This document shows, piece after piece, positions 1-64,000 of a stretch of DNA of 64,000 nucleotides. A model generated the notes under the pieces. It did no database searches and had not been told where the DNA came from. It saw nothing but the letters and a program-made list of their open reading frames with translations. Position 1 is the first letter of the stretch; each line of letters begins with the position of its first letter. The DNA comes from an uncultured Roseburia sp. Its GTDB lineage: Bacteria; Bacillota; Clostridia; Lachnospirales; Lachnospiraceae. The stretch is from the NCBI GenBank assembly GCA_947564465.1, contig CANOCV010000013.1, positions 1 through 64,000 on the forward strand. Reading direction: 5' to 3'. Made by a program: the position numbers and the translations under genes.

Positions 1-1
1 G

Positions 2-160
2 GTGCTGACCAAATACGGGCAAAATATTTTTATTTATTTGACCCCAACATCATCCATATAGGAAAGCCCTTGTTGCTTTGAAGTGTTAAGGTTTATGACT
101 TTCCTATGATGATGTTGTTGAGGCCGAATAAATATTTTTTATTTACCCTGTCTTTAGCAC
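2..160. repeat. Long imperfect inverted repeat (about 160 nt)
   Basis: The left arm (about 2-66) and right arm (about 98-160) are imperfect reverse complements: GTGCT at 2-6 pairs with AGCAC at 156-160, an AT-rich middle part pairs with several mismatches, and TAGGAAAG at 59-66 pairs with CTTTCCTA at 98-105. The result is one long hairpin with an apical part of about 30 nt. It resembles an extragenic palindromic or MITE-like element. No transposase is seen. The element may extend left of the window. Confidence 0.7.
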
Positions 161-175
161 GAGAGGAAGATGCCG
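55..175 (+). ncRNA. Candidate structured RNA element, copy A
   Basis: The top of the long hairpin holds a block shared with 53,264-53,299: ATAGGAAAG, then a small hairpin in which 70-77 pairs with 82-89 around a TTGA loop. In the other copy the same positions form pairs through different bases (G-U here, A-U or G-C there), and the single mismatch is at the same position. Both copies are followed by AGAGGAAGAT (162-171 here). Compatible base changes suggest a conserved RNA fold. The function is unknown and the family could not be identified. Confidence 0.45.
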
Positions 176-256
176 GGAAGTGAAAAATAGCAAAGTGCAC
201 AAAATGTAGAAAGATGTCGAAAAATAGACCTCATAATCAGAAAATGATGGGAAAAG

Positions 257-340
257 TTATCCACAATGAAAAATGTGGAAATATCGAAAAAAATGAGTTA
301 TACACCGAGTTATTCACATTATCCACATAAATATGGATAA
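257..340. other. Cluster of DnaA-box-like 9-mers
   Basis: Two exact matches to the DnaA-box consensus TTATCCACA lie at 257-265 and 319-327. Near matches are TTATACACC (298-306), TTATTCACA (310-318, abutting the exact box) and, on the minus strand, TTATCCATA (332-340) and ATTTCCACA (274-282). An AT-rich stretch follows (about 340-440). Such clustering is typical of an origin or another DnaA-binding locus. dnaA and dnaN are not in the window, so a chromosomal origin is possible only if dnaA lies just to the left; DnaA titration or regulation is equally possible. Confidence 0.55.
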
Positions 341-502
341 AAATACAGGTTTACATAGGGAAAAATAAGAACAATTGTTTTGTGTAGAAATGATAAAGTT
401 GATAAGTTTGAGAAAAATATGAGAATATCTATTGACATTTATAGTTTCGTTATGTACGCCGTGAAACGACTGTACAGAATATAAGGATTATGTGAAAACT
501 CA

Positions 503-531
503 TTGAAAAAGCCGAACGATTTTGCTATACT
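503..531 (+). promoter_or_regulatory. Sigma-A-type promoter for the TagA-like/YitT pair
   Basis: A -35 box TTGAAA (503-508) and a -10 box TATACT (526-531) are separated by 17 nt. Transcription would start near 538, about 40 nt before the ATG at 577. Confidence 0.7.
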
Positions 532-576
532 ACATGCATAAAAATCAGAAAGCTATGCAAAATAGATGGTGTAGAT

Positions 577-1260
577 ATGTTAAAAAAAATTGATATTCTT
601 GGAATGCAGATAGACAATTATACTGTAAGAGAAGCAATTATGCAGGTGGAAGGATATCTGGATGGTACGGCCATGAATACGGTAGAGACGATTACGATGA
701 AGATGCTTGATTTGGCGGTGAATGAGCCGCGCGTAAAGGAGTGCATTGGAATGCTCGATCTGGCCGTGATTGGCGAGAAAGAAATTCTGACGGCATCGGG
801 GGTGCGTTCGAACCAGCGCATCCGGGAGACAGTGGAGTTTGATTTTTTTAAGGAGTTTGTTAAGCGCATTATCCGTAATCGGAAGAGTGTTTTTTTGCTG
901 GGGCAGGTTAAGGAGGATGTGGACAAGCTGCAGGAGTATCTTGAGGAAGAGTATGAAAAGCTTATAATCGGAGGAAGATGTGCACTGGATGAGAAGGCGG
1001 GAGATGTTGAGGGCGTGGTAAATGAAATCAACAGTGTGTCTCCGGATGTTATACTCTCTATTTTGCCGTCTCCGGAGCAGGAAATTTTTCTCCTTGAGAA
1101 TAAGGGAAAGCTGGATGTAAAAATCTGGTATGGCATCGGGGGCGCATACGAGACTCATTCGGGATTGGTTCGTCTGTCAAAGATAGCGGGGAAGCTGATA
1201 CACGGAAAAAAGCTGCAGCTGTTGTTACATAAGTATCATGATGAAAATGAGGACGATTAG
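577..1260 (+). CDS. Degenerate WecG/TagA/CpsF-family (GT26) protein
   Basis: This 227-residue protein follows the GT26 fold pattern. The N-terminus ILGMQIDNYTVREAI matches the family start, and the second half (VFLLG near residue 107, then an INSVSPDVIL stretch, PEQE and WYGIGG) matches the family's nucleotide-sugar-binding part. The usual active-site elements are not where expected: the T-x-N motif reads TIT and the conserved Asp-Gly of the first half is replaced by IGEKEIL. Known members transfer N-acetylmannosamine or N-acetylmannosaminuronate to lipid-linked GlcNAc for teichoic acid or ECA. Here catalysis may be lost or changed. The stop is directly followed by the ATG of the YitT gene, so the two are cotranscribed. 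Confidence 0.7.
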   Translation: MLKKIDILGMQIDNYTVREAIMQVEGYLDGTAMNTVETITMKMLDLAVNEPRVKECIGMLDLAVIGEKEILTASGVRSNQRIRETVEFDFFKEFVKRIIRNRKSVFLLGQVKEDVDKLQEYLEEEYEKLIIGGRCALDEKAGDVEGVVNEINSVSPDVILSILPSPEQEIFLLENKGKLDVKIWYGIGGAYETHSGLVRLSKIAGKLIHGKKLQLLLHKYHDENEDD

Positions 1261-2115
1261 ATGAGTGTTTCATTCAAAAGACCGGTATGGGGAGATTATT
1301 TATTGATGTTAGCGGGAACCGGATTAATGGCGCTGGCGATTCAGTGTATTTATGACCCGGCAGGGCTTGTCGTCGGCGGGTTTACCGGTATTGCGATTAT
1401 TGTGAAACAGATCACGTCGGGACGAATTCCGCTTTGGCTTACAAACCTGGCGTTAAATATTCCCGTATTTCTCATTGCGCTAAAGATTAAAGGGAAAAAG
1501 TTTGTAGGAAGAACAGCGGCAGCCACTGTTCTTCTGTCGTTTTGGCTGTATATACTGCCGAAGTGGAACCTGACAGAGGGCGATTTGACGATTGCGGCGC
1601 TTTACGGCGGCGCGATATCAGGAGCGGGGCTTGGGCTTGTTCTGATGGGAAAGGCCACGACGGGCGGAACGGATATGGTGGCGTCGTTGGTTCAAAAATA
1701 TCTTCGTTATTATTCCGTAGTGCAGATCATGGTGATTTTGGACGGCTTGATTGTACTTTCCGGTGTGGCGACATTTGGGCTTAAGCCGGCGCTGTATGCG
1801 GTTGCCGCTATTTTTATTACATCTAAGATTTCAGACGCGCTGATGGAGGGGTTGAATTATTCTAAGGCGGTGTTTATCATATCGAATAGAGCGCAGGCAG
1901 TGGCGGCTGCGGTTATGCAGGAGCTTAGCAGGGGTGTGACAGGAATCGGCGCAACGGGAATGTATTCCGGTGAGAGGAAGAATATGCTGTATTGCGTCGT
2001 GTCGAAAAAACAGATTGTAGAGTTAAAAGATATTGTAATCCGCATTGATAGAGAGGCTTTTGTAATTGTGACAGATGCAAGGGAAGTGCTGGGAGAAGGT
2101 TTTTTGGAATATTAG
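1261..2115 (+). CDS. YitT family membrane protein (DUF161/DUF2179)
   Basis: This 284-residue protein has about five hydrophobic membrane segments in the first 200 residues, including the glycine-rich family motif ATTGGTDMVA. A C-terminal soluble domain of about 80 residues (GVTGIGATGMYSGE onward) matches DUF2179, which resembles a small ligand-binding PII/ACT-like fold. YitT proteins are common in Firmicutes; their transported or sensed substrate is not established. The ATG abuts the upstream stop codon, with a GAGGA-like site inside the end of the preceding gene. The family call is secure; the role is not. Confidence 0.85.
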   Translation: MSVSFKRPVWGDYLLMLAGTGLMALAIQCIYDPAGLVVGGFTGIAIIVKQITSGRIPLWLTNLALNIPVFLIALKIKGKKFVGRTAAATVLLSFWLYILPKWNLTEGDLTIAALYGGAISGAGLGLVLMGKATTGGTDMVASLVQKYLRYYSVVQIMVILDGLIVLSGVATFGLKPALYAVAAIFITSKISDALMEGLNYSKAVFIISNRAQAVAAAVMQELSRGVTGIGATGMYSGERKNMLYCVVSKKQIVELKDIVIRIDREAFVIVTDAREVLGEGFLEY

Positions 2116-2255
2116 CATAAAAATATTAGTATTTCCTCTTTCTTTTTTTGATGTTTTGCATTAAAATGTATAGTAAGTTACATGGACTTTATACAAAATG
2201 GGCGTATTTTTTTGTGAAAGTTGCCTTGAAATTAGATGGAGAAGGAGACAATAGT

Positions 2256-3344
2256 ATGATTTCAAATCAGATACTCCAGAATACAATTGATGGTTTGAAA
2301 GGAATTACCCGTGTTGATTTGTGCGTCATTGATATGGAGGGTAAGGTGTTGGCGTCTACGTTCCGGGATGCGGATAACTTTATCAATCCGGCAATGGCAT
2401 TTATTGAGTCGCCGGCAGATTCTCAGGTGGTGCAGGGCTGCCAGTTTTTTAAGGTTTTTGATGAACATCAGATGGAATATGTTTTGTTGGCCAATGGTGA
2501 CAGCGAAGATGTTTATATGGTCGGGAAGATTGCCGGTTTTCAGATTCAGAACCTGTTGGTGGCATATAAAGAGAGGTTTGATAAGGATAACTTTATTAAG
2601 AATTTGTTGTTGGATAACCTTTTGCTGGTTGACATTTATAACCGTGCCAAGAAGCTACATATTGAGACAGAGGTGCGGCGCGTTGTGTTTATTTTGGAGA
2701 CCAACCGTGAAAAGGACGGTAATGAGCTGGAAAAGGTTAGGGGTATTTTCGGCGGGAAATCTAAGGATTTTGTGACGGCGGTAGACGAGAGAAATATCAT
2801 TATCGTAAAGGAGCTTGCGGAAGGCGAGGGCTATGAGGATTTGGAAAAGACGGCGGAAGTAATACTGAATGTTTTCGGCACCGGCGCCGATAACAATGTA
2901 TGTATCGCATACGGCACAGTGGTCCGCGAGATCAAAGAGGTTTCGCGTTCTTACAAGGAAGCGCGCATGGCGCTTGATGTGGGGAAGATTTTTTTCGAGG
3001 AGAAGAATATCATTGCATATTCTACGCTTGGTATCGGGCGTTTGATTTATCAGCTTCCGATTCCGCTGTGTAAAATGTTTATAAAGGAGATTTTTGACTC
3101 CAAATCACCGGATGATTTCGATGAGGAGACGCTTACCACTATCAATAAATTTTTTGAGAACAGCCTGAATGTCTCGGAGACGTCCAGACAGCTTTATATT
3201 CACAGGAATACATTGGTATATCGTCTCGACAAGCTGCAAAAGAGCACAGGTCTTGACTTAAGGGTGTTCGAGGATGCAATTACGTTTAAGATTGCCCTTA
3301 TGGTTGTAAAATACATGAAGTATATGGAAACATTGGATTATTAA
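2256..3344 (+). CDS. CdaR/PucR-type transcriptional regulator
   Basis: The chosen start at 2256 has GAAGGAG just upstream; an in-frame start at 2148 lacks a good site. The 362-residue product begins with a region like the sugar-diacid-recognition domain (ITRVDLCVIDMEGKVLAST). It continues with a central GGDEF-like CdaR module and ends with the PucR-family helix-turn-helix (ETSRQLYIHRNTLVYRLDKL). Relatives regulate carbohydrate or diacid use. ftsE starts only 17 nt downstream, so this gene may be read together with the division genes. Its own promoter could lie at about 2148-2174 (TTGATG then TATAGT, short spacing), which is weak. The ligand cannot be predicted. Confidence 0.75.
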   Translation: MISNQILQNTIDGLKGITRVDLCVIDMEGKVLASTFRDADNFINPAMAFIESPADSQVVQGCQFFKVFDEHQMEYVLLANGDSEDVYMVGKIAGFQIQNLLVAYKERFDKDNFIKNLLLDNLLLVDIYNRAKKLHIETEVRRVVFILETNREKDGNELEKVRGIFGGKSKDFVTAVDERNIIIVKELAEGEGYEDLEKTAEVILNVFGTGADNNVCIAYGTVVREIKEVSRSYKEARMALDVGKIFFEEKNIIAYSTLGIGRLIYQLPIPLCKMFIKEIFDSKSPDDFDEETLTTINKFFENSLNVSETSRQLYIHRNTLVYRLDKLQKSTGLDLRVFEDAITFKIALMVVKYMKYMETLDY

Positions 3345-3360
3345 AGGTTAGGAGGAACGC

Positions 3361-4038
3361 ATGATTAAGCTTGAACATGTCAGCAAATCATATTCGGCCG
3401 GGGTACCGGCGCTTAACGATATCAGTTTACATATCGAAGAGGGAGAATTTGTATTTGTTGTAGGTAACAGCGGTTCCGGCAAATCAACACTGATAAAATT
3501 ATTGTTGAAAGAGTTAGAGCCTACGTCAGGGATTATTACGATTAACGGAAGGAATTTGAACGGGATACGAAGAAAGCAGATTCCGCGCTATCGGAGGAAC
3601 GTAGGCGTTGTGTTTCAGGATTTCCGCCTTTTAAAGGATCGGAATGTATATGAGAATGTGGCGTTTGCCCAGCGGGTAATCGGAACGAGCCCGCGGAAAA
3701 TAAGGAGCAGTGTTCCGATGATGCTCTCTATGGTCGGGCTTGCCGCAAAATACAAATCGTATCCTAAGCAGCTTTCGGGAGGGGAGCAGCAGAGGGTCGC
3801 AATTGCAAGGGCGTTGATCAATCAGCCTAAGATTCTTCTCGCGGACGAGCCGACGGGGAATTTGGACGGGCACAATGCGTGGGAAATTATGAAGCTTCTG
3901 GAGGAGATTAACCAGAGAGGAACGACGGTAGTTGTCGTTACACATAATATGGATATCGTAAAGGCTATGAGGAAACGGGTGATCACCGTAAAGAAAGGCG
4001 TCATTGTAAGTGATGAAAAGCTGGGTGAGCAGCGATGA
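3361..4038 (+). CDS. ftsE: Cell-division ATP-binding protein FtsE
   Basis: A complete ABC ATPase of 225 residues. Walker A is GNSGSGKST at residues 35-43. The Q-loop VFQDFRLL is the FtsE-typical form. The signature LSGGEQQR, Walker B ILLADEP and the switch His in VTHN are all present. FtsE pairs with membrane protein FtsX to control peptidoglycan hydrolases at the division site or lateral wall. The gene overlaps ftsX by 4 nt (ATGA), and the M23 hydrolase that FtsEX complexes usually activate follows directly. The RBS AGGAGG is 5-6 nt before the ATG. Confidence 0.95.
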   Translation: MIKLEHVSKSYSAGVPALNDISLHIEEGEFVFVVGNSGSGKSTLIKLLLKELEPTSGIITINGRNLNGIRRKQIPRYRRNVGVVFQDFRLLKDRNVYENVAFAQRVIGTSPRKIRSSVPMMLSMVGLAAKYKSYPKQLSGGEQQRVAIARALINQPKILLADEPTGNLDGHNAWEIMKLLEEINQRGTTVVVVTHNMDIVKAMRKRVITVKKGVIVSDEKLGEQR

Positions 4039-4943
4039 AGATAAGCATGTTTGTATATTCCCTGAAGCAGGGATTTAAAAATATATGGCATAATAAGATG
4101 TTTTCGCTGGCGTCTATAGCCACGATGTCGGCCTGTATTTTTTTGTTTGGCCTGTTTTATTCTATTGTAACGAATTTTCAGAATATGGTGAAGACGGCGG
4201 AGGAAGGGGTTGCCGTTACCGTGTTCTTCCGGGAGGATATTACAGAAGAACAAATTAATGATATGAAACAGAAAATAGAGAAGCGTGTTGAAGTGACGAA
4301 GTGTGAGTATACTTCGCCGGAGGAGGCATGGGAGCTTTACAAGGAGGTTTATTTTAACGGATCCGAGGAAGCGGCGGCAGGCTTTGCGGATGATAATCCG
4401 CTTGCCAATTCGGCGAGCTTTGCGGTATACTTAAACGACGTATCTATGCAGGGGGCGCTTGTTACATATTTGGAGTCTATGGACGGAGTCCGCGAGGTGC
4501 ATCAGTCCGAGGCAGTGGCCAATACTCTTTCGGATTTTAATAGTCTCATCGGCTATATTTCCGTGGGAATTATATTGATTCTATTCTGCGTGGCAATCTT
4601 TTTGATCAGCAACACGGTTACGGTCGGAATATCTGTCAGACGGGAGGAAATTGCAATTATGAAGCTGATCGGGGCGACAGATTATCTTGTCCGTGCGCCG
4701 TTTATCGTGGAAGGGATTGTGATCGGGCTTCTTGGCTCCATAATTCCGCTGGGACTTTTGTATCTTTTATACAGCAGAATTGTGGCCTATGTGACAGAGG
4801 AGTTCCATTTTTTGAGCAGTCTGGTGAATTTTCTTCCGGCAGGGGGAGTGTTTAGGACGTTGATTCCGGTATCCTTGATTTTGGGTGTCGGTATTGGATT
4901 TGCGGGCAGCAGAATAACGATTCGTAAGCATTTGAAGGTGTAG
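4035..4943 (+). CDS. ftsX: Cell-division membrane protein FtsX
   Basis: This 302-residue protein has the FtsX layout: a short cytoplasmic N-terminus, TM1 at about 22-45, an extracellular loop of about 120 residues (45-170), then three more membrane segments forming the FtsX/MacB core, with RREEIAIMKLIGAT between TM2 and TM3. The extracellular loop is the part that contacts the hydrolase or its adaptor in studied systems. Start overlap with ftsE and the hydrolase downstream support one functional unit. Confidence 0.95.
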   Translation: MKISMFVYSLKQGFKNIWHNKMFSLASIATMSACIFLFGLFYSIVTNFQNMVKTAEEGVAVTVFFREDITEEQINDMKQKIEKRVEVTKCEYTSPEEAWELYKEVYFNGSEEAAAGFADDNPLANSASFAVYLNDVSMQGALVTYLESMDGVREVHQSEAVANTLSDFNSLIGYISVGIILILFCVAIFLISNTVTVGISVRREEIAIMKLIGATDYLVRAPFIVEGIVIGLLGSIIPLGLLYLLYSRIVAYVTEEFHFLSSLVNFLPAGGVFRTLIPVSLILGVGIGFAGSRITIRKHLKV

Positions 4944-4946
4944 AAG

Positions 4947-4992
4947 AGAGGGTGTTTGGGGGCATGGCTTATGCTGTTCCCTGCACCCTCTT
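4947..4992 (+). other. Intercistronic hairpin between ftsX and the M23 hydrolase
   Basis: AGAGGGTG at 4947-4954 pairs with CACCCTCTT at 4984-4992, enclosing nested complementarity (GCAT/ATGC, GGG/CCC). No T tract follows, so this is not a classical terminator. It may affect RNA stability or partial termination within the operon. Confidence 0.4.
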
Positions 4993-5012
4993 GATAGCTT
5001 TGGAGGTACTGT

Positions 5013-6263
5013 ATGAAAATACGGCGGAGATTTTTTGCAATTATAATGAGCGCGGTACTGATGGCAGTTCCGGCGCTTAATTTATCGGCATCCGGTGTTT
5101 CGGAGGCGCAGCGGGAAAAAGAGACGCTTGAAAAGGAGCTTGACGAGGCAAAAAAGCTGATAGAGGATTTGAAAGACTCCAGGGAGGGGATTGAATCAAA
5201 GGTGCGCGACTTGGATGCGCGCCTTACGGATATTGCCGGCAGAATTTGGGATCTGGAAAAGAAGATGGCACAGACCAATGACCAGATTGATGATACGAAA
5301 GGGCAGCTTTCGCAGGCAGAAAGCGATGAGGCTGCGCAGTATGAAAATATGAAGCTGCGCATAAGATACATGTATGAGAACAGTATGCGCCTTTCTCCGC
5401 TGGAGGTATTTTTTTCGGCGGACAGTCTGACAGATTTTCTGGGGCAGACGGAGTATATTCGTCAGATAACAAATTACGACAGAAAAATGCTTAAAAAATA
5501 TGAAGAGACAAAGCGGAGGGTCGCCGATGCCAAATCTGCTCTGGAGCTGGATTTGGCGCAGCTAAAGGAGTTGAAGGAGCAGGTGGCGCAGGAGCAGCAG
5601 AGCGTAAAGCTTCTGCTTGCAGCGAAGGAAGAAGAGCTGAATGCGGTGAACAATGATTTGTCGGATGCGCAGGCGGATGCGGATGCTATGGCGGCTGAGA
5701 TTCAGGCGCAGGAGGATATCATTGCCCAGATTCAGGCAGAGGAAGCGCGAAAAGAGGCTGCAAGAAAAGCGGCGGAGGCCGAACGGCTTGCGAAGGAACA
5801 GGAAAAGAAAGATGCCGGTTTGCCGACGGAGGGAGAAGAGTCCGGGCAGATTCCGACAGATATATACAGCGGAGGTATATTTGTCTGGCCTTGTCCGGGA
5901 AGTACAAGAGTTACGAGTGATTACGGAGCGCGGCTGTCGCCGACGGCAGGAGCGTCCAGCGACCATAAAGGAATTGATATCGGTGCGGATTACGGGGCTG
6001 CGATCGTGGCGGCGGCAGACGGAACGGTGACGTATGCCGGGTATAACAGCGGTATGGGTAATTATGTGATGATAAGCCATGGAAGCGGGTTATATACGGT
6101 ATATGGGCATTGTTGCGCGCTGATGGTTCAGACAGGGGATACGGTAAGTGCGGGGCAGACGATTGCACAGGTGGGAAGTACCGGGATTTCTACGGGGAAT
6201 CATCTGCATTTTGGTGTTTCGAAGGACGGCAGCTATGTGAGTCCGTGGAATTATTTGGGATAG
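5013..6263 (+). CDS. Secreted M23 murein hydrolase, EnvC-like, with coiled coil
   Basis: This 416-residue protein has a signal peptide (residues 1 to about 27), a long coiled coil (about 28-250, rich in Glu/Lys/Ala heptads) and a C-terminal LytM/M23 domain (about 290-416). Zinc ligands visible are His318 and Asp322 (HKGID) and His399 in the HLHFG motif; YGHC supplies a further conserved His. This is the architecture of FtsX-controlled peptidoglycan hydrolases such as PcsB- or EnvC-like proteins, but with an apparently complete metal site, so it may cut peptide cross-links itself. The position right behind ftsEX supports control by that complex. The RBS TGGAGG lies 10 nt before the ATG. Confidence 0.9.
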   Translation: MKIRRRFFAIIMSAVLMAVPALNLSASGVSEAQREKETLEKELDEAKKLIEDLKDSREGIESKVRDLDARLTDIAGRIWDLEKKMAQTNDQIDDTKGQLSQAESDEAAQYENMKLRIRYMYENSMRLSPLEVFFSADSLTDFLGQTEYIRQITNYDRKMLKKYEETKRRVADAKSALELDLAQLKELKEQVAQEQQSVKLLLAAKEEELNAVNNDLSDAQADADAMAAEIQAQEDIIAQIQAEEARKEAARKAAEAERLAKEQEKKDAGLPTEGEESGQIPTDIYSGGIFVWPCPGSTRVTSDYGARLSPTAGASSDHKGIDIGADYGAAIVAAADGTVTYAGYNSGMGNYVMISHGSGLYTVYGHCCALMVQTGDTVSAGQTIAQVGSTGISTGNHLHFGVSKDGSYVSPWNYLG

Positions 6264-6284
6264 AAAGCAGGCGAAAGGATAATT

Positions 6285-7625
6285 ATGGAAGAAAAAGAAG
6301 AACGGCAGGCATGGGATATGCTTGCGCAGGGTGATACGGCGGAGAGAGTCAGAGATTTCGGGGATTACGGCACACCGGATTATCGCCGCCATGTGGAGCG
6401 GAAAGTAGCAAGAAAAAAATTTGTGGCCGGACTCATACTTGGAATATTCGGAAGTCTTGCGGTTGTGTCAGGCTCCCTTGCGTTAATGTTTGGAATGAAT
6501 GTGATAGAGATATCCGACAGGGATAAAGTCAGAAATAATGTTATGACGGAGCAGGTTATGGAAAAATTGGATGACCTGATCGGAACAATCGGAATCTATT
6601 ATTATGAGGATGTCGATGTAGATGACCTTGTGACAGGTATTTACAAGGGCTTGTTTGCGGGATTGAACGATCCGTACAGTGCGTACTATACGGAGGAAGA
6701 GTATGATGAAATGATGATAAGTACGACCGCAAATTATTATGGAATCGGAGCAGGCTTACAACAGGACAAGGAAACGATGCAGGTGACAATAACGAAAGTT
6801 TACGACGATTCACCGGCGCAGAAGGCCGGCCTAAAGGAGGGGGATGAAATCGTGGAGGTGGGAGATATTGCGGCCACATCCACAGAGTTGGAGAAGCTTG
6901 TGACACAGATCAGGGGAGAAGAGGGCACAAGCGTACATCTTAAGATAAACAGAGAGGGCGAGAGCGACTATTTAGAGTATGACGTGGTGAGGGCGAATGT
7001 TAAAATTCCGACGGTGGAGTCTAAGATGCTGGAAGGAAATATCGGTTATATACAGGTGAGTGAATTTGCCCAAAATACGCCACAGGAATTTGAGACGGCG
7101 ATAGACAGCCTGAAGGCAGAGGGGATGCAGGCTATGCTTGTAGATCTGCGCAGCAATGGCGGAGGACTGTTAACTTCCTGCCAGGCCATGCTGGATTTGG
7201 TACTGCCGGAGGGGACGATTGTTTACACGGAAGATAAATACGGAAACAGGCAGGATCTGACCTCGGATGCCGAGCATTTTATGGAGCTGCCGATTGCGGT
7301 GCTTGTCAACGGAAATACGGCAAGCGCATCCGAGATATTTGCGGGGGCAATCAGAGATTTTGATTACGGCACGCTGATTGGGACAAAGACATTTGGAAAA
7401 GGGATTGTGCAGCAGGTTCGTCAGCTTGCCGACGGAAGTGCATATAAGCTGACGGTTTCACGGTATTTTACTCCTTGCGGGGATAATATTCACGGAACAG
7501 GGATTGCGCCGGATATTGAATTGGAGTATGAATATTTGGGGGATGAGGATGCAGAGGATTATGATGAGATGAAGGATAACCAGATTATAAAAGCAGTTGA
7601 GGAGTTATCAAAGGAACTCAAGTAG
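6285..7625 (+). CDS. S41 carboxyl-terminal processing protease (CtpA/CtpB-like)
   Basis: This 446-residue protein has a cytoplasmic tail, one membrane segment at about 46-68, a PDZ domain (about 150-235, GIGAGLQQD to the KAGLKEGDEIVEVG stretch) and an S41 peptidase domain. The expected Ser-Lys dyad is Ser347 in TASASE and Lys372 in FGKG, 25 residues apart as in E. coli Prc. Such proteases trim extracytoplasmic proteins and often act on wall hydrolases or sporulation signals. It starts 22 nt after the M23 hydrolase, consistent with processing that hydrolase or its partners. The ATG is preceded by CGAAAGGA. Confidence 0.92.
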   Translation: MEEKEERQAWDMLAQGDTAERVRDFGDYGTPDYRRHVERKVARKKFVAGLILGIFGSLAVVSGSLALMFGMNVIEISDRDKVRNNVMTEQVMEKLDDLIGTIGIYYYEDVDVDDLVTGIYKGLFAGLNDPYSAYYTEEEYDEMMISTTANYYGIGAGLQQDKETMQVTITKVYDDSPAQKAGLKEGDEIVEVGDIAATSTELEKLVTQIRGEEGTSVHLKINREGESDYLEYDVVRANVKIPTVESKMLEGNIGYIQVSEFAQNTPQEFETAIDSLKAEGMQAMLVDLRSNGGGLLTSCQAMLDLVLPEGTIVYTEDKYGNRQDLTSDAEHFMELPIAVLVNGNTASASEIFAGAIRDFDYGTLIGTKTFGKGIVQQVRQLADGSAYKLTVSRYFTPCGDNIHGTGIAPDIELEYEYLGDEDAEDYDEMKDNQIIKAVEELSKELK

Positions 7626-7641
7626 GCCAGGAGGGATAAGA

Positions 7642-9189
7642 ATGAAAAAGCGTATTTTGGCACTTCTGTTGTCATGTGTGATGGTGTTTGGCGGGAATAC
7701 GGCAGCCGCGGCAGAGATTCCGCAGCAGGATGAAAAAGAAAATATTGGGGATTATGAGGAATGTGAGGGGGAAGCGGAGTGGGTCAGCCCGCTTGCTGAC
7801 AGGTCACAGCTTGTTTTATCTCGAAAGGAGCCGGAGGAAGGCGTTCCTTCCACGGGTGTCAATTCCTATTCTACGGTGACATCAGCGGCAAAGTATGTCA
7901 AAAAACAGATGCTTGCCCGCAATGAGAGCTTTACTTACGAATATACCGGTTCTAATTTGAACTCGGCGAATATCCAGCAAACGATTAATAAGGTATTTGA
8001 CAAGGCCTGCACTGTGACATCTTCGCCGGTAGAGGGGGATTATCTGCGGTTTCACCTGACTTATATAAAATGGAGTTTCCGCTATACATCGACTAGGGCG
8101 GAGATTACATGGAGTATACAATATGCTTCGGATGCGGCGAGGGAGCAGACTATGAAGTCCCGGATACAGTCCGCAGTGGCGGGATTAAACCTTACCTATG
8201 ACTCGGATGTTGTAAAAGTAAAGAAGATTCACGATTACATCTGCAAAAATGTGGCATATTACAGCGACGGTACATGGAACAGCCATTCCGCATATTCCGC
8301 GCTGGTAGAAGGGCGCGCGGTTTGCCAGGGGTATGCGACGCTGTTTTATGCCATGTGCAAGCAGGCGGGGGTGAGCGTTCGGTGTGTTTCCGGCAGCAGC
8401 AACGGACAGAGCCATCTTTGGAATATTGTAAAAATCGAACAGAGCTGGTACAACCTGGATACGACATGGGACAGTGTGAAGAGCGGCGTGAGTTATAATT
8501 ACTTCTTAAAGAGCGAGAAGGATTTTAAGGGTCACGTCAGAGATATGGAATATACGACCGTTGACTTTCACTCGCAATGCCCGATGTCTTCGGTGTCATA
8601 CAGCGGAGCTGTCGGCACTCCGGTGTTGAAAAGCGCGGTTTCGACGGGAAGTACCAAGGTAAAGCTGAGTTGGAGCCGGGTGGGCACCGCGGAGGGATAT
8701 TACATATATTATGCAGCAGGCCAAAATGAAAAGTATAAGAGATTAAAGACGGTGCGGGGCGGAGCGTATAATTCACTGAATGTATCGGGGCTTGTTCCGG
8801 GAAGAACATATTATTTCAAGGTAAGGGCGTATTCCAATGTTTTTGGCGACTGCGTCAGCGGGGATTCCGGGGTGAAGTCGGTGCGTCCGCGTCCCGAAAG
8901 AGTAGGAAAGCCTACGGTGACGGCGCAGAGCAAAGCCTTGAAGGTGAAATGGAAGACCGTGGAGGGAGCCAAGGGATACGATATTGTGATTACTTATAAG
9001 CGGGGGGAGGATACGATCAAAAAGAAAGTGACGGTGCGCGCTTCATCAAAGAAAAGTCAGTCGAAGAAAGTGAAGAATCTTCCGAAAGGGGCGGTATGCA
9101 AGGTGAAAGTACGTGCATTTGCCGCAGGAGCAAACGGCGGAAGCGTGTATGGGAATTACTCCCAAACGCGCAAAAAACCGGTTAAGTAG
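7642..9189 (+). CDS. Secreted transglutaminase-like protein with fibronectin type III domains
   Basis: The start at 7642 follows CAGGAGGGATA; the longer frame from 7597 lacks a site. The 515-residue product has a signal peptide ending at about residue 27 (NTAAAAE). A transglutaminase-like domain follows with a candidate triad Cys228 (AVCQGYA), His258 (SHLWN) and Asp273 (NLDTTWD). Two fibronectin type III domains (about 330-415 and 420-515) end the protein, with a very basic C-terminus. Such proteins may be cross-linkers, proteases or cysteine hydrolases of the cell surface. The substrate is not predictable. It is the last gene of the division block, 17 nt after the S41 protease. Confidence 0.8.
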   Translation: MKKRILALLLSCVMVFGGNTAAAAEIPQQDEKENIGDYEECEGEAEWVSPLADRSQLVLSRKEPEEGVPSTGVNSYSTVTSAAKYVKKQMLARNESFTYEYTGSNLNSANIQQTINKVFDKACTVTSSPVEGDYLRFHLTYIKWSFRYTSTRAEITWSIQYASDAAREQTMKSRIQSAVAGLNLTYDSDVVKVKKIHDYICKNVAYYSDGTWNSHSAYSALVEGRAVCQGYATLFYAMCKQAGVSVRCVSGSSNGQSHLWNIVKIEQSWYNLDTTWDSVKSGVSYNYFLKSEKDFKGHVRDMEYTTVDFHSQCPMSSVSYSGAVGTPVLKSAVSTGSTKVKLSWSRVGTAEGYYIYYAAGQNEKYKRLKTVRGGAYNSLNVSGLVPGRTYYFKVRAYSNVFGDCVSGDSGVKSVRPRPERVGKPTVTAQSKALKVKWKTVEGAKGYDIVITYKRGEDTIKKKVTVRASSKKSQSKKVKNLPKGAVCKVKVRAFAAGANGGSVYGNYSQTRKKPVK

Positions 9190-9270
9190 GAAATATGGGC
9201 TTGATTTTTCATATGGGTCGGGCTAGAATGGAACAAAGCCAAAGAAAACTTGATGAAGGGGATATACGCT

Positions 9271-11136
9271 ATGAGAAAATTGTATGAAGAGAAATTGCAG
9301 TTGGGGCTGCGTAAGCTGCTGCTGTTTGTATACGATCTGGCAGCCATTTATTTGGCGGCGGCACTCACTCTTTTCATTCGTTTTGAGCTTCAGTTCAGTG
9401 ATGTTTTTTACTTTTATCTGAGAATATTTGAACATTACCTTATTCCGGTTGTGATCGTTGATATACTTATTTTTACTGTTTTTCACATGTACTCCAGTCT
9501 GTGGCGTTTTGCAGGTATGACGGAGATGGGAAATGTCGGAATTGCCTGTGTGTGCGCGGTAGCCGCGCAGTATGTTATTGTCAAGGTGGTGCCTCCGTCG
9601 GATTTGACGCTGCCGAGAAGTTATTACATAATTGTAGTTGCCGTTTTGTTTGCGTTTGAATTTTCAAGCCGTTTTGCATACAGGGCGATTCGGGCGGCAA
9701 TGGATAAGCGCGTCGAATGGCGGACGAAGACGAACGTTATGGTTGTGGGAGCCGGAGCCGCGGGAGCATCCCTGATACGTGAGATTACGCACAGCAAGCA
9801 TATTGATAAACGAGCCGTGTGTGTAATTGATGATTCCAAGGATAAAATAGGAAATTTTATCAACGGTATTAAAATAGTAGGAAACCGTAACGATATACCG
9901 CAGGTCGTGAAGGAATATCAGATACAGGAAATTATGATTGCGATGCCGACGGCGCCGGCGCAGGAGATCAAGGATATCCTTGATATTTGTAAAGACACAG
10001 GCTGCGTGTTAAAGCGTCTTCCGGGGATTTATCAGCTGGTAAACGGCGAGGTCAGTGTCAGCAAGCTTCGGAATGTAGATGTGAATGACCTTTTGGGGCG
10101 GGATCCGATACAGGTTGATCTGGATTCGATTATGGACTATGTTTCCGGCAAGGTAGTTATGGTGACCGGAGGAGGCGGATCTATCGGAAGTGAGCTGTGC
10201 CGCCAGATTGCAGGCCATCATCCGAAAATGCTTGTGATTGTGGACATTTATGAGAATACAACGTATGATATTCAGAATGAACTGCGGGAGCGTTTTTTGG
10301 ATTTGAACCTTGTCGTACTGATTGCAAGTGTGCGGAACACGAAGCGTATGGATCAGATTTTTGAGACTTATCGTCCGGAGATTGTCTATCACGCTGCGGC
10401 GCATAAGCATGTACCGCTGATGGAGGACAGTCCGAATGAGGCGATTAAGAACAATGTGCTTGGCACATGGAAGGTTGTGCAGGCGGCCGACAAGTGGGGA
10501 GTCCGCCGTTTTGTTATGATATCGACAGATAAGGCTGTGAACCCGACCAATATAATGGGTGCATCAAAGCGTCTCTGTGAGATGATTATCCAGACATATG
10601 ACAAACGTTCTAAGACGGAATTTGTCGCAGTTCGCTTTGGAAATGTGCTGGGAAGCAACGGAAGCGTGATTCCTCTGTTTCGCAAACAGATAGAGAAGGG
10701 CGGACCGGTTACGGTTACGCATCCGGATATTATTCGTTATTTTATGACGATACCGGAGGCGGTATCCCTTGTTCTTCAGGCGGGAGCCTATGCGAAAGGC
10801 GGAGAGATTTTTGTCTTAGATATGGGAGAACCCGTAAAGATTCTGGATTTAGCCAAGAATCTGATTCTTTTGTCGGGACACAAGCCGGACGAGGACATTA
10901 AGATTGAATTTACAGGACTTCGGCCGGGGGAAAAGCTGTACGAAGAGATGCTGATGAAAGAGGAAGGCATGCAGGAGACGGAGAATAAGCTGATTCATAT
11001 CGGTAAGCCGATTGAGATGGATGAAGAGCATTTTATGGAGCAGCTTAAGGAGTTGGGCGAGTATGTCGTCACTGAACCGTCGGATATCCGCGAGTATGTG
11101 AAAAGAATCGTAAGCACATACTCGCCGCAGGACTAA
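9271..11136 (+). CDS. Membrane-bound nucleotide-sugar 4,6-dehydratase (CapD/PglF/WbpM family)
   Basis: The start at 9271 is chosen because AAGGGGA lies upstream; an ATG at 9253 is possible. The roughly 621-residue product has about four N-terminal membrane segments, a CoA-binding-like Rossmann domain (VVGAGAAGAS) and a C-terminal extended SDR domain with TGGGGSIGSE. The active-site region reads STDKAVNPT followed by MGASKR: Met replaces the usual Tyr of Y-x-x-x-K, as in the PglF/WbpM group. These enzymes convert UDP-GlcNAc to the 4-keto-6-deoxy sugar. With the next three genes it forms a bacillosamine-like pathway. It is the first gene of the surface glycan locus. Confidence 0.9.
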   Translation: MRKLYEEKLQLGLRKLLLFVYDLAAIYLAAALTLFIRFELQFSDVFYFYLRIFEHYLIPVVIVDILIFTVFHMYSSLWRFAGMTEMGNVGIACVCAVAAQYVIVKVVPPSDLTLPRSYYIIVVAVLFAFEFSSRFAYRAIRAAMDKRVEWRTKTNVMVVGAGAAGASLIREITHSKHIDKRAVCVIDDSKDKIGNFINGIKIVGNRNDIPQVVKEYQIQEIMIAMPTAPAQEIKDILDICKDTGCVLKRLPGIYQLVNGEVSVSKLRNVDVNDLLGRDPIQVDLDSIMDYVSGKVVMVTGGGGSIGSELCRQIAGHHPKMLVIVDIYENTTYDIQNELRERFLDLNLVVLIASVRNTKRMDQIFETYRPEIVYHAAAHKHVPLMEDSPNEAIKNNVLGTWKVVQAADKWGVRRFVMISTDKAVNPTNIMGASKRLCEMIIQTYDKRSKTEFVAVRFGNVLGSNGSVIPLFRKQIEKGGPVTVTHPDIIRYFMTIPEAVSLVLQAGAYAKGGEIFVLDMGEPVKILDLAKNLILLSGHKPDEDIKIEFTGLRPGEKLYEEMLMKEEGMQETENKLIHIGKPIEMDEEHFMEQLKELGEYVVTEPSDIREYVKRIVSTYSPQD

Positions 11137-11177
11137 TTTGGACTTGAAAACAATAGGAAAAGGGCGTAGAATGTGTA

Positions 11178-11218
11178 GCGGTATATGTCGCCGGGCGAAG
11201 CCCGGTAATATATACCGC
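11178..11218 (+). other. Compound hairpin upstream of the aminotransferase gene
   Basis: An outer stem (GCGGTATAT 11178-11186 with ATATACCGC 11210-11218) encloses an inner stem (CCGGGC 11191-11196 with GCCCGG 11200-11205) and a GAA loop. No T tract follows. The layout resembles the hairpin at 53,367-53,404. It could control expression between the first two glycan genes or be an extragenic repeat. Confidence 0.55.
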
Positions 11219-11266
11219 ATCATCTAAAGTAAAAATGCAAAATACGAAGAAAGACAGGCGAAGTCT

Positions 11267-12454
11267 ATGAAGCAGCATATTTTTCTGGCATCTCCCCATA
11301 TGAGCGAGGAGGGCTATGAACAATTTTTTATTAGGGAAGCGTTTGATACAAACTGGATAGCACCGCTCGGCGAAAATGTGACGGAATTTGAGCGTGAAAT
11401 AAAGGAAAAGCTGAATGCGAAGGCGGCAGTGGCATTATCGTCGGGAACTGCGGCAATTCATATGGCGTTAAAATCAATTGGCGTTGGAGAGGGAGATTTT
11501 GTGTTCTGCCAGTCTCTGACTTTTTCCGCATCGGCAAACCCGATTACATATGTTAATGCGAAGCCTGTTTTTATAGACAGTGACGAGGAGACCTGGAATA
11601 TGAGTCCGTTCGCGCTGCAGAAAGCCTTCGATAAGTATGAAAAGCAAGGAAAGCTGCCAAAGGCGGTCATTGTTGTGCATCTCTATGGGATTTGCGCTAA
11701 GATTGAGCAGATTGCCGAGATTTGCAGAAAGTATCATGTGCCGCTAATTGAGGATGCGGCGGAAAGCCTTGGGACGACTTATCAGGGGAGATATACCGGA
11801 ACCTTTGGAGACTACGGAATTATAAGCTTCAACGGGAATAAGATTATTACAAGCTCCGGCGGAGGAATGCTGCTTATTAATACGGAGGACGCGAAGGAGC
11901 GGGCAAAGCGTGTGCTGTTTCTGGCGACACAGGCGAGAGAGGCACAGCGCTGGTACCAGCATGCGCAAATCGGATATAACTATCGGATGAGCAATGTCGT
12001 TGCGGGCATCGGAAGAGGTCAGTTAAAGGTTTTAGACGAGAGAGTAGAGCAAAAGCGCGCAATTTACCGTTATTACTGCGAGCATATCGGGCATCTGAAG
12101 GGCTTGTCTATGATGCCGCAGAGTGAGGATGCTTACAGTAACTGCTGGCTGAGTGCAATACAGCTTGACGAGGGCTGTGGTGTGAAGCCGTTTGATATTA
12201 TGGACGCGCTGCTTGCGGATGATATAGAAAGCCGTCCTGTCTGGAAACCGCTGCATTTGCAGCCTGTTTTTTCGGACTGCGATTTTGTGACAGAGAAGGA
12301 GGAGCTTCACATTGTGGATGAGACGACCGGTGCGGATAACAGCACGGCAGGGACTATATTTGGGAGAGGCGTGTGCATGCCGAGTGACACGAAGATGAAT
12401 GAGAGAGATTTGGAGAGGATCTGCGGGGTTGTAAGACATTTGTGGAAGATGTGA
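11267..12454 (+). CDS. DegT/DnrJ/EryC1-family PLP sugar aminotransferase (PglE-like)
   Basis: This 395-residue protein is full length for the family. The N-terminus SPHMSEEGYEQFFI and NWIAPLG are typical of the LegC/PglE/PilB group. The PLP-binding Lys is in SFNGNKIIT, followed by SSGGGM, and ALSSGTAAIH forms the phosphate-binding loop. It should aminate C4 of the 4-keto-6-deoxy sugar made by the upstream dehydratase. The C-terminal part has an insertion around NSTAGTIFGRG that precedes the conserved CMPSDT end motif. The gene lies 130 nt after the dehydratase, behind a compound hairpin. Confidence 0.9.
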   Translation: MKQHIFLASPHMSEEGYEQFFIREAFDTNWIAPLGENVTEFEREIKEKLNAKAAVALSSGTAAIHMALKSIGVGEGDFVFCQSLTFSASANPITYVNAKPVFIDSDEETWNMSPFALQKAFDKYEKQGKLPKAVIVVHLYGICAKIEQIAEICRKYHVPLIEDAAESLGTTYQGRYTGTFGDYGIISFNGNKIITSSGGGMLLINTEDAKERAKRVLFLATQAREAQRWYQHAQIGYNYRMSNVVAGIGRGQLKVLDERVEQKRAIYRYYCEHIGHLKGLSMMPQSEDAYSNCWLSAIQLDEGCGVKPFDIMDALLADDIESRPVWKPLHLQPVFSDCDFVTEKEELHIVDETTGADNSTAGTIFGRGVCMPSDTKMNERDLERICGVVRHLWKM

Positions 12455-12486
12455 CAGGTGTGGTTCTGTGGTATGGAGGAGAATCC

Positions 12487-13113
12487 ATGAGGCGAAAAAG
12501 AGGGATTTATGAAAAGTACATAAAGCGTTTGTTGGATTTTCTGCTTTCACTTACGGCGTTGATTATTTTAAGTCCCATCCTGCTTGTGACAGCGGTTTTG
12601 GTTCGGATGAAATTGGGAAGCCCGGTTTTGTTCCGACAGTTAAGGCCGGGAAAGGATGAGAAAATATTTCGGATGTATAAGTTCCGATCCATGACAGATG
12701 AGCGGGATGAGAACGGGGAACTTTTGCCGGATGAGGTGAGACTGACTTCGTTTGGAAGGAAACTTCGGGCGACCAGCTTGGATGAGCTGCCGGAGCTTAT
12801 CAATATTGTGAAGGGCGATATGAGCATTGTGGGGCCGCGGCCTTTGTTGGTAAGGTATCTTGAACTGTACAATGAGCGCCAGAAGAGACGTCACGAGGTG
12901 CGGCCGGGTTTTACCGGGCTTGCGCAGGTGAACGGGAGAAATTCGATTAGCTGGGAAGAAAAGTTTGAGTGGGACGTCACCTATGTGGAATCCGTCTCTT
13001 TTTTGCAGGACCTAAAGATTGTCGTGCAGACAGTAAAGACAGTTGTCATGCATGAAGGGATTAGCAGCGGGACGTCGGAGACGATGGAAATGTTTACAGG
13101 GAGAAAAATATGA
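12487..13113 (+). CDS. Initiating phosphoglycosyl transferase (PglC-like bacterial sugar transferase)
   Basis: The start at 12487 has ATGGAGGAG upstream. The 208-residue protein is a small single-domain enzyme: an N-terminal re-entrant membrane helix (LLDFLLSLTALIILSPI), YKFRSM, the catalytic Asp-Glu pair in TSLDELPEL, SIVGPRP and PGFTGLAQ. This short form matches PglC rather than the larger WbaP/WecA enzymes. It would transfer a sugar phosphate, probably a diacetamido-trideoxyhexose given its neighbours, from UDP-sugar to undecaprenyl phosphate to start glycan assembly at the inner face of the membrane. It overlaps the acetyltransferase gene by 4 nt. Confidence 0.9.
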   Translation: MRRKRGIYEKYIKRLLDFLLSLTALIILSPILLVTAVLVRMKLGSPVLFRQLRPGKDEKIFRMYKFRSMTDERDENGELLPDEVRLTSFGRKLRATSLDELPELINIVKGDMSIVGPRPLLVRYLELYNERQKRRHEVRPGFTGLAQVNGRNSISWEEKFEWDVTYVESVSFLQDLKIVVQTVKTVVMHEGISSGTSETMEMFTGRKI

Positions 13114-13790
13114 TGGAGAAAAAAGAGATTGTGATCGTGGGTGCCGGCGGGTTTGGGCGGGAAGTGCAGTGGCTTTTGGAGCGGATCAACAGTGAAAAGG
13201 AAGAATGGGAGATTGTCGGTTTTGTGGACGATGGAATCCAGATAGGGGAACAGGTAGGCGGGCGTCCGGTGCTGGGAGGCTGTGACAGCCTATTGCAGTG
13301 TGGGCGTGAAATTTACGCGGCTGTGGCAATTGGCTCCCCGGCAGTCCGCAAATCCGTGGCGGAGAAGTTAAGAAAAAACAGGAAAATTCGTTTCCCGAAC
13401 CTGATTGACCCGAGCGTCATTTCATCATCCGGATGTGTGTGCGGTGAGGGAAATATAGTGTGCGCAGGCGTGATCGGTACGGTGGATTACAATATGGGGG
13501 ATTTTGACATTATTAATCTGGACTGCACTATCGGGCATGACGTAAAGCTGCAGTCTTATGTGACGGTTTATCCGGGCGTGAACATATCCGGATGCGTCAC
13601 GGTTGGGGAGGGAACGGAGATTGGAACGGGATCTAGTATTATTCAGGGGATCAGCATCGGGGCACAGGCCATTATTGGTGCGGGAAGCGTTGTGGTAAGG
13701 AATATCGGCGACGCCTGTACCGCTGTTGGCGTGCCATGCAGGCCAATTTCGTACTCTGGGGATAAAAACAAACGTTCCGTGAGGGAATAA
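13110..13790 (+). CDS. Sugar O/N-acetyltransferase, NeuD/PglD-like
   Basis: This 226-residue protein has a Rossmann-like N-terminal sugar-nucleotide domain (VIVGAGGFGREV) and a C-terminal left-handed beta-helix of hexapeptide repeats (from about residue 105). The catalytic His of PglD-type enzymes is visible in IGHDVKL. It is expected to acetylate the 4-amino group of the UDP-sugar, giving a UDP-di-N-acetylbacillosamine-like product. The start overlaps the upstream stop (ATGA), so translation is probably coupled. Confidence 0.88.
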   Translation: MMEKKEIVIVGAGGFGREVQWLLERINSEKEEWEIVGFVDDGIQIGEQVGGRPVLGGCDSLLQCGREIYAAVAIGSPAVRKSVAEKLRKNRKIRFPNLIDPSVISSSGCVCGEGNIVCAGVIGTVDYNMGDFDIINLDCTIGHDVKLQSYVTVYPGVNISGCVTVGEGTEIGTGSSIIQGISIGAQAIIGAGSVVVRNIGDACTAVGVPCRPISYSGDKNKRSVRE

Positions 13791-13843
13791 CGGTTAAAGG
13801 TGTTTAGATAAAGAATACGAATTTGAACGAAAGTGGGAATACT

Positions 13844-14944
13844 ATGAATGTTTTGATGCTTGTAAAGGATAGTGAGATTGGCGGAGTAGCATCGTGTGTC
13901 AAATCATTAGCAGAGGGATTGGAGAAATATAAGAATGTTCATACGGTAATTGGGATAAAAGAGGGAGAGAGTTTGGAGTATATGTTTCATGGTTTTGACG
14001 TGCAGATTATTGATTTTGCAACAAAAAATTTATTTAAAATTATTCGGAATTATAGATTAATATGCAGACTGGTGAAAAAGAAAAGCATTGATATCATCCA
14101 TGCGCAAAACAGGATTCCTGCGTATTACGCTGGGGTGTATTGCTTTTTTCATAGAAAAGTACCATATATTTGGTCTAATCATTTGGTTCCGCTGCCATCA
14201 GACTTTATACATAGAGTTGCAACGCGGTATGGATCATGCGCAGTTGCAGAGGGCATTGCAGGCGAAGAGATGCTGGTAAATGATTTTCGGATTCCTAAAA
14301 ATAAGGTTGCGGTTGTGAATCTTGGAGTTGATTTTGAGAAATTTAAAAAGGCAACGGTTCAGGAACAGAATGCGTTAGTAGAGAAATACCAAATAAATAA
14401 AGATGAAAGGATTATATTGTTATATGGAAGATTGCATCCGGTGAAAGGTCATCAATTTTTGTTGGAAGCATTGCGTTCTTTGATTGATGAAAAATTTAGA
14501 CTGGTATTTCCGGGGGAAAATGAATCGTATAAAGAGACAATAATTGAGTGTGCGGAAGCAATGGGGATTACAGACAAAATAATCTTTCCGGGCTATATCC
14601 GTGGATACGAATGGCTTTCTGTTGCTGATTTAATGGTATTGCCATCAGAACGAGAAGGATTTGGTATTGTAAATGTGGAAGCTTTTGTAATGGGCGTTCC
14701 AGTGATTCGGACAAAGACAGGGGGATATGAAGATATGAAGGATTTATGTTTTGGAGTTGAGTACGGTGATGTAAATGCGTTAACAGCATTATTAAAGAAA
14801 TTTTTTGAGAAAGATAAAATGTTTGACGAAAAAGTTTTGTATGCAAAGGAACATACGAAACGATTTAGTCTAAAGGAATATACGGATAAATATTACGAAA
14901 TATATGTGAAAGCTTTGGGTAAAGGGAATGAAGAAAGTTTATGA
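13844..14944 (+). CDS. Glycosyltransferase family 4 protein
   Basis: This 366-residue GT-B enzyme has an N-terminal acceptor domain (LVKDSEIGGVASCV) and a C-terminal donor domain with LYGRLHPVKGH and the donor-site motif PSEREGFGIVNVEA. The ATG at 13844 is preceded by AGTGGGA; a TTG at 13823 is an alternative. It should add a sugar to the lipid-linked repeat unit; the donor is unknown. Base composition turns clearly AT-richer from here, marking the start of the variable cassette. Its end overlaps the next gene by 17 nt. Confidence 0.85.
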   Translation: MNVLMLVKDSEIGGVASCVKSLAEGLEKYKNVHTVIGIKEGESLEYMFHGFDVQIIDFATKNLFKIIRNYRLICRLVKKKSIDIIHAQNRIPAYYAGVYCFFHRKVPYIWSNHLVPLPSDFIHRVATRYGSCAVAEGIAGEEMLVNDFRIPKNKVAVVNLGVDFEKFKKATVQEQNALVEKYQINKDERIILLYGRLHPVKGHQFLLEALRSLIDEKFRLVFPGENESYKETIIECAEAMGITDKIIFPGYIRGYEWLSVADLMVLPSEREGFGIVNVEAFVMGVPVIRTKTGGYEDMKDLCFGVEYGDVNALTALLKKFFEKDKMFDEKVLYAKEHTKRFSLKEYTDKYYEIYVKALGKGNEESL

Positions 14945-15863
14945 TGTGGCGTTTTTTGGTGCAGGAGCAATTGCAGGGAAAGTGGCAGGGACGCTGCAAA
15001 GAAATCATAGATTATATCTTTATGCAGTTGCTTCCCGAAGCAAAGAACATGCAGAGGTCTTTGCACGGAAATATGGTGTAGAGCACGTGTTTGATTCATA
15101 CGAGGAAATGTTAAAAGATAACACGATTGATTTGGTATATGTTTCTACACCGACAAAGAGTCATTATGAAAACATTAAGAACTGCTTGTTGGCAAATAAG
15201 AATGTGATTTGTGAAAAGCCATTGGTCGGGAAGCTGGCAGAAGCAGAGGAACTGATAGAATTAGCAAGGGAAAGGCATCTTCTGCTGGTGGATGCATTGT
15301 GGACAATGTATATGCCGATTATGGAGAGAATAAAGCGGGAGATTGGGAATTTAGGAAGTGTTAAATATGCATCAGCTAGTTTAGGTTATCCGAGTCTTAT
15401 ACATGAGAATGGAAGCGTAAAGACACGTTATGAATTATGGGACTATGAGATATATCCACTGGCTACGATGCTGTATTTGTTTGGAGAACCCTTGGAAGTT
15501 ACGGGAAAGACAAGATACCTAAAAGCAAATTATGCAGTTAATAATTGTTCGAAGCTGGTTTATGGAAAGCAACGGATTAGAATTTATTCATCGTTAAAAC
15601 ATCGTAGTAGTTACGTGCTTGTTGTTAAGGGGACAAAAGGTATTTTGGTTTCAAGAAAGTGGTGGTTTGGAAATTATCCGGTTTATATATGGAAGTTTCC
15701 GTTTAAAATAACAAAAATAAACTTTCAACATGAGAATACAGGATATGAGTATGAATTTGATGAAATGATAAAGTGTCTGGATAGCGGAAAGATTGAAAGC
15801 GTTCAGTATTCATTTGAGAGGACGTTGTCTGTGCTGCGTTGGAAAGAGGAACTGAATATTTAG
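14928..15863 (+). CDS. Gfo/Idh/MocA family sugar oxidoreductase
   Basis: This 311-residue protein has an N-terminal NAD(P)-binding fold (FFGAGAIAGKVAGTL) and the family's catalytic-region motif CEKPLVG near residue 95. The C-terminal half is the substrate-binding alpha/beta domain, somewhat short compared with the usual 330-350 residues. In a surface glycan locus it probably oxidises or reduces a nucleotide sugar or a glycan precursor; the substrate cannot be deduced. It overlaps the upstream glycosyltransferase. Confidence 0.85.
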   Translation: MKKVYDVAFFGAGAIAGKVAGTLQRNHRLYLYAVASRSKEHAEVFARKYGVEHVFDSYEEMLKDNTIDLVYVSTPTKSHYENIKNCLLANKNVICEKPLVGKLAEAEELIELARERHLLLVDALWTMYMPIMERIKREIGNLGSVKYASASLGYPSLIHENGSVKTRYELWDYEIYPLATMLYLFGEPLEVTGKTRYLKANYAVNNCSKLVYGKQRIRIYSSLKHRSSYVLVVKGTKGILVSRKWWFGNYPVYIWKFPFKITKINFQHENTGYEYEFDEMIKCLDSGKIESVQYSFERTLSVLRWKEELNI

Positions 15864-15885
15864 GATACCAAAGGTGGGATGCAAA

Positions 15886-17019
15886 GTGAAAAAAGCATTG
15901 GTCGTGGCTACCGTGGGCGGTTTTATTGCCAGCTTTGAATTGAATGATATAAAATTGTTACAAGACATAGGGTATGAAGTTCATGGGGCGTCTGATTTTA
16001 CAAATATTTTGGACGAGAGGAAGAAACAGGACTTAAAAGAGAGTGGTTTAATCCAGCATCAGATTAGTTTTGCAAGAAATCCGTTCAGTTTAGCGAATAT
16101 TATGGCATATAAGAGGTTAAAGCAGCTTATTCGGGAGGAACAATTTGACTTGATTCATTGCCATACTCCGATGGGGGGAGTGCTTGCACGTTTGGCGGCT
16201 GCGAAATATCGAAAATATGGAACTAAGGTGTTATATACGGCGCACGGTTTTCATTTTTTTAAGGGAGCTCCGTTAAAGAACTGGTTGATTTACTATCCAG
16301 TAGAGAAGATTTGTGCGCATATGACGGATGTATTGATTACCATTAATAAAGAAGATTATGCTCTGGCACGGAAAAAAATGAAAGCAGGTAGAATAGAGTA
16401 CATTCCGGGAGTGGGAGTAGAACTCGAAATGTTTGGAAATAAAAGCATAGATCGGGTTGAAAAAAGAAAGGAATTGGGTGCAAGTGTTAATGATACGATA
16501 TTGGTTTCCGTTGGGGAATTGAATTATAATAAAAACCATCAGGTGATTATAAAAGCAATCTCCAAAATAGATAATATACATGTAAAATACTGGTTGTGTG
16601 GGAGGGGGGAGAGAGAGGAAAGCTTGCATAAATTGGTGGATTCCCTTAGCTTAAATAATAGAATTTTTTTTCTGGGATATCGTACAGATGTGCCAACGAT
16701 TCTTAATGCAGCGGATATATTTTGTTTTCCGTCTCGTAGAGAGGGATTGGGAATTGCAGCGATTGAAGCGATGGCATCTGGCCTTCCGTTAGTGACGTCT
16801 AATATACATGGTATTAATGATTATTCGGTAAATAATTGTTCTGGTTTTTCGTGTGCCCCAGATGATATTGATGGATTTGCGAAATCTATTGAACGGCTGT
16901 GCAGGGATCTCGAGAATAGAAATTTGATGGGAGAAAGTAATAAAGATAGAGCAAAAGAATTTGATATACAGGTAGTTTCTTTGCTTATGGAGCGTATATA
17001 TAAGGAAAGTAGTATGTAA
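15886..17019 (+). CDS. Glycosyltransferase family 4 protein (EpsD/TuaC-like)
   Basis: The likely start is GTG at 15886, 7 nt after AAGGTGGG; a GTG at 15874 would overlap that site. The 377-residue protein has a GT-B fold: VVATVGGFIASFELNDI at the N-terminus, the HCHTPMGG and TAHGFHFF motifs common in exopolysaccharide GT4 enzymes, and the donor motif PSRREGLGIAAIEA. It adds one sugar to the repeat unit; donor and linkage are unknown. Confidence 0.85.
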   Translation: MKKALVVATVGGFIASFELNDIKLLQDIGYEVHGASDFTNILDERKKQDLKESGLIQHQISFARNPFSLANIMAYKRLKQLIREEQFDLIHCHTPMGGVLARLAAAKYRKYGTKVLYTAHGFHFFKGAPLKNWLIYYPVEKICAHMTDVLITINKEDYALARKKMKAGRIEYIPGVGVELEMFGNKSIDRVEKRKELGASVNDTILVSVGELNYNKNHQVIIKAISKIDNIHVKYWLCGRGEREESLHKLVDSLSLNNRIFFLGYRTDVPTILNAADIFCFPSRREGLGIAAIEAMASGLPLVTSNIHGINDYSVNNCSGFSCAPDDIDGFAKSIERLCRDLENRNLMGESNKDRAKEFDIQVVSLLMERIYKESSM

Positions 17020-17079
17020 AGACAGGTGGATGGTTTATATGATTTATAATGATAGTAAGAGGCAGAGGGGTGAAACAGG

Positions 17080-19377
17080 ATGAAAAATTTTTTGAAGCAA
17101 ATTGCAAAAAATTCAAAGTTCGTATACGCATTGTATTTTTATCTGGGATCCATATTTTTAAAATTGGTTGGGCAATTTGTTTCAACAGAGGAGAAGCTTA
17201 TCCTGTTTGTTGTATACGGCGGACAGCGATATGACGACAGTCCAAGATTCATATATGAATATATGAAAAAAAACCCTGATTACATGGATTATAAATATAT
17301 GTGGGCATTTTTAGATCCATCTTCCGTTTCGGAGATTCCGGAGAATGAAAAGATAAAAATTGATACATTTAGGTATTATAAAACGGCGTTGAGGGCGAAA
17401 TACTGGATTACAAACTCTTCCGCGTCCAGAGGACTGAAATTTAAGAAGAAAAAAACAATAAACATTATGTTTCAGCATGGAATGGCAGGAATTAAGTTAA
17501 TAGGGAATGATATAAAGGCAAGTAACAAGTCATTTCATCTTAGCGGGAAAGAAGAGTTTGACTATATATTTATTGAGGGAAAAAAGGAGTGTGAATTATT
17601 AGTTCATGCATGGGATGTAAAGAAGGATAATTTATATAGAACCGGGCTTCCGCGCAATGATGATTTGATTGGAAGGACAGAAAAGGATATAAAGGAGCTC
17701 AAAAATAAGCTGAATATTCCTTTGGAAAAAAAAGTGATCCTTTATGCACCAACTTTTCGGGAGTACAATAGAGATTCCGGTCTGGCAGTTTTTTTGCGCC
17801 CGCCTTTTGATTTTGATTATTGGAATAAGGAATTAGGGGATGAGTATGTTTTGCTATTAACCGCACATTATGAAGTAGCAAAACTAATGGATATTCCGGA
17901 CAAGCATCCTTTTGTAATTAATGCGTTTAAATATCCGCATATTAACGATTTAATGCTGGTATCGGATATATTGATTTCTGATTATTCTTCAATTATCTGG
18001 GATTATTCCATTCTGGGAAGACCGATTATCTCTTATGCATACGATTATAAAGAATATAAACGGGAAAGAGGGGTTTATGAGGGGTATGAGAATATCTTTT
18101 CCCATGGGATCATGCAGTCAGAAGAAGAGGTTATTCGATTTATAAAGGAGATAGACTATGATAGGGAGTGCGAGTATACGAAGAAATATATACGAGATGA
18201 ATATATAGTAAAATACGGAAATGCTGCGCAGGAATGTGTAAAAGTTTTATTTGATAATAAAAAAGAGAAGCCGGAAAGAATTCTTCACTGCGTGATAGGA
18301 AGTATGAATGTCGGCGGAATTGAAAAGATGTTAATGGAATTGTACCGTAACATTGACAGAACGAAATATCAATTTGATTTTGTTGTTCATGATAATAACG
18401 AGAACTTTTATGAAAAAGAAATCATACAGTTAGGTGGAAAACTGTATAGGGTTCCGTTTTATTCAAAGTCACCGTTAAAGCACAATCAGTCATTTAAACT
18501 TTTGCTAGAGAAACACCCTGAATATCATGTGATTCATATTCATACAACGTACTCGATTATGTATTCCGATGCAAAGATTGCTAAAAAGTTTGGACGTATT
18601 GTTGTGATTCATTCCCATAATTCTTCCGCAAGTAAAAAGAGGGCAATGCTTCACAGAATATATAAAAAGCGCTTTTCGGGTATTGCAGATTATCGTTTAT
18701 CCTGTTCGCAGATTGCGGCTGACTGGATGTTTGAGAAATCGGATTTGGCAACAGTTGAGATATGGAAAAATGCAGTTGAGTTAGAAAGTTTCAGATTTGA
18801 TAAAAGGATTCGAGATACAATCAGACAGGAAAGCAATGTAGAAAATAAATTTGTAATTGGATGTGTCGGCAGATTGTCTTATCAAAAGAATCAGGCATTG
18901 TTGCTGGATATTTTTAAAAAGGTATTGGAAAAAAGAAAGAATGCCAAGCTTTGGTTAATCGGTGACGGAGAAGATCGGGATATGTTGGAAAGTAAAGCAA
19001 GACATATGGGAATAGAAAGTAATGTTGTTTTTTGGGGGCAAAAGGATAATATAAGCGCTTATTTAATGGCATGTGACATTTTTGTTATGACATCCCGCTG
19101 GGAAGGACTTGGTGTTGTATTGATTGAGGCACAGGCGACAGGTTTGCCGCTTGTGATTCCGTCCCATACGGATCTGATGCCGCGGATCACGGATAAAGTC
19201 GTTGTCATAAATGATTATCTTGATATAGATGAGTGGACAGGAAAAATTTTACAGCAGAATTGTGAGACTTCCGATCGAGAGAGAGATTATGAAATTGTTG
19301 CAAGGGCAGGGTTTGATATTATAACACAGGTGAAGGAAGCAGAGAAATTTTATGAGAGAATATTGCAGAAGAGTTGA
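17080..19377 (+). CDS. Fusion: TagF/TagB-type glycerophosphotransferase plus GT4 glycosyltransferase
   Basis: This 765-residue protein joins two enzymes. Residues about 1-390 match the CDP-glycerol:polyglycerophosphate transferase family: FQHGMAGIKLIGND, TGLPRND, YAPTFRE and SDYSSIIWD. Residues about 400-765 are a GT4 enzyme (VIGSMNVGGIEKMLMEL at its start; GCVGRLSYQKNQ; TSRWEGLGVVLIEA). No long linker separates them. A glycan unit may thus receive both a sugar and a glycerol-phosphate or ribitol-phosphate-like group from one polypeptide. The ATG follows AGAGGGGTG. No CDP-glycerol synthesis gene is seen in the window. Confidence 0.85.
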   Translation: MKNFLKQIAKNSKFVYALYFYLGSIFLKLVGQFVSTEEKLILFVVYGGQRYDDSPRFIYEYMKKNPDYMDYKYMWAFLDPSSVSEIPENEKIKIDTFRYYKTALRAKYWITNSSASRGLKFKKKKTINIMFQHGMAGIKLIGNDIKASNKSFHLSGKEEFDYIFIEGKKECELLVHAWDVKKDNLYRTGLPRNDDLIGRTEKDIKELKNKLNIPLEKKVILYAPTFREYNRDSGLAVFLRPPFDFDYWNKELGDEYVLLLTAHYEVAKLMDIPDKHPFVINAFKYPHINDLMLVSDILISDYSSIIWDYSILGRPIISYAYDYKEYKRERGVYEGYENIFSHGIMQSEEEVIRFIKEIDYDRECEYTKKYIRDEYIVKYGNAAQECVKVLFDNKKEKPERILHCVIGSMNVGGIEKMLMELYRNIDRTKYQFDFVVHDNNENFYEKEIIQLGGKLYRVPFYSKSPLKHNQSFKLLLEKHPEYHVIHIHTTYSIMYSDAKIAKKFGRIVVIHSHNSSASKKRAMLHRIYKKRFSGIADYRLSCSQIAADWMFEKSDLATVEIWKNAVELESFRFDKRIRDTIRQESNVENKFVIGCVGRLSYQKNQALLLDIFKKVLEKRKNAKLWLIGDGEDRDMLESKARHMGIESNVVFWGQKDNISAYLMACDIFVMTSRWEGLGVVLIEAQATGLPLVIPSHTDLMPRITDKVVVINDYLDIDEWTGKILQQNCETSDRERDYEIVARAGFDIITQVKEAEKFYERILQKS

Positions 19378-19426
19378 TGAGGTGTTTTGCCGGGTGATCA
19401 GGTAAGAAAGAAAATGGGGTGCCGTT

Positions 19427-20614
19427 TTGAATGTGCTGATAATTACAAGAGGAAAGCTTCCATTGCCGAACGTTAAGGGGGGCGCAGTGGAATATTTAAT
19501 ACAATTATTGATTGATGAGAACGAGAAAAACTGGCATGAACAATTTACGGTGTATAGTATTTACGTAGATGGAATTGAGGAGGCGCAGGAGAAATATAAG
19601 TATTGCCGATTTGTGAACATAAAAAGTTCTTCCGTTATGGCTAAAATCGGCACGGCAGTCCGATATGTGATTAACACAAGGATAAAGTATATTGGTAATT
19701 ATTATATATCGAGAGTATTTAAGGAGTTGGGTAAGAGAATCAATGATTATGATGTGGTAATTGATGAGAATGCACCGGATTTTCTTCCGTTAATCCGCAA
19801 AGTGTATGATGGTAGATTGATTTTTCATGCGCATAATGATTGGTTTGAAAAGTCTGATTTTGAACAATTGAATTGCTGTGATGAGTATTGGTCTGTTAGC
19901 AGATATCTGGCAGATAAAATAATAAGTGAAAAAATCAAGTGTGACGTGCATGTCCTTTATAACGGAATTCAGCTTAAGGACTATACGGCAGCAGATAAGG
20001 CGTTGACAGATGAGTACACAGAGCGATTTCATATTGGGATACAGGATATTGTGATTGTGTATGCCGGAAGAATTGTGCCGGAAAAAGGTGTGTATCAGAT
20101 GATTCGGTCATTTATGGATGCCGGATTTTCTGATGATGTGAAATTGTTGATTGCTGGGGGAGCATTTTACAGTGACGAAAAGGTGACGCCTTATATGAAT
20201 CAGTGCCGTGAGTTGGCGCAAGGAAATGCAAATATTATATTTGCCGGATATATACCGGGAAAAGAAATGGCTGGAATTTATGCGCTTGGCCATATTGGTG
20301 TTGTACCGTCAATTTGGCAGGAACCTTTTGGTCTTACCGTTCTTGAAATGATGGCAGCGGGTCTGCCGGTGATTACGACAACAAACGGAGCGATACCGGA
20401 GATTGCAGACGAAAATACGGCGTTTCTTTGTTCGACGGATAATGAAAAACAGTGGATTTGCGATATGACGCTTGCAATGAAAAAATTGGTGGAGAATGCG
20501 GAGCTGAGAAATCGGATGGGAAACGATGGAAAAGAACGATGTGCCATTTTTTCGGAAGGACGCTATTTATCAACATTTATAACTTTATTATATAGGAAGT
20601 TGAGAGAAGAATGA
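19427..20614 (+). CDS. Glycosyltransferase family 4 protein
   Basis: This 395-residue GT-B enzyme appears to start with TTG at 19427 (M-N-V-L-I-I-T-R-G), behind ATGGGGTG. The N-terminal LPNVKGGAVEYLI contains the glycine-rich loop; the donor domain shows AGRIVPEKGV and PSIWQEPFGLTVLEMMAAG. It is similar in layout to the SF/WfaM-like enzymes common in Firmicute capsule loci. It overlaps the polymerase gene by 4 nt. Confidence 0.83.
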   Translation: MNVLIITRGKLPLPNVKGGAVEYLIQLLIDENEKNWHEQFTVYSIYVDGIEEAQEKYKYCRFVNIKSSSVMAKIGTAVRYVINTRIKYIGNYYISRVFKELGKRINDYDVVIDENAPDFLPLIRKVYDGRLIFHAHNDWFEKSDFEQLNCCDEYWSVSRYLADKIISEKIKCDVHVLYNGIQLKDYTAADKALTDEYTERFHIGIQDIVIVYAGRIVPEKGVYQMIRSFMDAGFSDDVKLLIAGGAFYSDEKVTPYMNQCRELAQGNANIIFAGYIPGKEMAGIYALGHIGVVPSIWQEPFGLTVLEMMAAGLPVITTTNGAIPEIADENTAFLCSTDNEKQWICDMTLAMKKLVENAELRNRMGNDGKERCAIFSEGRYLSTFITLLYRKLREE

Positions 20615-21840
20615 AAGTAAATTTTGGAAGAATTAGTGAATATGTGATTGCGCTATGTATGATGATCGCAATCATATTAAATTATTTTCTGAATATTAAC
20701 CTATATTATGTAGAGCCGTTAATGATTGCTTTAATTATGATACTATTTGTGGCGTTGAATAAAAAAGCAGTTGTATATACGACAAATATATTGTGGTTTG
20801 CTGCTATGGCTATGGCGTGCATATCTGTGCTGTATTCCATGAATCGAGTATCGTCATTACAATATTGTGTGCTGCTGATATTTTTCTGTGTATTGTTATG
20901 GTTGTGCAGCCAGCCGGGGATGGACAGTATGCATATCATGAATTTAATGGCTGCTTTCTGCGGCTTTCATGTGTTGGTTACGTTCATACAGTTGATATTG
21001 CCGAGTTTTTTTTATTCCGTAGCATCTCATTTTCTTTCGGGGGCAGCCTTATCTTCCAATAGAAGATTCTGGGGCTATGGTACGTACTGTGGGTTGAGTG
21101 ATAATCCGGCGCCAAATGGTTTTTTTATAAGTATATTTGTAATTATCGTGTTCAATAAAATGATTACAAGAGAAAAATCTAAGAAAAAAATGATAGAATT
21201 TATATTGGTTATATTGAGCTATGTAATGCTGGTCTTGACAAAGAAGAGAAGCTTCATTATTTATGTCATCATAATCATGATTACATCGTGGTATATGGGA
21301 TTAAAGAAAAATAATCGTAAAGCGAAATATTTTTTGCTCTCTCTTATTTTGATCTCTTGTGTGGGCTATCTGGGCTATCGTCTTGGGATATATGATCTCG
21401 CGGTAGAGAAAATGTTAAAATATTTTGAGATGGGAGATATCACAAATGGGCGTATGGATTTGTGGGAACAAAGTCTGCAATATTTTAATCTGCATCCTGT
21501 TTTTGGCGTGGGAATCCGCAGTCTTACAACGGTAATGGACAATGATTCGCATAATATATATGTTCAGTTATTAGCAGAAGTAGGAATATTTGGTGCACTG
21601 ATATTTTATACAGCAATTTTTTTCCCGTTTCTTTCTTGTATTAAACATATGATTCAATCAAAAACGCTGACGGGAGATGTTTTTATTGTGACGTCTATAC
21701 AGATGATGTTTGTGCTATACGGAATGACAGGGAATCCATTGTTTGATCACAGATTTATGTGGATATATGCCGTAGTAGTTGGGGTGAGTGTGGGGATTGT
21801 TAAAAGAACAGACAAGAGAATGAAAGAAAGTGCTGACTGA
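20611..21840 (+). CDS. O-antigen polymerase/ligase-like membrane protein (Wzy candidate)
   Basis: This 409-residue, very hydrophobic protein has about 10-11 membrane segments. A large loop near residues 275-315 contains NGRMDLWEQSL, PVFGVGI and DSHNIYVQLLAEVGI, the hallmark H-N-x-Y/F-x-x-x-L-x-E-x-G pattern of the Wzy_C/O-antigen ligase family. It probably polymerises repeat units on the outer face of the membrane. The start overlaps the upstream stop (ATGA). Confidence 0.85.
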   Translation: MKVNFGRISEYVIALCMMIAIILNYFLNINLYYVEPLMIALIMILFVALNKKAVVYTTNILWFAAMAMACISVLYSMNRVSSLQYCVLLIFFCVLLWLCSQPGMDSMHIMNLMAAFCGFHVLVTFIQLILPSFFYSVASHFLSGAALSSNRRFWGYGTYCGLSDNPAPNGFFISIFVIIVFNKMITREKSKKKMIEFILVILSYVMLVLTKKRSFIIYVIIIMITSWYMGLKKNNRKAKYFLLSLILISCVGYLGYRLGIYDLAVEKMLKYFEMGDITNGRMDLWEQSLQYFNLHPVFGVGIRSLTTVMDNDSHNIYVQLLAEVGIFGALIFYTAIFFPFLSCIKHMIQSKTLTGDVFIVTSIQMMFVLYGMTGNPLFDHRFMWIYAVVVGVSVGIVKRTDKRMKESAD

Positions 21841-21860
21841 TAGAGCAGGGAGGGAAATTT

Positions 21861-22949
21861 TTGAAAGTGCAAAAAAAAGTTGGGATTCTTACATTTCAAA
21901 ACACATTAAATTATGGCGCTCATTTACAGGCATTTGCTTTGTGTAGCTTTTTGCGGAGTATGGGATATCAGTGCGAAATTATAAATTATCACTGTGCGTC
22001 CATTACAAGAGCGCATGATATGAAACTAAAAAATTTCAATGGTTCATTAAAGGGGATTTTGCAGTTTTTTATCAATGCTCCGGTTATGAGACGTCGGAAG
22101 AGAAGGTTTGATCGATTTCTTGGCAAATATTTGTCCAGAGAGGTTTATACAACCGATACAAAGGATGAATTAAAGGATTTATATGATGTTTTCATTGTTG
22201 GGAGCGATCAGGTATGGAATTTTGAACTGACAGGTCGGGATACGGCTTTCTTTTTTGATTTTGCTCCAGAAAAGAAATTGATTTCTTATGCAGCAAGCAT
22301 GGGGGTGAGCCGATTGTGCGAGCAGAATGCAAAAATAATGAGGGAATATCTTGCCAAGTTTGATAGGATATCTGTCAGAGAGTGTGATGCAGTAAAAATA
22401 TTAATGAGTGTCGGAGTGGAAAATGTTGTGCAGATGATCGATCCGACATTTTTAATTGAGAAGAAGAATTGGATTAAAATAGCAGAGCGTTCAACAACAT
22501 ACCGGAATCTGAAAAATTATATTTTAGTTTATGCGCAGGGCAGACCTGTATATGGATTGGATTTTGCAAAAAAAATTGCAAAGGATGAAGGATTAAAGGT
22601 TGTGGTTGTGCATGGATATGCAAGAAAATATATTGGTGTGAACAATATAAAAGATGCTTCCTTAGAAGATTTCCTGTGGTTAATATTACATGCAAATCAT
22701 GTCATAACAACGTCTTTTCATGGAATGGCACTGTCCATTATATTTGAAAAGTCGCTTTATTATGAGGAAAAGCATAGCGCAGATAATGCAAATTCAAGAA
22801 TTATGTCGTTGGCAAAATTATTTGGACTGGAGGAGCGAAAAATTGAAGATGAGAATATGAGACAGGACTTGAATAATATTGATTATACAAGAATAAGAGG
22901 AATTATCAAAAGAGAAAGAAATAAAGCGGAAGGTTTTTTGAGATTGTAG
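21861..22949 (+). CDS. Polysaccharide pyruvyl transferase family protein
   Basis: This 362-residue protein probably starts with TTG at 21861 after the strong site CAGGGAGGGA. Family features are the N-terminal GILTFQNTLNYGAHLQAFAL, VGSDQVWNF near residue 115 and TTSFHGMALSI near residue 290. These enzymes transfer pyruvate from phosphoenolpyruvate to sugar residues, adding negative charge. The Fe-S/F420-type protein found two genes downstream commonly accompanies them in Firmicute and Bacteroidetes glycan loci. Confidence 0.88.
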   Translation: MKVQKKVGILTFQNTLNYGAHLQAFALCSFLRSMGYQCEIINYHCASITRAHDMKLKNFNGSLKGILQFFINAPVMRRRKRRFDRFLGKYLSREVYTTDTKDELKDLYDVFIVGSDQVWNFELTGRDTAFFFDFAPEKKLISYAASMGVSRLCEQNAKIMREYLAKFDRISVRECDAVKILMSVGVENVVQMIDPTFLIEKKNWIKIAERSTTYRNLKNYILVYAQGRPVYGLDFAKKIAKDEGLKVVVVHGYARKYIGVNNIKDASLEDFLWLILHANHVITTSFHGMALSIIFEKSLYYEEKHSADNANSRIMSLAKLFGLEERKIEDENMRQDLNNIDYTRIRGIIKRERNKAEGFLRL

Positions 22950-22958
22950 GAAGTAGAT

Positions 22959-24362
22959 ATGAACAAATATAAAAAGCTGGGAAAAAACACAGTGCTTTTT
23001 ATGATTGGAAATTTTGCACAAAAATTATTGGGATTTGTTTTTGTTCCGATTTATACGGCTGTTTTATCGACAGAAGAATATGGAACGGCAGACTTGATTG
23101 TAACTATAATTTCCATGTTGTGGCCTGTGTTTACAATTGTAATTAATGAAGCGTGTTTCCGTTTTCTGTTGGACAGACAGATTGAGAACAGGAGGATCGT
23201 AACAATTGGTTTCTGGATAAATATAACAGGAATAATGCTTGTATTAGTGTTTTCTCCGATTATTTTGTTCTTTTCATCGTTAAAGTCATATTTTATTCTG
23301 TTTGTGATATATTTTATTTTATATACATTTGACTCCTTTCTCACATATGCTGTGCGTGGTTTGGAAATGGTAAACGATTATGTTTTCGGTGGAATTATTA
23401 ATACGGTTACAACGATATCCTGTAATTTGCTTTTTTTAATTGTATTAAAATGGGGGACAAAGGGGTATTTGTTAGGGTTTATTGTTGGAATGCTTGCATC
23501 TGATATATGGTATATTTGCAAAACAAAAATCCTGACATCTATTCAAAGTCCCAAAAAAATGGACAAACAGTTGTTACATGACATGGTACAGTATTCGCTG
23601 CCACTGATTCCAAATTCTGTCAGTTGGTGGATCAGCAATTCTGCTGACAGAATACTGGTAACATATTTTTGTGGAATAGCAATGAACGGCATTTATTCAG
23701 TGGCATATAAAATACCATCGTTGCTCAGCGTGATTTCATCTGTCTTTATGAGTGCATGGCAGATTTCTTCCGTTGATGACTTTGGCACGGAGGAGAACAG
23801 AAAATTTTTTTCGTCCGTTTATCGAAAGTATGCTGCGATTAACATTGTTATGGTATCGGGCATTATTTGTTTTGTAAAGGTAATCAGCAGGATATTGTTT
23901 TCAAATGAATTTTATGAAGCATATCAAATTGCACCGTATTTGTTGGTTGGTGCCTTGTTTAAAACATTGTCTGCATTTTTAGGGACGATATATACGGCTG
24001 CGAAAAAAACGCAAATGGTTTTTTATTCTACGGTGGGCGGAGCGCTTCTGAATATTGTTTTAAATATTATACTTTTAAAAAGAGTAGGGGTGTTGGGAGC
24101 CGCAATCGCAACTTTAGCCAGTTATTTCGTGGTATGGATTGTTCGTTTTATTGATACGCGAAAAATCATAAGGCTTGATGTTAATATAAAAAGAGAGGCG
24201 GTATTATATCTTGTGCTTATTTTTCAGATACTGATAATAACGTTTGGGGCTTCAAAAGGGTTTTATCTTGAATTGCTGTTATTGTGTGTAGTTTTGTTTT
24301 TTGAAAGAAATGAGTGGGTTCCAATGATCCGGATGACATGGAAAAAGGTAAGGGAGAAGTAA
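22959..24362 (+). CDS. Lipid-linked repeat-unit flippase (Wzx/polysaccharide export family)
   Basis: This 467-residue protein has 12-14 predicted membrane segments and the MOP-superfamily start (LGKNTVLFMIGNFAQKLLGF). It would flip undecaprenyl-linked repeat units for polymerisation by the Wzy candidate. Together with the initiating transferase, Wzy and the CpsC/CpsD pair this supplies a complete Wzx/Wzy-type pathway. It begins 9 nt after the pyruvyltransferase. Confidence 0.9.
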   Translation: MNKYKKLGKNTVLFMIGNFAQKLLGFVFVPIYTAVLSTEEYGTADLIVTIISMLWPVFTIVINEACFRFLLDRQIENRRIVTIGFWINITGIMLVLVFSPIILFFSSLKSYFILFVIYFILYTFDSFLTYAVRGLEMVNDYVFGGIINTVTTISCNLLFLIVLKWGTKGYLLGFIVGMLASDIWYICKTKILTSIQSPKKMDKQLLHDMVQYSLPLIPNSVSWWISNSADRILVTYFCGIAMNGIYSVAYKIPSLLSVISSVFMSAWQISSVDDFGTEENRKFFSSVYRKYAAINIVMVSGIICFVKVISRILFSNEFYEAYQIAPYLLVGALFKTLSAFLGTIYTAAKKTQMVFYSTVGGALLNIVLNIILLKRVGVLGAAIATLASYFVVWIVRFIDTRKIIRLDVNIKREAVLYLVLIFQILIITFGASKGFYLELLLLCVVLFFERNEWVPMIRMTWKKVREK

Positions 24363-24363
24363 T

Positions 24364-25544
24364 ATGCAGGCGTTGATTGAGATAAGTAATCAATTAGTTG
24401 CAAGAAAAGAGTGCTGTGGTTGTGAGGCGTGTGCCGGGAAGTGTCCGAAAGAAGCTATAACAATGGTAGAAGATCAAGAAGGGTTTTTATATCCGGTCAT
24501 TTTGGAGGATAGGTGTATATCGTGTCAGCTATGTACAAAAGTATGTCCCGTTTTGCAGAGGGGAAATCTAAAAATCAAAGAACATAACCGTTACTGTTAT
24601 GCCGGCTATCTGACTGATGCTGAATTAAAGGATTCAGCTTCGGGAGGTGCAGGGCATGCACTGGCGAAAGCGGTTCTGAAAGCGGGTGGCGAGGTTTATG
24701 GAGTGGCATATAGTAAGGATTTTAAAGATGCTTTGTTTATAAAGTGTACCCAGATGGATGAACTTACAGTTTTGAAAGGCAGTAAATATATTCAAAGTAA
24801 AAAAGGTAAGATATATTCTAAGATTGAGGAAAGTCTGAAAAAAGGAAAACACACAATGGTATTTGGACTTCCCTGTGAAATAGCAGCGGTGAAATCATAT
24901 TTTGAAGATAGATACTCAAATCTATATACATGTGAGCTGATATGTCATGGTCCTACATCAGCAAAGATACAGAGGGAATATGTTCATTTGTTGGAAAAGA
25001 AATATAAGAGTACGATTGTGAATTTTAATGTGCGTTATAAAAAAGAAGGATGTACACCGCCTTATTTAGCAGCGGAATTTGAAAACGGTACAAGATATGA
25101 AAAAAATTGTACAGAACAAATTTTGGATATGCTTTTACAGTATTTATCAGACCTTCCTGTTATCATTGCTCTTTTAAAGGAAATAACAGAGTGGCGGATA
25201 TTACAATTGGAGATTTCTGGGGAGATATTAAAAGTCAGGAATATTATAATAAAAATGGGGTATCTGCGCTTATGGCACATTCCGAAAACGGATTAGCATG
25301 GATTCAAAGAATGGAAAATTTTGCATTGTGGGAAGTAGATTATGAACTTATTAGAAAAGGAAATCCTAGATTGGATGAAAGCGAAACAGAAATGCTTAAA
25401 CGGAAAAAGTTTTCACGTGTATTTCAAAAGCATGGATTAACTGCAGCTTGTGTAAGAACATGGGGGATGAAAGATATTTTGAAAAATCTATTGTATACAG
25501 TAAAAGGTATTGAAATATTGAGAAAACATCGGAAAGGAATTTGA
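24364..25544 (+). pseudogene. Frameshifted Fe-S/coenzyme F420 hydrogenase beta-subunit-like protein
   Basis: The first part (24364 to about 25106) encodes an N-terminal 2x[4Fe-4S] ferredoxin domain with CCGCEACAGKCPKEAI and CISCQLCTKVCP, followed by the FrhB-like N- and C-terminal domains. At a run of seven A residues (25100-25106) the frame is lost: frame 0 runs on to a stop at 25296 without family similarity. The conserved remainder (NFGYAFTVFIRPSCYHCSFKG, DITIGDFWGD) continues in another frame to 25544. One extra A would restore a protein of about 393 residues. This may be a true mutation, a phase-variable tract or an assembly error. Such proteins accompany pyruvyl transferases; their reaction is unclear. 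Confidence 0.8.
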
Positions 25545-25586
25545 AATTTTTTCCGGAAACACAAGAAAAACACGTGGATTTCTTGA

Positions 25587-25625
25587 ATATGCTTTGACGG
25601 AGTGTCATACTCCTGTCAAAGCATA
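25587..25625. terminator. Hairpin between convergent genes
   Basis: ATATGCTTTGAC (25587-25598) and GTCAAAGCATAT (25614-25625) are exact reverse complements, with an extra GGAGT/ACTCC stem inside. It lies between the end of the glycan cassette (+) and the end of the small minus-strand gene. It probably stops transcription in either direction, though no strong T tract follows. Confidence 0.5.
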
Positions 25626-25640
25626 TATAGAGGGTGAAAA

Positions 25641-25835
25641 TTACATGTCCGTATCGTCAGACAGGCGGCTGATGATATCCTGCATTTCGGATTTTGATTT
25701 GGCATCTCTGGCACGGTTTAGCACTTCTTCTTTTTCGGCCTCGGTCATTCTTGAAAAACGGCTCATTGCTGTCAAATCCATGGCAAGTCCCATACTAAAG
25801 CCGACCGGCAGATAATCGTCGTGAAAAATAGCCAT
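25641..25835 (-). CDS. Small hypothetical protein (64 aa)
   Basis: The family was not recognised. A strong ribosome-binding site (AAGGAGATGAAACA before the ATG on the minus strand) supports it as real. The product starts MAIFHDDYLPVGFSMGLAMD and ends in a charged helical half (TEAEKEEVLNRARDAKSKSE). It is soluble, without signal peptide or membrane helix. It lies divergent from the LysM gene. Confidence 0.65.
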   Translation of the reverse strand: MAIFHDDYLPVGFSMGLAMDLTAMSRFSRMTEAEKEEVLNRARDAKSKSEMQDIISRLSDDTDM

Positions 25836-25862
25836 TGTTTCATCTCCTTTTCATTTGTGCTT

Positions 25863-25890
25863 AAAAATCCCGCAAAGCGAGATTCTTTTT
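25863..25890. terminator. Bidirectional hairpin with T tracts upstream of the small gene
   Basis: AATCCCGC and GCGAGATT form a stem with one mismatch, followed by TCTTTTT on the + strand and TTTTTAA on the minus strand. It lies between the divergent small gene and LysM gene. On the minus strand it sits just ahead of the small gene's RBS, so it might act as a leader terminator there. Confidence 0.4.
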
Positions 25891-25897
25891 ATAGTGT

Positions 25898-25928
25898 TTG
25901 GAAATTTGGACAAAAAAATGCATATAAT
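25898..25928 (+). promoter_or_regulatory. Possible promoter for the LysM gene
   Basis: A consensus -10 TATAAT at 25923-25928 is followed after 30 nt by the ATG. The best -35 is TTGGAA (25898-25903) with a long 19-nt spacer; another TTGGAC is too close. The -10 is convincing, the -35 is not. Confidence 0.4.
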
Positions 25929-25958
25929 TATAAAGAAATAAAAGTAAGGAATGAAAAC

Positions 25959-26672
25959 ATGTATTGTTCAGGAACAATCACACATGTAATCAGGCAGGGA
26001 GACACCATTTACCGTTTGGCAAAAAGCTATGATACCAGCGTACCGGAAATACTGATGCAGAATCCCGGAGTGAATCCGTATAATCTGCAGGTTGGCAGTA
26101 CGCTTTTAATCTGCCCGGGAGGAAATACAAATATCGCGCAGGACAATGAGATGGAGCTGAACCAGAAGTTAAGAAGGCTGTGGGAGCAGTATTCTTATTG
26201 GATGCGTATGTATATTCTGTCAATAGCGAAGGATGATGACGACAACGCGCAAATCAGAGAGCGTTTGGAGCAGATTCCGATAGAGATGGGATCCGTATTT
26301 GCCGAGTATTATCCGCCTGAGATTGCAGAGTCTTTGCGCAAAAGATTGGTGGAATTTACAGATGGGATGATGCAGCTTGTATCGCTGGTAAAAGGTGGAA
26401 ATGCGGAGGAAACGGACAGATTGGATGTCGAATTGGAGCAGGATGTGACCTCTCTGGCAGAGATATTGAGCAATATGAATATCAATTTTGATAAGGAAGA
26501 TCTGGAACGGGAGATCGGAGAATATTTGATGCTGACGAAGCGGGAGATTGTTGCCAGACTTTCCGGAGAATATGCTGATGATGTGGATACATTTGACGAA
26601 TTGGAGCGTCAGGCATTGAAACTTGCCGATTATCTTTCGAATGGAATTATGAGACAGCGGCAGACAAGATAA
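25959..26672 (+). CDS. LysM-domain protein with helical C-terminal domain
   Basis: The start at 25959 follows TAAGGAATG; the frame upstream to 25821 has no site and crosses the promoter region. The 237-residue product carries one LysM domain at residues 7-52 (THVIRQGDTIYRLAKSY, then NPYNLQVGSTLLI), which binds N-acetylglucosamine-containing glycans. An acidic helical region of about 180 residues of no recognised family follows. No signal peptide is present. N-terminal LysM without a signal occurs in some spore-coat and cytoplasmic proteins, so location is open. A strong terminator follows. Confidence 0.8.
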   Translation: MYCSGTITHVIRQGDTIYRLAKSYDTSVPEILMQNPGVNPYNLQVGSTLLICPGGNTNIAQDNEMELNQKLRRLWEQYSYWMRMYILSIAKDDDDNAQIRERLEQIPIEMGSVFAEYYPPEIAESLRKRLVEFTDGMMQLVSLVKGGNAEETDRLDVELEQDVTSLAEILSNMNINFDKEDLEREIGEYLMLTKREIVARLSGEYADDVDTFDELERQALKLADYLSNGIMRQRQTR

Positions 26673-26708
26673 CCTTAAACGGGACAGTTTTGTCTGGTTG
26701 CACAGAAA

Positions 26709-26777
26709 CAGAAATCAAATCCCCTGGGAGAGCAGAACTTGGAGCATTTTTCGCGGGATTTGGTTTCTGTTTTTTTG
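26709..26777 (+). terminator. Rho-independent terminator after the LysM gene
   Basis: CAGAAATCAAATCCC (26709-26723) pairs with GGGATTTGGTTTCTG (26755-26769, one mismatch), followed by seven T. The loop is large (about 31 nt). Confidence 0.8.
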
Positions 26778-26855
26778 GTCAAAGTTCTGAATTTACAATA
26801 GATGTTATATATAGTAATAAAAACCATATAAAATATAAATAAAAACGATTTGTTG

Positions 26856-26884
26856 TTGACAATAAAACGATGTTGGAATAAGAT
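26856..26884 (+). promoter_or_regulatory. Sigma-A-type promoter for the nitronate monooxygenase-like gene
   Basis: A consensus -35 TTGACA (26856-26861) and TAAGAT (26879-26884) are 17 nt apart. Transcription would start near 26891, leaving a leader of about 50 nt. Confidence 0.7.
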
Positions 26885-26942
26885 GGGATTGTTGGAAAGT
26901 CAAAGTAATTGAAAACGGAGTTCGGTCAGAAAGGAATTGTAT

Positions 26943-28013
26943 ATGAGAGAATTAAGAATCGGTGATAAAATTGCAAAGCTTCCGATTGTTCAGGGAGGAA
27001 TGGGCGTTGGCGTCAGCCGCTCAAAACTTGCGGGGGCAGTGGCAAAAGAAGGCGGCGTGGGGATTATATCCAGCGCACAGATAGGGTATGACGAAGAGGG
27101 ATTTGAAGGAGATCAGGAGGGCTGTAATATAAAGGCGATAGGAAAGCATTTGCGGCGGGCAAAGCAGATTGCGGGAGGAGCGGGGCTTGTGGGCGTTAAT
27201 GTTATGGTGGCGCTCAGGCATTATAAGGAGCATGTGAAGGCGGCTGTGGCAGCAGGTGCGGATGTTATTGTCTGCGGTGCGGGTCTTCCCTTGGATCTGC
27301 CGGAGCTGGTACGCGGCGGGCTTTCAAAAATTGCACCGATCGTATCTTCTAAGCGGGCAGCGGAGCTTATTCTTAGAATATGGGATAAGAAGTATAAAAG
27401 GACTGCGGATTTTCTTGTCGTGGAAGGGCCAAAGGCCGGAGGGCATCTCGGATTTAAGGAGGAGGAGCTTCGTTCTCCTAACATAGATTTTGACAGGGAA
27501 ATTCGGGAGATTATCCTATGTAAAAAGAGTTTTGAAGAGAAATATCATTGTGAAATCCCGGTTATTGTGGGAGGCGGTATTTTTAGCGGCAGTGATATAG
27601 CACATGTGATAGAGCTTGGAGCAGACGGAGCGCAGCTCGCAAGCCGTTTTGTGGCAACGGAGGAGTGTGACGCTTCGAAGGCTTATAAAGAGGCATATGT
27701 AAATGCGAGAAAGGAGGATATCCGGATTGTAAAGAGCCCGGTTGGGATGCCGGGGCGGGCACTGCGCAATGGCTTTATTGAGCGGATTGAAGGGGAACGG
27801 GAGCCGATTAGAAAGTGTTACGGCTGTCTGGAAAAATGTAATCCGAAGGAAGTTTTGTACTGCATTACAAAGGCTCTGACGGAGGCGGTGAGAGGAAATG
27901 TAGAGGATGGTCTCGTATTCTGTGGGGCCAATGTAGACCGTATCAAAAAAATCGTCCCGGTACACGAGCTGATGTGCGAACTGGTAGAGGGAGCCGAGCT
28001 GGCGTTGCAGTAA
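26943..28013 (+). CDS. Nitronate monooxygenase/2-nitropropane dioxygenase family flavoprotein
   Basis: The ATG at 26943 is 7 nt after AAAGGA; the in-frame TTG at 26937 is less likely. The 356-residue TIM-barrel FMN protein shows PIVQGGMGVGVS near the start, GVNVMVALRHY, the catalytic-region motif GPKAGGHLGF and GADGAQLASRFVATEE. This fold is shared by nitronate monooxygenases and FabK enoyl-ACP reductases. The Cys-rich C-terminal segment CYGCLEKCNP is a feature of the anaerobe-associated branch, whose substrate is not firmly known. It has its own promoter and is bounded by a terminator upstream, so it is not part of the glycan operon. Confidence 0.82.
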   Translation: MRELRIGDKIAKLPIVQGGMGVGVSRSKLAGAVAKEGGVGIISSAQIGYDEEGFEGDQEGCNIKAIGKHLRRAKQIAGGAGLVGVNVMVALRHYKEHVKAAVAAGADVIVCGAGLPLDLPELVRGGLSKIAPIVSSKRAAELILRIWDKKYKRTADFLVVEGPKAGGHLGFKEEELRSPNIDFDREIREIILCKKSFEEKYHCEIPVIVGGGIFSGSDIAHVIELGADGAQLASRFVATEECDASKAYKEAYVNARKEDIRIVKSPVGMPGRALRNGFIERIEGEREPIRKCYGCLEKCNPKEVLYCITKALTEAVRGNVEDGLVFCGANVDRIKKIVPVHELMCELVEGAELALQ

Positions 28014-28024
28014 CTATTTTCCTG

Positions 28025-28053
28025 TTGAACATTTCCGCAGAAAGCTATATGAT
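28025..28053 (+). promoter_or_regulatory. Sigma-A-type promoter for glf
   Basis: TTGAAC (28025-28030) and TATGAT (28048-28053) are 17 nt apart. The ATG of glf is 48 nt downstream. Confidence 0.7.
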
Positions 28054-28101
28054 AGTAACAGGAAATATAAGGAAGAAAATAAGGACAGAGAGGAAAAGAT
28101 C

Positions 28102-29193
28102 ATGTACGATTATTTAATAGTGGGCGCAGGCTTGTATGGCGCAGTATTTGCCAACGAAGCGATGAAGAAGGGAAAGAAGGTTCTTGTGGTGGACAAGCGT
28201 TCTCATGTCGGCGGCAACATTTACACAGAGCTGACAGAGAATATTCATGTGCATAAGTACGGGGCGCATATCTTTCATACCAGTGACAAGACGGTATGGG
28301 AGTATATTAACCGGTTCGCGGAGTTTAATAACTATGTGAACAGTCCGATTGCCAATTACAAGGGTGAAATCTATAACATGCCGTTTAATATGAATACTTT
28401 CTCAAAAATGTGGAATGTTTTTACCCCGCAGGAGGCACAGGCAGTCATTGAGGAGCAGAGAAAGGAGATTGCGGGTGAACCGAAAAATCTTGAGGAGCAG
28501 GCAATTTCCCTTGTGGGGCGTGATATTTATGAGAAGCTTGTGAAAGGATATACCGAGAAGCAGTGGGGAAGGAGCTGCAGTGAGCTTCCGGCATTTATTA
28601 TCAAGCGTCTGCCGGTGCGCTTCACTTACAATAACAATTATTTTAACGACCGCTATCAGGGAATTCCAATCGGCGGGTACACTGCAATTATAGAGAAGAT
28701 GTTAAAAGGAGCTGATGTGCGTCTTGAGACGGATTATCTCGTCGAAAAAGAGAATTTGGATAAGCTTGCAAAGAAGGTCGTTTATACGGGACCGATTGAT
28801 GCATATTTTGGCTATCGTCTGGGAGAATTAGAGTACAGAAGCGTGCGCTTTGAGACAGAGGTCTATGATATGGAGAACTACCAGGGGAATGCGGTTGTCA
28901 ATTACACGGACCGCGAGACGCCGTATACGCGTATCATAGAACATAAGCATTTTGAGTTTGGAACGCAGGAAAAGACCGTAGTAAGCCGCGAGTACAGCGC
29001 GGCATGGCATGTGGGCGACGAGCCGTATTATCCGGTGAATGACGAGAAGAATACGGCGCTCTATGAGGAATACAAAAAGCTGGCGGAGAACGAAGAGGGA
29101 GTCTTTTTCGGGGGACGCCTCGGGGAGTATAAGTATTACGATATGGATAAGGTGATTGCTGCGGCGCTGGCATTTTGCGACAGGGAATTATAG
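28102..29193 (+). CDS. glf: UDP-galactopyranose mutase
   Basis: A full-length 363-residue flavoenzyme. FAD binding is shown by DYLIVGAGLYGAVFA at the N-terminus; VHKYGAHIFHT, NMPFNMNTF, YTEKQWG and FGGRLGEYKYYDMD are conserved Glf motifs. It interconverts UDP-galactopyranose and UDP-galactofuranose, so galactofuranose is a likely component of the surface glycan. It is separated from the cassette by about 2.5 kb and driven by its own promoter; its base composition is like the flanking chromosome. Confidence 0.95.
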   Translation: MYDYLIVGAGLYGAVFANEAMKKGKKVLVVDKRSHVGGNIYTELTENIHVHKYGAHIFHTSDKTVWEYINRFAEFNNYVNSPIANYKGEIYNMPFNMNTFSKMWNVFTPQEAQAVIEEQRKEIAGEPKNLEEQAISLVGRDIYEKLVKGYTEKQWGRSCSELPAFIIKRLPVRFTYNNNYFNDRYQGIPIGGYTAIIEKMLKGADVRLETDYLVEKENLDKLAKKVVYTGPIDAYFGYRLGELEYRSVRFETEVYDMENYQGNAVVNYTDRETPYTRIIEHKHFEFGTQEKTVVSREYSAAWHVGDEPYYPVNDEKNTALYEEYKKLAENEEGVFFGGRLGEYKYYDMDKVIAAALAFCDREL

Positions 29194-29203
29194 GAAGTCT
29201 GCT

Positions 29204-29737
29204 ATGGATTTTTACTTGATTCAGGAGTATTTTCTGTTGGCGGTGGTAATTGGGCTTGTGGTCTTTACCGCGCAGAGCATCTTTGAACACAGGACAAAAA
29301 GGAGACGCTTGTTAAGGCTTGTTTCCGTTCTGGCAGCTGTTTTTTATCTTTTGGCGCTCTATGAGGTGACGATTGGCGGGCGTACCCCTTTCGAGGGAAA
29401 TCATCTGGCGGCTGGTATTTTTTGGTCTTATCGGGAAATCATTGAGAACGGCAATCGTTTTCTTCTTCGGGAAAATTTGGAAAATGTATTTGCCTTTCTG
29501 CCTCTCGGTGTGTTTTTGAAGGATTTCTTTGGCGAGAGAATGCGATGGTATTATGTATTTGCAGCGGGGGCGTTTCTAAGTGTGTCGATTGAGCTGGCGC
29601 AGTATATATATAAACTGGGATTATTTGAGTTTGACGATGTTTTTCATAACACGCTCGGGGCAATGCTCGGCTATGCAATTGCAAAAATTATAAAAAATCT
29701 GGTAAATTTGGCAATAAAAAAGAGAGACTATATATAG
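29204..29737 (+). CDS. VanZ-like family membrane protein
   Basis: The ATG at 29204 follows TAGGAAG. The 177-residue protein has four membrane segments (about 8-26, 38-57, 111-130, 145-165) and the VanZ-family signature region ENVFAFLPLGVFL followed by SIELAQYIYKLGLFEFDDVFHN. VanZ gives low-level teicoplanin resistance in Tn1546; the function of most homologues is unknown. It lies 10 nt after glf, and a terminator overlaps its last codons. Confidence 0.85.
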   Translation: MDFYLIQEYFLLAVVIGLVVFTAQSIFEHRTKRRRLLRLVSVLAAVFYLLALYEVTIGGRTPFEGNHLAAGIFWSYREIIENGNRFLLRENLENVFAFLPLGVFLKDFFGERMRWYYVFAAGAFLSVSIELAQYIYKLGLFEFDDVFHNTLGAMLGYAIAKIIKNLVNLAIKKRDYI

Positions 29738-29754
29738 TAGTTTCTCTTTTTTTT
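29715..29754 (+). terminator. Rho-independent terminator after glf-vanZ
   Basis: AAGAGA with the following ACTAT pairs with AGT and TCTCTT across a TATATA loop, then a run of eight T. The hairpin includes the stop codon region of the VanZ gene. Confidence 0.75.
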
Positions 29755-29882
29755 CAATTTCAAGCTAGTCAAAATAAAAGAACTGTGCTATATTAAGATA
29801 CATGATTTTTATTTTTCATGATGAAGTCAAAAGAGAAGTGTTGTAAGACCGGGGAATCCGGCAGGAAAGATAGGGGAAGAAA

Positions 29883-30614
29883 ATGAACTTGAATTATATG
29901 GATATTCATTGCCATATCCTTCCAGGTGTTGATGACGGCGCAAAAAATATGGAGCAGTCAATCGAAATGTTAAGCGTTGCTTATGATGAAGGGTGCCGTC
30001 GAATCGTACTGACACCGCATTATGAGAGAGGGAGAAACAGCTATGAACCCGAAAGATTGGACGATATCTTTTTGGAGCTTAAGCGTGAGGCAAAAAAACA
30101 TTTTCCCGAGATGGAACTGTATCTGGGCAATGAGCTGCTCTATGAGGACGGAGTGGTGGAGGATGTCAGGAACGGATTGGTGCATACAATGGCGGGCACA
30201 AAATATGTGCTGGTAGAATTTAATATTCAGATTTCCTATCAGGGGATTTATAAAGCAATGAAGGAATTGACACAGGCGCGGTTTCGTCCTATTATTGCAC
30301 ATGTAGAGCGTTATCATTGTCTTGTGGGGCGTATGGAGCGTATTGATGAGCTGGAGGAAATGGGAATTTATCTCCAGATGAACGCAGAGAGTGTTCTTGG
30401 CAGTTTTTTTGATGAAAATGTGCGGTGGTGCAGAAAGCTGATGAAAGAGGAGAAGATTAGTTTTTTGGGAACCGATGCGCACAATCTGGAAAATCGGGCG
30501 CCGAATATGCGGGAAGCGTTAGAGTGGATGTACCGCAAGCTGGATAATGCGTATATGGATGCTGTGACGGTGGAATATCCGCAGATGATGGTGGAAAACA
30601 GATATTTAGATTAA
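29883..30614 (+). CDS. cpsB: Tyrosine-protein phosphatase CpsB/YwqE (PHP domain)
   Basis: A 243-residue PHP-family metal-dependent phosphatase. Metal-binding motifs are DIHCHILPGVDDG at residues 6-18, LTPHY, HVERY and GTDAHN. The family dephosphorylates the CpsD/YwqD autokinase and thereby controls capsule length and export. The start follows AGGGGAAGAAA. It heads a three-gene unit with the chain-length regulator and the kinase, 146 nt after a terminator; a -10-like TATATT near 29790 may belong to its promoter. Confidence 0.93.
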   Translation: MNLNYMDIHCHILPGVDDGAKNMEQSIEMLSVAYDEGCRRIVLTPHYERGRNSYEPERLDDIFLELKREAKKHFPEMELYLGNELLYEDGVVEDVRNGLVHTMAGTKYVLVEFNIQISYQGIYKAMKELTQARFRPIIAHVERYHCLVGRMERIDELEEMGIYLQMNAESVLGSFFDENVRWCRKLMKEEKISFLGTDAHNLENRAPNMREALEWMYRKLDNAYMDAVTVEYPQMMVENRYLD

Positions 30615-30632
30615 AAGTACAAGGAGAAGAAC

Positions 30633-31409
30633 ATGGAAACCAACCGAAATGAAGAATTTGAGATTGATTTGCAGGATTTGTTTTTTGCGCTGCTGAATAA
30701 AATATGGATGATCATTGCGGCGCTTGTGATCGGAGCCGTGATTGCGGGACTGTATACGATGCTTGCAATTACACCGCTGTACAGTTCGAAGTCAAGTATA
30801 TTTATTCTGAATCAGACGACAGACTTGTCATCACTGTCAATGACGGATCTGCAGGTGGGGTCTGCGCTGACGAACGACTACCGTATTCTTGTAAAGTGCC
30901 GTCCGGTGCTGAATAAGGTGATCAGCAATCTGGAGCTGGATATGACATATGAGCAGCTTTATTCCAGCGTAACGACGGATAATCCGGATAATACGCGTAT
31001 TCTTGACATTACGGTTGTCAATCCGGACCCTTATATGGCGAAGACGATTGTAGATGAAGTGACAGAAGTGGCAATCAAATATGTGGCTGAGATTATGGAT
31101 ACCGTAGAGCCGAACATTTCGGAGGAAGGTACGGTAAATACAAGACCGATCAGCCCGAGCCTTAAGAGAAATGTTGTGATGGGCGCATTGATAGGCTTTA
31201 TTCTTGCGGCGGGAATTGTAATTGTCAGATTCCTGATGAACGATTCGATTAAGACATCCGAGGATGTAGAGAAGTATCTTGGATTAAATACGCTCGGTGT
31301 AATTCCGGTGGCAGAGGGAGAAACGAAGGCAAAGATGCGCAAGCGTGATATTGCGGAGGATAAGAGCCAGAGAAGGCGCCGCGCAAAGAATGGAAAGGAG
31401 AAAAGATAA
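30633..31409 (+). CDS. cpsC: Wzz-type chain-length regulator/kinase modulator (CpsC/YveK)
   Basis: This 258-residue protein has two membrane segments (about 23-45 and 171-193) flanking an extracellular Wzz domain. It has the N-terminal EFEIDLQDLFFALLNKI typical of CpsC, and the proline-containing TRPISPSLKRN segment before TM2. It recruits and activates the cytoplasmic tyrosine kinase. The C-terminus is very basic (KSQRRRRAKNGKEKR). Its stop overlaps the kinase ATG by one base (TAATG). Confidence 0.92.
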   Translation: METNRNEEFEIDLQDLFFALLNKIWMIIAALVIGAVIAGLYTMLAITPLYSSKSSIFILNQTTDLSSLSMTDLQVGSALTNDYRILVKCRPVLNKVISNLELDMTYEQLYSSVTTDNPDNTRILDITVVNPDPYMAKTIVDEVTEVAIKYVAEIMDTVEPNISEEGTVNTRPISPSLKRNVVMGALIGFILAAGIVIVRFLMNDSIKTSEDVEKYLGLNTLGVIPVAEGETKAKMRKRDIAEDKSQRRRRAKNGKEKR

Positions 31410-32143
31410 TGAAAGTTAATTTTGAAAAAGTAAAAAAGCTTGATTTCCGTTCCAATGAAGCGTACAAGACGCTGCGTACCAATATTAGTTTTTGCGGGGA
31501 GGATGTAAAGGTAATCGCGTTTACAAGCTCGACTCCGAACGAAGGAAAGTCAGTCGTGTCATTGCGTCTGGCGGAGGCGTTTGGGGAAGACAATAAAAAG
31601 GTTTTATTTATTGATGCGGATATCCGTAAGTCTGTTTTGGTTTCGCGTTACGGCGCGGATCAGGAGGTAAGAGGAATGAGCCATTATCTGACAGGCAAAG
31701 CGAGTATTGAGGAGGTGATCTGTGAGACAAGCATAAAGAATGTGGATATGATATTTACCGGGCCGGCTGCGCCAAATCCGTCCGAGCTTTTAGGTAATAA
31801 AAAGTTTGAAACACTTATTTATGAAGTGCGGCAGGCATATGACTATATTATTCTGGACTGTCCGCCAATTGGAAGCGTAATTGATGCGGCAATCGTCGCA
31901 AAGCAGTGCGACGGCGTGATTATTGTTGTGGAAAGCGATAATGTAAGCTATAAGATGGTTCAGAGGGTAAAGAGCCAGCTGGAAAAGAGCGGATGCCGTA
32001 TTTTAGGAGCCGTGCTCAACAAAGTAGAGGTGGGCGGCAAAGGATACGGATACGGTAAGTACTACGGAAAATATTACAGCAAATATTATGGCAAGTATTA
32101 TGGGGGGTACTATGGGGACGATTATTACGGGAAGGATGAATAA
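31409..32143 (+). CDS. cpsD: BY-kinase (CpsD/YwqD) with tyrosine-rich tail
   Basis: This 244-residue protein is a bacterial tyrosine autokinase. Walker A is TPNEGKS near residue 43, Walker A' is FIDADIRKS and Walker B is ILDCPPIG. After a standard core the last 35 residues are almost only Gly, Lys and Tyr, with 14 Tyr, mostly as YY pairs: the autophosphorylation cluster. Phosphorylation, countered by CpsB, is expected to cycle during capsule assembly by the upstream locus. The tail is richer in Tyr than the three to seven of well-studied homologues. Confidence 0.93.
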   Translation: MKVNFEKVKKLDFRSNEAYKTLRTNISFCGEDVKVIAFTSSTPNEGKSVVSLRLAEAFGEDNKKVLFIDADIRKSVLVSRYGADQEVRGMSHYLTGKASIEEVICETSIKNVDMIFTGPAAPNPSELLGNKKFETLIYEVRQAYDYIILDCPPIGSVIDAAIVAKQCDGVIIVVESDNVSYKMVQRVKSQLEKSGCRILGAVLNKVEVGGKGYGYGKYYGKYYSKYYGKYYGGYYGDDYYGKDE

Positions 32144-32229
32144 GGCTGCAAATTGCATAACAAGGCGGGAGAGAATACGAAAAAATTGTGAAAATGCACT
32201 CAAAATACAAATTGACGGGTGAGATTAAC

Positions 32230-32258
32230 TTGACCTTTTGAAAGGAAAAATATATAAT
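32230..32258 (+). promoter_or_regulatory. Promoter that sets the start of the trigger-factor-like lipoprotein
   Basis: TTGACC (32230-32235), 17 nt, TATAAT (32253-32258). The -10 box overlaps an ATG at 32257, so transcripts from this promoter start near 32265 and cannot use that ATG. This argues for the downstream GTG at 32314. Confidence 0.65.
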
Positions 32259-32313
32259 GAATTTGATTATGAATAAGCTATTAGGAGGAACAGCATCAAA
32301 AAAGGATGCGGCA

Positions 32314-33018
32314 GTGAGAATACTTTTCTCTGCCGGAATTATCTCGCTAAGTGTGTTATTGGTTGCCGGATGCAGTGGGAAAGGCGCTTCGCATGAAGAT
32401 ACAACGGACAAATATGGATATAACGTCTGGGACTATGTGGAGCTGGGGGCTTATGAAGACCTGAAAGTAGAAGCGATTGCAGAGGGCGAGGCTGAGGCAT
32501 CAGAGATAAGAGAGAACCTGATCGATGATTTATGGAGCCAGATTCAGGAGAATTCAACCGTAACGGGATATCCGCAGGAGTTATACGATGATATGGCGGA
32601 TTATTATGCGACAGAGCTGGAATCAGAAGCTGCGGCATGGGAGATGGAAGTGGAGGAATATCTTGATTTTTTCTATGAATATTCTAAGGAGGAATACATA
32701 GAGGAATGCCTGCAGGGAGAATTACTGATGGAGGCAGTCACTACGGCGACAGGAGTTTCACTTGAGGATGGCGACTATGATAAGATGATCGGGGAGTACT
32801 TAGAAGATATGGGATGTGAAAGCGTAGAGGAAGCCGAGGAATTGTATGGCAGGGAGGAGATCGAAGAGTATCTTTTGACCCAGAAGGTATATGATTTTCT
32901 GATCGGGCACGCTGCGATTACTGAAGTTAGCTATGATGAATATTACGGAACAGACACGGAGGAGCTGTGGGATACTGAAGGGCTCTGGGACACCGAGGAG
33001 CTGACCGAATCGTTGTAG
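32314..33018 (+). CDS. Trigger-factor-like lipoprotein without PPIase domain
   Basis: The start is taken as GTG at 32314, with AAGGATG 9 nt upstream, giving a compact lipoprotein signal peptide with lipobox VAGC and lipid Cys at residue 20. An ATG at 32257 lies inside the -10 box of the promoter. The roughly 234-residue product has YVELGAYEDLKVEA and a helical domain resembling the trigger factor/SurA C-terminal chaperone arms. The FKBP-type isomerase domain usually present in between is missing. The tail repeats DTEELWDTEGLWDTEEL and is very acidic. It probably acts as an extracellular chaperone-like protein; its position after cpsBCD and before a major surface protein suggests a role in surface export. 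Confidence 0.65.
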   Translation: MRILFSAGIISLSVLLVAGCSGKGASHEDTTDKYGYNVWDYVELGAYEDLKVEAIAEGEAEASEIRENLIDDLWSQIQENSTVTGYPQELYDDMADYYATELESEAAAWEMEVEEYLDFFYEYSKEEYIEECLQGELLMEAVTTATGVSLEDGDYDKMIGEYLEDMGCESVEEAEELYGREEIEEYLLTQKVYDFLIGHAAITEVSYDEYYGTDTEELWDTEGLWDTEELTESL

Positions 33019-33029
33019 CGGCTTATAAT
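33001..33029 (+). promoter_or_regulatory. Promoter for the Big_2 surface protein
   Basis: CTGACC (33001-33006), 17 nt, consensus TATAAT (33024-33029). It overlaps the end of the preceding gene and is followed by a strong TAGGAGGAAG ribosome-binding site. Confidence 0.55.
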
Positions 33030-33078
33030 CTCATAAAACACTAATAGTGAATGAACAAAAAATTTAGGAGGAAGTATC

Positions 33079-35130
33079 ATGAAAAAAACCAATTTTTTCA
33101 AAAAACTTTGCATGCTTGGTCTTGCGGCTGCACTTGTGGGAACGAGTGTTGATGCTTCATTGTTAGAAGCACAGGCTGCATCCAAGGTTACACTGTCAAC
33201 GAAAAAGAAAACAATCGTGACAGGTCAGTCCTTTACTTTGAAAGTAAAAGGCAAAGGCGTTAAGGCAAAATTTAAATCCAGCAATTCAAAGGTTGCTAAA
33301 GTAGCAAAGAGTTCAGCCGTTTCATCTGTAAAGATTACAGGTAAGAGCGCAGGTACAGCTACAATTACCGCTACTTCAGGAAAGAAAAAAGCAACATGTA
33401 AGGTGACTGTAAAGCAGGGAGCAAAGAAAGTGGCTCTTAATGCAAAGAAGGCAACATTAGGCTACAAGAAGTCTATGCAGTTAGTTGCAACAGTTACACC
33501 GGCAACTGCATCCAAGGCAGTGAAATGGTCGGTAGACAAAAAAGGCAAGAAAATTTTATCCGTTAACAAAAAAGGTAAAGTAACTACAAAGAAAAAAGCC
33601 GGAAAGGCAAAAGTTACGGCTACGGCAAAAGACGGAAGCAAGAAGAAAGCAACGGTTACAATTACCGTTAAAAAGAAAGTAACGCTTGCAACGAAAGTGA
33701 CATTGAATGCGAATGCGGCACGTGTAAATGTGGGCGGAACATATACGCTTAAGGCTACGATTGCTCCTTCTAAGGCAAGCAACAAGAACGTATACTGGAC
33801 CAGCAGCAATGCAGGCGTTGCAACAGTAGATCAGAACGGCGTTGTTACGGCGGTTAAGGCCGGTACCGCAACAATTACGGCTTTGGCAAACGACGGAAGC
33901 AAAAAGAAAACAACGGCTACGATTACAGTAGTTGCTCCGAGCATCACAGTAACACCGGCAACGGCAAGCGTTCAGGAAGGCGCATCTGTTCAGTTGACAG
34001 CAAACGTAAATGATGCACTGGGAACAGCAGTGACATGGGCAAGCAGCAATAATGCGGTTGCAACAGTAGCAGCAGGTAAGGTAACCGGTGTGAAAGCAGG
34101 TACGGCGATAATTACAGCAACAAGCATGAGCGGCAAGAAGGCGACGGCGACAATTACCGTAACAGCAAAACCGGGTCCGGGACCGGATGTACCGACGGAC
34201 GTTCCTGCAACAGGAATTACATTGGATCAGACAGAGCTTAAGTTTACGACAACTGACAGCGATCAGACAAAGACGCTTACAGCAACCGTAGAGCCGGCAA
34301 ATGCAACTGATAAGACTGTAACATGGACATCATCTGATGAGGCTATCGCAACAGTAGCAGACGGTGTTGTAACTGTAAAAGCAAATACACCGGCAAGCAA
34401 GAAGACTGCAACAATTACAGCTGCAATCAATGGTCAGACAGCAACATGTACCGTACAGGTAATCGGTAAGAACAATGCGCTTGTAAAAGACGGTGCAGAG
34501 GTAGTATTCACACTGGATAAGAATGCAGATGCTGCAAGTCTGACAAAGGGCGACAAGACAATTGAGAAGCTTCAGGATTACATTGAGGCAAAGATTGAAG
34601 AGGCAAAGAGCAAAGATTATATTTTGTTCGGTACAGATGCAGAGGATGCGCTCAATAAGGCTTGGAGCAAGCTTGTAAGCCGTTCCAGCGAGGGTGTAGA
34701 GCTTAAAGTTCAGGATGTTGATGCTAATACAAAGAATGTAGAGGTATCCTTTAACGGAAGAACACAGTCTGCAACACTTGTAAAGGGAACAGACAGCGTA
34801 GAGATTACTTCCGGTAACAAAGTTGTGCTTGTAAAAGATATCACAGTAAATCAGGGAACCGTAACATTCAAGGTTGATGCGAGCGTAGACGGTGTGGCAA
34901 CGGTTACAGATAAAGCGTTTACGGCTACATTAGCGGTTACCGGCGATCTGTACTCCGCAAGCTTAAAGACAGCAGACGGCGAAGAGATTATTTCCTGCGT
35001 TGAAAGTGATGATGATATTGTTGTAAAGGTAAATAAAGAAGCAGCAAACAAGGTATTTGAGGCACTTGGAAGCAACAGAACAATTGATTCCGTTCTTTCA
35101 GATGTATCTGCATTCAATATTTACAAATAA
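33079..35130 (+). CDS. Secreted surface protein with about five Big_2 (Ig-like) domains
   Basis: This 683-residue protein has a signal peptide (about 1-34, ending LLEAQAA). About five bacterial Ig-like group 2 domains follow (residues about 35-470), each ending in a pattern like AGTATITATSG. The first two are extremely Lys-rich, the later ones Thr/Ala-rich. A proline-rich linker (KPGPGPDVPTDVP) separates domains four and five. The C-terminal 210 residues form a unique domain of no recognised family. No sorting signal or membrane anchor is seen. Codon choice is markedly restricted compared with neighbours, which with the strong RBS suggests abundant expression. Attachment may be by charge interaction with anionic wall polymers. 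Confidence 0.85.
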   Translation: MKKTNFFKKLCMLGLAAALVGTSVDASLLEAQAASKVTLSTKKKTIVTGQSFTLKVKGKGVKAKFKSSNSKVAKVAKSSAVSSVKITGKSAGTATITATSGKKKATCKVTVKQGAKKVALNAKKATLGYKKSMQLVATVTPATASKAVKWSVDKKGKKILSVNKKGKVTTKKKAGKAKVTATAKDGSKKKATVTITVKKKVTLATKVTLNANAARVNVGGTYTLKATIAPSKASNKNVYWTSSNAGVATVDQNGVVTAVKAGTATITALANDGSKKKTTATITVVAPSITVTPATASVQEGASVQLTANVNDALGTAVTWASSNNAVATVAAGKVTGVKAGTAIITATSMSGKKATATITVTAKPGPGPDVPTDVPATGITLDQTELKFTTTDSDQTKTLTATVEPANATDKTVTWTSSDEAIATVADGVVTVKANTPASKKTATITAAINGQTATCTVQVIGKNNALVKDGAEVVFTLDKNADAASLTKGDKTIEKLQDYIEAKIEEAKSKDYILFGTDAEDALNKAWSKLVSRSSEGVELKVQDVDANTKNVEVSFNGRTQSATLVKGTDSVEITSGNKVVLVKDITVNQGTVTFKVDASVDGVATVTDKAFTATLAVTGDLYSASLKTADGEEIISCVESDDDIVVKVNKEAANKVFEALGSNRTIDSVLSDVSAFNIYK

Positions 35131-35154
35131 GCAGTTGAATTATAGACTGTAAAT

Positions 35155-35193
35155 AAAATATCCCGGCTGTTTGAAACGGTCGGGATATTTTTC
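35155..35193 (+). terminator. Rho-independent terminator after the Big_2 gene
   Basis: AAAATATCCCG pairs exactly with CGGGATATTTT around a loop of about 14 nt, followed by TTTC. Confidence 0.85.
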
Positions 35194-35233
35194 TGCATGG
35201 ATACGCAGATGCAGTAAAAGAAGGAGGAAATGT

Positions 35234-36973
35234 ATGAAAAAGTTTTTTTATACACTTTTAGTGGCAGCAGGGATTACAACACTCTCTTTTGTGCCGTGTA
35301 TGGCGGGAGAGATGAACGGGGAAGAGTCACGGGTCTATAGTGCCGCTTCGGGCAGCTTTACCTACAGTGGAGAGACTTATTATGCCAATAGTGAGTATCT
35401 GGCCCAGCTGAGCGCGTATCTGTGCAGAGACGATGTGGATTTGACTGCTGCGCAGGCGGATTCCGCGATTCGTTCAATGGGAAGAAAAACAAATATAAAA
35501 AAGGCGATAGACAGAGGATATATTTCAAAAGCCGGAGGGAACGGAGATAACCAGCCGTCAACAGAGAGCGAAGGAACGCCGGGAGGCGGGCAGACACCGT
35601 CGACAGAGGGCGCAGGAGCGCAGGATACGGAACGGAATACGGAGGACGGAAAAAAACCGAATACCGAGCGCGACACACAGAACGGCGGAGGTTCAAAGGG
35701 GGACAAAGAACAGGATAACGGCAAACCGGGAAACGCCGGGGACGCGGAGCTTGGAAATACGGAGAAGGGCGGAAATGCAGGAGGAAATGCAGCGGGAAAC
35801 GCAGGGAATACAAAGGAATTTGATTCGGCGGGACAGGCGGAGGAATCTTACCTGAATGAAGAGGAAAAACAGGAGAGGGAGGAGATCCTGGCGACCAGAC
35901 CGCAAAAGGACGAGGCAGAAAACGGGGAAATAACGTATGATACCATAAATAATCAGATTATATTCAGCGGAAGCAAGAATCAGAAAATCGTGATTCCGAA
36001 TGCGTTTCGATATATCAAGGGAACCCACACGAGAAGCATGTTTACCGTGGTGGAGCTTATTCTGCTTGGAGTTACCGTGATAAGTCTTGGAGTGCTTTTT
36101 GCTTTCAGATGCTTTAGTTTTCAGAAAAAGAGACATAAATTATCGTACAGCAACCATAAGAGACGCAGGATATTGCGCAAGGTGTTTGGAGCTGTGCTCG
36201 TTGCGGTTCTGGCGGTAAATATATTCGTGACTGCAGCGGGCATTGGGGTGCAGCTTGGTTTATTTCAGAGTTCCCGAATTACGGATATGCTAAGTGCAAG
36301 CGGATATTATCATGAGTCATTTAATGAGATGCAGGAGGAAATCTATGAGATAATGGAGGAAAACGGTTGTCCTCAGAATGCCTGTGACAGTGTTGTGACA
36401 TATGACCGCTATCTGTTTGCAACAAGAAATCATGTGCAGATGACGCTGAAGGGCCTGAAGCCTTCCGCAGAATATACGGATATTAGCTCTGAGGTAAAGG
36501 AAGCGCTTGAAGGAGTGCTCTATCTTACAGATGAAACCAAAGAGGAGCTTGGCGAGGCAGTGCACGGTCTTTATCAACAGAGCGTGAAGAATATTATAGG
36601 GGAAACGCTCTATGGCATCAAACAGATTTTTTTGAATGTATTTCGCGTTAATATGGTAATTGCCGTCATTGATATTTTGCTGTGTATCTTTGTGCTGCTG
36701 TTTATGGATCATTACAAGCACCGTGCAATGAAAAAAATTGCGGCTTCACTGCTTGGAGCATCTCTGTTGATTTGCACAGTGGCGGCGGTGATTTTAATTG
36801 GGAAGCCGTACACAAGTCTCTACATTGAGCCGGATTATCTGTATCTGTTTGCGGTAGAATATATTCGCTGGGTGACAAAGGTATTTGCGGTTCTTGCAGC
36901 GGTAGGCGCGCTGGCAGCTTTTTTTGTGTGGATGGCCGGAAAAGGGATGAAAAGGACAATGCAGGAAAAATAG
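35234..36973 (+). CDS. Secreted/membrane protein with Gly/Asn/Glu-rich region, function unknown
   Basis: The start at 35234 follows AAGGAGGAAA. The 579-residue product was not assigned to a family. It has a signal peptide (1 to about 24), a small domain with SGETYYANSEYLAQLSAYL, and a low-complexity stretch (about 100-230) rich in Gly, Asn, Glu and Thr with repeated NTE and GNAG motifs. Then come five hydrophobic segments (about 270-292, 320-348, 462-482, 490-510, 535-560) with a loop of about 110 residues between the second and third. The layout suggests an exposed N-terminal domain on a stalk anchored in the membrane. It abuts the VanZ gene directly. Confidence 0.6.
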   Translation: MKKFFYTLLVAAGITTLSFVPCMAGEMNGEESRVYSAASGSFTYSGETYYANSEYLAQLSAYLCRDDVDLTAAQADSAIRSMGRKTNIKKAIDRGYISKAGGNGDNQPSTESEGTPGGGQTPSTEGAGAQDTERNTEDGKKPNTERDTQNGGGSKGDKEQDNGKPGNAGDAELGNTEKGGNAGGNAAGNAGNTKEFDSAGQAEESYLNEEEKQEREEILATRPQKDEAENGEITYDTINNQIIFSGSKNQKIVIPNAFRYIKGTHTRSMFTVVELILLGVTVISLGVLFAFRCFSFQKKRHKLSYSNHKRRRILRKVFGAVLVAVLAVNIFVTAAGIGVQLGLFQSSRITDMLSASGYYHESFNEMQEEIYEIMEENGCPQNACDSVVTYDRYLFATRNHVQMTLKGLKPSAEYTDISSEVKEALEGVLYLTDETKEELGEAVHGLYQQSVKNIIGETLYGIKQIFLNVFRVNMVIAVIDILLCIFVLLFMDHYKHRAMKKIAASLLGASLLICTVAAVILIGKPYTSLYIEPDYLYLFAVEYIRWVTKVFAVLAAVGALAAFFVWMAGKGMKRTMQEK

Positions 36974-37459
36974 ATGAGAGGGAAGAGATATACAATTGTT
37001 ACTTTTTTGGCTCTGGCGTTCTGGATGGTTTTAATTTTTTATATGTCGCATCAACCGGCGGAGGAGTCCTCTGCAATTTCAGATACGGTTTCCTATCGGG
37101 CGGTAGCGGCGCTTAATAAGATATGCGGATGGCAGCTTGAGGAGGAGCAGATAGAAGAGAGGGCGGAGAAGATACATTATCCGATAAGGAAGATAGCTCA
37201 TATGACGGAATATGCCGTGCTTGCGGCGCTGTTTTTCCTGCACCTGTCCGCATATGAATGTATGTCGGGAAAGAAAGGATTTTTCCTGACGGCGGGTCTG
37301 TCTGTTTTATATGCCGTGACGGATGAATATCACCAGACCTTTGTAGAGGGACGCTGTGGAAGCCCCGTGGATGTGGCAATTGATTTTGTGGGCGTTTTGG
37401 CAGGGCTGATGCTTGTGTTGTCGGTAAGCCTTATCAAGAAGAAAAGAGCGGAGAGATAG
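36974..37459 (+). CDS. VanZ-like family protein
   Basis: This 161-residue protein has three to four membrane segments (about 8-24, 75-93, 100-118, 131-153). It carries the VanZ-family motifs KIAHMTEYAVLAALF and DEYHQTFVEGRCGSPVDVAID. This is the second VanZ-type protein in the window and is of the short form. The ATG follows the previous stop without a gap, so the two genes are cotranslated. The biochemical role is unknown. Confidence 0.85.
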   Translation: MRGKRYTIVTFLALAFWMVLIFYMSHQPAEESSAISDTVSYRAVAALNKICGWQLEEEQIEERAEKIHYPIRKIAHMTEYAVLAALFFLHLSAYECMSGKKGFFLTAGLSVLYAVTDEYHQTFVEGRCGSPVDVAIDFVGVLAGLMLVLSVSLIKKKRAER

Positions 37460-37462
37460 AAA

Positions 37463-38170
37463 ATGGAGGCATCGGAAAGAAACAGGAGGATACGGGCCGA
37501 ATTGGAGGCGCTTGCGGAGGAAGAATATGGGAAATTTTCCTCGGCGCTTGTTCCGGGAGAAGAAAATATGCTGGGTGTGCGTCTGCCAAAACTTCGGGAG
37601 CTTGCAAAGAAGCTTGCAAAAGAAGACTGGAAGGATTATCTTGAACACGCAAAGGACGATTCGATGGAAGAGACGCTGCTGCAGGGAATGACCATAGGAT
37701 ATGTAAAAGCGTCTTTTTTAGAGATCAATCCATATCTGGATGCGTTTGTGCCTAAAATAAATAACTGGTCTGTCTGTGACTCGTCCTGTACAACCTTAAA
37801 GATTGCAAAAAAGGAACCGGAGGCTGTGTGGGAATATTTGCAGAAGTATCTGGATTCCGAGCAGGAATATGAAATTCGTTTCGGTGTGGTGATGATTTTA
37901 TGTCACTTCATTCGGGAGGAATATATCGGCCGGATTTTTGAATGGATGGACAAGATCAGCCATCCGGGCTATTATGTGAAAATGGCAGTGGCATGGAATT
38001 TGTCGGTCTGCTATGTGAAATATCCGAAAGAGACATTAAAATATTTGGAAAACTGTAAGCTGGATGACTGGACATACAACAAGGCAATTCAGAAAATGAC
38101 GGAGTCTTATCGGGTAAGCAGTGAAGATAAGGTGATGCTTCGTCAGATGAAGCGAGAAAAACAAAAATAA
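37463..38170 (+). CDS. DNA alkylation repair protein (AlkD-like HEAT-repeat DNA glycosylase)
   Basis: This 235-residue, all-helical protein matches the AlkC/AlkD family: MLGVRLPKLRELAKKLAK near residue 33, INNWSVCDSSC near residue 95, YEIRFGVVMIL, and VAWNLSVCYVKYP near the end. AlkD enzymes excise N3- and N7-alkylated purines. The motif with Trp, Asp (NWSVCD) corresponds to residues involved in lesion contact. It starts 3 nt after the VanZ gene and is followed 20 nt later by prfB. Confidence 0.85.
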   Translation: MEASERNRRIRAELEALAEEEYGKFSSALVPGEENMLGVRLPKLRELAKKLAKEDWKDYLEHAKDDSMEETLLQGMTIGYVKASFLEINPYLDAFVPKINNWSVCDSSCTTLKIAKKEPEAVWEYLQKYLDSEQEYEIRFGVVMILCHFIREEYIGRIFEWMDKISHPGYYVKMAVAWNLSVCYVKYPKETLKYLENCKLDDWTYNKAIQKMTESYRVSSEDKVMLRQMKREKQK

Positions 38171-38190
38171 AAAAGAAAGTTGGTGATACT

Positions 38191-39322
38191 GTGGTAGAAT
38201 TAGATCCGTTTCGGACAAAATTAGGAGCCTATAAAGCTCCGCTGCAGGAAGTGAGGGATTCACTTTGACCTCGCTAATAAGGCAAAGCGAATCGAAGAAT
38301 TAGAGCGCGAGATGGAAGCGCCGGATTTCTGGAATGATCCGGAGGTTTCACAGCAGAAGATGAAAGAATTAAAGGGCTACAAGGATGATGTGGAGACATA
38401 TCACAGTTTAGAAGGGAAGCTTGAGGATATTGCGACACTGATTGAGATGGGAGACGAGGAAAACGATCCCGAAATTATCCCGGAGGTGGAGCAGGAGATC
38501 ACAGAGTTTGAAGAGACGTTTGAAAAAATAAGGATTAAGACGCTCTTGTCAGGGGAGTATGACAAAGATAACGCGATTGTATCGCTGCATGCGGGCGCGG
38601 GAGGAACGGAGTCGTGTGACTGGGCCTCAATGCTTTACCGAATGTATGCGAGATGGGCGTCAGATAAGGGGTTTGAGCTGGAAGTTTTAGACTCTCTGGA
38701 CGGTGACGAGGCCGGAATCAAGTCGATTACCTTTCAGGTAAACGGTGAGAACGCTTACGGGTATTTAAAGTCAGAGCATGGCGTACACAGGCTTGTGCGC
38801 ATTTCGCCGTTTAACGCGGCGGGCAAGCGTCAGACTTCATTTGTCTCCTGTGATGTTATGCCCGATATTGAGGAAGATATTGACATTGAGGTGAAGGATG
38901 AGGATATCCGCATTGACACGTATCGTTCCAGCGGCGCCGGAGGACAGCATATCAACAAGACCTCATCGGCAATCCGAATTACACATTTTCCGACAGGGAT
39001 TGTGGTGACATGTCAAAATGAACGTTCGCAGCATATGAATAAGGACAAGGCGATGCAGATGTTAAAGGCAAAGCTGTATCTGTTAAAGCAGCAGGAAAAT
39101 GCCAATAAGGCGGCGGGAATCCGCGGAGAGGTGACGGAGATTGGCTGGGGCAATCAGATTCGGTCTTATGTGATGCAGCCATATACGATGGTCAAGGATC
39201 ACCGCACCGGAGCGGAGACCGGAAATGTGGACAGCGTGATGGACGGAAGCATTGATCTGTTTATTAACGGCTATTTGAAATGGTGTTCCCTGGGATGCCC
39301 GAAAGATATGGAGGAATCTTAA
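38191..39322 (+). CDS. prfB: Peptide chain release factor 2 with programmed +1 frameshift
   Basis: Translation starts at GTG 38191. After 25 codons it meets CTT TGA C at 38263-38269; a +1 shift skips one base and reading continues GAC from 38267 to 39322, giving 376 residues. AGGGA upstream of the site can serve as the stimulating Shine-Dalgarno-like sequence. This is the classical autoregulation of RF2: low RF2 at the in-frame UGA favours the shift. RF2 identity is confirmed by the SPF anticodon-like motif (RISPFNAAGKRQTSF) and the GGQ motif (GAGGQHINKTSS). Confidence 0.96.
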
Positions 39323-39327
39323 AAAAC

Positions 39328-39356
39328 TTGCACTTTCCGCCGGAGTGTGGTATTAT
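39328..39356 (+). promoter_or_regulatory. Promoter for the ACT protein-hom-homoserine kinase group
   Basis: TTGCAC (39328-39333), 17 nt, TATTAT (39351-39356), 50 nt before the ATG at 39406. Confidence 0.6.
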
Positions 39357-39405
39357 CTTCCTGGTGAATACAGTTGTGTTTCTGTTGCAAACACTGGAGG
39401 AAAAG

Positions 39406-39849
39406 ATGGCGGATAAGGGTAAGTATTTCGTGTTGAAGGAAAAGGCTGTACCGGAGGTACTTCTGAAGGTGGTGGAGGCGAAGCGCCTGTTAGAATCGGG
39501 ACGCGTCTCCTCTGTGCAGGAGGCGGTTGAGCGTGTAGATATCAGCCGAAGTTCTTTTTACAAGTATAAGGACGATATATTTCCGTTTCATGATAACGTA
39601 AAAGGGAAAACGATTACGATTGTAATTCAGCTGGATGATGAGCCGGGGCTCTTATCTCTGGTTTTGAATATCGTAGCCAAATTCCATGCGAATATCTTGA
39701 CGATACATCAGTCCATTCCGGTAAACGGAATTGCGTCCCTGACGTTAAGTATGGATATTTTGCCAAAAACCGGAGATCCGGCACAGATGGTGGAGGCGAT
39801 TGAAGGGACAGAGGGCATACATTATGTAAAAATACTGGCCAGGGAATAG
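39406..39849 (+). CDS. pheB: ACT domain-containing protein, PheB type (UPF0735)
   Basis: The start at 39406 follows CTGGAGGAAAAG; upstream codons overlap the promoter. The 147-residue length equals that of Bacillus PheB. The N-terminal half (VPEVLLKVVEAKRLLESG, DISRSSFYKYKDDI) resembles a DNA-binding helix-turn-helix; the C-terminal half (TIVIQLDDEPGLLSLVLNIV) is an ACT domain that binds amino acids. It probably regulates the threonine-pathway genes that follow 29 nt downstream or aromatic amino acid metabolism. Confidence 0.88.
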   Translation: MADKGKYFVLKEKAVPEVLLKVVEAKRLLESGRVSSVQEAVERVDISRSSFYKYKDDIFPFHDNVKGKTITIVIQLDDEPGLLSLVLNIVAKFHANILTIHQSIPVNGIASLTLSMDILPKTGDPAQMVEAIEGTEGIHYVKILARE

Positions 39850-39878
39850 CGGCCATAAAATCTGGAGGAATAAGAGAG

Positions 39879-41081
39879 ATGATAAAAGCGGCAATTATGG
39901 GATACGGGACAATCGGTTCCGGAGTTGCAGAGGTATTGGAGACAAATCAGGAGAGCATTGCAAGGCGCTCGGGCGACGGAATCGAAGTGAAGTATGTCCT
40001 TGATTTAAGAGAGTTTCCGGGAGATCCGATTCAGGATAAAATCGTTCATGATTATCAAACGATTGCGAATGATCCCGAGATTTCTATTGTTGTGGAGACG
40101 ATGGGCGGTGTGGAACCGGCATACACCTTTGTAAAGGCGATGTTAGAGGCGGGCAAGCATGTGACCACTTCCAACAAAGCTCTGGTGGCGGAAAAGGGCG
40201 CACAGCTGATTGCACTCGCGAAAGAAAAAAATGTAAATTTTATGTTTGAGGCGAGTGTAGGCGGCGGCATACCGATTATACGTTCCTTAAACGCGTGTCT
40301 GACTGCGGATGAGATTGAGGAGATTACCGGAATCTTAAACGGGACGACGAACTATATGATGACGAAAATGAGTGAGGAAGGCCTGGAATTTGATGATGTG
40401 TTAAAGGATGCGCAAAGCAAAGGCTATGCGGAAAAGGATCCGACTGCGGATATTGAGGGACATGACGCGTGCCGTAAGATTGCGATTTTAACATCTCTTG
40501 TGTGCGGGCAGCAGGTGGATTTTGAGGATATTCACTGTGAGGGAATTACAAAGATTTCCGCGAAGGATATTAAGTATGCCAAGGCAATGGGCAGGGCGAT
40601 CAAGCTGCTTGCGACAAGCAAAAAGGTAGGAGACAGTTACTGCGCAATGGTGGCGCCGTGTATGCTTGTGCCAAGCCATCCGCTTTATCCGGTAAACGAT
40701 GTGTTTAACGCGGTATTTGTGCACGGAAACGTGCTGGGCGATGCAATGTTTTACGGCAGCGGCGCCGGAAAGCTTCCGACTGCGAGCGCGGTTGTTGCGG
40801 ACATGGTAGATATCGCCAAGCATCTGAATCGTAATATATTTGTGGAGTGGAGCTCTAAGAAGATGGAGCTTACAGATTATAAGAGCCTGGAAAACAGATT
40901 TTTTGTCCGCACCACAAGCGATATGCCTGCGGTGGAGGCAGCGTTTGGCAGTGTGGAGGCAGTAAAAGCAGAGGGAGTAACAGGCGAAATAGGTTTTGTG
41001 ACGGAGAGAATGACAGAGGCGGAATATGAGAAAAAGGCGGCAGGGCTGAACGGTATTTTGCAGATGATCCGTGTCAGCTAA
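39879..41081 (+). CDS. hom: Homoserine dehydrogenase
   Basis: This 400-residue protein has the NAD(P)-binding start AAIMGYGTIGSGVAEVL, the catalytic-domain motif GILNGTTNYMM near residue 160, KGYAEKDPTADIEGHDA, and FYGSGAGKLPTASAVV. It reduces aspartate semialdehyde to homoserine for threonine and methionine synthesis. The C-terminal region (about 330-400) is shorter than the full ACT domain of many Gram-positive enzymes, so feedback inhibition may differ. It lies between the PheB-type ACT protein and a proposed homoserine kinase. Confidence 0.95.
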   Translation: MIKAAIMGYGTIGSGVAEVLETNQESIARRSGDGIEVKYVLDLREFPGDPIQDKIVHDYQTIANDPEISIVVETMGGVEPAYTFVKAMLEAGKHVTTSNKALVAEKGAQLIALAKEKNVNFMFEASVGGGIPIIRSLNACLTADEIEEITGILNGTTNYMMTKMSEEGLEFDDVLKDAQSKGYAEKDPTADIEGHDACRKIAILTSLVCGQQVDFEDIHCEGITKISAKDIKYAKAMGRAIKLLATSKKVGDSYCAMVAPCMLVPSHPLYPVNDVFNAVFVHGNVLGDAMFYGSGAGKLPTASAVVADMVDIAKHLNRNIFVEWSSKKMELTDYKSLENRFFVRTTSDMPAVEAAFGSVEAVKAEGVTGEIGFVTERMTEAEYEKKAAGLNGILQMIRVS

Positions 41082-41107
41082 GAGTGTCAGAAACAGAGGT
41101 AAGGGAT

Positions 41108-44276
<3,169 letters not shown>

Positions 44277-44318
44277 GACTATAATTCTCCGTTGGCTTTT
44301 GCGGGCAGTAACATACAG

Positions 44319-44347
44319 AGTATAACAGGAGAGGGCCGGATTGTCAA
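44319..44347 (-). promoter_or_regulatory. Consensus promoter for the DUF2752 gene
   Basis: Read on the minus strand: TTGACA (44347-44342), 17 nt, TATACT (44324-44319), about 43 nt before the ATG. Both boxes match the sigma-A consensus closely. Confidence 0.75.
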
Positions 44348-44353
44348 AACATG

Positions 44354-44382
44354 TTGTTTTTAAAAGTCCTGCGTGTTACAAT
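44354..44382 (+). promoter_or_regulatory. Promoter for the SprA-related gene
   Basis: TTGTTT (44354-44359), 17 nt, TACAAT (44377-44382). It is divergent from the DUF2752 promoter, with the two -35 boxes only 6 nt apart. Confidence 0.6.
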
Positions 44383-44440
44383 GGAAGAAAACGGAAACGT
44401 TATAGAATAAAGTTTTTGGACAATGAAAGGGGATGAAAAA

Positions 44441-45007
44441 ATGATTGGAGGAATCAGTGGTTCGCCTTGGTCCTATTACGGGTATGGAAGCGCGATAAGC
44501 GGCAGCCCCGTATCGGGAAACGATATGTCAGGGGTTTCTATGATGGGAACGTCCGCGCAGAGGATTGGCGGTAAGGAAGATGACGGCGTTATTTTAGAGC
44601 TGAGCGATGAGGGGAAAAAGGCAGGAAGAGGTGTGAACAACGCTTCGGCGTCGGAGGAGTGCCAGACATGTAAGAATCGTAAATATGTGGATGGTTCGGA
44701 TGAGAATGTTTCCTTTAAGTCAGCGGCGCATATTTCGCCGGAGGCGGCTGCGTCCCGCGTAATGGCGCACGAGCAGGAGCATGTCTCCAACGCATATGTC
44801 AAGGCTGAAAAAATGGACGGAAAGGTAGTTTCCGCCAGCGTAAGCATCCACACGGAAATTTGTCCTGAGTGCGGCAAAAGTTTTGTGGCAGGCGGACAGA
44901 CCAATACAATGATTAAATACGGCAACGAGCAGAATCCGTACCAGCAGCAAAAGAAATCAATTGACGCGATATCTTTGGTTGGCAGGAATGTAGATTATGT
45001 GGCATAA
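44441..45007 (+). CDS. Putative zinc metalloprotease, SprA-related family
   Basis: The ATG at 44441 is 9 nt after AAGGGG; an ATG at 44423 is less well placed. The 188-residue protein carries HEQEH (an HExxH zinc-binding motif) in ASRVMAHEQEHV, and two Cys pairs: CQTCKNRKY before it and CPECGKSF after it. The motif context ISPEAAASRVMAHEQEH resembles the SprA-related family. There is no signal peptide; the Gly/Ser/Tyr-rich N-terminus is disordered. Whether it is an active protease and on what substrate is unknown. Confidence 0.65.
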   Translation: MIGGISGSPWSYYGYGSAISGSPVSGNDMSGVSMMGTSAQRIGGKEDDGVILELSDEGKKAGRGVNNASASEECQTCKNRKYVDGSDENVSFKSAAHISPEAAASRVMAHEQEHVSNAYVKAEKMDGKVVSASVSIHTEICPECGKSFVAGGQTNTMIKYGNEQNPYQQQKKSIDAISLVGRNVDYVA

Positions 45008-45043
45008 GCAAGGAAACGTATCAAATTTAAGGAGTATTTTTTG

Positions 45044-45787
45044 ATGAAAAGGAAATCGGCAGAGCTTAAGAGACTTGCAAGGGAAATATTGACACATCAT
45101 TACGGAACGCCGATGGGCGCAATGGTAGTCACGGAACTGATAACGGTAATTTTGCTTCTGCCGTTTTCGTGGAATATAACGGCAGAGTCATCCGTCAGGG
45201 AGTGGACGATTTATTACATTGCAGCGTTTGTTATATCGCTTCTTGCGTCTCTCCTTCGTGCGGGATGTATTTGGATTGCCCTGAATATGGCGCGCCGTAA
45301 GCAGTACGCATTTTCGGATCTCTTTTATGCGTTTAAGAATTACCCGGATAAGTATATTCTTGCGGCTCTGTTGTTCACCCTGTTTTGCGTTTTGCCTATG
45401 CTTCCTTTCTTTGCGGTTGTCTGGTTTCTTGAGACTTCAAAAAGAAGCGCGGTTCTATTTGCGGCGCTTCTTTTGTCTGTAATATTTATGTTAGTATTCG
45501 TTATACTTTTATCGTTAAATTACGGATTGTATGCTTATATTTTATTGGATCGGCCGCAGATAAGCGTGGCGGAAGCCTTTCGTGAGAGCAGGCGTATGAT
45601 GAGGGGAAATAAGGGACGTTTGTTTTACTTAAATCTCGCATTTCTTGGCTGGGAGGCTCTTTGCGTACTGTCGCTTGGAGTCGGTTATCTGTGGGTAGAG
45701 CCGTATATGACACAGACACAGACATGTTTTTATATGGAGGTATCCGGCGACCTGAAACAGGGGAACAGGGAAGAAAACGTCCGATAG
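45044..45787 (+). CDS. DUF975 family membrane protein
   Basis: The ATG at 45044 follows TAAGGAG; the TTG at 45041 is too close to be preferred. The 247-residue protein has about five to six membrane segments and the DUF975 pattern: AREILTHHYGTPMG near the N-terminus, FSDLFYAFKN in the middle and AEAFRESRRMMRGNKGRLFYLNL near residue 180. Function unknown. It follows the SprA-related gene by 36 nt and ends in a palindrome shared with the convergent gene. Confidence 0.82.
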   Translation: MKRKSAELKRLAREILTHHYGTPMGAMVVTELITVILLLPFSWNITAESSVREWTIYYIAAFVISLLASLLRAGCIWIALNMARRKQYAFSDLFYAFKNYPDKYILAALLFTLFCVLPMLPFFAVVWFLETSKRSAVLFAALLLSVIFMLVFVILLSLNYGLYAYILLDRPQISVAEAFRESRRMMRGNKGRLFYLNLAFLGWEALCVLSLGVGYLWVEPYMTQTQTCFYMEVSGDLKQGNREENVR

Positions 45788-45797
45788 TGACTATCGG
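45781..45797. other. Palindrome holding the stop codons of two convergent genes
   Basis: CCGATAGT (45781-45788) and ACTATCGG (45790-45797) are exact reverse complements around one base. The TAG stop of the + gene (45785-45787) lies in the left arm and the TAG stop of the - gene (45791-45793) in the right arm. It probably forms a 3'-end hairpin for both messages, without a strong T tract. Confidence 0.6.
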
Positions 45798-46168
45798 TAG
45801 TATTTCATATACTGTTCCGCGAGTTCATTTGAATAACGCATCATTTCGTCAAAGCCTCCGTAAAAGTTAATTGCGTAGAGGAACATAATAATATACAGGA
45901 CAATTGTGATAGCAAGTCCCGAAATTCCAAGGATAAGTCCGGTTTTTCCCATGCCGTCCATAGTCACTTCTCCGCCTTTTGATAAGAGTGCGAAGATGAT
46001 GGAGAGTGCGCCGAAGACAACGGCGGAGTAAATGCAGCAGCATGTGGCAAGTGAGAGAATCCCCATGACGAGGGACGCGGTTGCAAGTCCGTGTGAGCGT
46101 TTATCCTGATAAGGCGGATTTGGCGGCATTTCCTGCCGGTCAAGTTGTGAATCGTTTTGGTAGTCCAT
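45791..46168 (-). CDS. DUF4190-type small membrane protein
   Basis: The start at 46168 has GGGAGGAATTGCC upstream on the minus strand. The 125-residue protein has a Pro/Gln/Asn-rich N-terminal 27 residues and two membrane segments (about 28-58 and 74-100) in the DUF4190 pattern (GLATASLVMGILSLATCCC, KTGLILGISGLAI). A Tyr-rich tail follows. Function unknown. Confidence 0.8.
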   Translation of the reverse strand: MDYQNDSQLDRQEMPPNPPYQDKRSHGLATASLVMGILSLATCCCIYSAVVFGALSIIFALLSKGGEVTMDGMGKTGLILGISGLAITIVLYIIMFLYAINFYGGFDEMMRYSNELAEQYMKYYR

Positions 46169-46204
46169 GGCAATTCCTCCCGGATGATTTAATGTTTCGC
46201 CCAT

Positions 46205-46233
46205 AGTATACCATTTTCATTTGCAAAAAACAA
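46205..46233 (-). promoter_or_regulatory. Promoter for the DUF4190 gene
   Basis: On the minus strand: TTGTTT (46233-46228), 17 nt, TATACT (46210-46205), about 36 nt before the ATG. Confidence 0.65.
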
Positions 46234-46245
46234 TCAAAAGAAATC

Positions 46246-46274
46246 TTGTTTCACAAATCGGAAAATGATAAAAT
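46246..46274 (+). promoter_or_regulatory. Promoter for tex
   Basis: TTGTTT (46246-46251), 17 nt, TAAAAT (46269-46274), 64 nt before the ATG of tex. Back to back with the promoter of the minus-strand gene. Confidence 0.6.
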
Positions 46275-46338
46275 ATAGCGGGCTTTGGCCTGTCTGAATT
46301 ATGAGATTAGAAAAATGGAAGAGTAAGGAGAAGTACGG

Positions 46339-48480
46339 ATGGACATTATCAGTAAGATATCGGAAGAGCTGGGGATTAAGAACCACCAGACACAGGCGGC
46401 GGTGAGTTTGATTGACGAGGGCAATACAATTCCGTTTATTGCGCGATATAGAAAAGAGATGACCGGAGCATTGAATGACGAGGTGCTCCGGAATCTTTAT
46501 GACCGTTTGAATTATCTGCGAGGGCTTGAGGAGAAAAAAGAGCAGGTGATTGCGAGCATAGAGGAACAGGGCAAGATGACGGAGGAGCTAAGAGGGCAGA
46601 TTCTTGCGGCAGAGACACTGGTGGTGGTAGAAGATTTGTACCGTCCGTATCGTCCGAAACGCCGGACAAGGGCTACGATTGCCAAGGAGAAGGGATTGGA
46701 GCCTCTGGCGAATATCATTATGCTTCAGATGACAGAGGAGCCGCTTGAGCAGACGGCGGAACAGTTTGTGGATGAAGAAAAGGAAGTGCATTCGGCGGAG
46801 GATGCGATAAACGGAGCGAAGGATATTCTGGCAGAATATATTTCTGACGAAGCGGATTATCGTATCCGTATTCGGGATCTGACAGTGAAGCACGGGAGAA
46901 TTGTTTCGACGGCGAAGGAGCCGGAAGCAGAGAGCGTATATGAGATGTACTATGAATTTGACGAGGCGGTATCAAAGCTTGCGGGACATAGGACATTGGC
47001 ATTAAACCGCGGAGAGGCGGAGAAGGTTCTTTCCGTAAAAATCGAGGCGCCGGAGGAGGATATTCTTTCTTATCTTGGCAGAAAAATTATTACAAGAGAG
47101 AATCCGGTGACAACGCCGATACTTAAGGAGGTCATTGCGGACAGCTATAAGCGCTTGATCGCTCCGGCAATTGAGCGCGAAATCAGAAACGATCTGACGG
47201 AAAAGGCTGAGGATGGGGCAATTAAGGTGTTTTGCAAGAATTTGGAGCAGCTTCTGATGCAGCCGCCGATTGCAGGACAGGTCGTGCTTGGCTGGGACCC
47301 GGCGTTCCGTACGGGCTGCAAGCTTGCGGTTGTAGACGCGACGGGTAAGGTCTTGGATACGACTGTGATTTATCCGACTGCGCCGCAGAATAAGGTGGAG
47401 GAGTCCAAAAAGGTATTAAAGCAGCTTATCCGCAAGTATGGCATTACATTGATTTCCGTGGGAAACGGAACGGCCTCCCGGGAATCGGAGATGATTATTG
47501 TAGAGCTTATCAAAGAGCTTTCTGTACCGGTGCAGTATATTATCGTAAATGAGGCGGGCGCATCCGTCTATTCTGCAAGTAAGCTTGCGACGGAAGAGTT
47601 CCCGAATTTTGATGTGGGGCAAAGAAGCGCGGCTTCGATTGCAAGACGGCTGCAGGACCCGCTGGCGGAGTTGGTGAAAATTGACCCTAAGTCAATCGGC
47701 GTCGGCCAGTATCAGCATGACATGAACCAGAAAAAGCTAAGCGAAGCGTTAGGCGGCGTGGTTGAGGATTGTGTCAATAAGGTTGGTGTAGATTTAAATA
47801 CGGCGTCCGCATCGCTGTTGGAATACATTTCCGGAGTCAGCAAGGCGGTTGCAAAGAACATTGTGGCTTACAGAGAGGAAAACGGTAAGTTTACGAGACG
47901 TTCGGAGTTGTTAAAGGTGGCAAAGCTTGGTCCGAAAGCGTATGAGCAGTGCGCGGGATTTTTACGCATCGCAGACGGAGAGAATCCGCTTGATGCTACC
48001 AGTGTGCATCCGGAGAGCTACGAGGCTGCCGGGCAGTTGTTAAAAGGGCTTGGATATACGACAGATGATATCCGGGAAAGGAAATTAAAGGGGATCTCAA
48101 AGAAGATCGGCAATCTAAAAGAGTTTGCCGTCAGGCTTGGGGTCGGTGAGATAACGCTTACGGATATTGTAAAGGAGCTGGAAAAGCCTGCGCGTGACCC
48201 GCGTCTTGATATGCCAAAGCCGATTTTAAGAAGTGACGTGCTGGAGATGAAGGATTTGACAGAGGGAATGGTGTTAAAGGGGACAGTCCGGAATGTCATT
48301 GATTTTGGGGCGTTTGTGGATATCGGCGTGCATCAGGACGGACTGGTACATATTTCACAGATGAGCGAGAGATATATCAAGCATCCTTTGGAGGTAGTGA
48401 GTGTCGGGGACATTGTTGAGGTAAAGGTTATGAGCGTGGATCTGAAGAAACAGAGAATACAGCTTACAATGAAAATATAA
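46339..48480 (+). CDS. tex: Tex family RNA-binding transcription accessory protein
   Basis: A full-length 713-residue Tex protein. Domains in order: Tex N-terminal helices (TIPFIARYRKEMTGALNDE), a YqgF/RNase H-like domain (VLGWDPAFRTGCKLAVVD, about 320-450), helix-hairpin-helix pairs (LNTASASLLEYISGVSKAVA), and a C-terminal S1 RNA-binding domain (GMVLKGTVRNVIDFGAFVDIG, about 640-713). Tex binds RNA and influences transcription; it is widely conserved. RBS AAGGAGAAG. It ends in a strong terminator. Confidence 0.96.
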   Translation: MDIISKISEELGIKNHQTQAAVSLIDEGNTIPFIARYRKEMTGALNDEVLRNLYDRLNYLRGLEEKKEQVIASIEEQGKMTEELRGQILAAETLVVVEDLYRPYRPKRRTRATIAKEKGLEPLANIIMLQMTEEPLEQTAEQFVDEEKEVHSAEDAINGAKDILAEYISDEADYRIRIRDLTVKHGRIVSTAKEPEAESVYEMYYEFDEAVSKLAGHRTLALNRGEAEKVLSVKIEAPEEDILSYLGRKIITRENPVTTPILKEVIADSYKRLIAPAIEREIRNDLTEKAEDGAIKVFCKNLEQLLMQPPIAGQVVLGWDPAFRTGCKLAVVDATGKVLDTTVIYPTAPQNKVEESKKVLKQLIRKYGITLISVGNGTASRESEMIIVELIKELSVPVQYIIVNEAGASVYSASKLATEEFPNFDVGQRSAASIARRLQDPLAELVKIDPKSIGVGQYQHDMNQKKLSEALGGVVEDCVNKVGVDLNTASASLLEYISGVSKAVAKNIVAYREENGKFTRRSELLKVAKLGPKAYEQCAGFLRIADGENPLDATSVHPESYEAAGQLLKGLGYTTDDIRERKLKGISKKIGNLKEFAVRLGVGEITLTDIVKELEKPARDPRLDMPKPILRSDVLEMKDLTEGMVLKGTVRNVIDFGAFVDIGVHQDGLVHISQMSERYIKHPLEVVSVGDIVEVKVMSVDLKKQRIQLTMKI

Positions 48481-48500
48481 CAAAACAGGTGTGGATAGAA

Positions 48501-48531
48501 CCTCCAGGTCAGCAGACCTGGAGGCTTTTTC
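48501..48531 (+). terminator. Rho-independent terminator after tex
   Basis: CCTCCAGGTC and GACCTGGAGG form a perfect 10-bp stem with an AGCA loop, followed by CTTTTTC. Confidence 0.9.
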
Positions 48532-48554
48532 AAAGAGCGATGAGGAGATTTGCA

Positions 48555-50321
48555 ATGGTGCGGCTGATAAAAAACATGAAAATTCAAATTCAGATTATAT
48601 TTTTGTATTTTTTGGCGCTGATTCTATCCTTTCTTTTGACATTTTCTGCAATATCGGTGATAAATAAAAAATATACGGAGCAGGAGGTAGGGGCTGCCGG
48701 CATGCAGACAATCGAAGCAATTAATTTAAACTTAAATTTGATTTTAGAGAATGTCAGGCAGTTTTCCGACTTGATTTATTTTGACAGCAATGTACAGGAG
48801 GCTTTGCGACAGATCGATTCGAGCAGCATCAATCCGGTTATTCAGCAGACGATTCAAAAAAGTCTTGTGAGGATGATACTGTCAGGGGAATATATCTCTA
48901 CGGCGAATATTTTTGACATTTATTATAACGATTATAATTCTTATAAGATCGGTCCGATTATTGCGGAGGGAGAAAAGATTGAGGATACGGGCTGGTATCA
49001 GAAGATGAAGGATGCGGAGGGCGGCAGCTTTTTTATTCACAAAAGCGAGAGTGTATTAAGCTTTCCGACGAGAAAGGAGAAAAATTATATTTCTCTGGTG
49101 CGTGAAATTTGTGACCAGGAGACGTATGAGCGTCTTGCGATTCTTATGCTGACCATTGATGAGGAGACGTTGCAGTCTTATTTCCGGGAGGTCAGCGGTC
49201 CCTATAAATCCAGTTTTTTTATTGTGGATAAGGCGGGGAATTATATTATTACGCCGGAAGAAATGACACATGACTGGAAACAGTATATTCCGGGGGAGAG
49301 AACAGGGGATTCCGGTTATGAGACCGTGACGGTGAACGGCAGAAAAATGATATGCGTATATCAGAATATGGGAGTGGAGGACTGGATTTTAATCGGAATG
49401 ATGCCGATGAATGAAGTAGGGATACAATCATCCTTTCCAAGCTACCTTGTAATATTGATTGCCGGATTGAACTTGATTTTTATGTTTCTTTGTTCCATAA
49501 TGCTTTCAAAGCTTATATTTTCTCCGCTGGCGAAGGTGGTAAAGCATATGAAGCTTGTGGAGCAGGGGTCTTTCTCCAGGATGGAGGTAGATGGACGGCA
49601 GAATGAAATCAACACCTTAAAGAGCGGTTTTAATCAGATGATGGGAGCGATTGAGCAGTTGATTCTCCAGGTAAAAGAAGAGGAGAAGATTATACTTAAA
49701 AATGAGCTGGATATTATTCAGGCGCAGATCAATCCCCATTTTTTATATAATACATTGGATGCGGTATCCGCTCTGGCTTTGATCAATGACAATGAAAGCT
49801 GTTTTAAAATGACGCAGGCGCTCGGCAGCTTTTACAGAAACAGCTTAAACAGCGGAAAGGATATTGTATCGGTTAAGGATGAAATTGCGTGCATCAAAAG
49901 TTATATTACGATTTTAAATATTAGATATGATGATAAAATTATGGTTACGTATGATGTTGAGGAGAAAATCATGTCTATGCAGATGCTGAAGCTTATTTTG
50001 CAGCCGGTGGTTGAAAACGCCGTGCATCATGGGATTCAGGAAAAAGGAAACGGCGGGCAGATTACGATTAAGGGCTATCAGGATGAGGACGAGCTGATCT
50101 TTATTGTTACGGACGATGGATGCGGAATGGATGAGGAGCGCATTGAGGCAATTATGCGGGGAGAGACACAAACGGGGAAAAACGGTTTTGGGTTGTACAG
50201 CCTGATACAGAGAGTATCGCTGTATTATCAAATAGATAATCCGGTTATGATTCACAGCGAGGTGGGCAGCGGGACGGAAGTAACAATCCGTATAGGAGTA
50301 TTGGACGGTGAAGGAGCATGA
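48555..50321 (+). CDS. YesM-type sensor histidine kinase
   Basis: The start at 48555 follows GAGGAG; the frame upstream lies in the terminator. The 588-residue protein has TM1 (about 15-35), an extracellular dCache-like sensor domain (about 36-295), TM2 (about 297-320), a HAMP domain, and a His_kinase domain with QAQINPHFLYNTLD (phospho-acceptor His395). An ATPase domain follows (VVENAVHHGIQEKGNGG, DDGCGMDEE, GFGLYSL). YesM kinases with YesN regulators usually control carbohydrate uptake and degradation genes in Firmicutes. It overlaps the regulator gene by 4 nt. Confidence 0.93.
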   Translation: MVRLIKNMKIQIQIIFLYFLALILSFLLTFSAISVINKKYTEQEVGAAGMQTIEAINLNLNLILENVRQFSDLIYFDSNVQEALRQIDSSSINPVIQQTIQKSLVRMILSGEYISTANIFDIYYNDYNSYKIGPIIAEGEKIEDTGWYQKMKDAEGGSFFIHKSESVLSFPTRKEKNYISLVREICDQETYERLAILMLTIDEETLQSYFREVSGPYKSSFFIVDKAGNYIITPEEMTHDWKQYIPGERTGDSGYETVTVNGRKMICVYQNMGVEDWILIGMMPMNEVGIQSSFPSYLVILIAGLNLIFMFLCSIMLSKLIFSPLAKVVKHMKLVEQGSFSRMEVDGRQNEINTLKSGFNQMMGAIEQLILQVKEEEKIILKNELDIIQAQINPHFLYNTLDAVSALALINDNESCFKMTQALGSFYRNSLNSGKDIVSVKDEIACIKSYITILNIRYDDKIMVTYDVEEKIMSMQMLKLILQPVVENAVHHGIQEKGNGGQITIKGYQDEDELIFIVTDDGCGMDEERIEAIMRGETQTGKNGFGLYSLIQRVSLYYQIDNPVMIHSEVGSGTEVTIRIGVLDGEGA

Positions 50322-51886
50322 AGGTAAAAGTATTAATCGTAGATGATGAGAAGTTAGAGCGGGTTTTAATCCGGAATGGATATGCGTGGGAGGAGAACGG
50401 CTTTACGATTGTCGGGGAGGCCGGTTCGGGAGCGGAGGCGCTTGAGGTAATTGAGCGGAAACATCCGGATATTGTGTTTACGGATATTCATATGCCGCAT
50501 ATGGACGGATTAGAGCTTGCCGAAAATATCAGAAAGCTGGATGCGATGTGCCGCATTGTAATTATCACGGGGTATCGTGAGTTCGATTATGCGAGAAAGG
50601 CAGTGCGCATAGGGGTGGAGGATTTTCTTTTAAAACCTCTGGATATGGAGGAAATGGGAGAGACTGTCCGGAAGTTAAGAGAGCAGATTATACAGGAAAA
50701 ACAGTCGATACAAGAGGAAGAGGAGCGCAGGGAATCCGTTTTTGCCGATTATGATATTGTGAGGGAAAGCCTTTGCCAGAGGCTTGTGGAAGGGCGTGTG
50801 CCAAACGAAGAGGCTATAAGGCGTCTTGAGCTATATGGCGCGCAGGATTTGCTAAGAGGTTGTATTTGTATAAATATTGAGCTTTGCGGTGAGGACTCGC
50901 AAGAGAGGCAGAGTGAATACTCTAAAAAGCTTCTTGCACTGATACAGAGGCAATTTCATCCTCTGCTCTGTTTTGTCCATTATACATTTCATGTTTTGGC
51001 GTATTTTTTGGCGGATGCGGCAGACGGAGAGCTTGGGGAGAAGATCCATAGGAAGCTGGGCGAGAGCCTTGCGGTGGAGGCGAATATAGGAGTCAGCGAG
51101 GAACAGAAAGGAATTGAGGGGATTGTCAGCGCGTACAGGCAGAGTGAGAAGGCGCTTGGCGCAGTTGTGGTATTCGGAAAAGGAAGCTGTATTTTGTACA
51201 GGGATTATCTGGCTATTGAGAATGAAAATGAAAATGAAGTGGAGATTGCATGGAATGATTTTTTGTATGCAGTGCAAAATGGCATACGAGATAAGGTAGA
51301 GGGGTATGTGGAACAATATATTGAAAAGGTTCGTGGGGCGGGAGTTATGAATCTTGGATATCTGCGGCTGATGACAATGAACATTATATCAAAGGCGGGG
51401 GGAACCTTGAATCGTTACGGGAGAAGCGCCATGGAGCTTTTGGGAGGGGAGAAGCTGTATATGGAGATTGAAAAGATTACGACAATAGACGAGATGCGGA
51501 CGATTCTTATTGACAATATGCAGCAGATTATGGATTTTCATCGTGGAATTAACGTCAGAAGGAATAGCGGGTTGATAGAAAAAGCGCTGGAATACATTGA
51601 CGAGCATTTGACGGACCCGGATCTTTCGCTAAAGACAGTGGCTGCCTGTGTATTTGCCAACGAAAGTTATCTCAGCCGAATTTTTAAGAAGGAGATGGGG
51701 GAGAGTATGATCGAGTATGTTACAAAGAAACGTATTGCGGAGAGCATCCGGTTATTAAAAACGACGGATTTAAAGGTGTATGAAATTGCGGAGCGGATAG
51801 GCTTTCGGGATTCCCACTATTTTGGGATCTGTTTTAAAAAACAGGTTGGCGTGACCGTGAAAGAATTTAAACAGTCTGGTTCCTGA
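50318..51886 (+). CDS. YesN-type response regulator (REC plus AraC DNA-binding domain)
   Basis: This 522-residue protein starts with a receiver domain (phospho-acceptor Asp56 in FTDIHMPHMDG; Lys in FLLKPLD). It has a central region of about 270 residues and ends in an AraC-type helix-turn-helix pair (LSLKTVAACVFANESYLSRI, EIAERIGFRDSHYFGICF). It should bind DNA when phosphorylated by the upstream kinase. The most likely targets are the sugar-binding lipoprotein gene immediately downstream and perhaps the glucanase gene at 56.4 kb. Confidence 0.93.
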   Translation: MKVKVLIVDDEKLERVLIRNGYAWEENGFTIVGEAGSGAEALEVIERKHPDIVFTDIHMPHMDGLELAENIRKLDAMCRIVIITGYREFDYARKAVRIGVEDFLLKPLDMEEMGETVRKLREQIIQEKQSIQEEEERRESVFADYDIVRESLCQRLVEGRVPNEEAIRRLELYGAQDLLRGCICINIELCGEDSQERQSEYSKKLLALIQRQFHPLLCFVHYTFHVLAYFLADAADGELGEKIHRKLGESLAVEANIGVSEEQKGIEGIVSAYRQSEKALGAVVVFGKGSCILYRDYLAIENENENEVEIAWNDFLYAVQNGIRDKVEGYVEQYIEKVRGAGVMNLGYLRLMTMNIISKAGGTLNRYGRSAMELLGGEKLYMEIEKITTIDEMRTILIDNMQQIMDFHRGINVRRNSGLIEKALEYIDEHLTDPDLSLKTVAACVFANESYLSRIFKKEMGESMIEYVTKKRIAESIRLLKTTDLKVYEIAERIGFRDSHYFGICFKKQVGVTVKEFKQSGS

Positions 51887-51906
51887 TAGGAATTTGGAGG
51901 TGGAAA

Positions 51907-53205
51907 ATGAAAAAAAGAATAGCTGCCTTTTTGGCTTTGTTTGGAATGGCATGTCTTGCCGCATGTGGCGGAGGCGGTGAGATGGGGAAGGGAGAGATAG
52001 AGGACACACCGAAAGTGACGCTGCACGTCTGGCATCAATGGACGAATGATACAAATGAATTGAAAAAGTTGTATGATAAGGCGATTGAGCAGTACATGAA
52101 GGAGCATCAAAATATTGTTATTCAGACATATACGCTGGATACCGAGGCGTATAAGACAAAGATTTCGGCAGAGTTTGCGGGGGCGGCGGACGAGATTGAT
52201 GTGTTTTATTACTGGGGGGCGGCTACTGCAAAAAAGCTCGTGCAGGCGGATAAGCTTCTTCCGCTGGATGATTATATCACAGAGGAGATACGCGGCCGGC
52301 TTCTGCCGGAATCGGCGGCTGCTTTTCAATACGGCGGGAAAACATATTCCCTGCCGTCGTTTTCCTGGTATCTGACTTTATTCTGCAACAAAGATATTTT
52401 TGAGGAGGCGGGCGCGGCAATTCCGACAACGTATACCGAGCTTTTAGATGCCGTACGGCAAATCAACGATTTGGGCGCTGTCACACCCATTGCCGCAGGC
52501 GCTAAAGACGGTTGGAATCTGGCCCTTATCTATCAGGCGCTTGCCATGCGCGAGGTCGGTGCGAAGGAAGTGAACCGCATGCTAAGTGGGGAAGTCTTGT
52601 TTGAGGATAAAGGATACACACAAGCGGCGGAAAAAATGGCCGAGCTATATAATTTAAATGCTTTTGGCGGCAATCCGTTAGAGGCAGGAAATGACGAGGC
52701 AAACCGCATTTTTGTCAAAGGAGAGGCTGCGATGCGGATTACGGGAAGCTGGTTTGCGAATCAGATCTATACGGATGATGCGGCAACGATCAATCCGGAT
52801 CATGTTGTAGCATGTAGTTTTCCGATGATTGAGGGCAAAGGAAATGCAAGCGATTACTGCGGCGGCTTTGTGGAGTCTTTTTGGGTAAATAAAAATACAG
52901 AATATGAGAAGGAGGCGGCAGAGTTTGCAATCTATATCAATGAAGCAATCGGAAATGCCGCGTATGAATCAGGCAGCGGATTTAGCGGATGGAAAACAAG
53001 GCAGGAGAAGAATGAACTGAATCCTCTGTTTGTCCAGATTGAGAAGCTGCTTTTGGACGGAAGGACCGGAGTGCTTGCTTGGGATACATCACTGGATTCG
53101 CATGCTGCGGCTGTACACAACGACCAGGTGCAGTTTTTGTGTACGCCGGATGCGGATATAGATGCCTTTATAGACGCGCATAAAAAAGCGATTAATTTGA
53201 AATAA
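51907..53205 (+). CDS. ABC-transporter sugar-binding lipoprotein (family 1 solute-binding protein)
   Basis: This 432-residue protein has a lipoprotein signal with lipobox LAAC (lipid Cys20) followed by a GGGG tether. It shows the family features: VTLHVWHQWTND near residue 37, KLLPLDDYI, SLPSFSWYLTLFCNKDIF, and GEAAMRITGSWFAN. It binds oligo- or monosaccharides for import. No permease or ATPase genes follow; a terminator lies 22 nt downstream. It therefore works with permeases encoded elsewhere or acts as a sensor partner for the kinase. RBS TGGAGGTGGAAA. Confidence 0.9.
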   Translation: MKKRIAAFLALFGMACLAACGGGGEMGKGEIEDTPKVTLHVWHQWTNDTNELKKLYDKAIEQYMKEHQNIVIQTYTLDTEAYKTKISAEFAGAADEIDVFYYWGAATAKKLVQADKLLPLDDYITEEIRGRLLPESAAAFQYGGKTYSLPSFSWYLTLFCNKDIFEEAGAAIPTTYTELLDAVRQINDLGAVTPIAAGAKDGWNLALIYQALAMREVGAKEVNRMLSGEVLFEDKGYTQAAEKMAELYNLNAFGGNPLEAGNDEANRIFVKGEAAMRITGSWFANQIYTDDAATINPDHVVACSFPMIEGKGNASDYCGGFVESFWVNKNTEYEKEAAEFAIYINEAIGNAAYESGSGFSGWKTRQEKNELNPLFVQIEKLLLDGRTGVLAWDTSLDSHAAAVHNDQVQFLCTPDADIDAFIDAHKKAINLK

Positions 53206-53226
53206 GGATAAAGCTGTTCTTATAAT

Positions 53227-53261
53227 AAAAAGGAGATGGGCGTCCCCCATCTCCTTTTCTT
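53227..53261 (+). terminator. Rho-independent terminator after the binding-protein gene
   Basis: AAAAGGAGATGGG and CCCATCTCCTTTT form a strong stem with a short GC-containing loop, followed by CTT. Confidence 0.9.
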
Positions 53262-53357
53262 ATATCATAGGAAAGACCTTATTGCTGTGAAGCACTAAAA
53301 CCTACTACTTATGATATAAAAGCTTATGCGCACTCGCATTAGAGGAAGATATTGTTA
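53260..53357 (+). ncRNA. Candidate structured RNA element, copy B
   Basis: TTATATCATA (about 53260-53269) pairs with TATGATATAA (about 53310-53319). Inside is the block shared with copy A: ATAGGAAAG, then TTATTGCT (53279-53286) pairing with AGCACTAA (53291-53298) around GTGA. AGAGGAAGAT follows at 53341-53350, as in copy A. The outer stem differs in sequence from copy A but is again a stem. Function unknown. Confidence 0.45.
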
Positions 53358-53366
53358 TGTAATGGC

Positions 53367-53404
53367 CCTAAGGAATCCCCCAGGCAAGCCTGGTACCCCT
53401 TAGG
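53367..53404 (+). other. Compound hairpin
   Basis: CCTAAGG (53367-53373) pairs with CCTTAGG (53398-53404), enclosing CCAGGC-AA-GCCTGG. A second small hairpin TCCGC-AG-GCGGA follows at about 53410-53421. Neither has a T tract. Similar in build to the hairpin at 11,178-11,218. Confidence 0.5.
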
Positions 53405-53441
53405 ACAAATCCGCAGGCGGAAACAAAAGCTGCGCATTGAA

Positions 53442-53482
53442 AGTTGTTAATCCGCGAGGGTGTGCGAAGCGCACTTTTGTTC
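53442..53482 (+). repeat. 41-nt repeat with terminator-like hairpin, copy 1
   Basis: AGTTGTTAATCCGCGA begins a 41-nt unit that matches 60,575-60,615 in 38 of 41 positions. Its second half is a hairpin (GTGTGC-GAA-GCGCAC, 53460-53474) followed by TTTTGTT. It reads as a + strand terminator and ends 3 nt before the stop codon of the minus-strand surface-protein gene. Confidence 0.75.
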
Positions 53483-53484
53483 CT

Positions 53485-56157
53485 TTATTCTTTGACAGTT
53501 ACTGTGAATTTCTTTTTTACTCCGTTCGATGTTACGGTTATCTTTGCCTTTCCAATGCCTTTGGCTGTTACCATGCCCTTTTTCGATACGGTTGCAACCT
53601 TTTTGTTGTTCGATTTGTAAGTGATTTTTTTGGCAGGTGTTGCGGTTGCGCGAATTTTAACCTTTTTGCCGACTTTCAGTGTGGCTTTAGTCTTTTTCAA
53701 TTTCAGCGTCGGTTTTTTTACGGTAACGGTGCATTTTACGGTAATGCCCTTATAGGTGGCGGAAATTGTAATATTTCCTTTTTTCTTTGCAGTTATTTTA
53801 CCGTTTTTAACGGACGCAATCTTCGGATTGCTCGAAATCCATGTTACAGCCGCACCGGAAAGCTTTGTTCCGTTATAGGCAGCTGAAAGCGTGAGCGTTT
53901 TTTTGCCTTTCGTGTAAAGGGTAGCCGTTGTATTCGTCAGCGACAAATTATCGGAAGGAGCGGAAGATTTTATCTGAGTCAGGGCAGCCTCCGCACTTGT
54001 CAAAACATCATAGTTAATAACGAGCGCTTTCTGGTCATTTGTCAACGCGTTGTAGGCGCTTCTTGCTTTTACAATCAGAGGCTCACTGTTCAAGCTTACG
54101 CTTCCGATCTGAGAGATGGCGTCAATCACGGCGGACGCAGCGATGTTGTCGGCCTCGGCTTTCTGCGCTTTATCAAACGCTTCCTTCATGTCAGCATAGG
54201 CGTGTTCCGCATTTACCAGAACATCATAGTTTGTGACAAGTGATTTTTGTTCGGAGGTCAATGCGTCATAAGCCGTTCTTGCAGTATAAATATCGCTTTC
54301 GCTGTTTAAGGTAATATATCCGATCCGCTCAATTTTTGTCATAACAAGGTTGGCGGCCGCCTGATTTGCCTCGTCTTTATCGTCCGGTATACCGCCTCCG
54401 TTTTTGAGTTCTTCGAGGGCGTGTTCCGCAGCGGTTAATGTTGTGTAATTGCGCACGAGCGCTTTCTGGTCAGCAGTCAGTCCATTGTAAGCGTCTCTTG
54501 CGCGCACAATGGCGGCTTCGCTGTCTAAGGTTACGGTTCCTATCTGAGTAATCAAATCGCTTACGGTGGAAGCGGCTAATTTATCGGCTTCGGTTTTTTC
54601 CGCATTTTCAAACGCCTCTTTTAATTCTTTGTAGGAGTTTTCCGCGTTTGTTAAAACGTCATAGTTTGTGACGAGCGCCTGCTGTTCGGGAGTGAGCGCG
54701 TCATAAGCGTCTCTTGCGCCGCGGATATCTTCCTCGCTGTCTAGTGTGATATATCCGAGCTGCTCTATTTTAAGCATCACAAGGTTTGCGGCTGCACGGT
54801 CGGTTTTTTCCTGTTCGTCAAGCTCTGCATCTTTCTTGAGCTGTGCAAGCGTATCCTCTGCGGCGCTCAAGACCGTATAGTTGCTCACAAGCCTTTTTTG
54901 GTCGGAGGTCAGCGCATTGTAGGCATTCCTTGCACGTATGATGGCGGACTCGCTTTCTAAAGTGACCTCTCCGATCAGTGAAATGCTTTCTATTACGGCG
55001 GATGCTGCAAGTTTATCTGCTTCGGCTTTTTCCGCGTTGTCAAATGCTTCTTTCAATTCGGCATAAGCAGTCTCTGCGTTTTTCAGGACTTCGTAGTTTG
55101 TGACAAGCGATTTCTGCTCGGAGGTTAACACATCGTAAGCGGTTCTTGCATTGCTGATTGCGGTCTGGCTGTCTAAGGTTACGGAGCCGATCAGCGCGAT
55201 TTTATCCATAACAAGCTTTGCGGCAGCCTGATTTGCCTGCTCTTTTTCGTCAGGAGGCATATTTTCCTGTTTCAGCTTGGTGAGTGCGATTTCCGCTTCG
55301 ACTAATGTGGTATAATTAGTGACAAGAGCCCGCTGTTCGGGAGTGAGTGCGTCATAGGCATTCCTTGCCTCAACGATGTACGGTTCACTCTCTAAAGTAA
55401 CGACGCCGATTTGGGAAATCAGAGTAACGACTTTATTTGCTATAATTCCGTTGTTCATATTTTCCGTAGTTTCCTGTTTATCCTGGAACTGAATATGATT
55501 TGCCTCAGCGTAAGATTTCGCATAGGAATCTGCCGGGGCAATAATCTTCAGGTCAGGATCGCAGCCGTCGAAGGCTTTCGCTCCGATTGACGTCACGGAG
55601 GCCGGAATAGTGATTTCATTTAGAGAGGAGCATGCCGCAAAGGCTTCGTCCTCTAAGGTGGCAACACCCTCAGGCAGAATAATGCTGGTGAGGTTTGTAC
55701 AGCCGCCGAATGCTTCCAGCATGATTGTGCTGACGGAGGATGGCAGAGAAACGCTCGTTAATCCGCTGCATCCGTAAAATGTGTATGGCGCAATTGTAGT
55801 GACTCCCGACGGAATGGTGATGCGGTTTAAGCCGGTGCATCCCTCGAATGCCATAGAGCCGATTGCCGTTATGGTGCCGGGCATTGAAATATCGGTTAAA
55901 GTGCTGTTCCCGCTGAATGCTTCGTAGCCGATTTCCGTTACGGCAGTTCCTTCTATTGTATCCGGTATATTTACATTCTGGTCCGCTCCCTTATAAGCCG
56001 TGATACGGCCCGCCGCCGCGTCAAACGCAAAATCGCTTTCCGCAGCGTATACAATATTTACAGCCGGGGTGTACCGGAAATTCGGCATGGCTGAAATACC
56101 TAAGGAAAGGATAAGAGCTCCTGCGACCAGTTTTGGAGCAAGTGTTCTTTTTTGCAT
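53485..56157 (-). CDS. Secreted surface protein: BspA-type LRR, seven helical repeats, Ig-like domains
   Basis: The start at 56157 has AAAGAGGTATC upstream; an ATG at 56175 is possible. The roughly 890-residue protein has a signal peptide (1 to about 36), a BspA/LRR_5 leucine-rich region (about 45-235: repeated IGSMAFEGCTGLNRITIP-like units), then seven repeats of about 70 residues (about 240-735). Two C-terminal Ig-like modules rich in Lys follow (about 740-890). No sortase motif or membrane anchor is seen. LRR_5 and Ig-like domains usually mediate binding to host or microbial surfaces. It is one of only four minus-strand genes, flanked by structured repeats on its 3' side. Confidence 0.82.
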   Translation of the reverse strand: MQKRTLAPKLVAGALILSLGISAMPNFRYTPAVNIVYAAESDFAFDAAAGRITAYKGADQNVNIPDTIEGTAVTEIGYEAFSGNSTLTDISMPGTITAIGSMAFEGCTGLNRITIPSGVTTIAPYTFYGCSGLTSVSLPSSVSTIMLEAFGGCTNLTSIILPEGVATLEDEAFAACSSLNEITIPASVTSIGAKAFDGCDPDLKIIAPADSYAKSYAEANHIQFQDKQETTENMNNGIIANKVVTLISQIGVVTLESEPYIVEARNAYDALTPEQRALVTNYTTLVEAEIALTKLKQENMPPDEKEQANQAAAKLVMDKIALIGSVTLDSQTAISNARTAYDVLTSEQKSLVTNYEVLKNAETAYAELKEAFDNAEKAEADKLAASAVIESISLIGEVTLESESAIIRARNAYNALTSDQKRLVSNYTVLSAAEDTLAQLKKDAELDEQEKTDRAAANLVMLKIEQLGYITLDSEEDIRGARDAYDALTPEQQALVTNYDVLTNAENSYKELKEAFENAEKTEADKLAASTVSDLITQIGTVTLDSEAAIVRARDAYNGLTADQKALVRNYTTLTAAEHALEELKNGGGIPDDKDEANQAAANLVMTKIERIGYITLNSESDIYTARTAYDALTSEQKSLVTNYDVLVNAEHAYADMKEAFDKAQKAEADNIAASAVIDAISQIGSVSLNSEPLIVKARSAYNALTNDQKALVINYDVLTSAEAALTQIKSSAPSDNLSLTNTTATLYTKGKKTLTLSAAYNGTKLSGAAVTWISSNPKIASVKNGKITAKKKGNITISATYKGITVKCTVTVKKPTLKLKKTKATLKVGKKVKIRATATPAKKITYKSNNKKVATVSKKGMVTAKGIGKAKITVTSNGVKKKFTVTVKE
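53955..55450 (-). repeat. Seven tandem 70-residue coding repeats alternating between two types
   Basis: Each repeat follows the plan I-x-x-I-G-x-(V/I)-T-L-x-S-E, A-Y-(N/D)-x-L-T-x-(D/E)-Q, L-V-x-N-Y, A-E. Odd repeats read SAVI-like starts with RARNAYNALT and are Ala/Leu-ended; even repeats read AANLVMxKI with TAYDALTSEQKSLVTNYDVL and a long acidic helix (EAFDNAEKAEADK). The alternation suggests that a two-repeat unit was duplicated as one. Confidence 0.8.
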
Positions 56158-56335
56158 GATAGATACCTCTTTCATTTTTAAATGTAGTATTTATAGTGGT
56201 CAGTGGTTAGTGGATAATTTAATTCTATCCTAACATAAATAAAAAAGATTGCAATGCCTGCAAGCTTTGCCGCAAGAAATTTGAAGGAAGAAGTAAAAAA
56301 AGTTACTTTTCAGGAAAAAAAATTGGATTGCAGTA

Positions 56336-56365
56336 TTCGACGGATTTCTGTAAACTGTTTATAGT
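56336..56365 (+). promoter_or_regulatory. Possible promoter for the glucanase gene
   Basis: TTCGAC (56336-56341), 18 nt, TATAGT (56360-56365). The -35 is imperfect. TTTATAGTGGT here recurs near 56,188 on the other side of the intergenic region, which might be a shared operator or chance. Confidence 0.4.
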
Positions 56366-56453
56366 GGTTATTTCGGATAATAAGTGATTGTGTGGAAAAG
56401 TTTTTTTATGTTTTATGGGAGAACAACAAAATTTTAGGAACAGGGAGGTTAAA

Positions 56454-58469
56454 ATGAAGCACATAGAAAACCGAAAAAATCATTTGCTGGCGGGAGCGTT
56501 TCTATTCTTTTCCGCTGCGTTGTGCCTGCTTTTCATGTTGGGGATGAGCGGCAGGACATTGGCGGCAGAAATAGTAATCGGGACGACAGCGGATTATTCT
56601 GTAAAAGTAACAGAGGGAGCAAATTCAGGGTGTAAAGTTATATTTATGCCAACAAAGGAAGCTCAATATGTAATTGCCCATTATAAAGTTAATAATGGAG
56701 ATCCGCAGAACGTAGATATGACAGGCAGCGGAACGAATTGGGAGCTTGCTTTAGGTTCTGCAAAGAGCGGCGACAGTGTTGAGATATCGTTTACTTATAA
56801 TGTCGGCGCACAGTATGATAGTGAAGTGATGACATATATTGTAGGCTCGGCGCTTAATACGAGAATAGAGGCGGAGGCATATACAAACATGTCGGGCGTT
56901 GTGAAGGAAGATACGCAGATTCATGGACTGAATGCAAACGATTGGATGCGTTATCGGCTGCCGGTAAGCGAGACAGGTAAATATCGTCTCGTTGCACACG
57001 CAAAAGCAGCCGGATCAACGGACGGAGTCATTGTATTCAGAGAGGAGACAGGCCGCATTGCAAGCGTGGGGGTGAGCAGCGGCGGTTCGGATTTTGCGGA
57101 TTACACCAGTGAGAGCTTTGAACTGACGGAGGGGGAAAAGCAGCTTACGGCGATCGTAGTGGCGGGAGATCTTACGGTCGACTGGTTTGAGCTTCGACCG
57201 GTTCAAAGCGGCGGAAACACACCGGATCCGGGAATTTGGGATGATACGGAATATGATACGGAAATTCCGACGGAGGTGGAGACGCCGGAGCAGGATACTT
57301 CCATTCCGAAAGTGGAGGATAAGATTATCTTCCAGCTGAACAATAAGACGGACGGAAAATACAGTGACGATCAGATTTACTGGAGTATTCTGGGTTATGA
57401 CTGGAATACGGGCAACTTATGTTACGTTGACGCGCAGGGGAATCTGATACCGGCGACACCGGATTTGAACACACTTACGGTGGGGGATCGGAAGTGTGCA
57501 AAGATTTATAATACGCTTGCCGATAATAAGCATGTATATATGCCGAGTATTCAGTCGGGAAGAATGTATATAAGCTATGGAGAGCCGGTTTATATCACAA
57601 TTAATCAGGCCGAGAATGGAGTTATCGGTTTTGCCGGACCGGATATGAACAATCCGAGCGATCCGAATGCGAATGTTCTGTTCGAATTTATGGAGTTTAC
57701 GATCGGAAGCAATCTTGGGCCGAACAAAAATCCGGCTGTACCGGAGAATAAGATCGAATATTGGGGAAATACTACAAGAGTTGACAACTTCTGTTTCCCG
57801 GTAGTGACAAGGCTGATCGGTGAAAACGGCGAGGATGCCGGAAAGCATTATGATGTATTTGACAGGATGGTTGGAGATTTAGGCAGCCGATCCGCGCTGT
57901 TTGCAAAGTTTAGAGCAGAAGCGCCGGAGGAATTTAAGAGTTTGGCGGAGAAATACCGTATTATAGCGCCATGTAAAGGCAGCTTTAATGAGGGCAAGGA
58001 AAACGGGGAATATTTCCAGAGTTATATTGACGCGTTCTGGGATAAATATTCGAAGGAGGACTTAAGCTTCGAGTGTGAGGGAGGTAAGTTCGTTGCCCGT
58101 GTAAGCGGTGATGTCTTAAACTTTACAGAGGAAAGAAGCAACCAGACAGGAACGGTGAAAAAACCGAATACGCAGGAAGTACTGGAAGGAAAGGGAGCTT
58201 TTGATTCCGGCACGTCGATTGAAAAGGTACTGGAGGCACAGCTTTGCGCAGCATTTAACAGAGGTGTCGCGCTCCATCCGGAAAACTGGTATAAGCCGGA
58301 GACATATTATCAGGATCTGACCGCTCCGTGCAATTACTATTCCAAGTTCTGGCATGAGCACAGTGTAGACGGACACGCATACGGATTTTGTTATGATGAT
58401 GTGTTTGATCAGGCAACACTTTTGCATTTTACAAATCCGACTTCACTTATTATTGATTTACGGTGGTAG
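56454..58469 (+). CDS. Secreted glycoside hydrolase family 64 beta-1,3-glucanase with CBM56- and CBM6-like domains
   Basis: The start at 56454 follows CAGGGAGG. The 671-residue protein has a signal peptide (1 to about 38), a CBM56-like domain (about 39-125: TTADYSVKVTEGANSGCKV), a CBM6-like domain (about 137-251: RIEAEAYTNMSG to VDWFELRPV), an acidic Pro/Thr linker, and a GH64 thaumatin-like catalytic domain (about 288-671: IIFQLNNKTDGKYSD, SGRMYISYGEPVYI). By analogy with the Streptomyces laminaripentaose enzyme the catalytic pair is likely Glu in EFMEFTIG and Asp in TTRVDNF. It should cut beta-1,3-glucans such as laminarin or curdlan outside the cell. The CBM56/GH64 pairing is typical of such glucanases. 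Terminator follows. Confidence 0.85.
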   Translation: MKHIENRKNHLLAGAFLFFSAALCLLFMLGMSGRTLAAEIVIGTTADYSVKVTEGANSGCKVIFMPTKEAQYVIAHYKVNNGDPQNVDMTGSGTNWELALGSAKSGDSVEISFTYNVGAQYDSEVMTYIVGSALNTRIEAEAYTNMSGVVKEDTQIHGLNANDWMRYRLPVSETGKYRLVAHAKAAGSTDGVIVFREETGRIASVGVSSGGSDFADYTSESFELTEGEKQLTAIVVAGDLTVDWFELRPVQSGGNTPDPGIWDDTEYDTEIPTEVETPEQDTSIPKVEDKIIFQLNNKTDGKYSDDQIYWSILGYDWNTGNLCYVDAQGNLIPATPDLNTLTVGDRKCAKIYNTLADNKHVYMPSIQSGRMYISYGEPVYITINQAENGVIGFAGPDMNNPSDPNANVLFEFMEFTIGSNLGPNKNPAVPENKIEYWGNTTRVDNFCFPVVTRLIGENGEDAGKHYDVFDRMVGDLGSRSALFAKFRAEAPEEFKSLAEKYRIIAPCKGSFNEGKENGEYFQSYIDAFWDKYSKEDLSFECEGGKFVARVSGDVLNFTEERSNQTGTVKKPNTQEVLEGKGAFDSGTSIEKVLEAQLCAAFNRGVALHPENWYKPETYYQDLTAPCNYYSKFWHEHSVDGHAYGFCYDDVFDQATLLHFTNPTSLIIDLRW

Positions 58470-58494
58470 TAGAAAATTTTTATAAAAAATAAAG

Positions 58495-58544
58495 AAAAAC
58501 CGAATCCTAAAAGGCAGATGGGGCTGTCTGGGGTTCGGTTTTTT
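58495..58544 (+). terminator. Rho-independent terminator after the glucanase gene
   Basis: AAAAACCGAATCC (58495-58507) pairs with GGTTCGGTTTTTT (58532-58544), with a large loop and a T-rich right arm. Confidence 0.8.
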
Positions 58545-58639
58545 GCTGCCGTGCATTGGAAGGAAACTGAAGCTGGCAGGTTCCGTATGTGTATAGGACT
58601 TGACAGAACGTGGTAGAATATTTTCAGAGGTGGAAGAAT

Positions 58640-59530
58640 ATGGAATGGAAAGAGATTACATTAAAGGACAAATCATGGATGACGCAGAAAATGAGGGAGG
58701 ATGACCGCAGGGGATGTGAGTACAGCTTTTGCAATAATTTTATCTGGCGGAATATCTATGAGGTGAAGGTGGCAGAGCTTTGCGGCTGCTGTATTATAAA
58801 ATTTGATGCAGGGGGAGAGGATTGCTTTGCATTCCCGATAGGGAATGGGAGTAAAAGGCAGGCGGTGGAGCAGCTTTTGAAGGAGTCGAAGGAAAATGGG
58901 AAAAAGTTACGCTTTGACAGCCTTTTGGCGGAGGATAAGGAGCTGCTGGACAACTGGTTTCCCGGACGGTTTGCTGTCAGCGAGGAGCGGGATGGGTTTG
59001 ACTATCTCTATACAGTGGAGAAACTGACAAGCCTTGCAGGAAAGAAGCTGCACGGCAAGCGAAATCACATTGCGAGATTTAAGGAAAACAATGACTGGCA
59101 TTATGAACCGATGACGTCTGAAAATAAATTAAAATGTCTGGAGATGAACAGACTCTGGTGCGACAGGCAGCAGTGCAAATGGAACAGCGAGATGGAGGAT
59201 GAATTTTGTGCCGTACAGGAGGCAATTGAGCATTTTGAGGAGCTTTCTCTTGTGGGCGGCGTATTGTATTCCGGAGAGGAAATCGTAGCGTTTACGATCG
59301 GAGAGCCATTAAATTCCGATACATTTGTGGTGCATATAGAAAAAGCGTTTCCGGATATTCAGGGAGCATATCCAATGATTAATCAGCAGTTCGTGGAGCA
59401 TGAGTGCCAGGGATTTACTTATGTGAACAGAGAGGAAGATACGGGAGCAGAGGGACTCCGCCGTGCAAAGCTTTCCTACTATCCGGAGATACTGCTGGAG
59501 AAATACTCTGCGGAATATGTTGGAGAATAG
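58640..59530 (+). CDS. DUF2156 family protein (GNAT-like, phosphatidylglycerol lysyltransferase C-terminal type)
   Basis: The ATG at 58640 follows AGAGGTGGAA. The 296-residue protein lacks membrane segments and matches the DUF2156 pattern: EYSFCNNFIWRNIYEV, KKLHGKRNHIARFK near residue 145, GGVLYSGEEIVAFTIGE, and NREEDTGAEGLRRAKLSYYP near the end. DUF2156 is the double-GNAT catalytic domain of aminoacyl-phosphatidylglycerol synthases. Stand-alone forms are of unknown substrate, possibly aminoacyl transfer to lipids or peptides. It is followed 4 nt later by another GNAT gene. Confidence 0.85.
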   Translation: MEWKEITLKDKSWMTQKMREDDRRGCEYSFCNNFIWRNIYEVKVAELCGCCIIKFDAGGEDCFAFPIGNGSKRQAVEQLLKESKENGKKLRFDSLLAEDKELLDNWFPGRFAVSEERDGFDYLYTVEKLTSLAGKKLHGKRNHIARFKENNDWHYEPMTSENKLKCLEMNRLWCDRQQCKWNSEMEDEFCAVQEAIEHFEELSLVGGVLYSGEEIVAFTIGEPLNSDTFVVHIEKAFPDIQGAYPMINQQFVEHECQGFTYVNREEDTGAEGLRRAKLSYYPEILLEKYSAEYVGE

Positions 59531-59534
59531 GGCG

Positions 59535-60401
59535 ATGCGGGATGATTTGGAGATTGTGTTTGCGAACCGTGGGATGATTCCGGAGTTAAAGGAACTCTGG
59601 ATAGAGGCGTTTTCTGATGACAGGGAATATGTGGATTTTTATTTTGCAAACCGGTTTACGGAAGATAATATGTTAGTGATAACTGTGCAGGGACGGCCGG
59701 TGTCTATGATAAGCTTGCTGCCCGCGTACCTTCACTGCGGACAAGGACGAGTGAGGGCGCGTTACGTCTACGCAGTTGCGACGAAAAAGAAATACCGCCG
59801 TCTGGGGTATGCGGGAAAACTTCTGCGGGAGGGATACGAGAGGATAGCGGAACCGTTTTTTTTGGAGCCCGCGGATGCCCATTTAGCCGCTTATTACAAA
59901 AAAAACGGTTTTTTTCATGCATTTGGCATACGGGAATATGAGCCGAAAGCGAATGAGAGTGAAGAGGGAATAATCAGGGCGGCGGAGATTACCGCTTCTG
60001 CCGGTAGAGAAAAAGAAAAGCAGTATTGGCTGCTTACGGTAACGCCGGAGGAGTATAAGCGTATTCGCGACGGCTGTTTTTGCGGCAGCGGATATGTGGA
60101 GTGGGATAAGGAGGCGATTGCGTACGCACTGATTGAAAACGATTTTTGCGGCGGATTCGCATATAAGGTTGTTCATGATCATACGGAGGATCTTCTGTTG
60201 TTTCGCATGGAGGATGAAACCCTTAGAATCATTGAGACGACACTTAAGGATGAGGATGTTTTGGGCGTACTCTCAAAGCTTCGATTAAATCCGGATAGAG
60301 TGATTGTACGACGTCCGGCGAAGACAAACGGCAGCAGCTTTGCAATGCTTTATGGAAATTATAAAATTAAAAACGGATATCTGAATCTGACATTGGATTA
60401 A
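59535..60401 (+). CDS. GNAT family N-acetyltransferase, Eis-like
   Basis: The likely start is ATG 59535, with GGAG 9 nt upstream inside the end of the DUF2156 gene; ATG 59517 is an alternative. The 288-residue protein has an N-terminal GNAT domain with ARYVYAVATKKKYRRLGYAGKLL (acetyl-CoA site, R/Q-x-x-G-x-G/A form) and a second domain of about 140 residues in the manner of Eis-type acetyltransferases. The substrate is unknown. A terminator begins inside its last codons. Confidence 0.82.
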   Translation: MRDDLEIVFANRGMIPELKELWIEAFSDDREYVDFYFANRFTEDNMLVITVQGRPVSMISLLPAYLHCGQGRVRARYVYAVATKKKYRRLGYAGKLLREGYERIAEPFFLEPADAHLAAYYKKNGFFHAFGIREYEPKANESEEGIIRAAEITASAGREKEKQYWLLTVTPEEYKRIRDGCFCGSGYVEWDKEAIAYALIENDFCGGFAYKVVHDHTEDLLLFRMEDETLRIIETTLKDEDVLGVLSKLRLNPDRVIVRRPAKTNGSSFAMLYGNYKIKNGYLNLTLD

Positions 60402-60457
60402 ATGTACCCGAAGATGATTTCGGGGCGTCCTGTCAGATGAGGATATCCGTTTTTTTG
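60370..60457 (+). terminator. Terminator overlapping the 3' end of the GNAT gene
   Basis: AAAACGGATATCTGAATCTGACA (60370-60392, in the coding end; 23 nt) is nearly complementary to 60431-60453, followed by TTTT. A second hairpin (CCCGAAGATGATTTCGGG) sits in the loop. Confidence 0.7.
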
Positions 60458-60465
60458 TATCATAG

Positions 60466-60571
60466 GATTCGGGTGTTAAAAGGTTGTGAAAAAAGTTTTT
60501 ATTGGCAGTTTGCACAAATACATGCAAATTGCCAGCATTCTTCTTGTTCACAACCTTTTGACATCCGAATC
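60466..60571 (+). repeat. Nested 105-nt palindrome, possible MITE or structured RNA
   Basis: An outer stem of 25 nt (60466-60490 with 60547-60571) and an inner stem of 13 nt (60502-60514 with 60523-60535) are each complementary with only two deviations, all four being G-U compatible in RNA read from the + strand. Outer and inner stems are separated by short unpaired AT-rich parts. It begins right after the preceding terminator, as copy B does at 53,260. Confidence 0.7.
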
Positions 60572-60574
60572 ATC

Positions 60575-60615
60575 AGTTGTTAATCCGCGAAGGTTTGCGA
60601 AGCACACTTTTGTTC
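60575..60615 (+). repeat. 41-nt repeat with terminator-like hairpin, copy 2
   Basis: Matches 53,442-53,482 in 38 of 41 positions. The hairpin (GTTTGC-GAA-GCACAC) has one mismatch, followed by TTTTGTT. In both places the unit closes an intergenic region that starts with ATCATAGGA right after a terminator. Confidence 0.75.
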
Positions 60616-60741
60616 TATCGGAGTGTTTTACACAAAACCGTCACATAATGGTCATAAATTTACCACAAAGAGAACAAAAAGCGGACAAACAATTATTCTA
60701 CAATAGGTTATCGGAAATATTTTGAAGCGGAGGAAATGTAT

Positions 60742-61461
60742 GTGAGGGGCAATGAGATTTTCAGGAGAGTAGAAAAGAAATATCTGCTTGAGGAATCATG
60801 TTACGAAGCGCTGCGGAAGCGTCTGGATCAGGAGATGGTTGAGGATACATATGGGTTGAGCACGATCTGCAATATATATTATGATACAGAAGATTTTCTT
60901 TTGGTGCGGCGTTCGAACGAGAAACCCGTTTACAAAGAAAAACTGCGGCTTCGGAGCTATGGCGTGCCGGGGGAGGCGTCAAGCAGCTTTATTGAACTGA
61001 AAAAGAAATGGAACGGTGTGGTGTACAAACGCAGAATTGAGCTTCCGCTGAGTGAGGCGAGAAATTATCTGGAGCACGGAATTTATCCCGTATCACCGGT
61101 GAATCCGCAGATTTTAAGGGAGATTGATTATTTTTGCAAACTGTATCGTCCGGTTCCCAAAATGTATATTGCGTATGACAGGATTGCGATGTATGGGCGG
61201 GAGGATGCAGACCTTCGGGTTACGTTTGACTTTCGCATCCGCTCAAGAGAAGAGGAACTGGATCTTACGGGCGGAGATGCAGGAAAGCTTTTGCTTGAGA
61301 ACAATAAGGTTCTGATGGAGGTTAAGGCGCAGGGGGCATATCCGATCTGGCTGGCAGATATGCTCTGCGGGCTTGAGATTTATCCGACATCATTTTCAAA
61401 GTATGGGAAAATTTACATGAAACGACCGAATGGCCGTCAGGAACGTCCGAAAGAGGTATAA
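60742..61461 (+). CDS. VTC-domain polyphosphate polymerase-like protein
   Basis: The likely start is GTG 60742, 8 nt after GGAGGA; an ATG at 60736 is too close to that site. The 239-residue protein has the VTC tunnel motifs: RRVEKKYLL, IYYDTEDFLLVRR, YKEKLRLRSYG, SFIELKKKWNGVVYKRR and MEVKAQGAYPIWL, supplying the conserved Glu, Lys and Arg residues of the triphosphate-tunnel fold. It probably makes polyphosphate or binds/hydrolyses related phosphates on the inner side of the membrane. The next gene encodes a membrane protein that often accompanies it. Confidence 0.85.
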   Translation: MRGNEIFRRVEKKYLLEESCYEALRKRLDQEMVEDTYGLSTICNIYYDTEDFLLVRRSNEKPVYKEKLRLRSYGVPGEASSSFIELKKKWNGVVYKRRIELPLSEARNYLEHGIYPVSPVNPQILREIDYFCKLYRPVPKMYIAYDRIAMYGREDADLRVTFDFRIRSREEELDLTGGDAGKLLLENNKVLMEVKAQGAYPIWLADMLCGLEIYPTSFSKYGKIYMKRPNGRQERPKEV

Positions 61462-61498
61462 TCAGAAATTACAGAGAGAGCACACAGGAGGAGGAATT

Positions 61499-62170
61499 AT
61501 GTTTACCAGCATAATTGATACGGTGACAGGAACACTGACAGTGGGAGAGGCTATGTTATGTACGCTGGCGTCCCTGATATTTGGCATTATCATTGCAATT
61601 TTTTATATGGCACAGGGCAGATATTCCAAGAATTATATGATTACACTGGTGATTTTGCCGGCTTTGGTGCAGGTGATTATCATGATGGTTAACGGTAATC
61701 TCGGGACGGGCGTGGCCATTATGGGAGCATTTTCACTGGTGCGTTTTCGTTCCATGCCGGGAAGCGCCAAGGAGATCTGCGGAATTTTCTTTTCAATGGT
61801 AGTCGGTGTGGTCGCGGGGATGGGATTCCTTACATATGCCGCGTTTATCACGGTGTTTGTAGGGCTTGCGATGCTGCTGCTTGAAAGGAGCCGCTTTGGA
61901 GAAGCGGGTTTACATGAAAAGGATTTAAAGGTTACGATACCGGAAACACTTGATTACACGGAGGTGTTTGACGACATTTTTGATAAATACGTGAAAAAGA
62001 GTGAATTAAAACGTGTCAGGACGACAAACCTGGGCAGTATGTATGAGCTGTGGTACGGGATTATTTTACGGGATGAACGTGCGGAGAAGGAATTTATAGA
62101 TGAATTGCGCACAAGAAACGGAAATCTGACGATTGTCTGCGGCAGGGTCACAAGCAATGAGGAACTTTAG
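61499..62170 (+). CDS. DUF4956 family membrane protein
   Basis: The ATG at 61499 follows AGGAGGAGGAATT. The 223-residue protein has about four membrane segments (about 15-40, 45-66, 75-95, 100-125) with LGTGVAIMGAFSLVRFRSMPGSAKEICGI, the family's most conserved part (cut here by position 72-100), and a C-terminal cytoplasmic ferredoxin-like domain. DUF4956 and VTC genes are neighbours in many bacteria; the membrane protein may provide the membrane platform or channel for polyphosphate synthesis, which is inference. Confidence 0.82.
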   Translation: MFTSIIDTVTGTLTVGEAMLCTLASLIFGIIIAIFYMAQGRYSKNYMITLVILPALVQVIIMMVNGNLGTGVAIMGAFSLVRFRSMPGSAKEICGIFFSMVVGVVAGMGFLTYAAFITVFVGLAMLLLERSRFGEAGLHEKDLKVTIPETLDYTEVFDDIFDKYVKKSELKRVRTTNLGSMYELWYGIILRDERAEKEFIDELRTRNGNLTIVCGRVTSNEEL

Positions 62171-62198
62171 CAATAGAGATTTTGAAGGAGAATTGCAT

Positions 62199-63869
62199 AT
62201 GAAAAAAGGGATAACGGCGGTCGTCTTATGTTTTTTGCTTATTGGAAGCGGGTGCAGAGGAAACAGTCCTTCGGGGTCAGGCGCCGACGGCGTACAGGCG
62301 GACGCTCATGTCAGTACAACTTCGGGGCTTAATATTCCGCAGGCGGGGACATATTCTGATAAGGCGTTAGATCCGTCTTACGAAGAAGAGGGGGCGGTAA
62401 AAATTCTGCTAAAAGACACTGAAATCAAGGTGGACGGGGAGGGAGCAAAGGCCGAGGGAAGTACGGTTACGATTACGCAAAAGGGCACATATATTGTGTC
62501 GGGTAAGCTGGCAGACGGTCAGCTTGTGATTGATTTATCTGAGGATGAGAATGTACACGTTATTTTGCAAGGGGCAGACATTACATGCAAGTCGCATGCG
62601 CCGATTCTTGTGGAGAGTGTGAAGAACCTCTATCTGACGCTTGCAGAGGACAGTGAAAATGTAGTTAGTGATGGAGAGAAATACACATTAAGGGATGAAG
62701 CGGATGAGACTTGTGCCGCAATATATTCCAAGGATGACTTGATCATTAACGGAAGCGGGAGTCTTACTGTAAATGCGAATTATAAGGACGGTATCAACAG
62801 CAGAGACGATCTTTTTATTATTTCAGGGACAATTGAGGTCAACGCAGAGGACGACGCGCTTGTCGGAAAAGATTCTGTCGTGATAAGAGACGGCATGATG
62901 AATCTTACGGCGGGAGGAGACGCGGTAAAGTCCAGCAAGCAGGGAGATATGGAGAACGGATATGTGATCGTGGACGGGGGCAGCTTAAAGATTGCCGCCG
63001 GGGATGATGCAATTCACAGTGAGACGGCCTTAGTGGTCAATGACGGAAATATTGACATATCGCGCTGTTATGAAGGACTTGAGAGCTTAAATATTGTGAT
63101 AAACGCAGGGGAGATCAAGTTGAAGGCTTCCGACGACGGAATCAATATATCCGGCGGCGAGGGTATTGTGGCGGATACAGGGCAAGATAACGGAGGTGAC
63201 GGAGAAGTACCGCCTGAACCTCAGGGTGGCGAAATGAGGCGGACCCCTGAGGAGGACGCAGATATGTCGCAGCCTCGGGGAAATGGAAGAACGGGGGATA
63301 TGCGGCCTCAGTCAGGAAATGAAGAAGCCGGTATGGCAACGCAGCCTCCGGAAGATAATTTCAGAGGAGCGAATGGCGGAGGACGGTCATTCGGAACGGA
63401 TGAGGTACTTGACGGAGCGTTTGTGATAAACGGAGGTACTATTCATGTTATAGCGGAAGGTGATGCGATAGATTCGAATGGAAGTATTCTGATGACAGGA
63501 GGAAATGTGACGGCATGGGGACCGGAAAACGGTGGAAACGGTGTCCTTGATTACAACGGAAGTTTTGAAATTACAGGAGGCGTCCTTATTGCAGGTTGCG
63601 TTTCAGGGATGAATCAGGCTCCGTCAGGGGGTTCGGCACAGGAGAGCTTTGCAGTCGTGATGGACAGTCTGGCGGCGGCAGGGAGCGAGGTATCCATAAA
63701 GGATAAGACAGGAAATGTTTTGTACACGGTTACGGCAGGGACAGCGTATAATTATCTTGTGGTGTCGGCACCGGAAATTAAAACAGGTGAGGAATACACG
63801 ATAGAAGCAGACGGAGGGGAGACAAAGGTTACGGGTGGAGATCAAAGTGCGGCAGGAGGGAGGCGGTAA
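62199..63869 (+). CDS. Carbohydrate-binding beta-helix lipoprotein (Cthe_2159/DUF4353 family)
   Basis: The start at 62199 follows TTGAAGGAG. The 556-residue protein has a lipoprotein-like signal (LLIGSGC, lipid Cys near residue 18). It is a beta-helix rich in Asp/Gly with DUF4353 patterns: GTYIVSGKLADGQLVID, NVHVILQGADITC, SKDDLIINGSGSL, KDGINSRDDLFI, AGDDAIHSE, and ASDDGINISGGEG. A disordered Gly/Pro/Glu-rich insert (about residues 335-415) splits the helix. Cthe_2159 from Clostridium thermocellum binds cellulose and acidic sugars and calcium. The Asp-rich turns suggest calcium binding here. It is the third gene of the VTC-DUF4956 group, 28 nt after it. Confidence 0.82.
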   Translation: MKKGITAVVLCFLLIGSGCRGNSPSGSGADGVQADAHVSTTSGLNIPQAGTYSDKALDPSYEEEGAVKILLKDTEIKVDGEGAKAEGSTVTITQKGTYIVSGKLADGQLVIDLSEDENVHVILQGADITCKSHAPILVESVKNLYLTLAEDSENVVSDGEKYTLRDEADETCAAIYSKDDLIINGSGSLTVNANYKDGINSRDDLFIISGTIEVNAEDDALVGKDSVVIRDGMMNLTAGGDAVKSSKQGDMENGYVIVDGGSLKIAAGDDAIHSETALVVNDGNIDISRCYEGLESLNIVINAGEIKLKASDDGINISGGEGIVADTGQDNGGDGEVPPEPQGGEMRRTPEEDADMSQPRGNGRTGDMRPQSGNEEAGMATQPPEDNFRGANGGGRSFGTDEVLDGAFVINGGTIHVIAEGDAIDSNGSILMTGGNVTAWGPENGGNGVLDYNGSFEITGGVLIAGCVSGMNQAPSGGSAQESFAVVMDSLAAAGSEVSIKDKTGNVLYTVTAGTAYNYLVVSAPEIKTGEEYTIEADGGETKVTGGDQSAAGGRR

Positions 63870-63929
63870 GGCAGAGCGTATCCGATTTTTGGCTAAAATT
63901 GTGTACAGAAGATAAGGGGAGCGCGATAA

Positions 63930-64000
63930 GTGAGTATAGAACAAACAATAATTATTGGAGTTATAAGCAGCATAATTGCATCTATAGTTTTTTATCTGCT
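63930..64000 (+). CDS. Start of a membrane protein gene, truncated by the window end
   Basis: GTG 63930 follows AAGGGGAGC. The visible 23 codons read VSIEQTIIIGVISSIIASIV and continue hydrophobic, so an N-terminal membrane helix is expected. The family cannot be told. It probably belongs to the operon of the upstream carbohydrate-binding lipoprotein. Confidence 0.5.
   Translation, partial: MSIEQTIIIGVISSIIASIVFYL

Follow-up and report, generated by a model that had tools for sequence, protein, structure and literature searches.

Two intergenic regions of one stretch of DNA from an uncultured Roseburia species (64,000 nt, referred to below as the window) have both ends in common and different interiors, which raises the question of what kind of unit keeps its ends while its core varies. 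Site 1 lies at 53262-53484 and site 2 at 60457-60616. At both sites TATCATAGGA stands directly 3' of a terminator T-run (left ends 53262/53263 and 60457/60458), and both right ends consist of a 41-nt module, identical in 38 of 41 nt. The chance expectation for two such module matches in the window is 0.00; TATCATAGGA taken alone is not significant within the 64,000 nt. A sequence-only reading of the window had described this opening behind a terminator, the shared hairpin end and the unlike interiors. The opening was confirmed at 53263 and 60458, the common end holds, and the predicted folds of the two interiors differ. The left end of site 1, placed at 53260 in that reading, is corrected to 53262/53263, and its "loop element" is present (53262-53317) but is actually a degenerate palindrome. 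Very probably, both regions belong to a family of mobile elements that are non-autonomous, composite and rich in palindromes and that land 3' of intrinsic terminators.

The features of the two regions are listed in Table 1. Site 1 runs from A through B (the core's 5' half), the inserted palindrome C and D1 to D2. Palindrome C takes the place of the 3' arm of the core; copies without C have an intact core (L028, L030, L108 and L121). The D2 hairpin of site 1 has a 12-pair stem (53454-53480). A reverse-strand terminator is also predicted inside the host terminator of site 1 (53248-53231). At 53482-53487, 2 nt separate the end of the site 1 unit from the stop codon of a convergent gene of 896 aa (53485-56175, minus strand); the unit parts two genes which in the sister species have one short terminator region in common. 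Site 2 consists of an 8-nt A tip, then the palindrome P, then ATCA joined to D2; the ATCA is probably a remnant of the target duplication ATCATAG. The variable core of site 2 is a second mobile element (P) within a shortened member of the first family, and not an alternative core.

Table 1. Features of the two regions, in window coordinates.
Feature	Position	Strand	Basis
Site 1, host intrinsic terminator, hairpin AAAGGAGATGGG...CCCATCTCCTTT and T-tract, abutted by the element	53228..53261	+	sequence
Site 1, module A, left-end palindrome/hairpin ATATCATAGG...TATGATAT	53262..53317	+	stem with compensatory changes across species
Site 1, module B, AAAA linker and 5' half of the core stem-loop (ATGCGCACTCGCATTAGAGGAA...)	53318..53365	+	cross-genus core alignment, pair counts
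Site 1, module C, inserted palindrome CCCTAAGGAATCCCCCAGGC..GCCTGGTACCCCTTAGGAC	53366..53413	+	absent from A-B-D copies
Site 1, module D1 (GGAAACAAAAGCTGCGCATTGAAA), partial complement of the right tip	53414..53442	+	folding, module annotation
Site 1, module D2, right-end terminator-like hairpin with CTTTTGTTC tip (the 41-nt module of the sequence-only reading)	53443..53482	+	
Site 2, A-module tip TATCATAG, directly behind the T-run 60450-60456	60458..60465	+	
Site 2, element P, 106-bp MITE-like palindrome GATTCGGGTG...CATCCGAATC, separate family	60466..60571	+	
Site 2, ATCA fused to D2	60572..60575	+	sequence
Site 2, module D2, right-end hairpin	60576..60615	+	

The Roseburia assembly that contains the window (3.07 Mb) was searched with site 1 (56 matches), with site 2 (80 matches) and with a third form, A+E (50 matches genome-wide). 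With one mismatch allowed, the left tip TATCATAGGAWW occurs 385 times in the genome versus 59 times for the reversed control, from which roughly 160 palindromes or units are expected. About 100 units were catalogued by module annotation (101 A-started units from 126 merged segments). The copies were gathered by searches and stretches, so the counts are lower bounds; contig edges truncate units.

A general unit is 50-230 bp long and leads from the left hairpin A (TATCATAGGAAA...TTTCCTATGATA) through a stem-loop core with a purine bulge to a terminator-like end hairpin with TTTTGTTC. The core exists in two alternative forms, B and E; the E module folds to the same shape as the B core and has the same purine bulge. 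The order of the modules is constant, A-(B)-(C)-D or A-E. The forms found among the 101 units are A-E1-E2 (25), A-E1 (20), A alone or truncated (22), A-B-C-D1-D2 (11), A-D1-D2 (8), A-B-D1-D2 (4) and minor ones. Chains are built head to tail only, e.g. (A-E)(A-B-C-D), (A-E)(A-E) and (A-B-D)(A-E), and their units meet at TTTTGTT/(C or A)TATCATAGG, the slash marking the junction. Short derivatives (L045, L105, L163 and L166) retain both ends, and many copies in the genome are truncated, nested or interrupted. An A tip was found at most 330 nt upstream of 27 of 44 module-end copies, against a background of 16% in shuffled DNA; 15 of the 44 lie too near a contig or segment edge to judge, and 2 are without an A tip. 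The earlier suggestion of mobile cassettes that keep their ends and vary in their cores agrees well with the roughly 100 units, their fixed order and head-to-tail chains, and four absences in the sister species (see below). The "common terminator" of the same suggestion stands insofar as the right end is a terminator-like hairpin; D2 and E2, which both serve as right end, are unrelated, however, so that what is shared is a hairpin with a T-rich tip and not one sequence. Many contigs of this genome end at these repeats.

Other repeats lie inside or beside the units. P is a separate MITE-like family (GATTCGGGTG...CACCCGAATC) of about 106 bp, with a longer form of about 350 bp that has a different middle. 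It was found in the first bases of A modules at site 2 (60466-60571) and at L032, L035, L059 and L046, and its clean copies (L032 and L059) are flanked by the complete 7-bp target duplication ATCATAG. P has the inverted ends and the target duplication of a classical MITE, and is a mobile element that targets another mobile element. Palindrome C (CCTAAGGAATCC..CCTTAGGA) looks like an independent small repeat: it occurs in several species (L264, L271, L272; L065; L076) both inside units and alone, adjoins A in another genus (L264, L271 and L272) and stands alone in G003 and G004. The repeat end GATGTTGGGGTCAAATAG(CCCC) also abuts A tips (L034, L054, L116, L154 and L018); contigs break about 55 bp into this repeat, which is probably one end of a longer insertion sequence. 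Units at L008, L011, L028, L023 and L126 are flanked by F, a repeat of 45 bp (CTTACGGAACCTGCCACCGGCAGCTTCCTTCAGATGCATGGCAAC), at L008 on both sides.

Units lie with their left end directly against the T-run of an intrinsic gene terminator, in one orientation and on its strand. Array-first units whose upstream DNA is unique number 67; in 55 of them a T-run of 4 nt or more ends within 2 nt of the left end, versus 2.8% of 1451 control positions. Demanding also a strict, perfect stem of 5 bp or more leaves 36 of the 67 units versus 1 of the 1451 controls, and imperfect hairpins are visible in most of the listed exceptions. The commonest length of the junction T-run is 6-7 nt, and the base preceding TATC is A in 55 of 68 cases. 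Degenerate A tips lie directly 3' of the array end in 13 of 38 arrays versus 25 of 540 background windows, which suggests that new units land between the terminator and the older unit. At L347 (contig C79, about 497-576), a group II intron (3' end domain V/VI-like, by eye) seems to end about 3 nt upstream of the left end of a unit; behind the gene, intron and repeat unit apparently occupy one kind of site.

In the sister species (G003), which is about 79-80% identical in the site 1 region, the same two genes surround site 1 with a terminator and without the element. At three further sites, queried with the flanks joined, G003 aligns through the junction without the element. The cleanest empty site is C27:13942, which reads AACACTCCTTTTTT/160 bp/TATCATGGAAA in the genome of the window and AACACTCCTTTTTT/CTATTAAAGAAAAG (also given as AACACTCCTTTTTT/CTATTAAAG) in G003, with the same terminator intact. 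At three of the four empty sites the terminators have diverged between both species, and only one empty site is exact. No consistent target duplication for the composite element was seen at the empty sites. At the orthologous terminator of the C27 site (rpmF), G007 and G008 have other TATAGGAAA-type or related palindromes, which show either old inheritance or repeated targeting. G003 apparently has an unlike unit at the site orthologous to Roseburia L002. Copies number dozens in the Roseburia genome of the window and few in G003, and none was found in G005. Movement and loss are inseparable at single sites with these species, though G003 has few copies; movement is favoured by the absence at T-run junctions, together with the unequal copy number within the genus and the nested insertions. 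At L207 (G003:C30 near 28580) the terminator of the empty site (GAATCCGGCAAAGCCGGATTC and T7) is almost the same as the end hairpin E2, and may be an element end that was adopted as gene terminator.

The A hairpin and the core are conserved as folds. In 19 diverse A sequences, 8 of 14 stem pairs are changed on both sides, and the covariation score is 0.286, versus 0.139 in shuffled and at most 0.088 in slid alignments. With a covariance model of A, 58 out of 250 genomes from the family itself and 10 from other families in the order gave matches, although the model describes a short palindrome and its matches include many short palindromes and weak hits, not all proven members. In one genus of a second family (f24/g284, including the complete genome G291) there are 20-30 matches per genome, and weak hits in low-copy genomes may be due to chance. 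The copies inspected come from about 15 genera; they stand behind terminators and mostly continue with AAAA and the core, whose cross-genus form is ATGCGCACTCGCAC..AGAGGAA..hairpin..GTGCTCGGCGC. In this core both sides are changed in 12 of 19 pairs, and the score is 0.366, compared with 0.181 after shuffling and no more than 0.126 after sliding; the pair-type measure is not exceptional. Among 59 fetched loci the core model matched 42 times; some of these loci had also served to build it. A scan of genome contigs with the D1 motif yielded one real relative, in a Lachnospiraceae MAG (L232); the other match (L231) was rejected as a chance coding hit. Rfam 15, used with gathering and relaxed thresholds, gave no relevant match, the only hit above cut-off being a T-box near the copy at L283, which is a separate feature. 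A tRNA search found none, and the A pattern was not found in viral contigs.

The preferred reading, a mobile family, draws on direct observation of the copy number, the module order, the chaining, the oriented abutment to T-runs, the four absences in G003 and the conserved folds of A and core. A trans-acting enzyme would put the left end 3' of a hairpin with T-tract, and insertion at this place, behind the terminator, would do little harm. With a hairpin and T-rich tip as right end (D2 or E2), each copy would rebuild the target; this would explain why units chain (TTTTGTT/TATCATAGG) and why A tips are left over 3' of arrays. The variable interiors would derive from internal deletions sparing both ends and from the insertion of palindromic elements (C, P and G), and site 2 would be a case of an interior changed by palindromic insertion. 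No autonomous partner or mobilising enzyme was found. A Y1 transposase is absent from the high-copy genomes G206 (99% complete) and G262 (complete, one contig) as well as from G003 and G267, and a group II maturase is absent from the high-copy genomes G262, G192 and G267 and from G003. Both were rejected as resident mobilisers, as they are missing from several high-copy genomes. Their joint absence from the complete, many-copy genome G262 points to an enzyme of no assigned kind, or to one that has been lost. Likeness among the copies reaches only about 80-95%, and the family need not be active at present in this Roseburia species.

It is unlikely that the units are REP/PATE-like elements moved by a Y1 transposase of the IS200/IS605 type (TnpA or RAYT). 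Elements of this type have hairpins near both ends and insert 3' of a short T-rich target, without duplication and in fixed orientation. The geometry of the present elements agrees with this pattern, GAACAAAAG in D1 is complementary to the tip CTTTTGTTC, and about 0.7 kb from one copy (L061) there is a Y1 gene that contains an internal TAA; however, the four genomes without a Y1 gene named above and the Roseburia Y1 copy, which is broken and has ends unlike A or D, argue against it. The odds are more clearly against host 3'-UTR or small RNAs under selection (back-up terminators, insulators or sRNAs), whose spread would be the duplication of useful parts and not selfish movement. The compensatory changes that keep the A hairpin and the core fold across genera would suit such RNAs, as would the recurrent purine bulge (RGGAA) of the core and the terminator-like end hairpins, but mobile elements recognised by their hairpins are expected to covary too. 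The strongly unequal copy number among species of the same genus (dozens, few in G003, none in G005), the four absences in G003 and the many truncated, nested and interrupted copies also speak against selected RNAs.

Mobilisation by the machinery of group IIC introns, or by another reverse transcriptase, is very improbable. Group IIC introns target terminators; the same kind of target and the same orientation are consistent with such a route, and the apparent intron end about 3 nt from the copy at L347 is a hint of it, but by eye neither a domain V-like sequence nor a GUGYG start can be seen in the units, and no group II maturase was found in G262, G192, G267 and G003. Highly doubtful, too, is the idea that the elements are small retro-elements, the RNA of which is copied, joined to the 3' ends of other terminated transcripts and recombined into the chromosome; it would account for a junction at or near the end of the terminated transcript (U-tract), for the transcript orientation and for the element's own terminator-like end, and, if true, would amount to an RNA-end-directed insertion not known from bacterial repeats. 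A chance likeness or local duplication of the two regions, with no wider family, fits the presence of only two copies within the window but has practically no probability left, being refuted by the 56 and 80 genome matches to dispersed copies, the excess of left tips and the relatives in many genera.

This repeat family, abundant in the Lachnospiraceae, a dominant gut group, is apparently uncatalogued in Rfam and in the literature searched; a literature search for palindromic repeats of Lachnospiraceae found nothing matching. Its copies coincide with contig ends in draft assemblies. The precision of the landing site suggests an insertion mechanism that has yet to be assigned to repeats of this kind, and the strict position behind terminators together with the rebuilt site leads to a testable question, namely which enzyme recognises a hairpin with T-tract. 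The family also bears on the evolution of gene 3' ends, as insertions repeatedly alter the DNA behind genes and separate convergent neighbours.

Several known systems resemble the present elements in part. Group IIC introns insert between genes, after inverted repeats (PMC8876359). They share with the elements the target behind a terminator, the strand and the lack of a target duplication, but the elements have no ribozyme core (no Rfam match) and no reverse transcriptase, are 50-230 bp long and are modular. IS200/IS605-derived elements are likewise inserted in one orientation 3' of a short fixed target (here a T-run, then mostly A) without duplication, whereas a Y1 gene, which IS200/IS605 or REP-RAYT would require, is missing from several high-copy genomes, and the ends of the Y1 copy in the genome of the window differ. 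High-copy intergenic palindromes in mosaics are also typical of REP/BIME with RAYT, but REP/BIME alternate in orientation and the present units run head to tail. SPRITE is another small interspersed repeat with a terminator-like hairpin; it is one long hairpin with a T-rich tract, in contrast to a multi-module unit behind an existing terminator.

EFAR of Enterococcus faecalis are reportedly miniature palindromic elements of variable length, assembled from many sequence types; their empty sites are said to be stem-loop sequences, with the insertion deleting most of the target stem-loop. The variable-length palindromic mosaics and the stem-loop targets of EFAR, as so described, recur here, but the target terminator stays intact, most clearly at the C27 site. 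EFAR has been listed among the bacterial MITEs (PMC3733652). The composite unit differs from a classical MITE: A is internally palindromic, the unit ends are not inverted copies of each other, and there is no consistent duplication. The BOX elements of pneumococci are non-autonomous composite repeats, boxA-boxB(n)-boxC, that form stem-loops (Croucher et al. 2011, PMC3049150). BOX clusters with, and is interrupted by, other small repeats, and boxE/boxF of S. suis are related sets with other end modules (PMC3049150). BOX and the present elements, set side by side by description, are alike in architecture, with fixed 5' and 3' modules and optional middles (A in front, D2 or E2 at the end, B and C present or absent); neither Rfam nor the BOX paper provided a link at the level of sequence. 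Unlike BOX, the present left end abuts terminator T-runs in one direction, units follow each other head to tail, and a terminator-like hairpin forms the right end. The strict oriented abutment to intact terminators, the end hairpins that rebuild the target and the covarying core set the present elements apart from BOX and EFAR.
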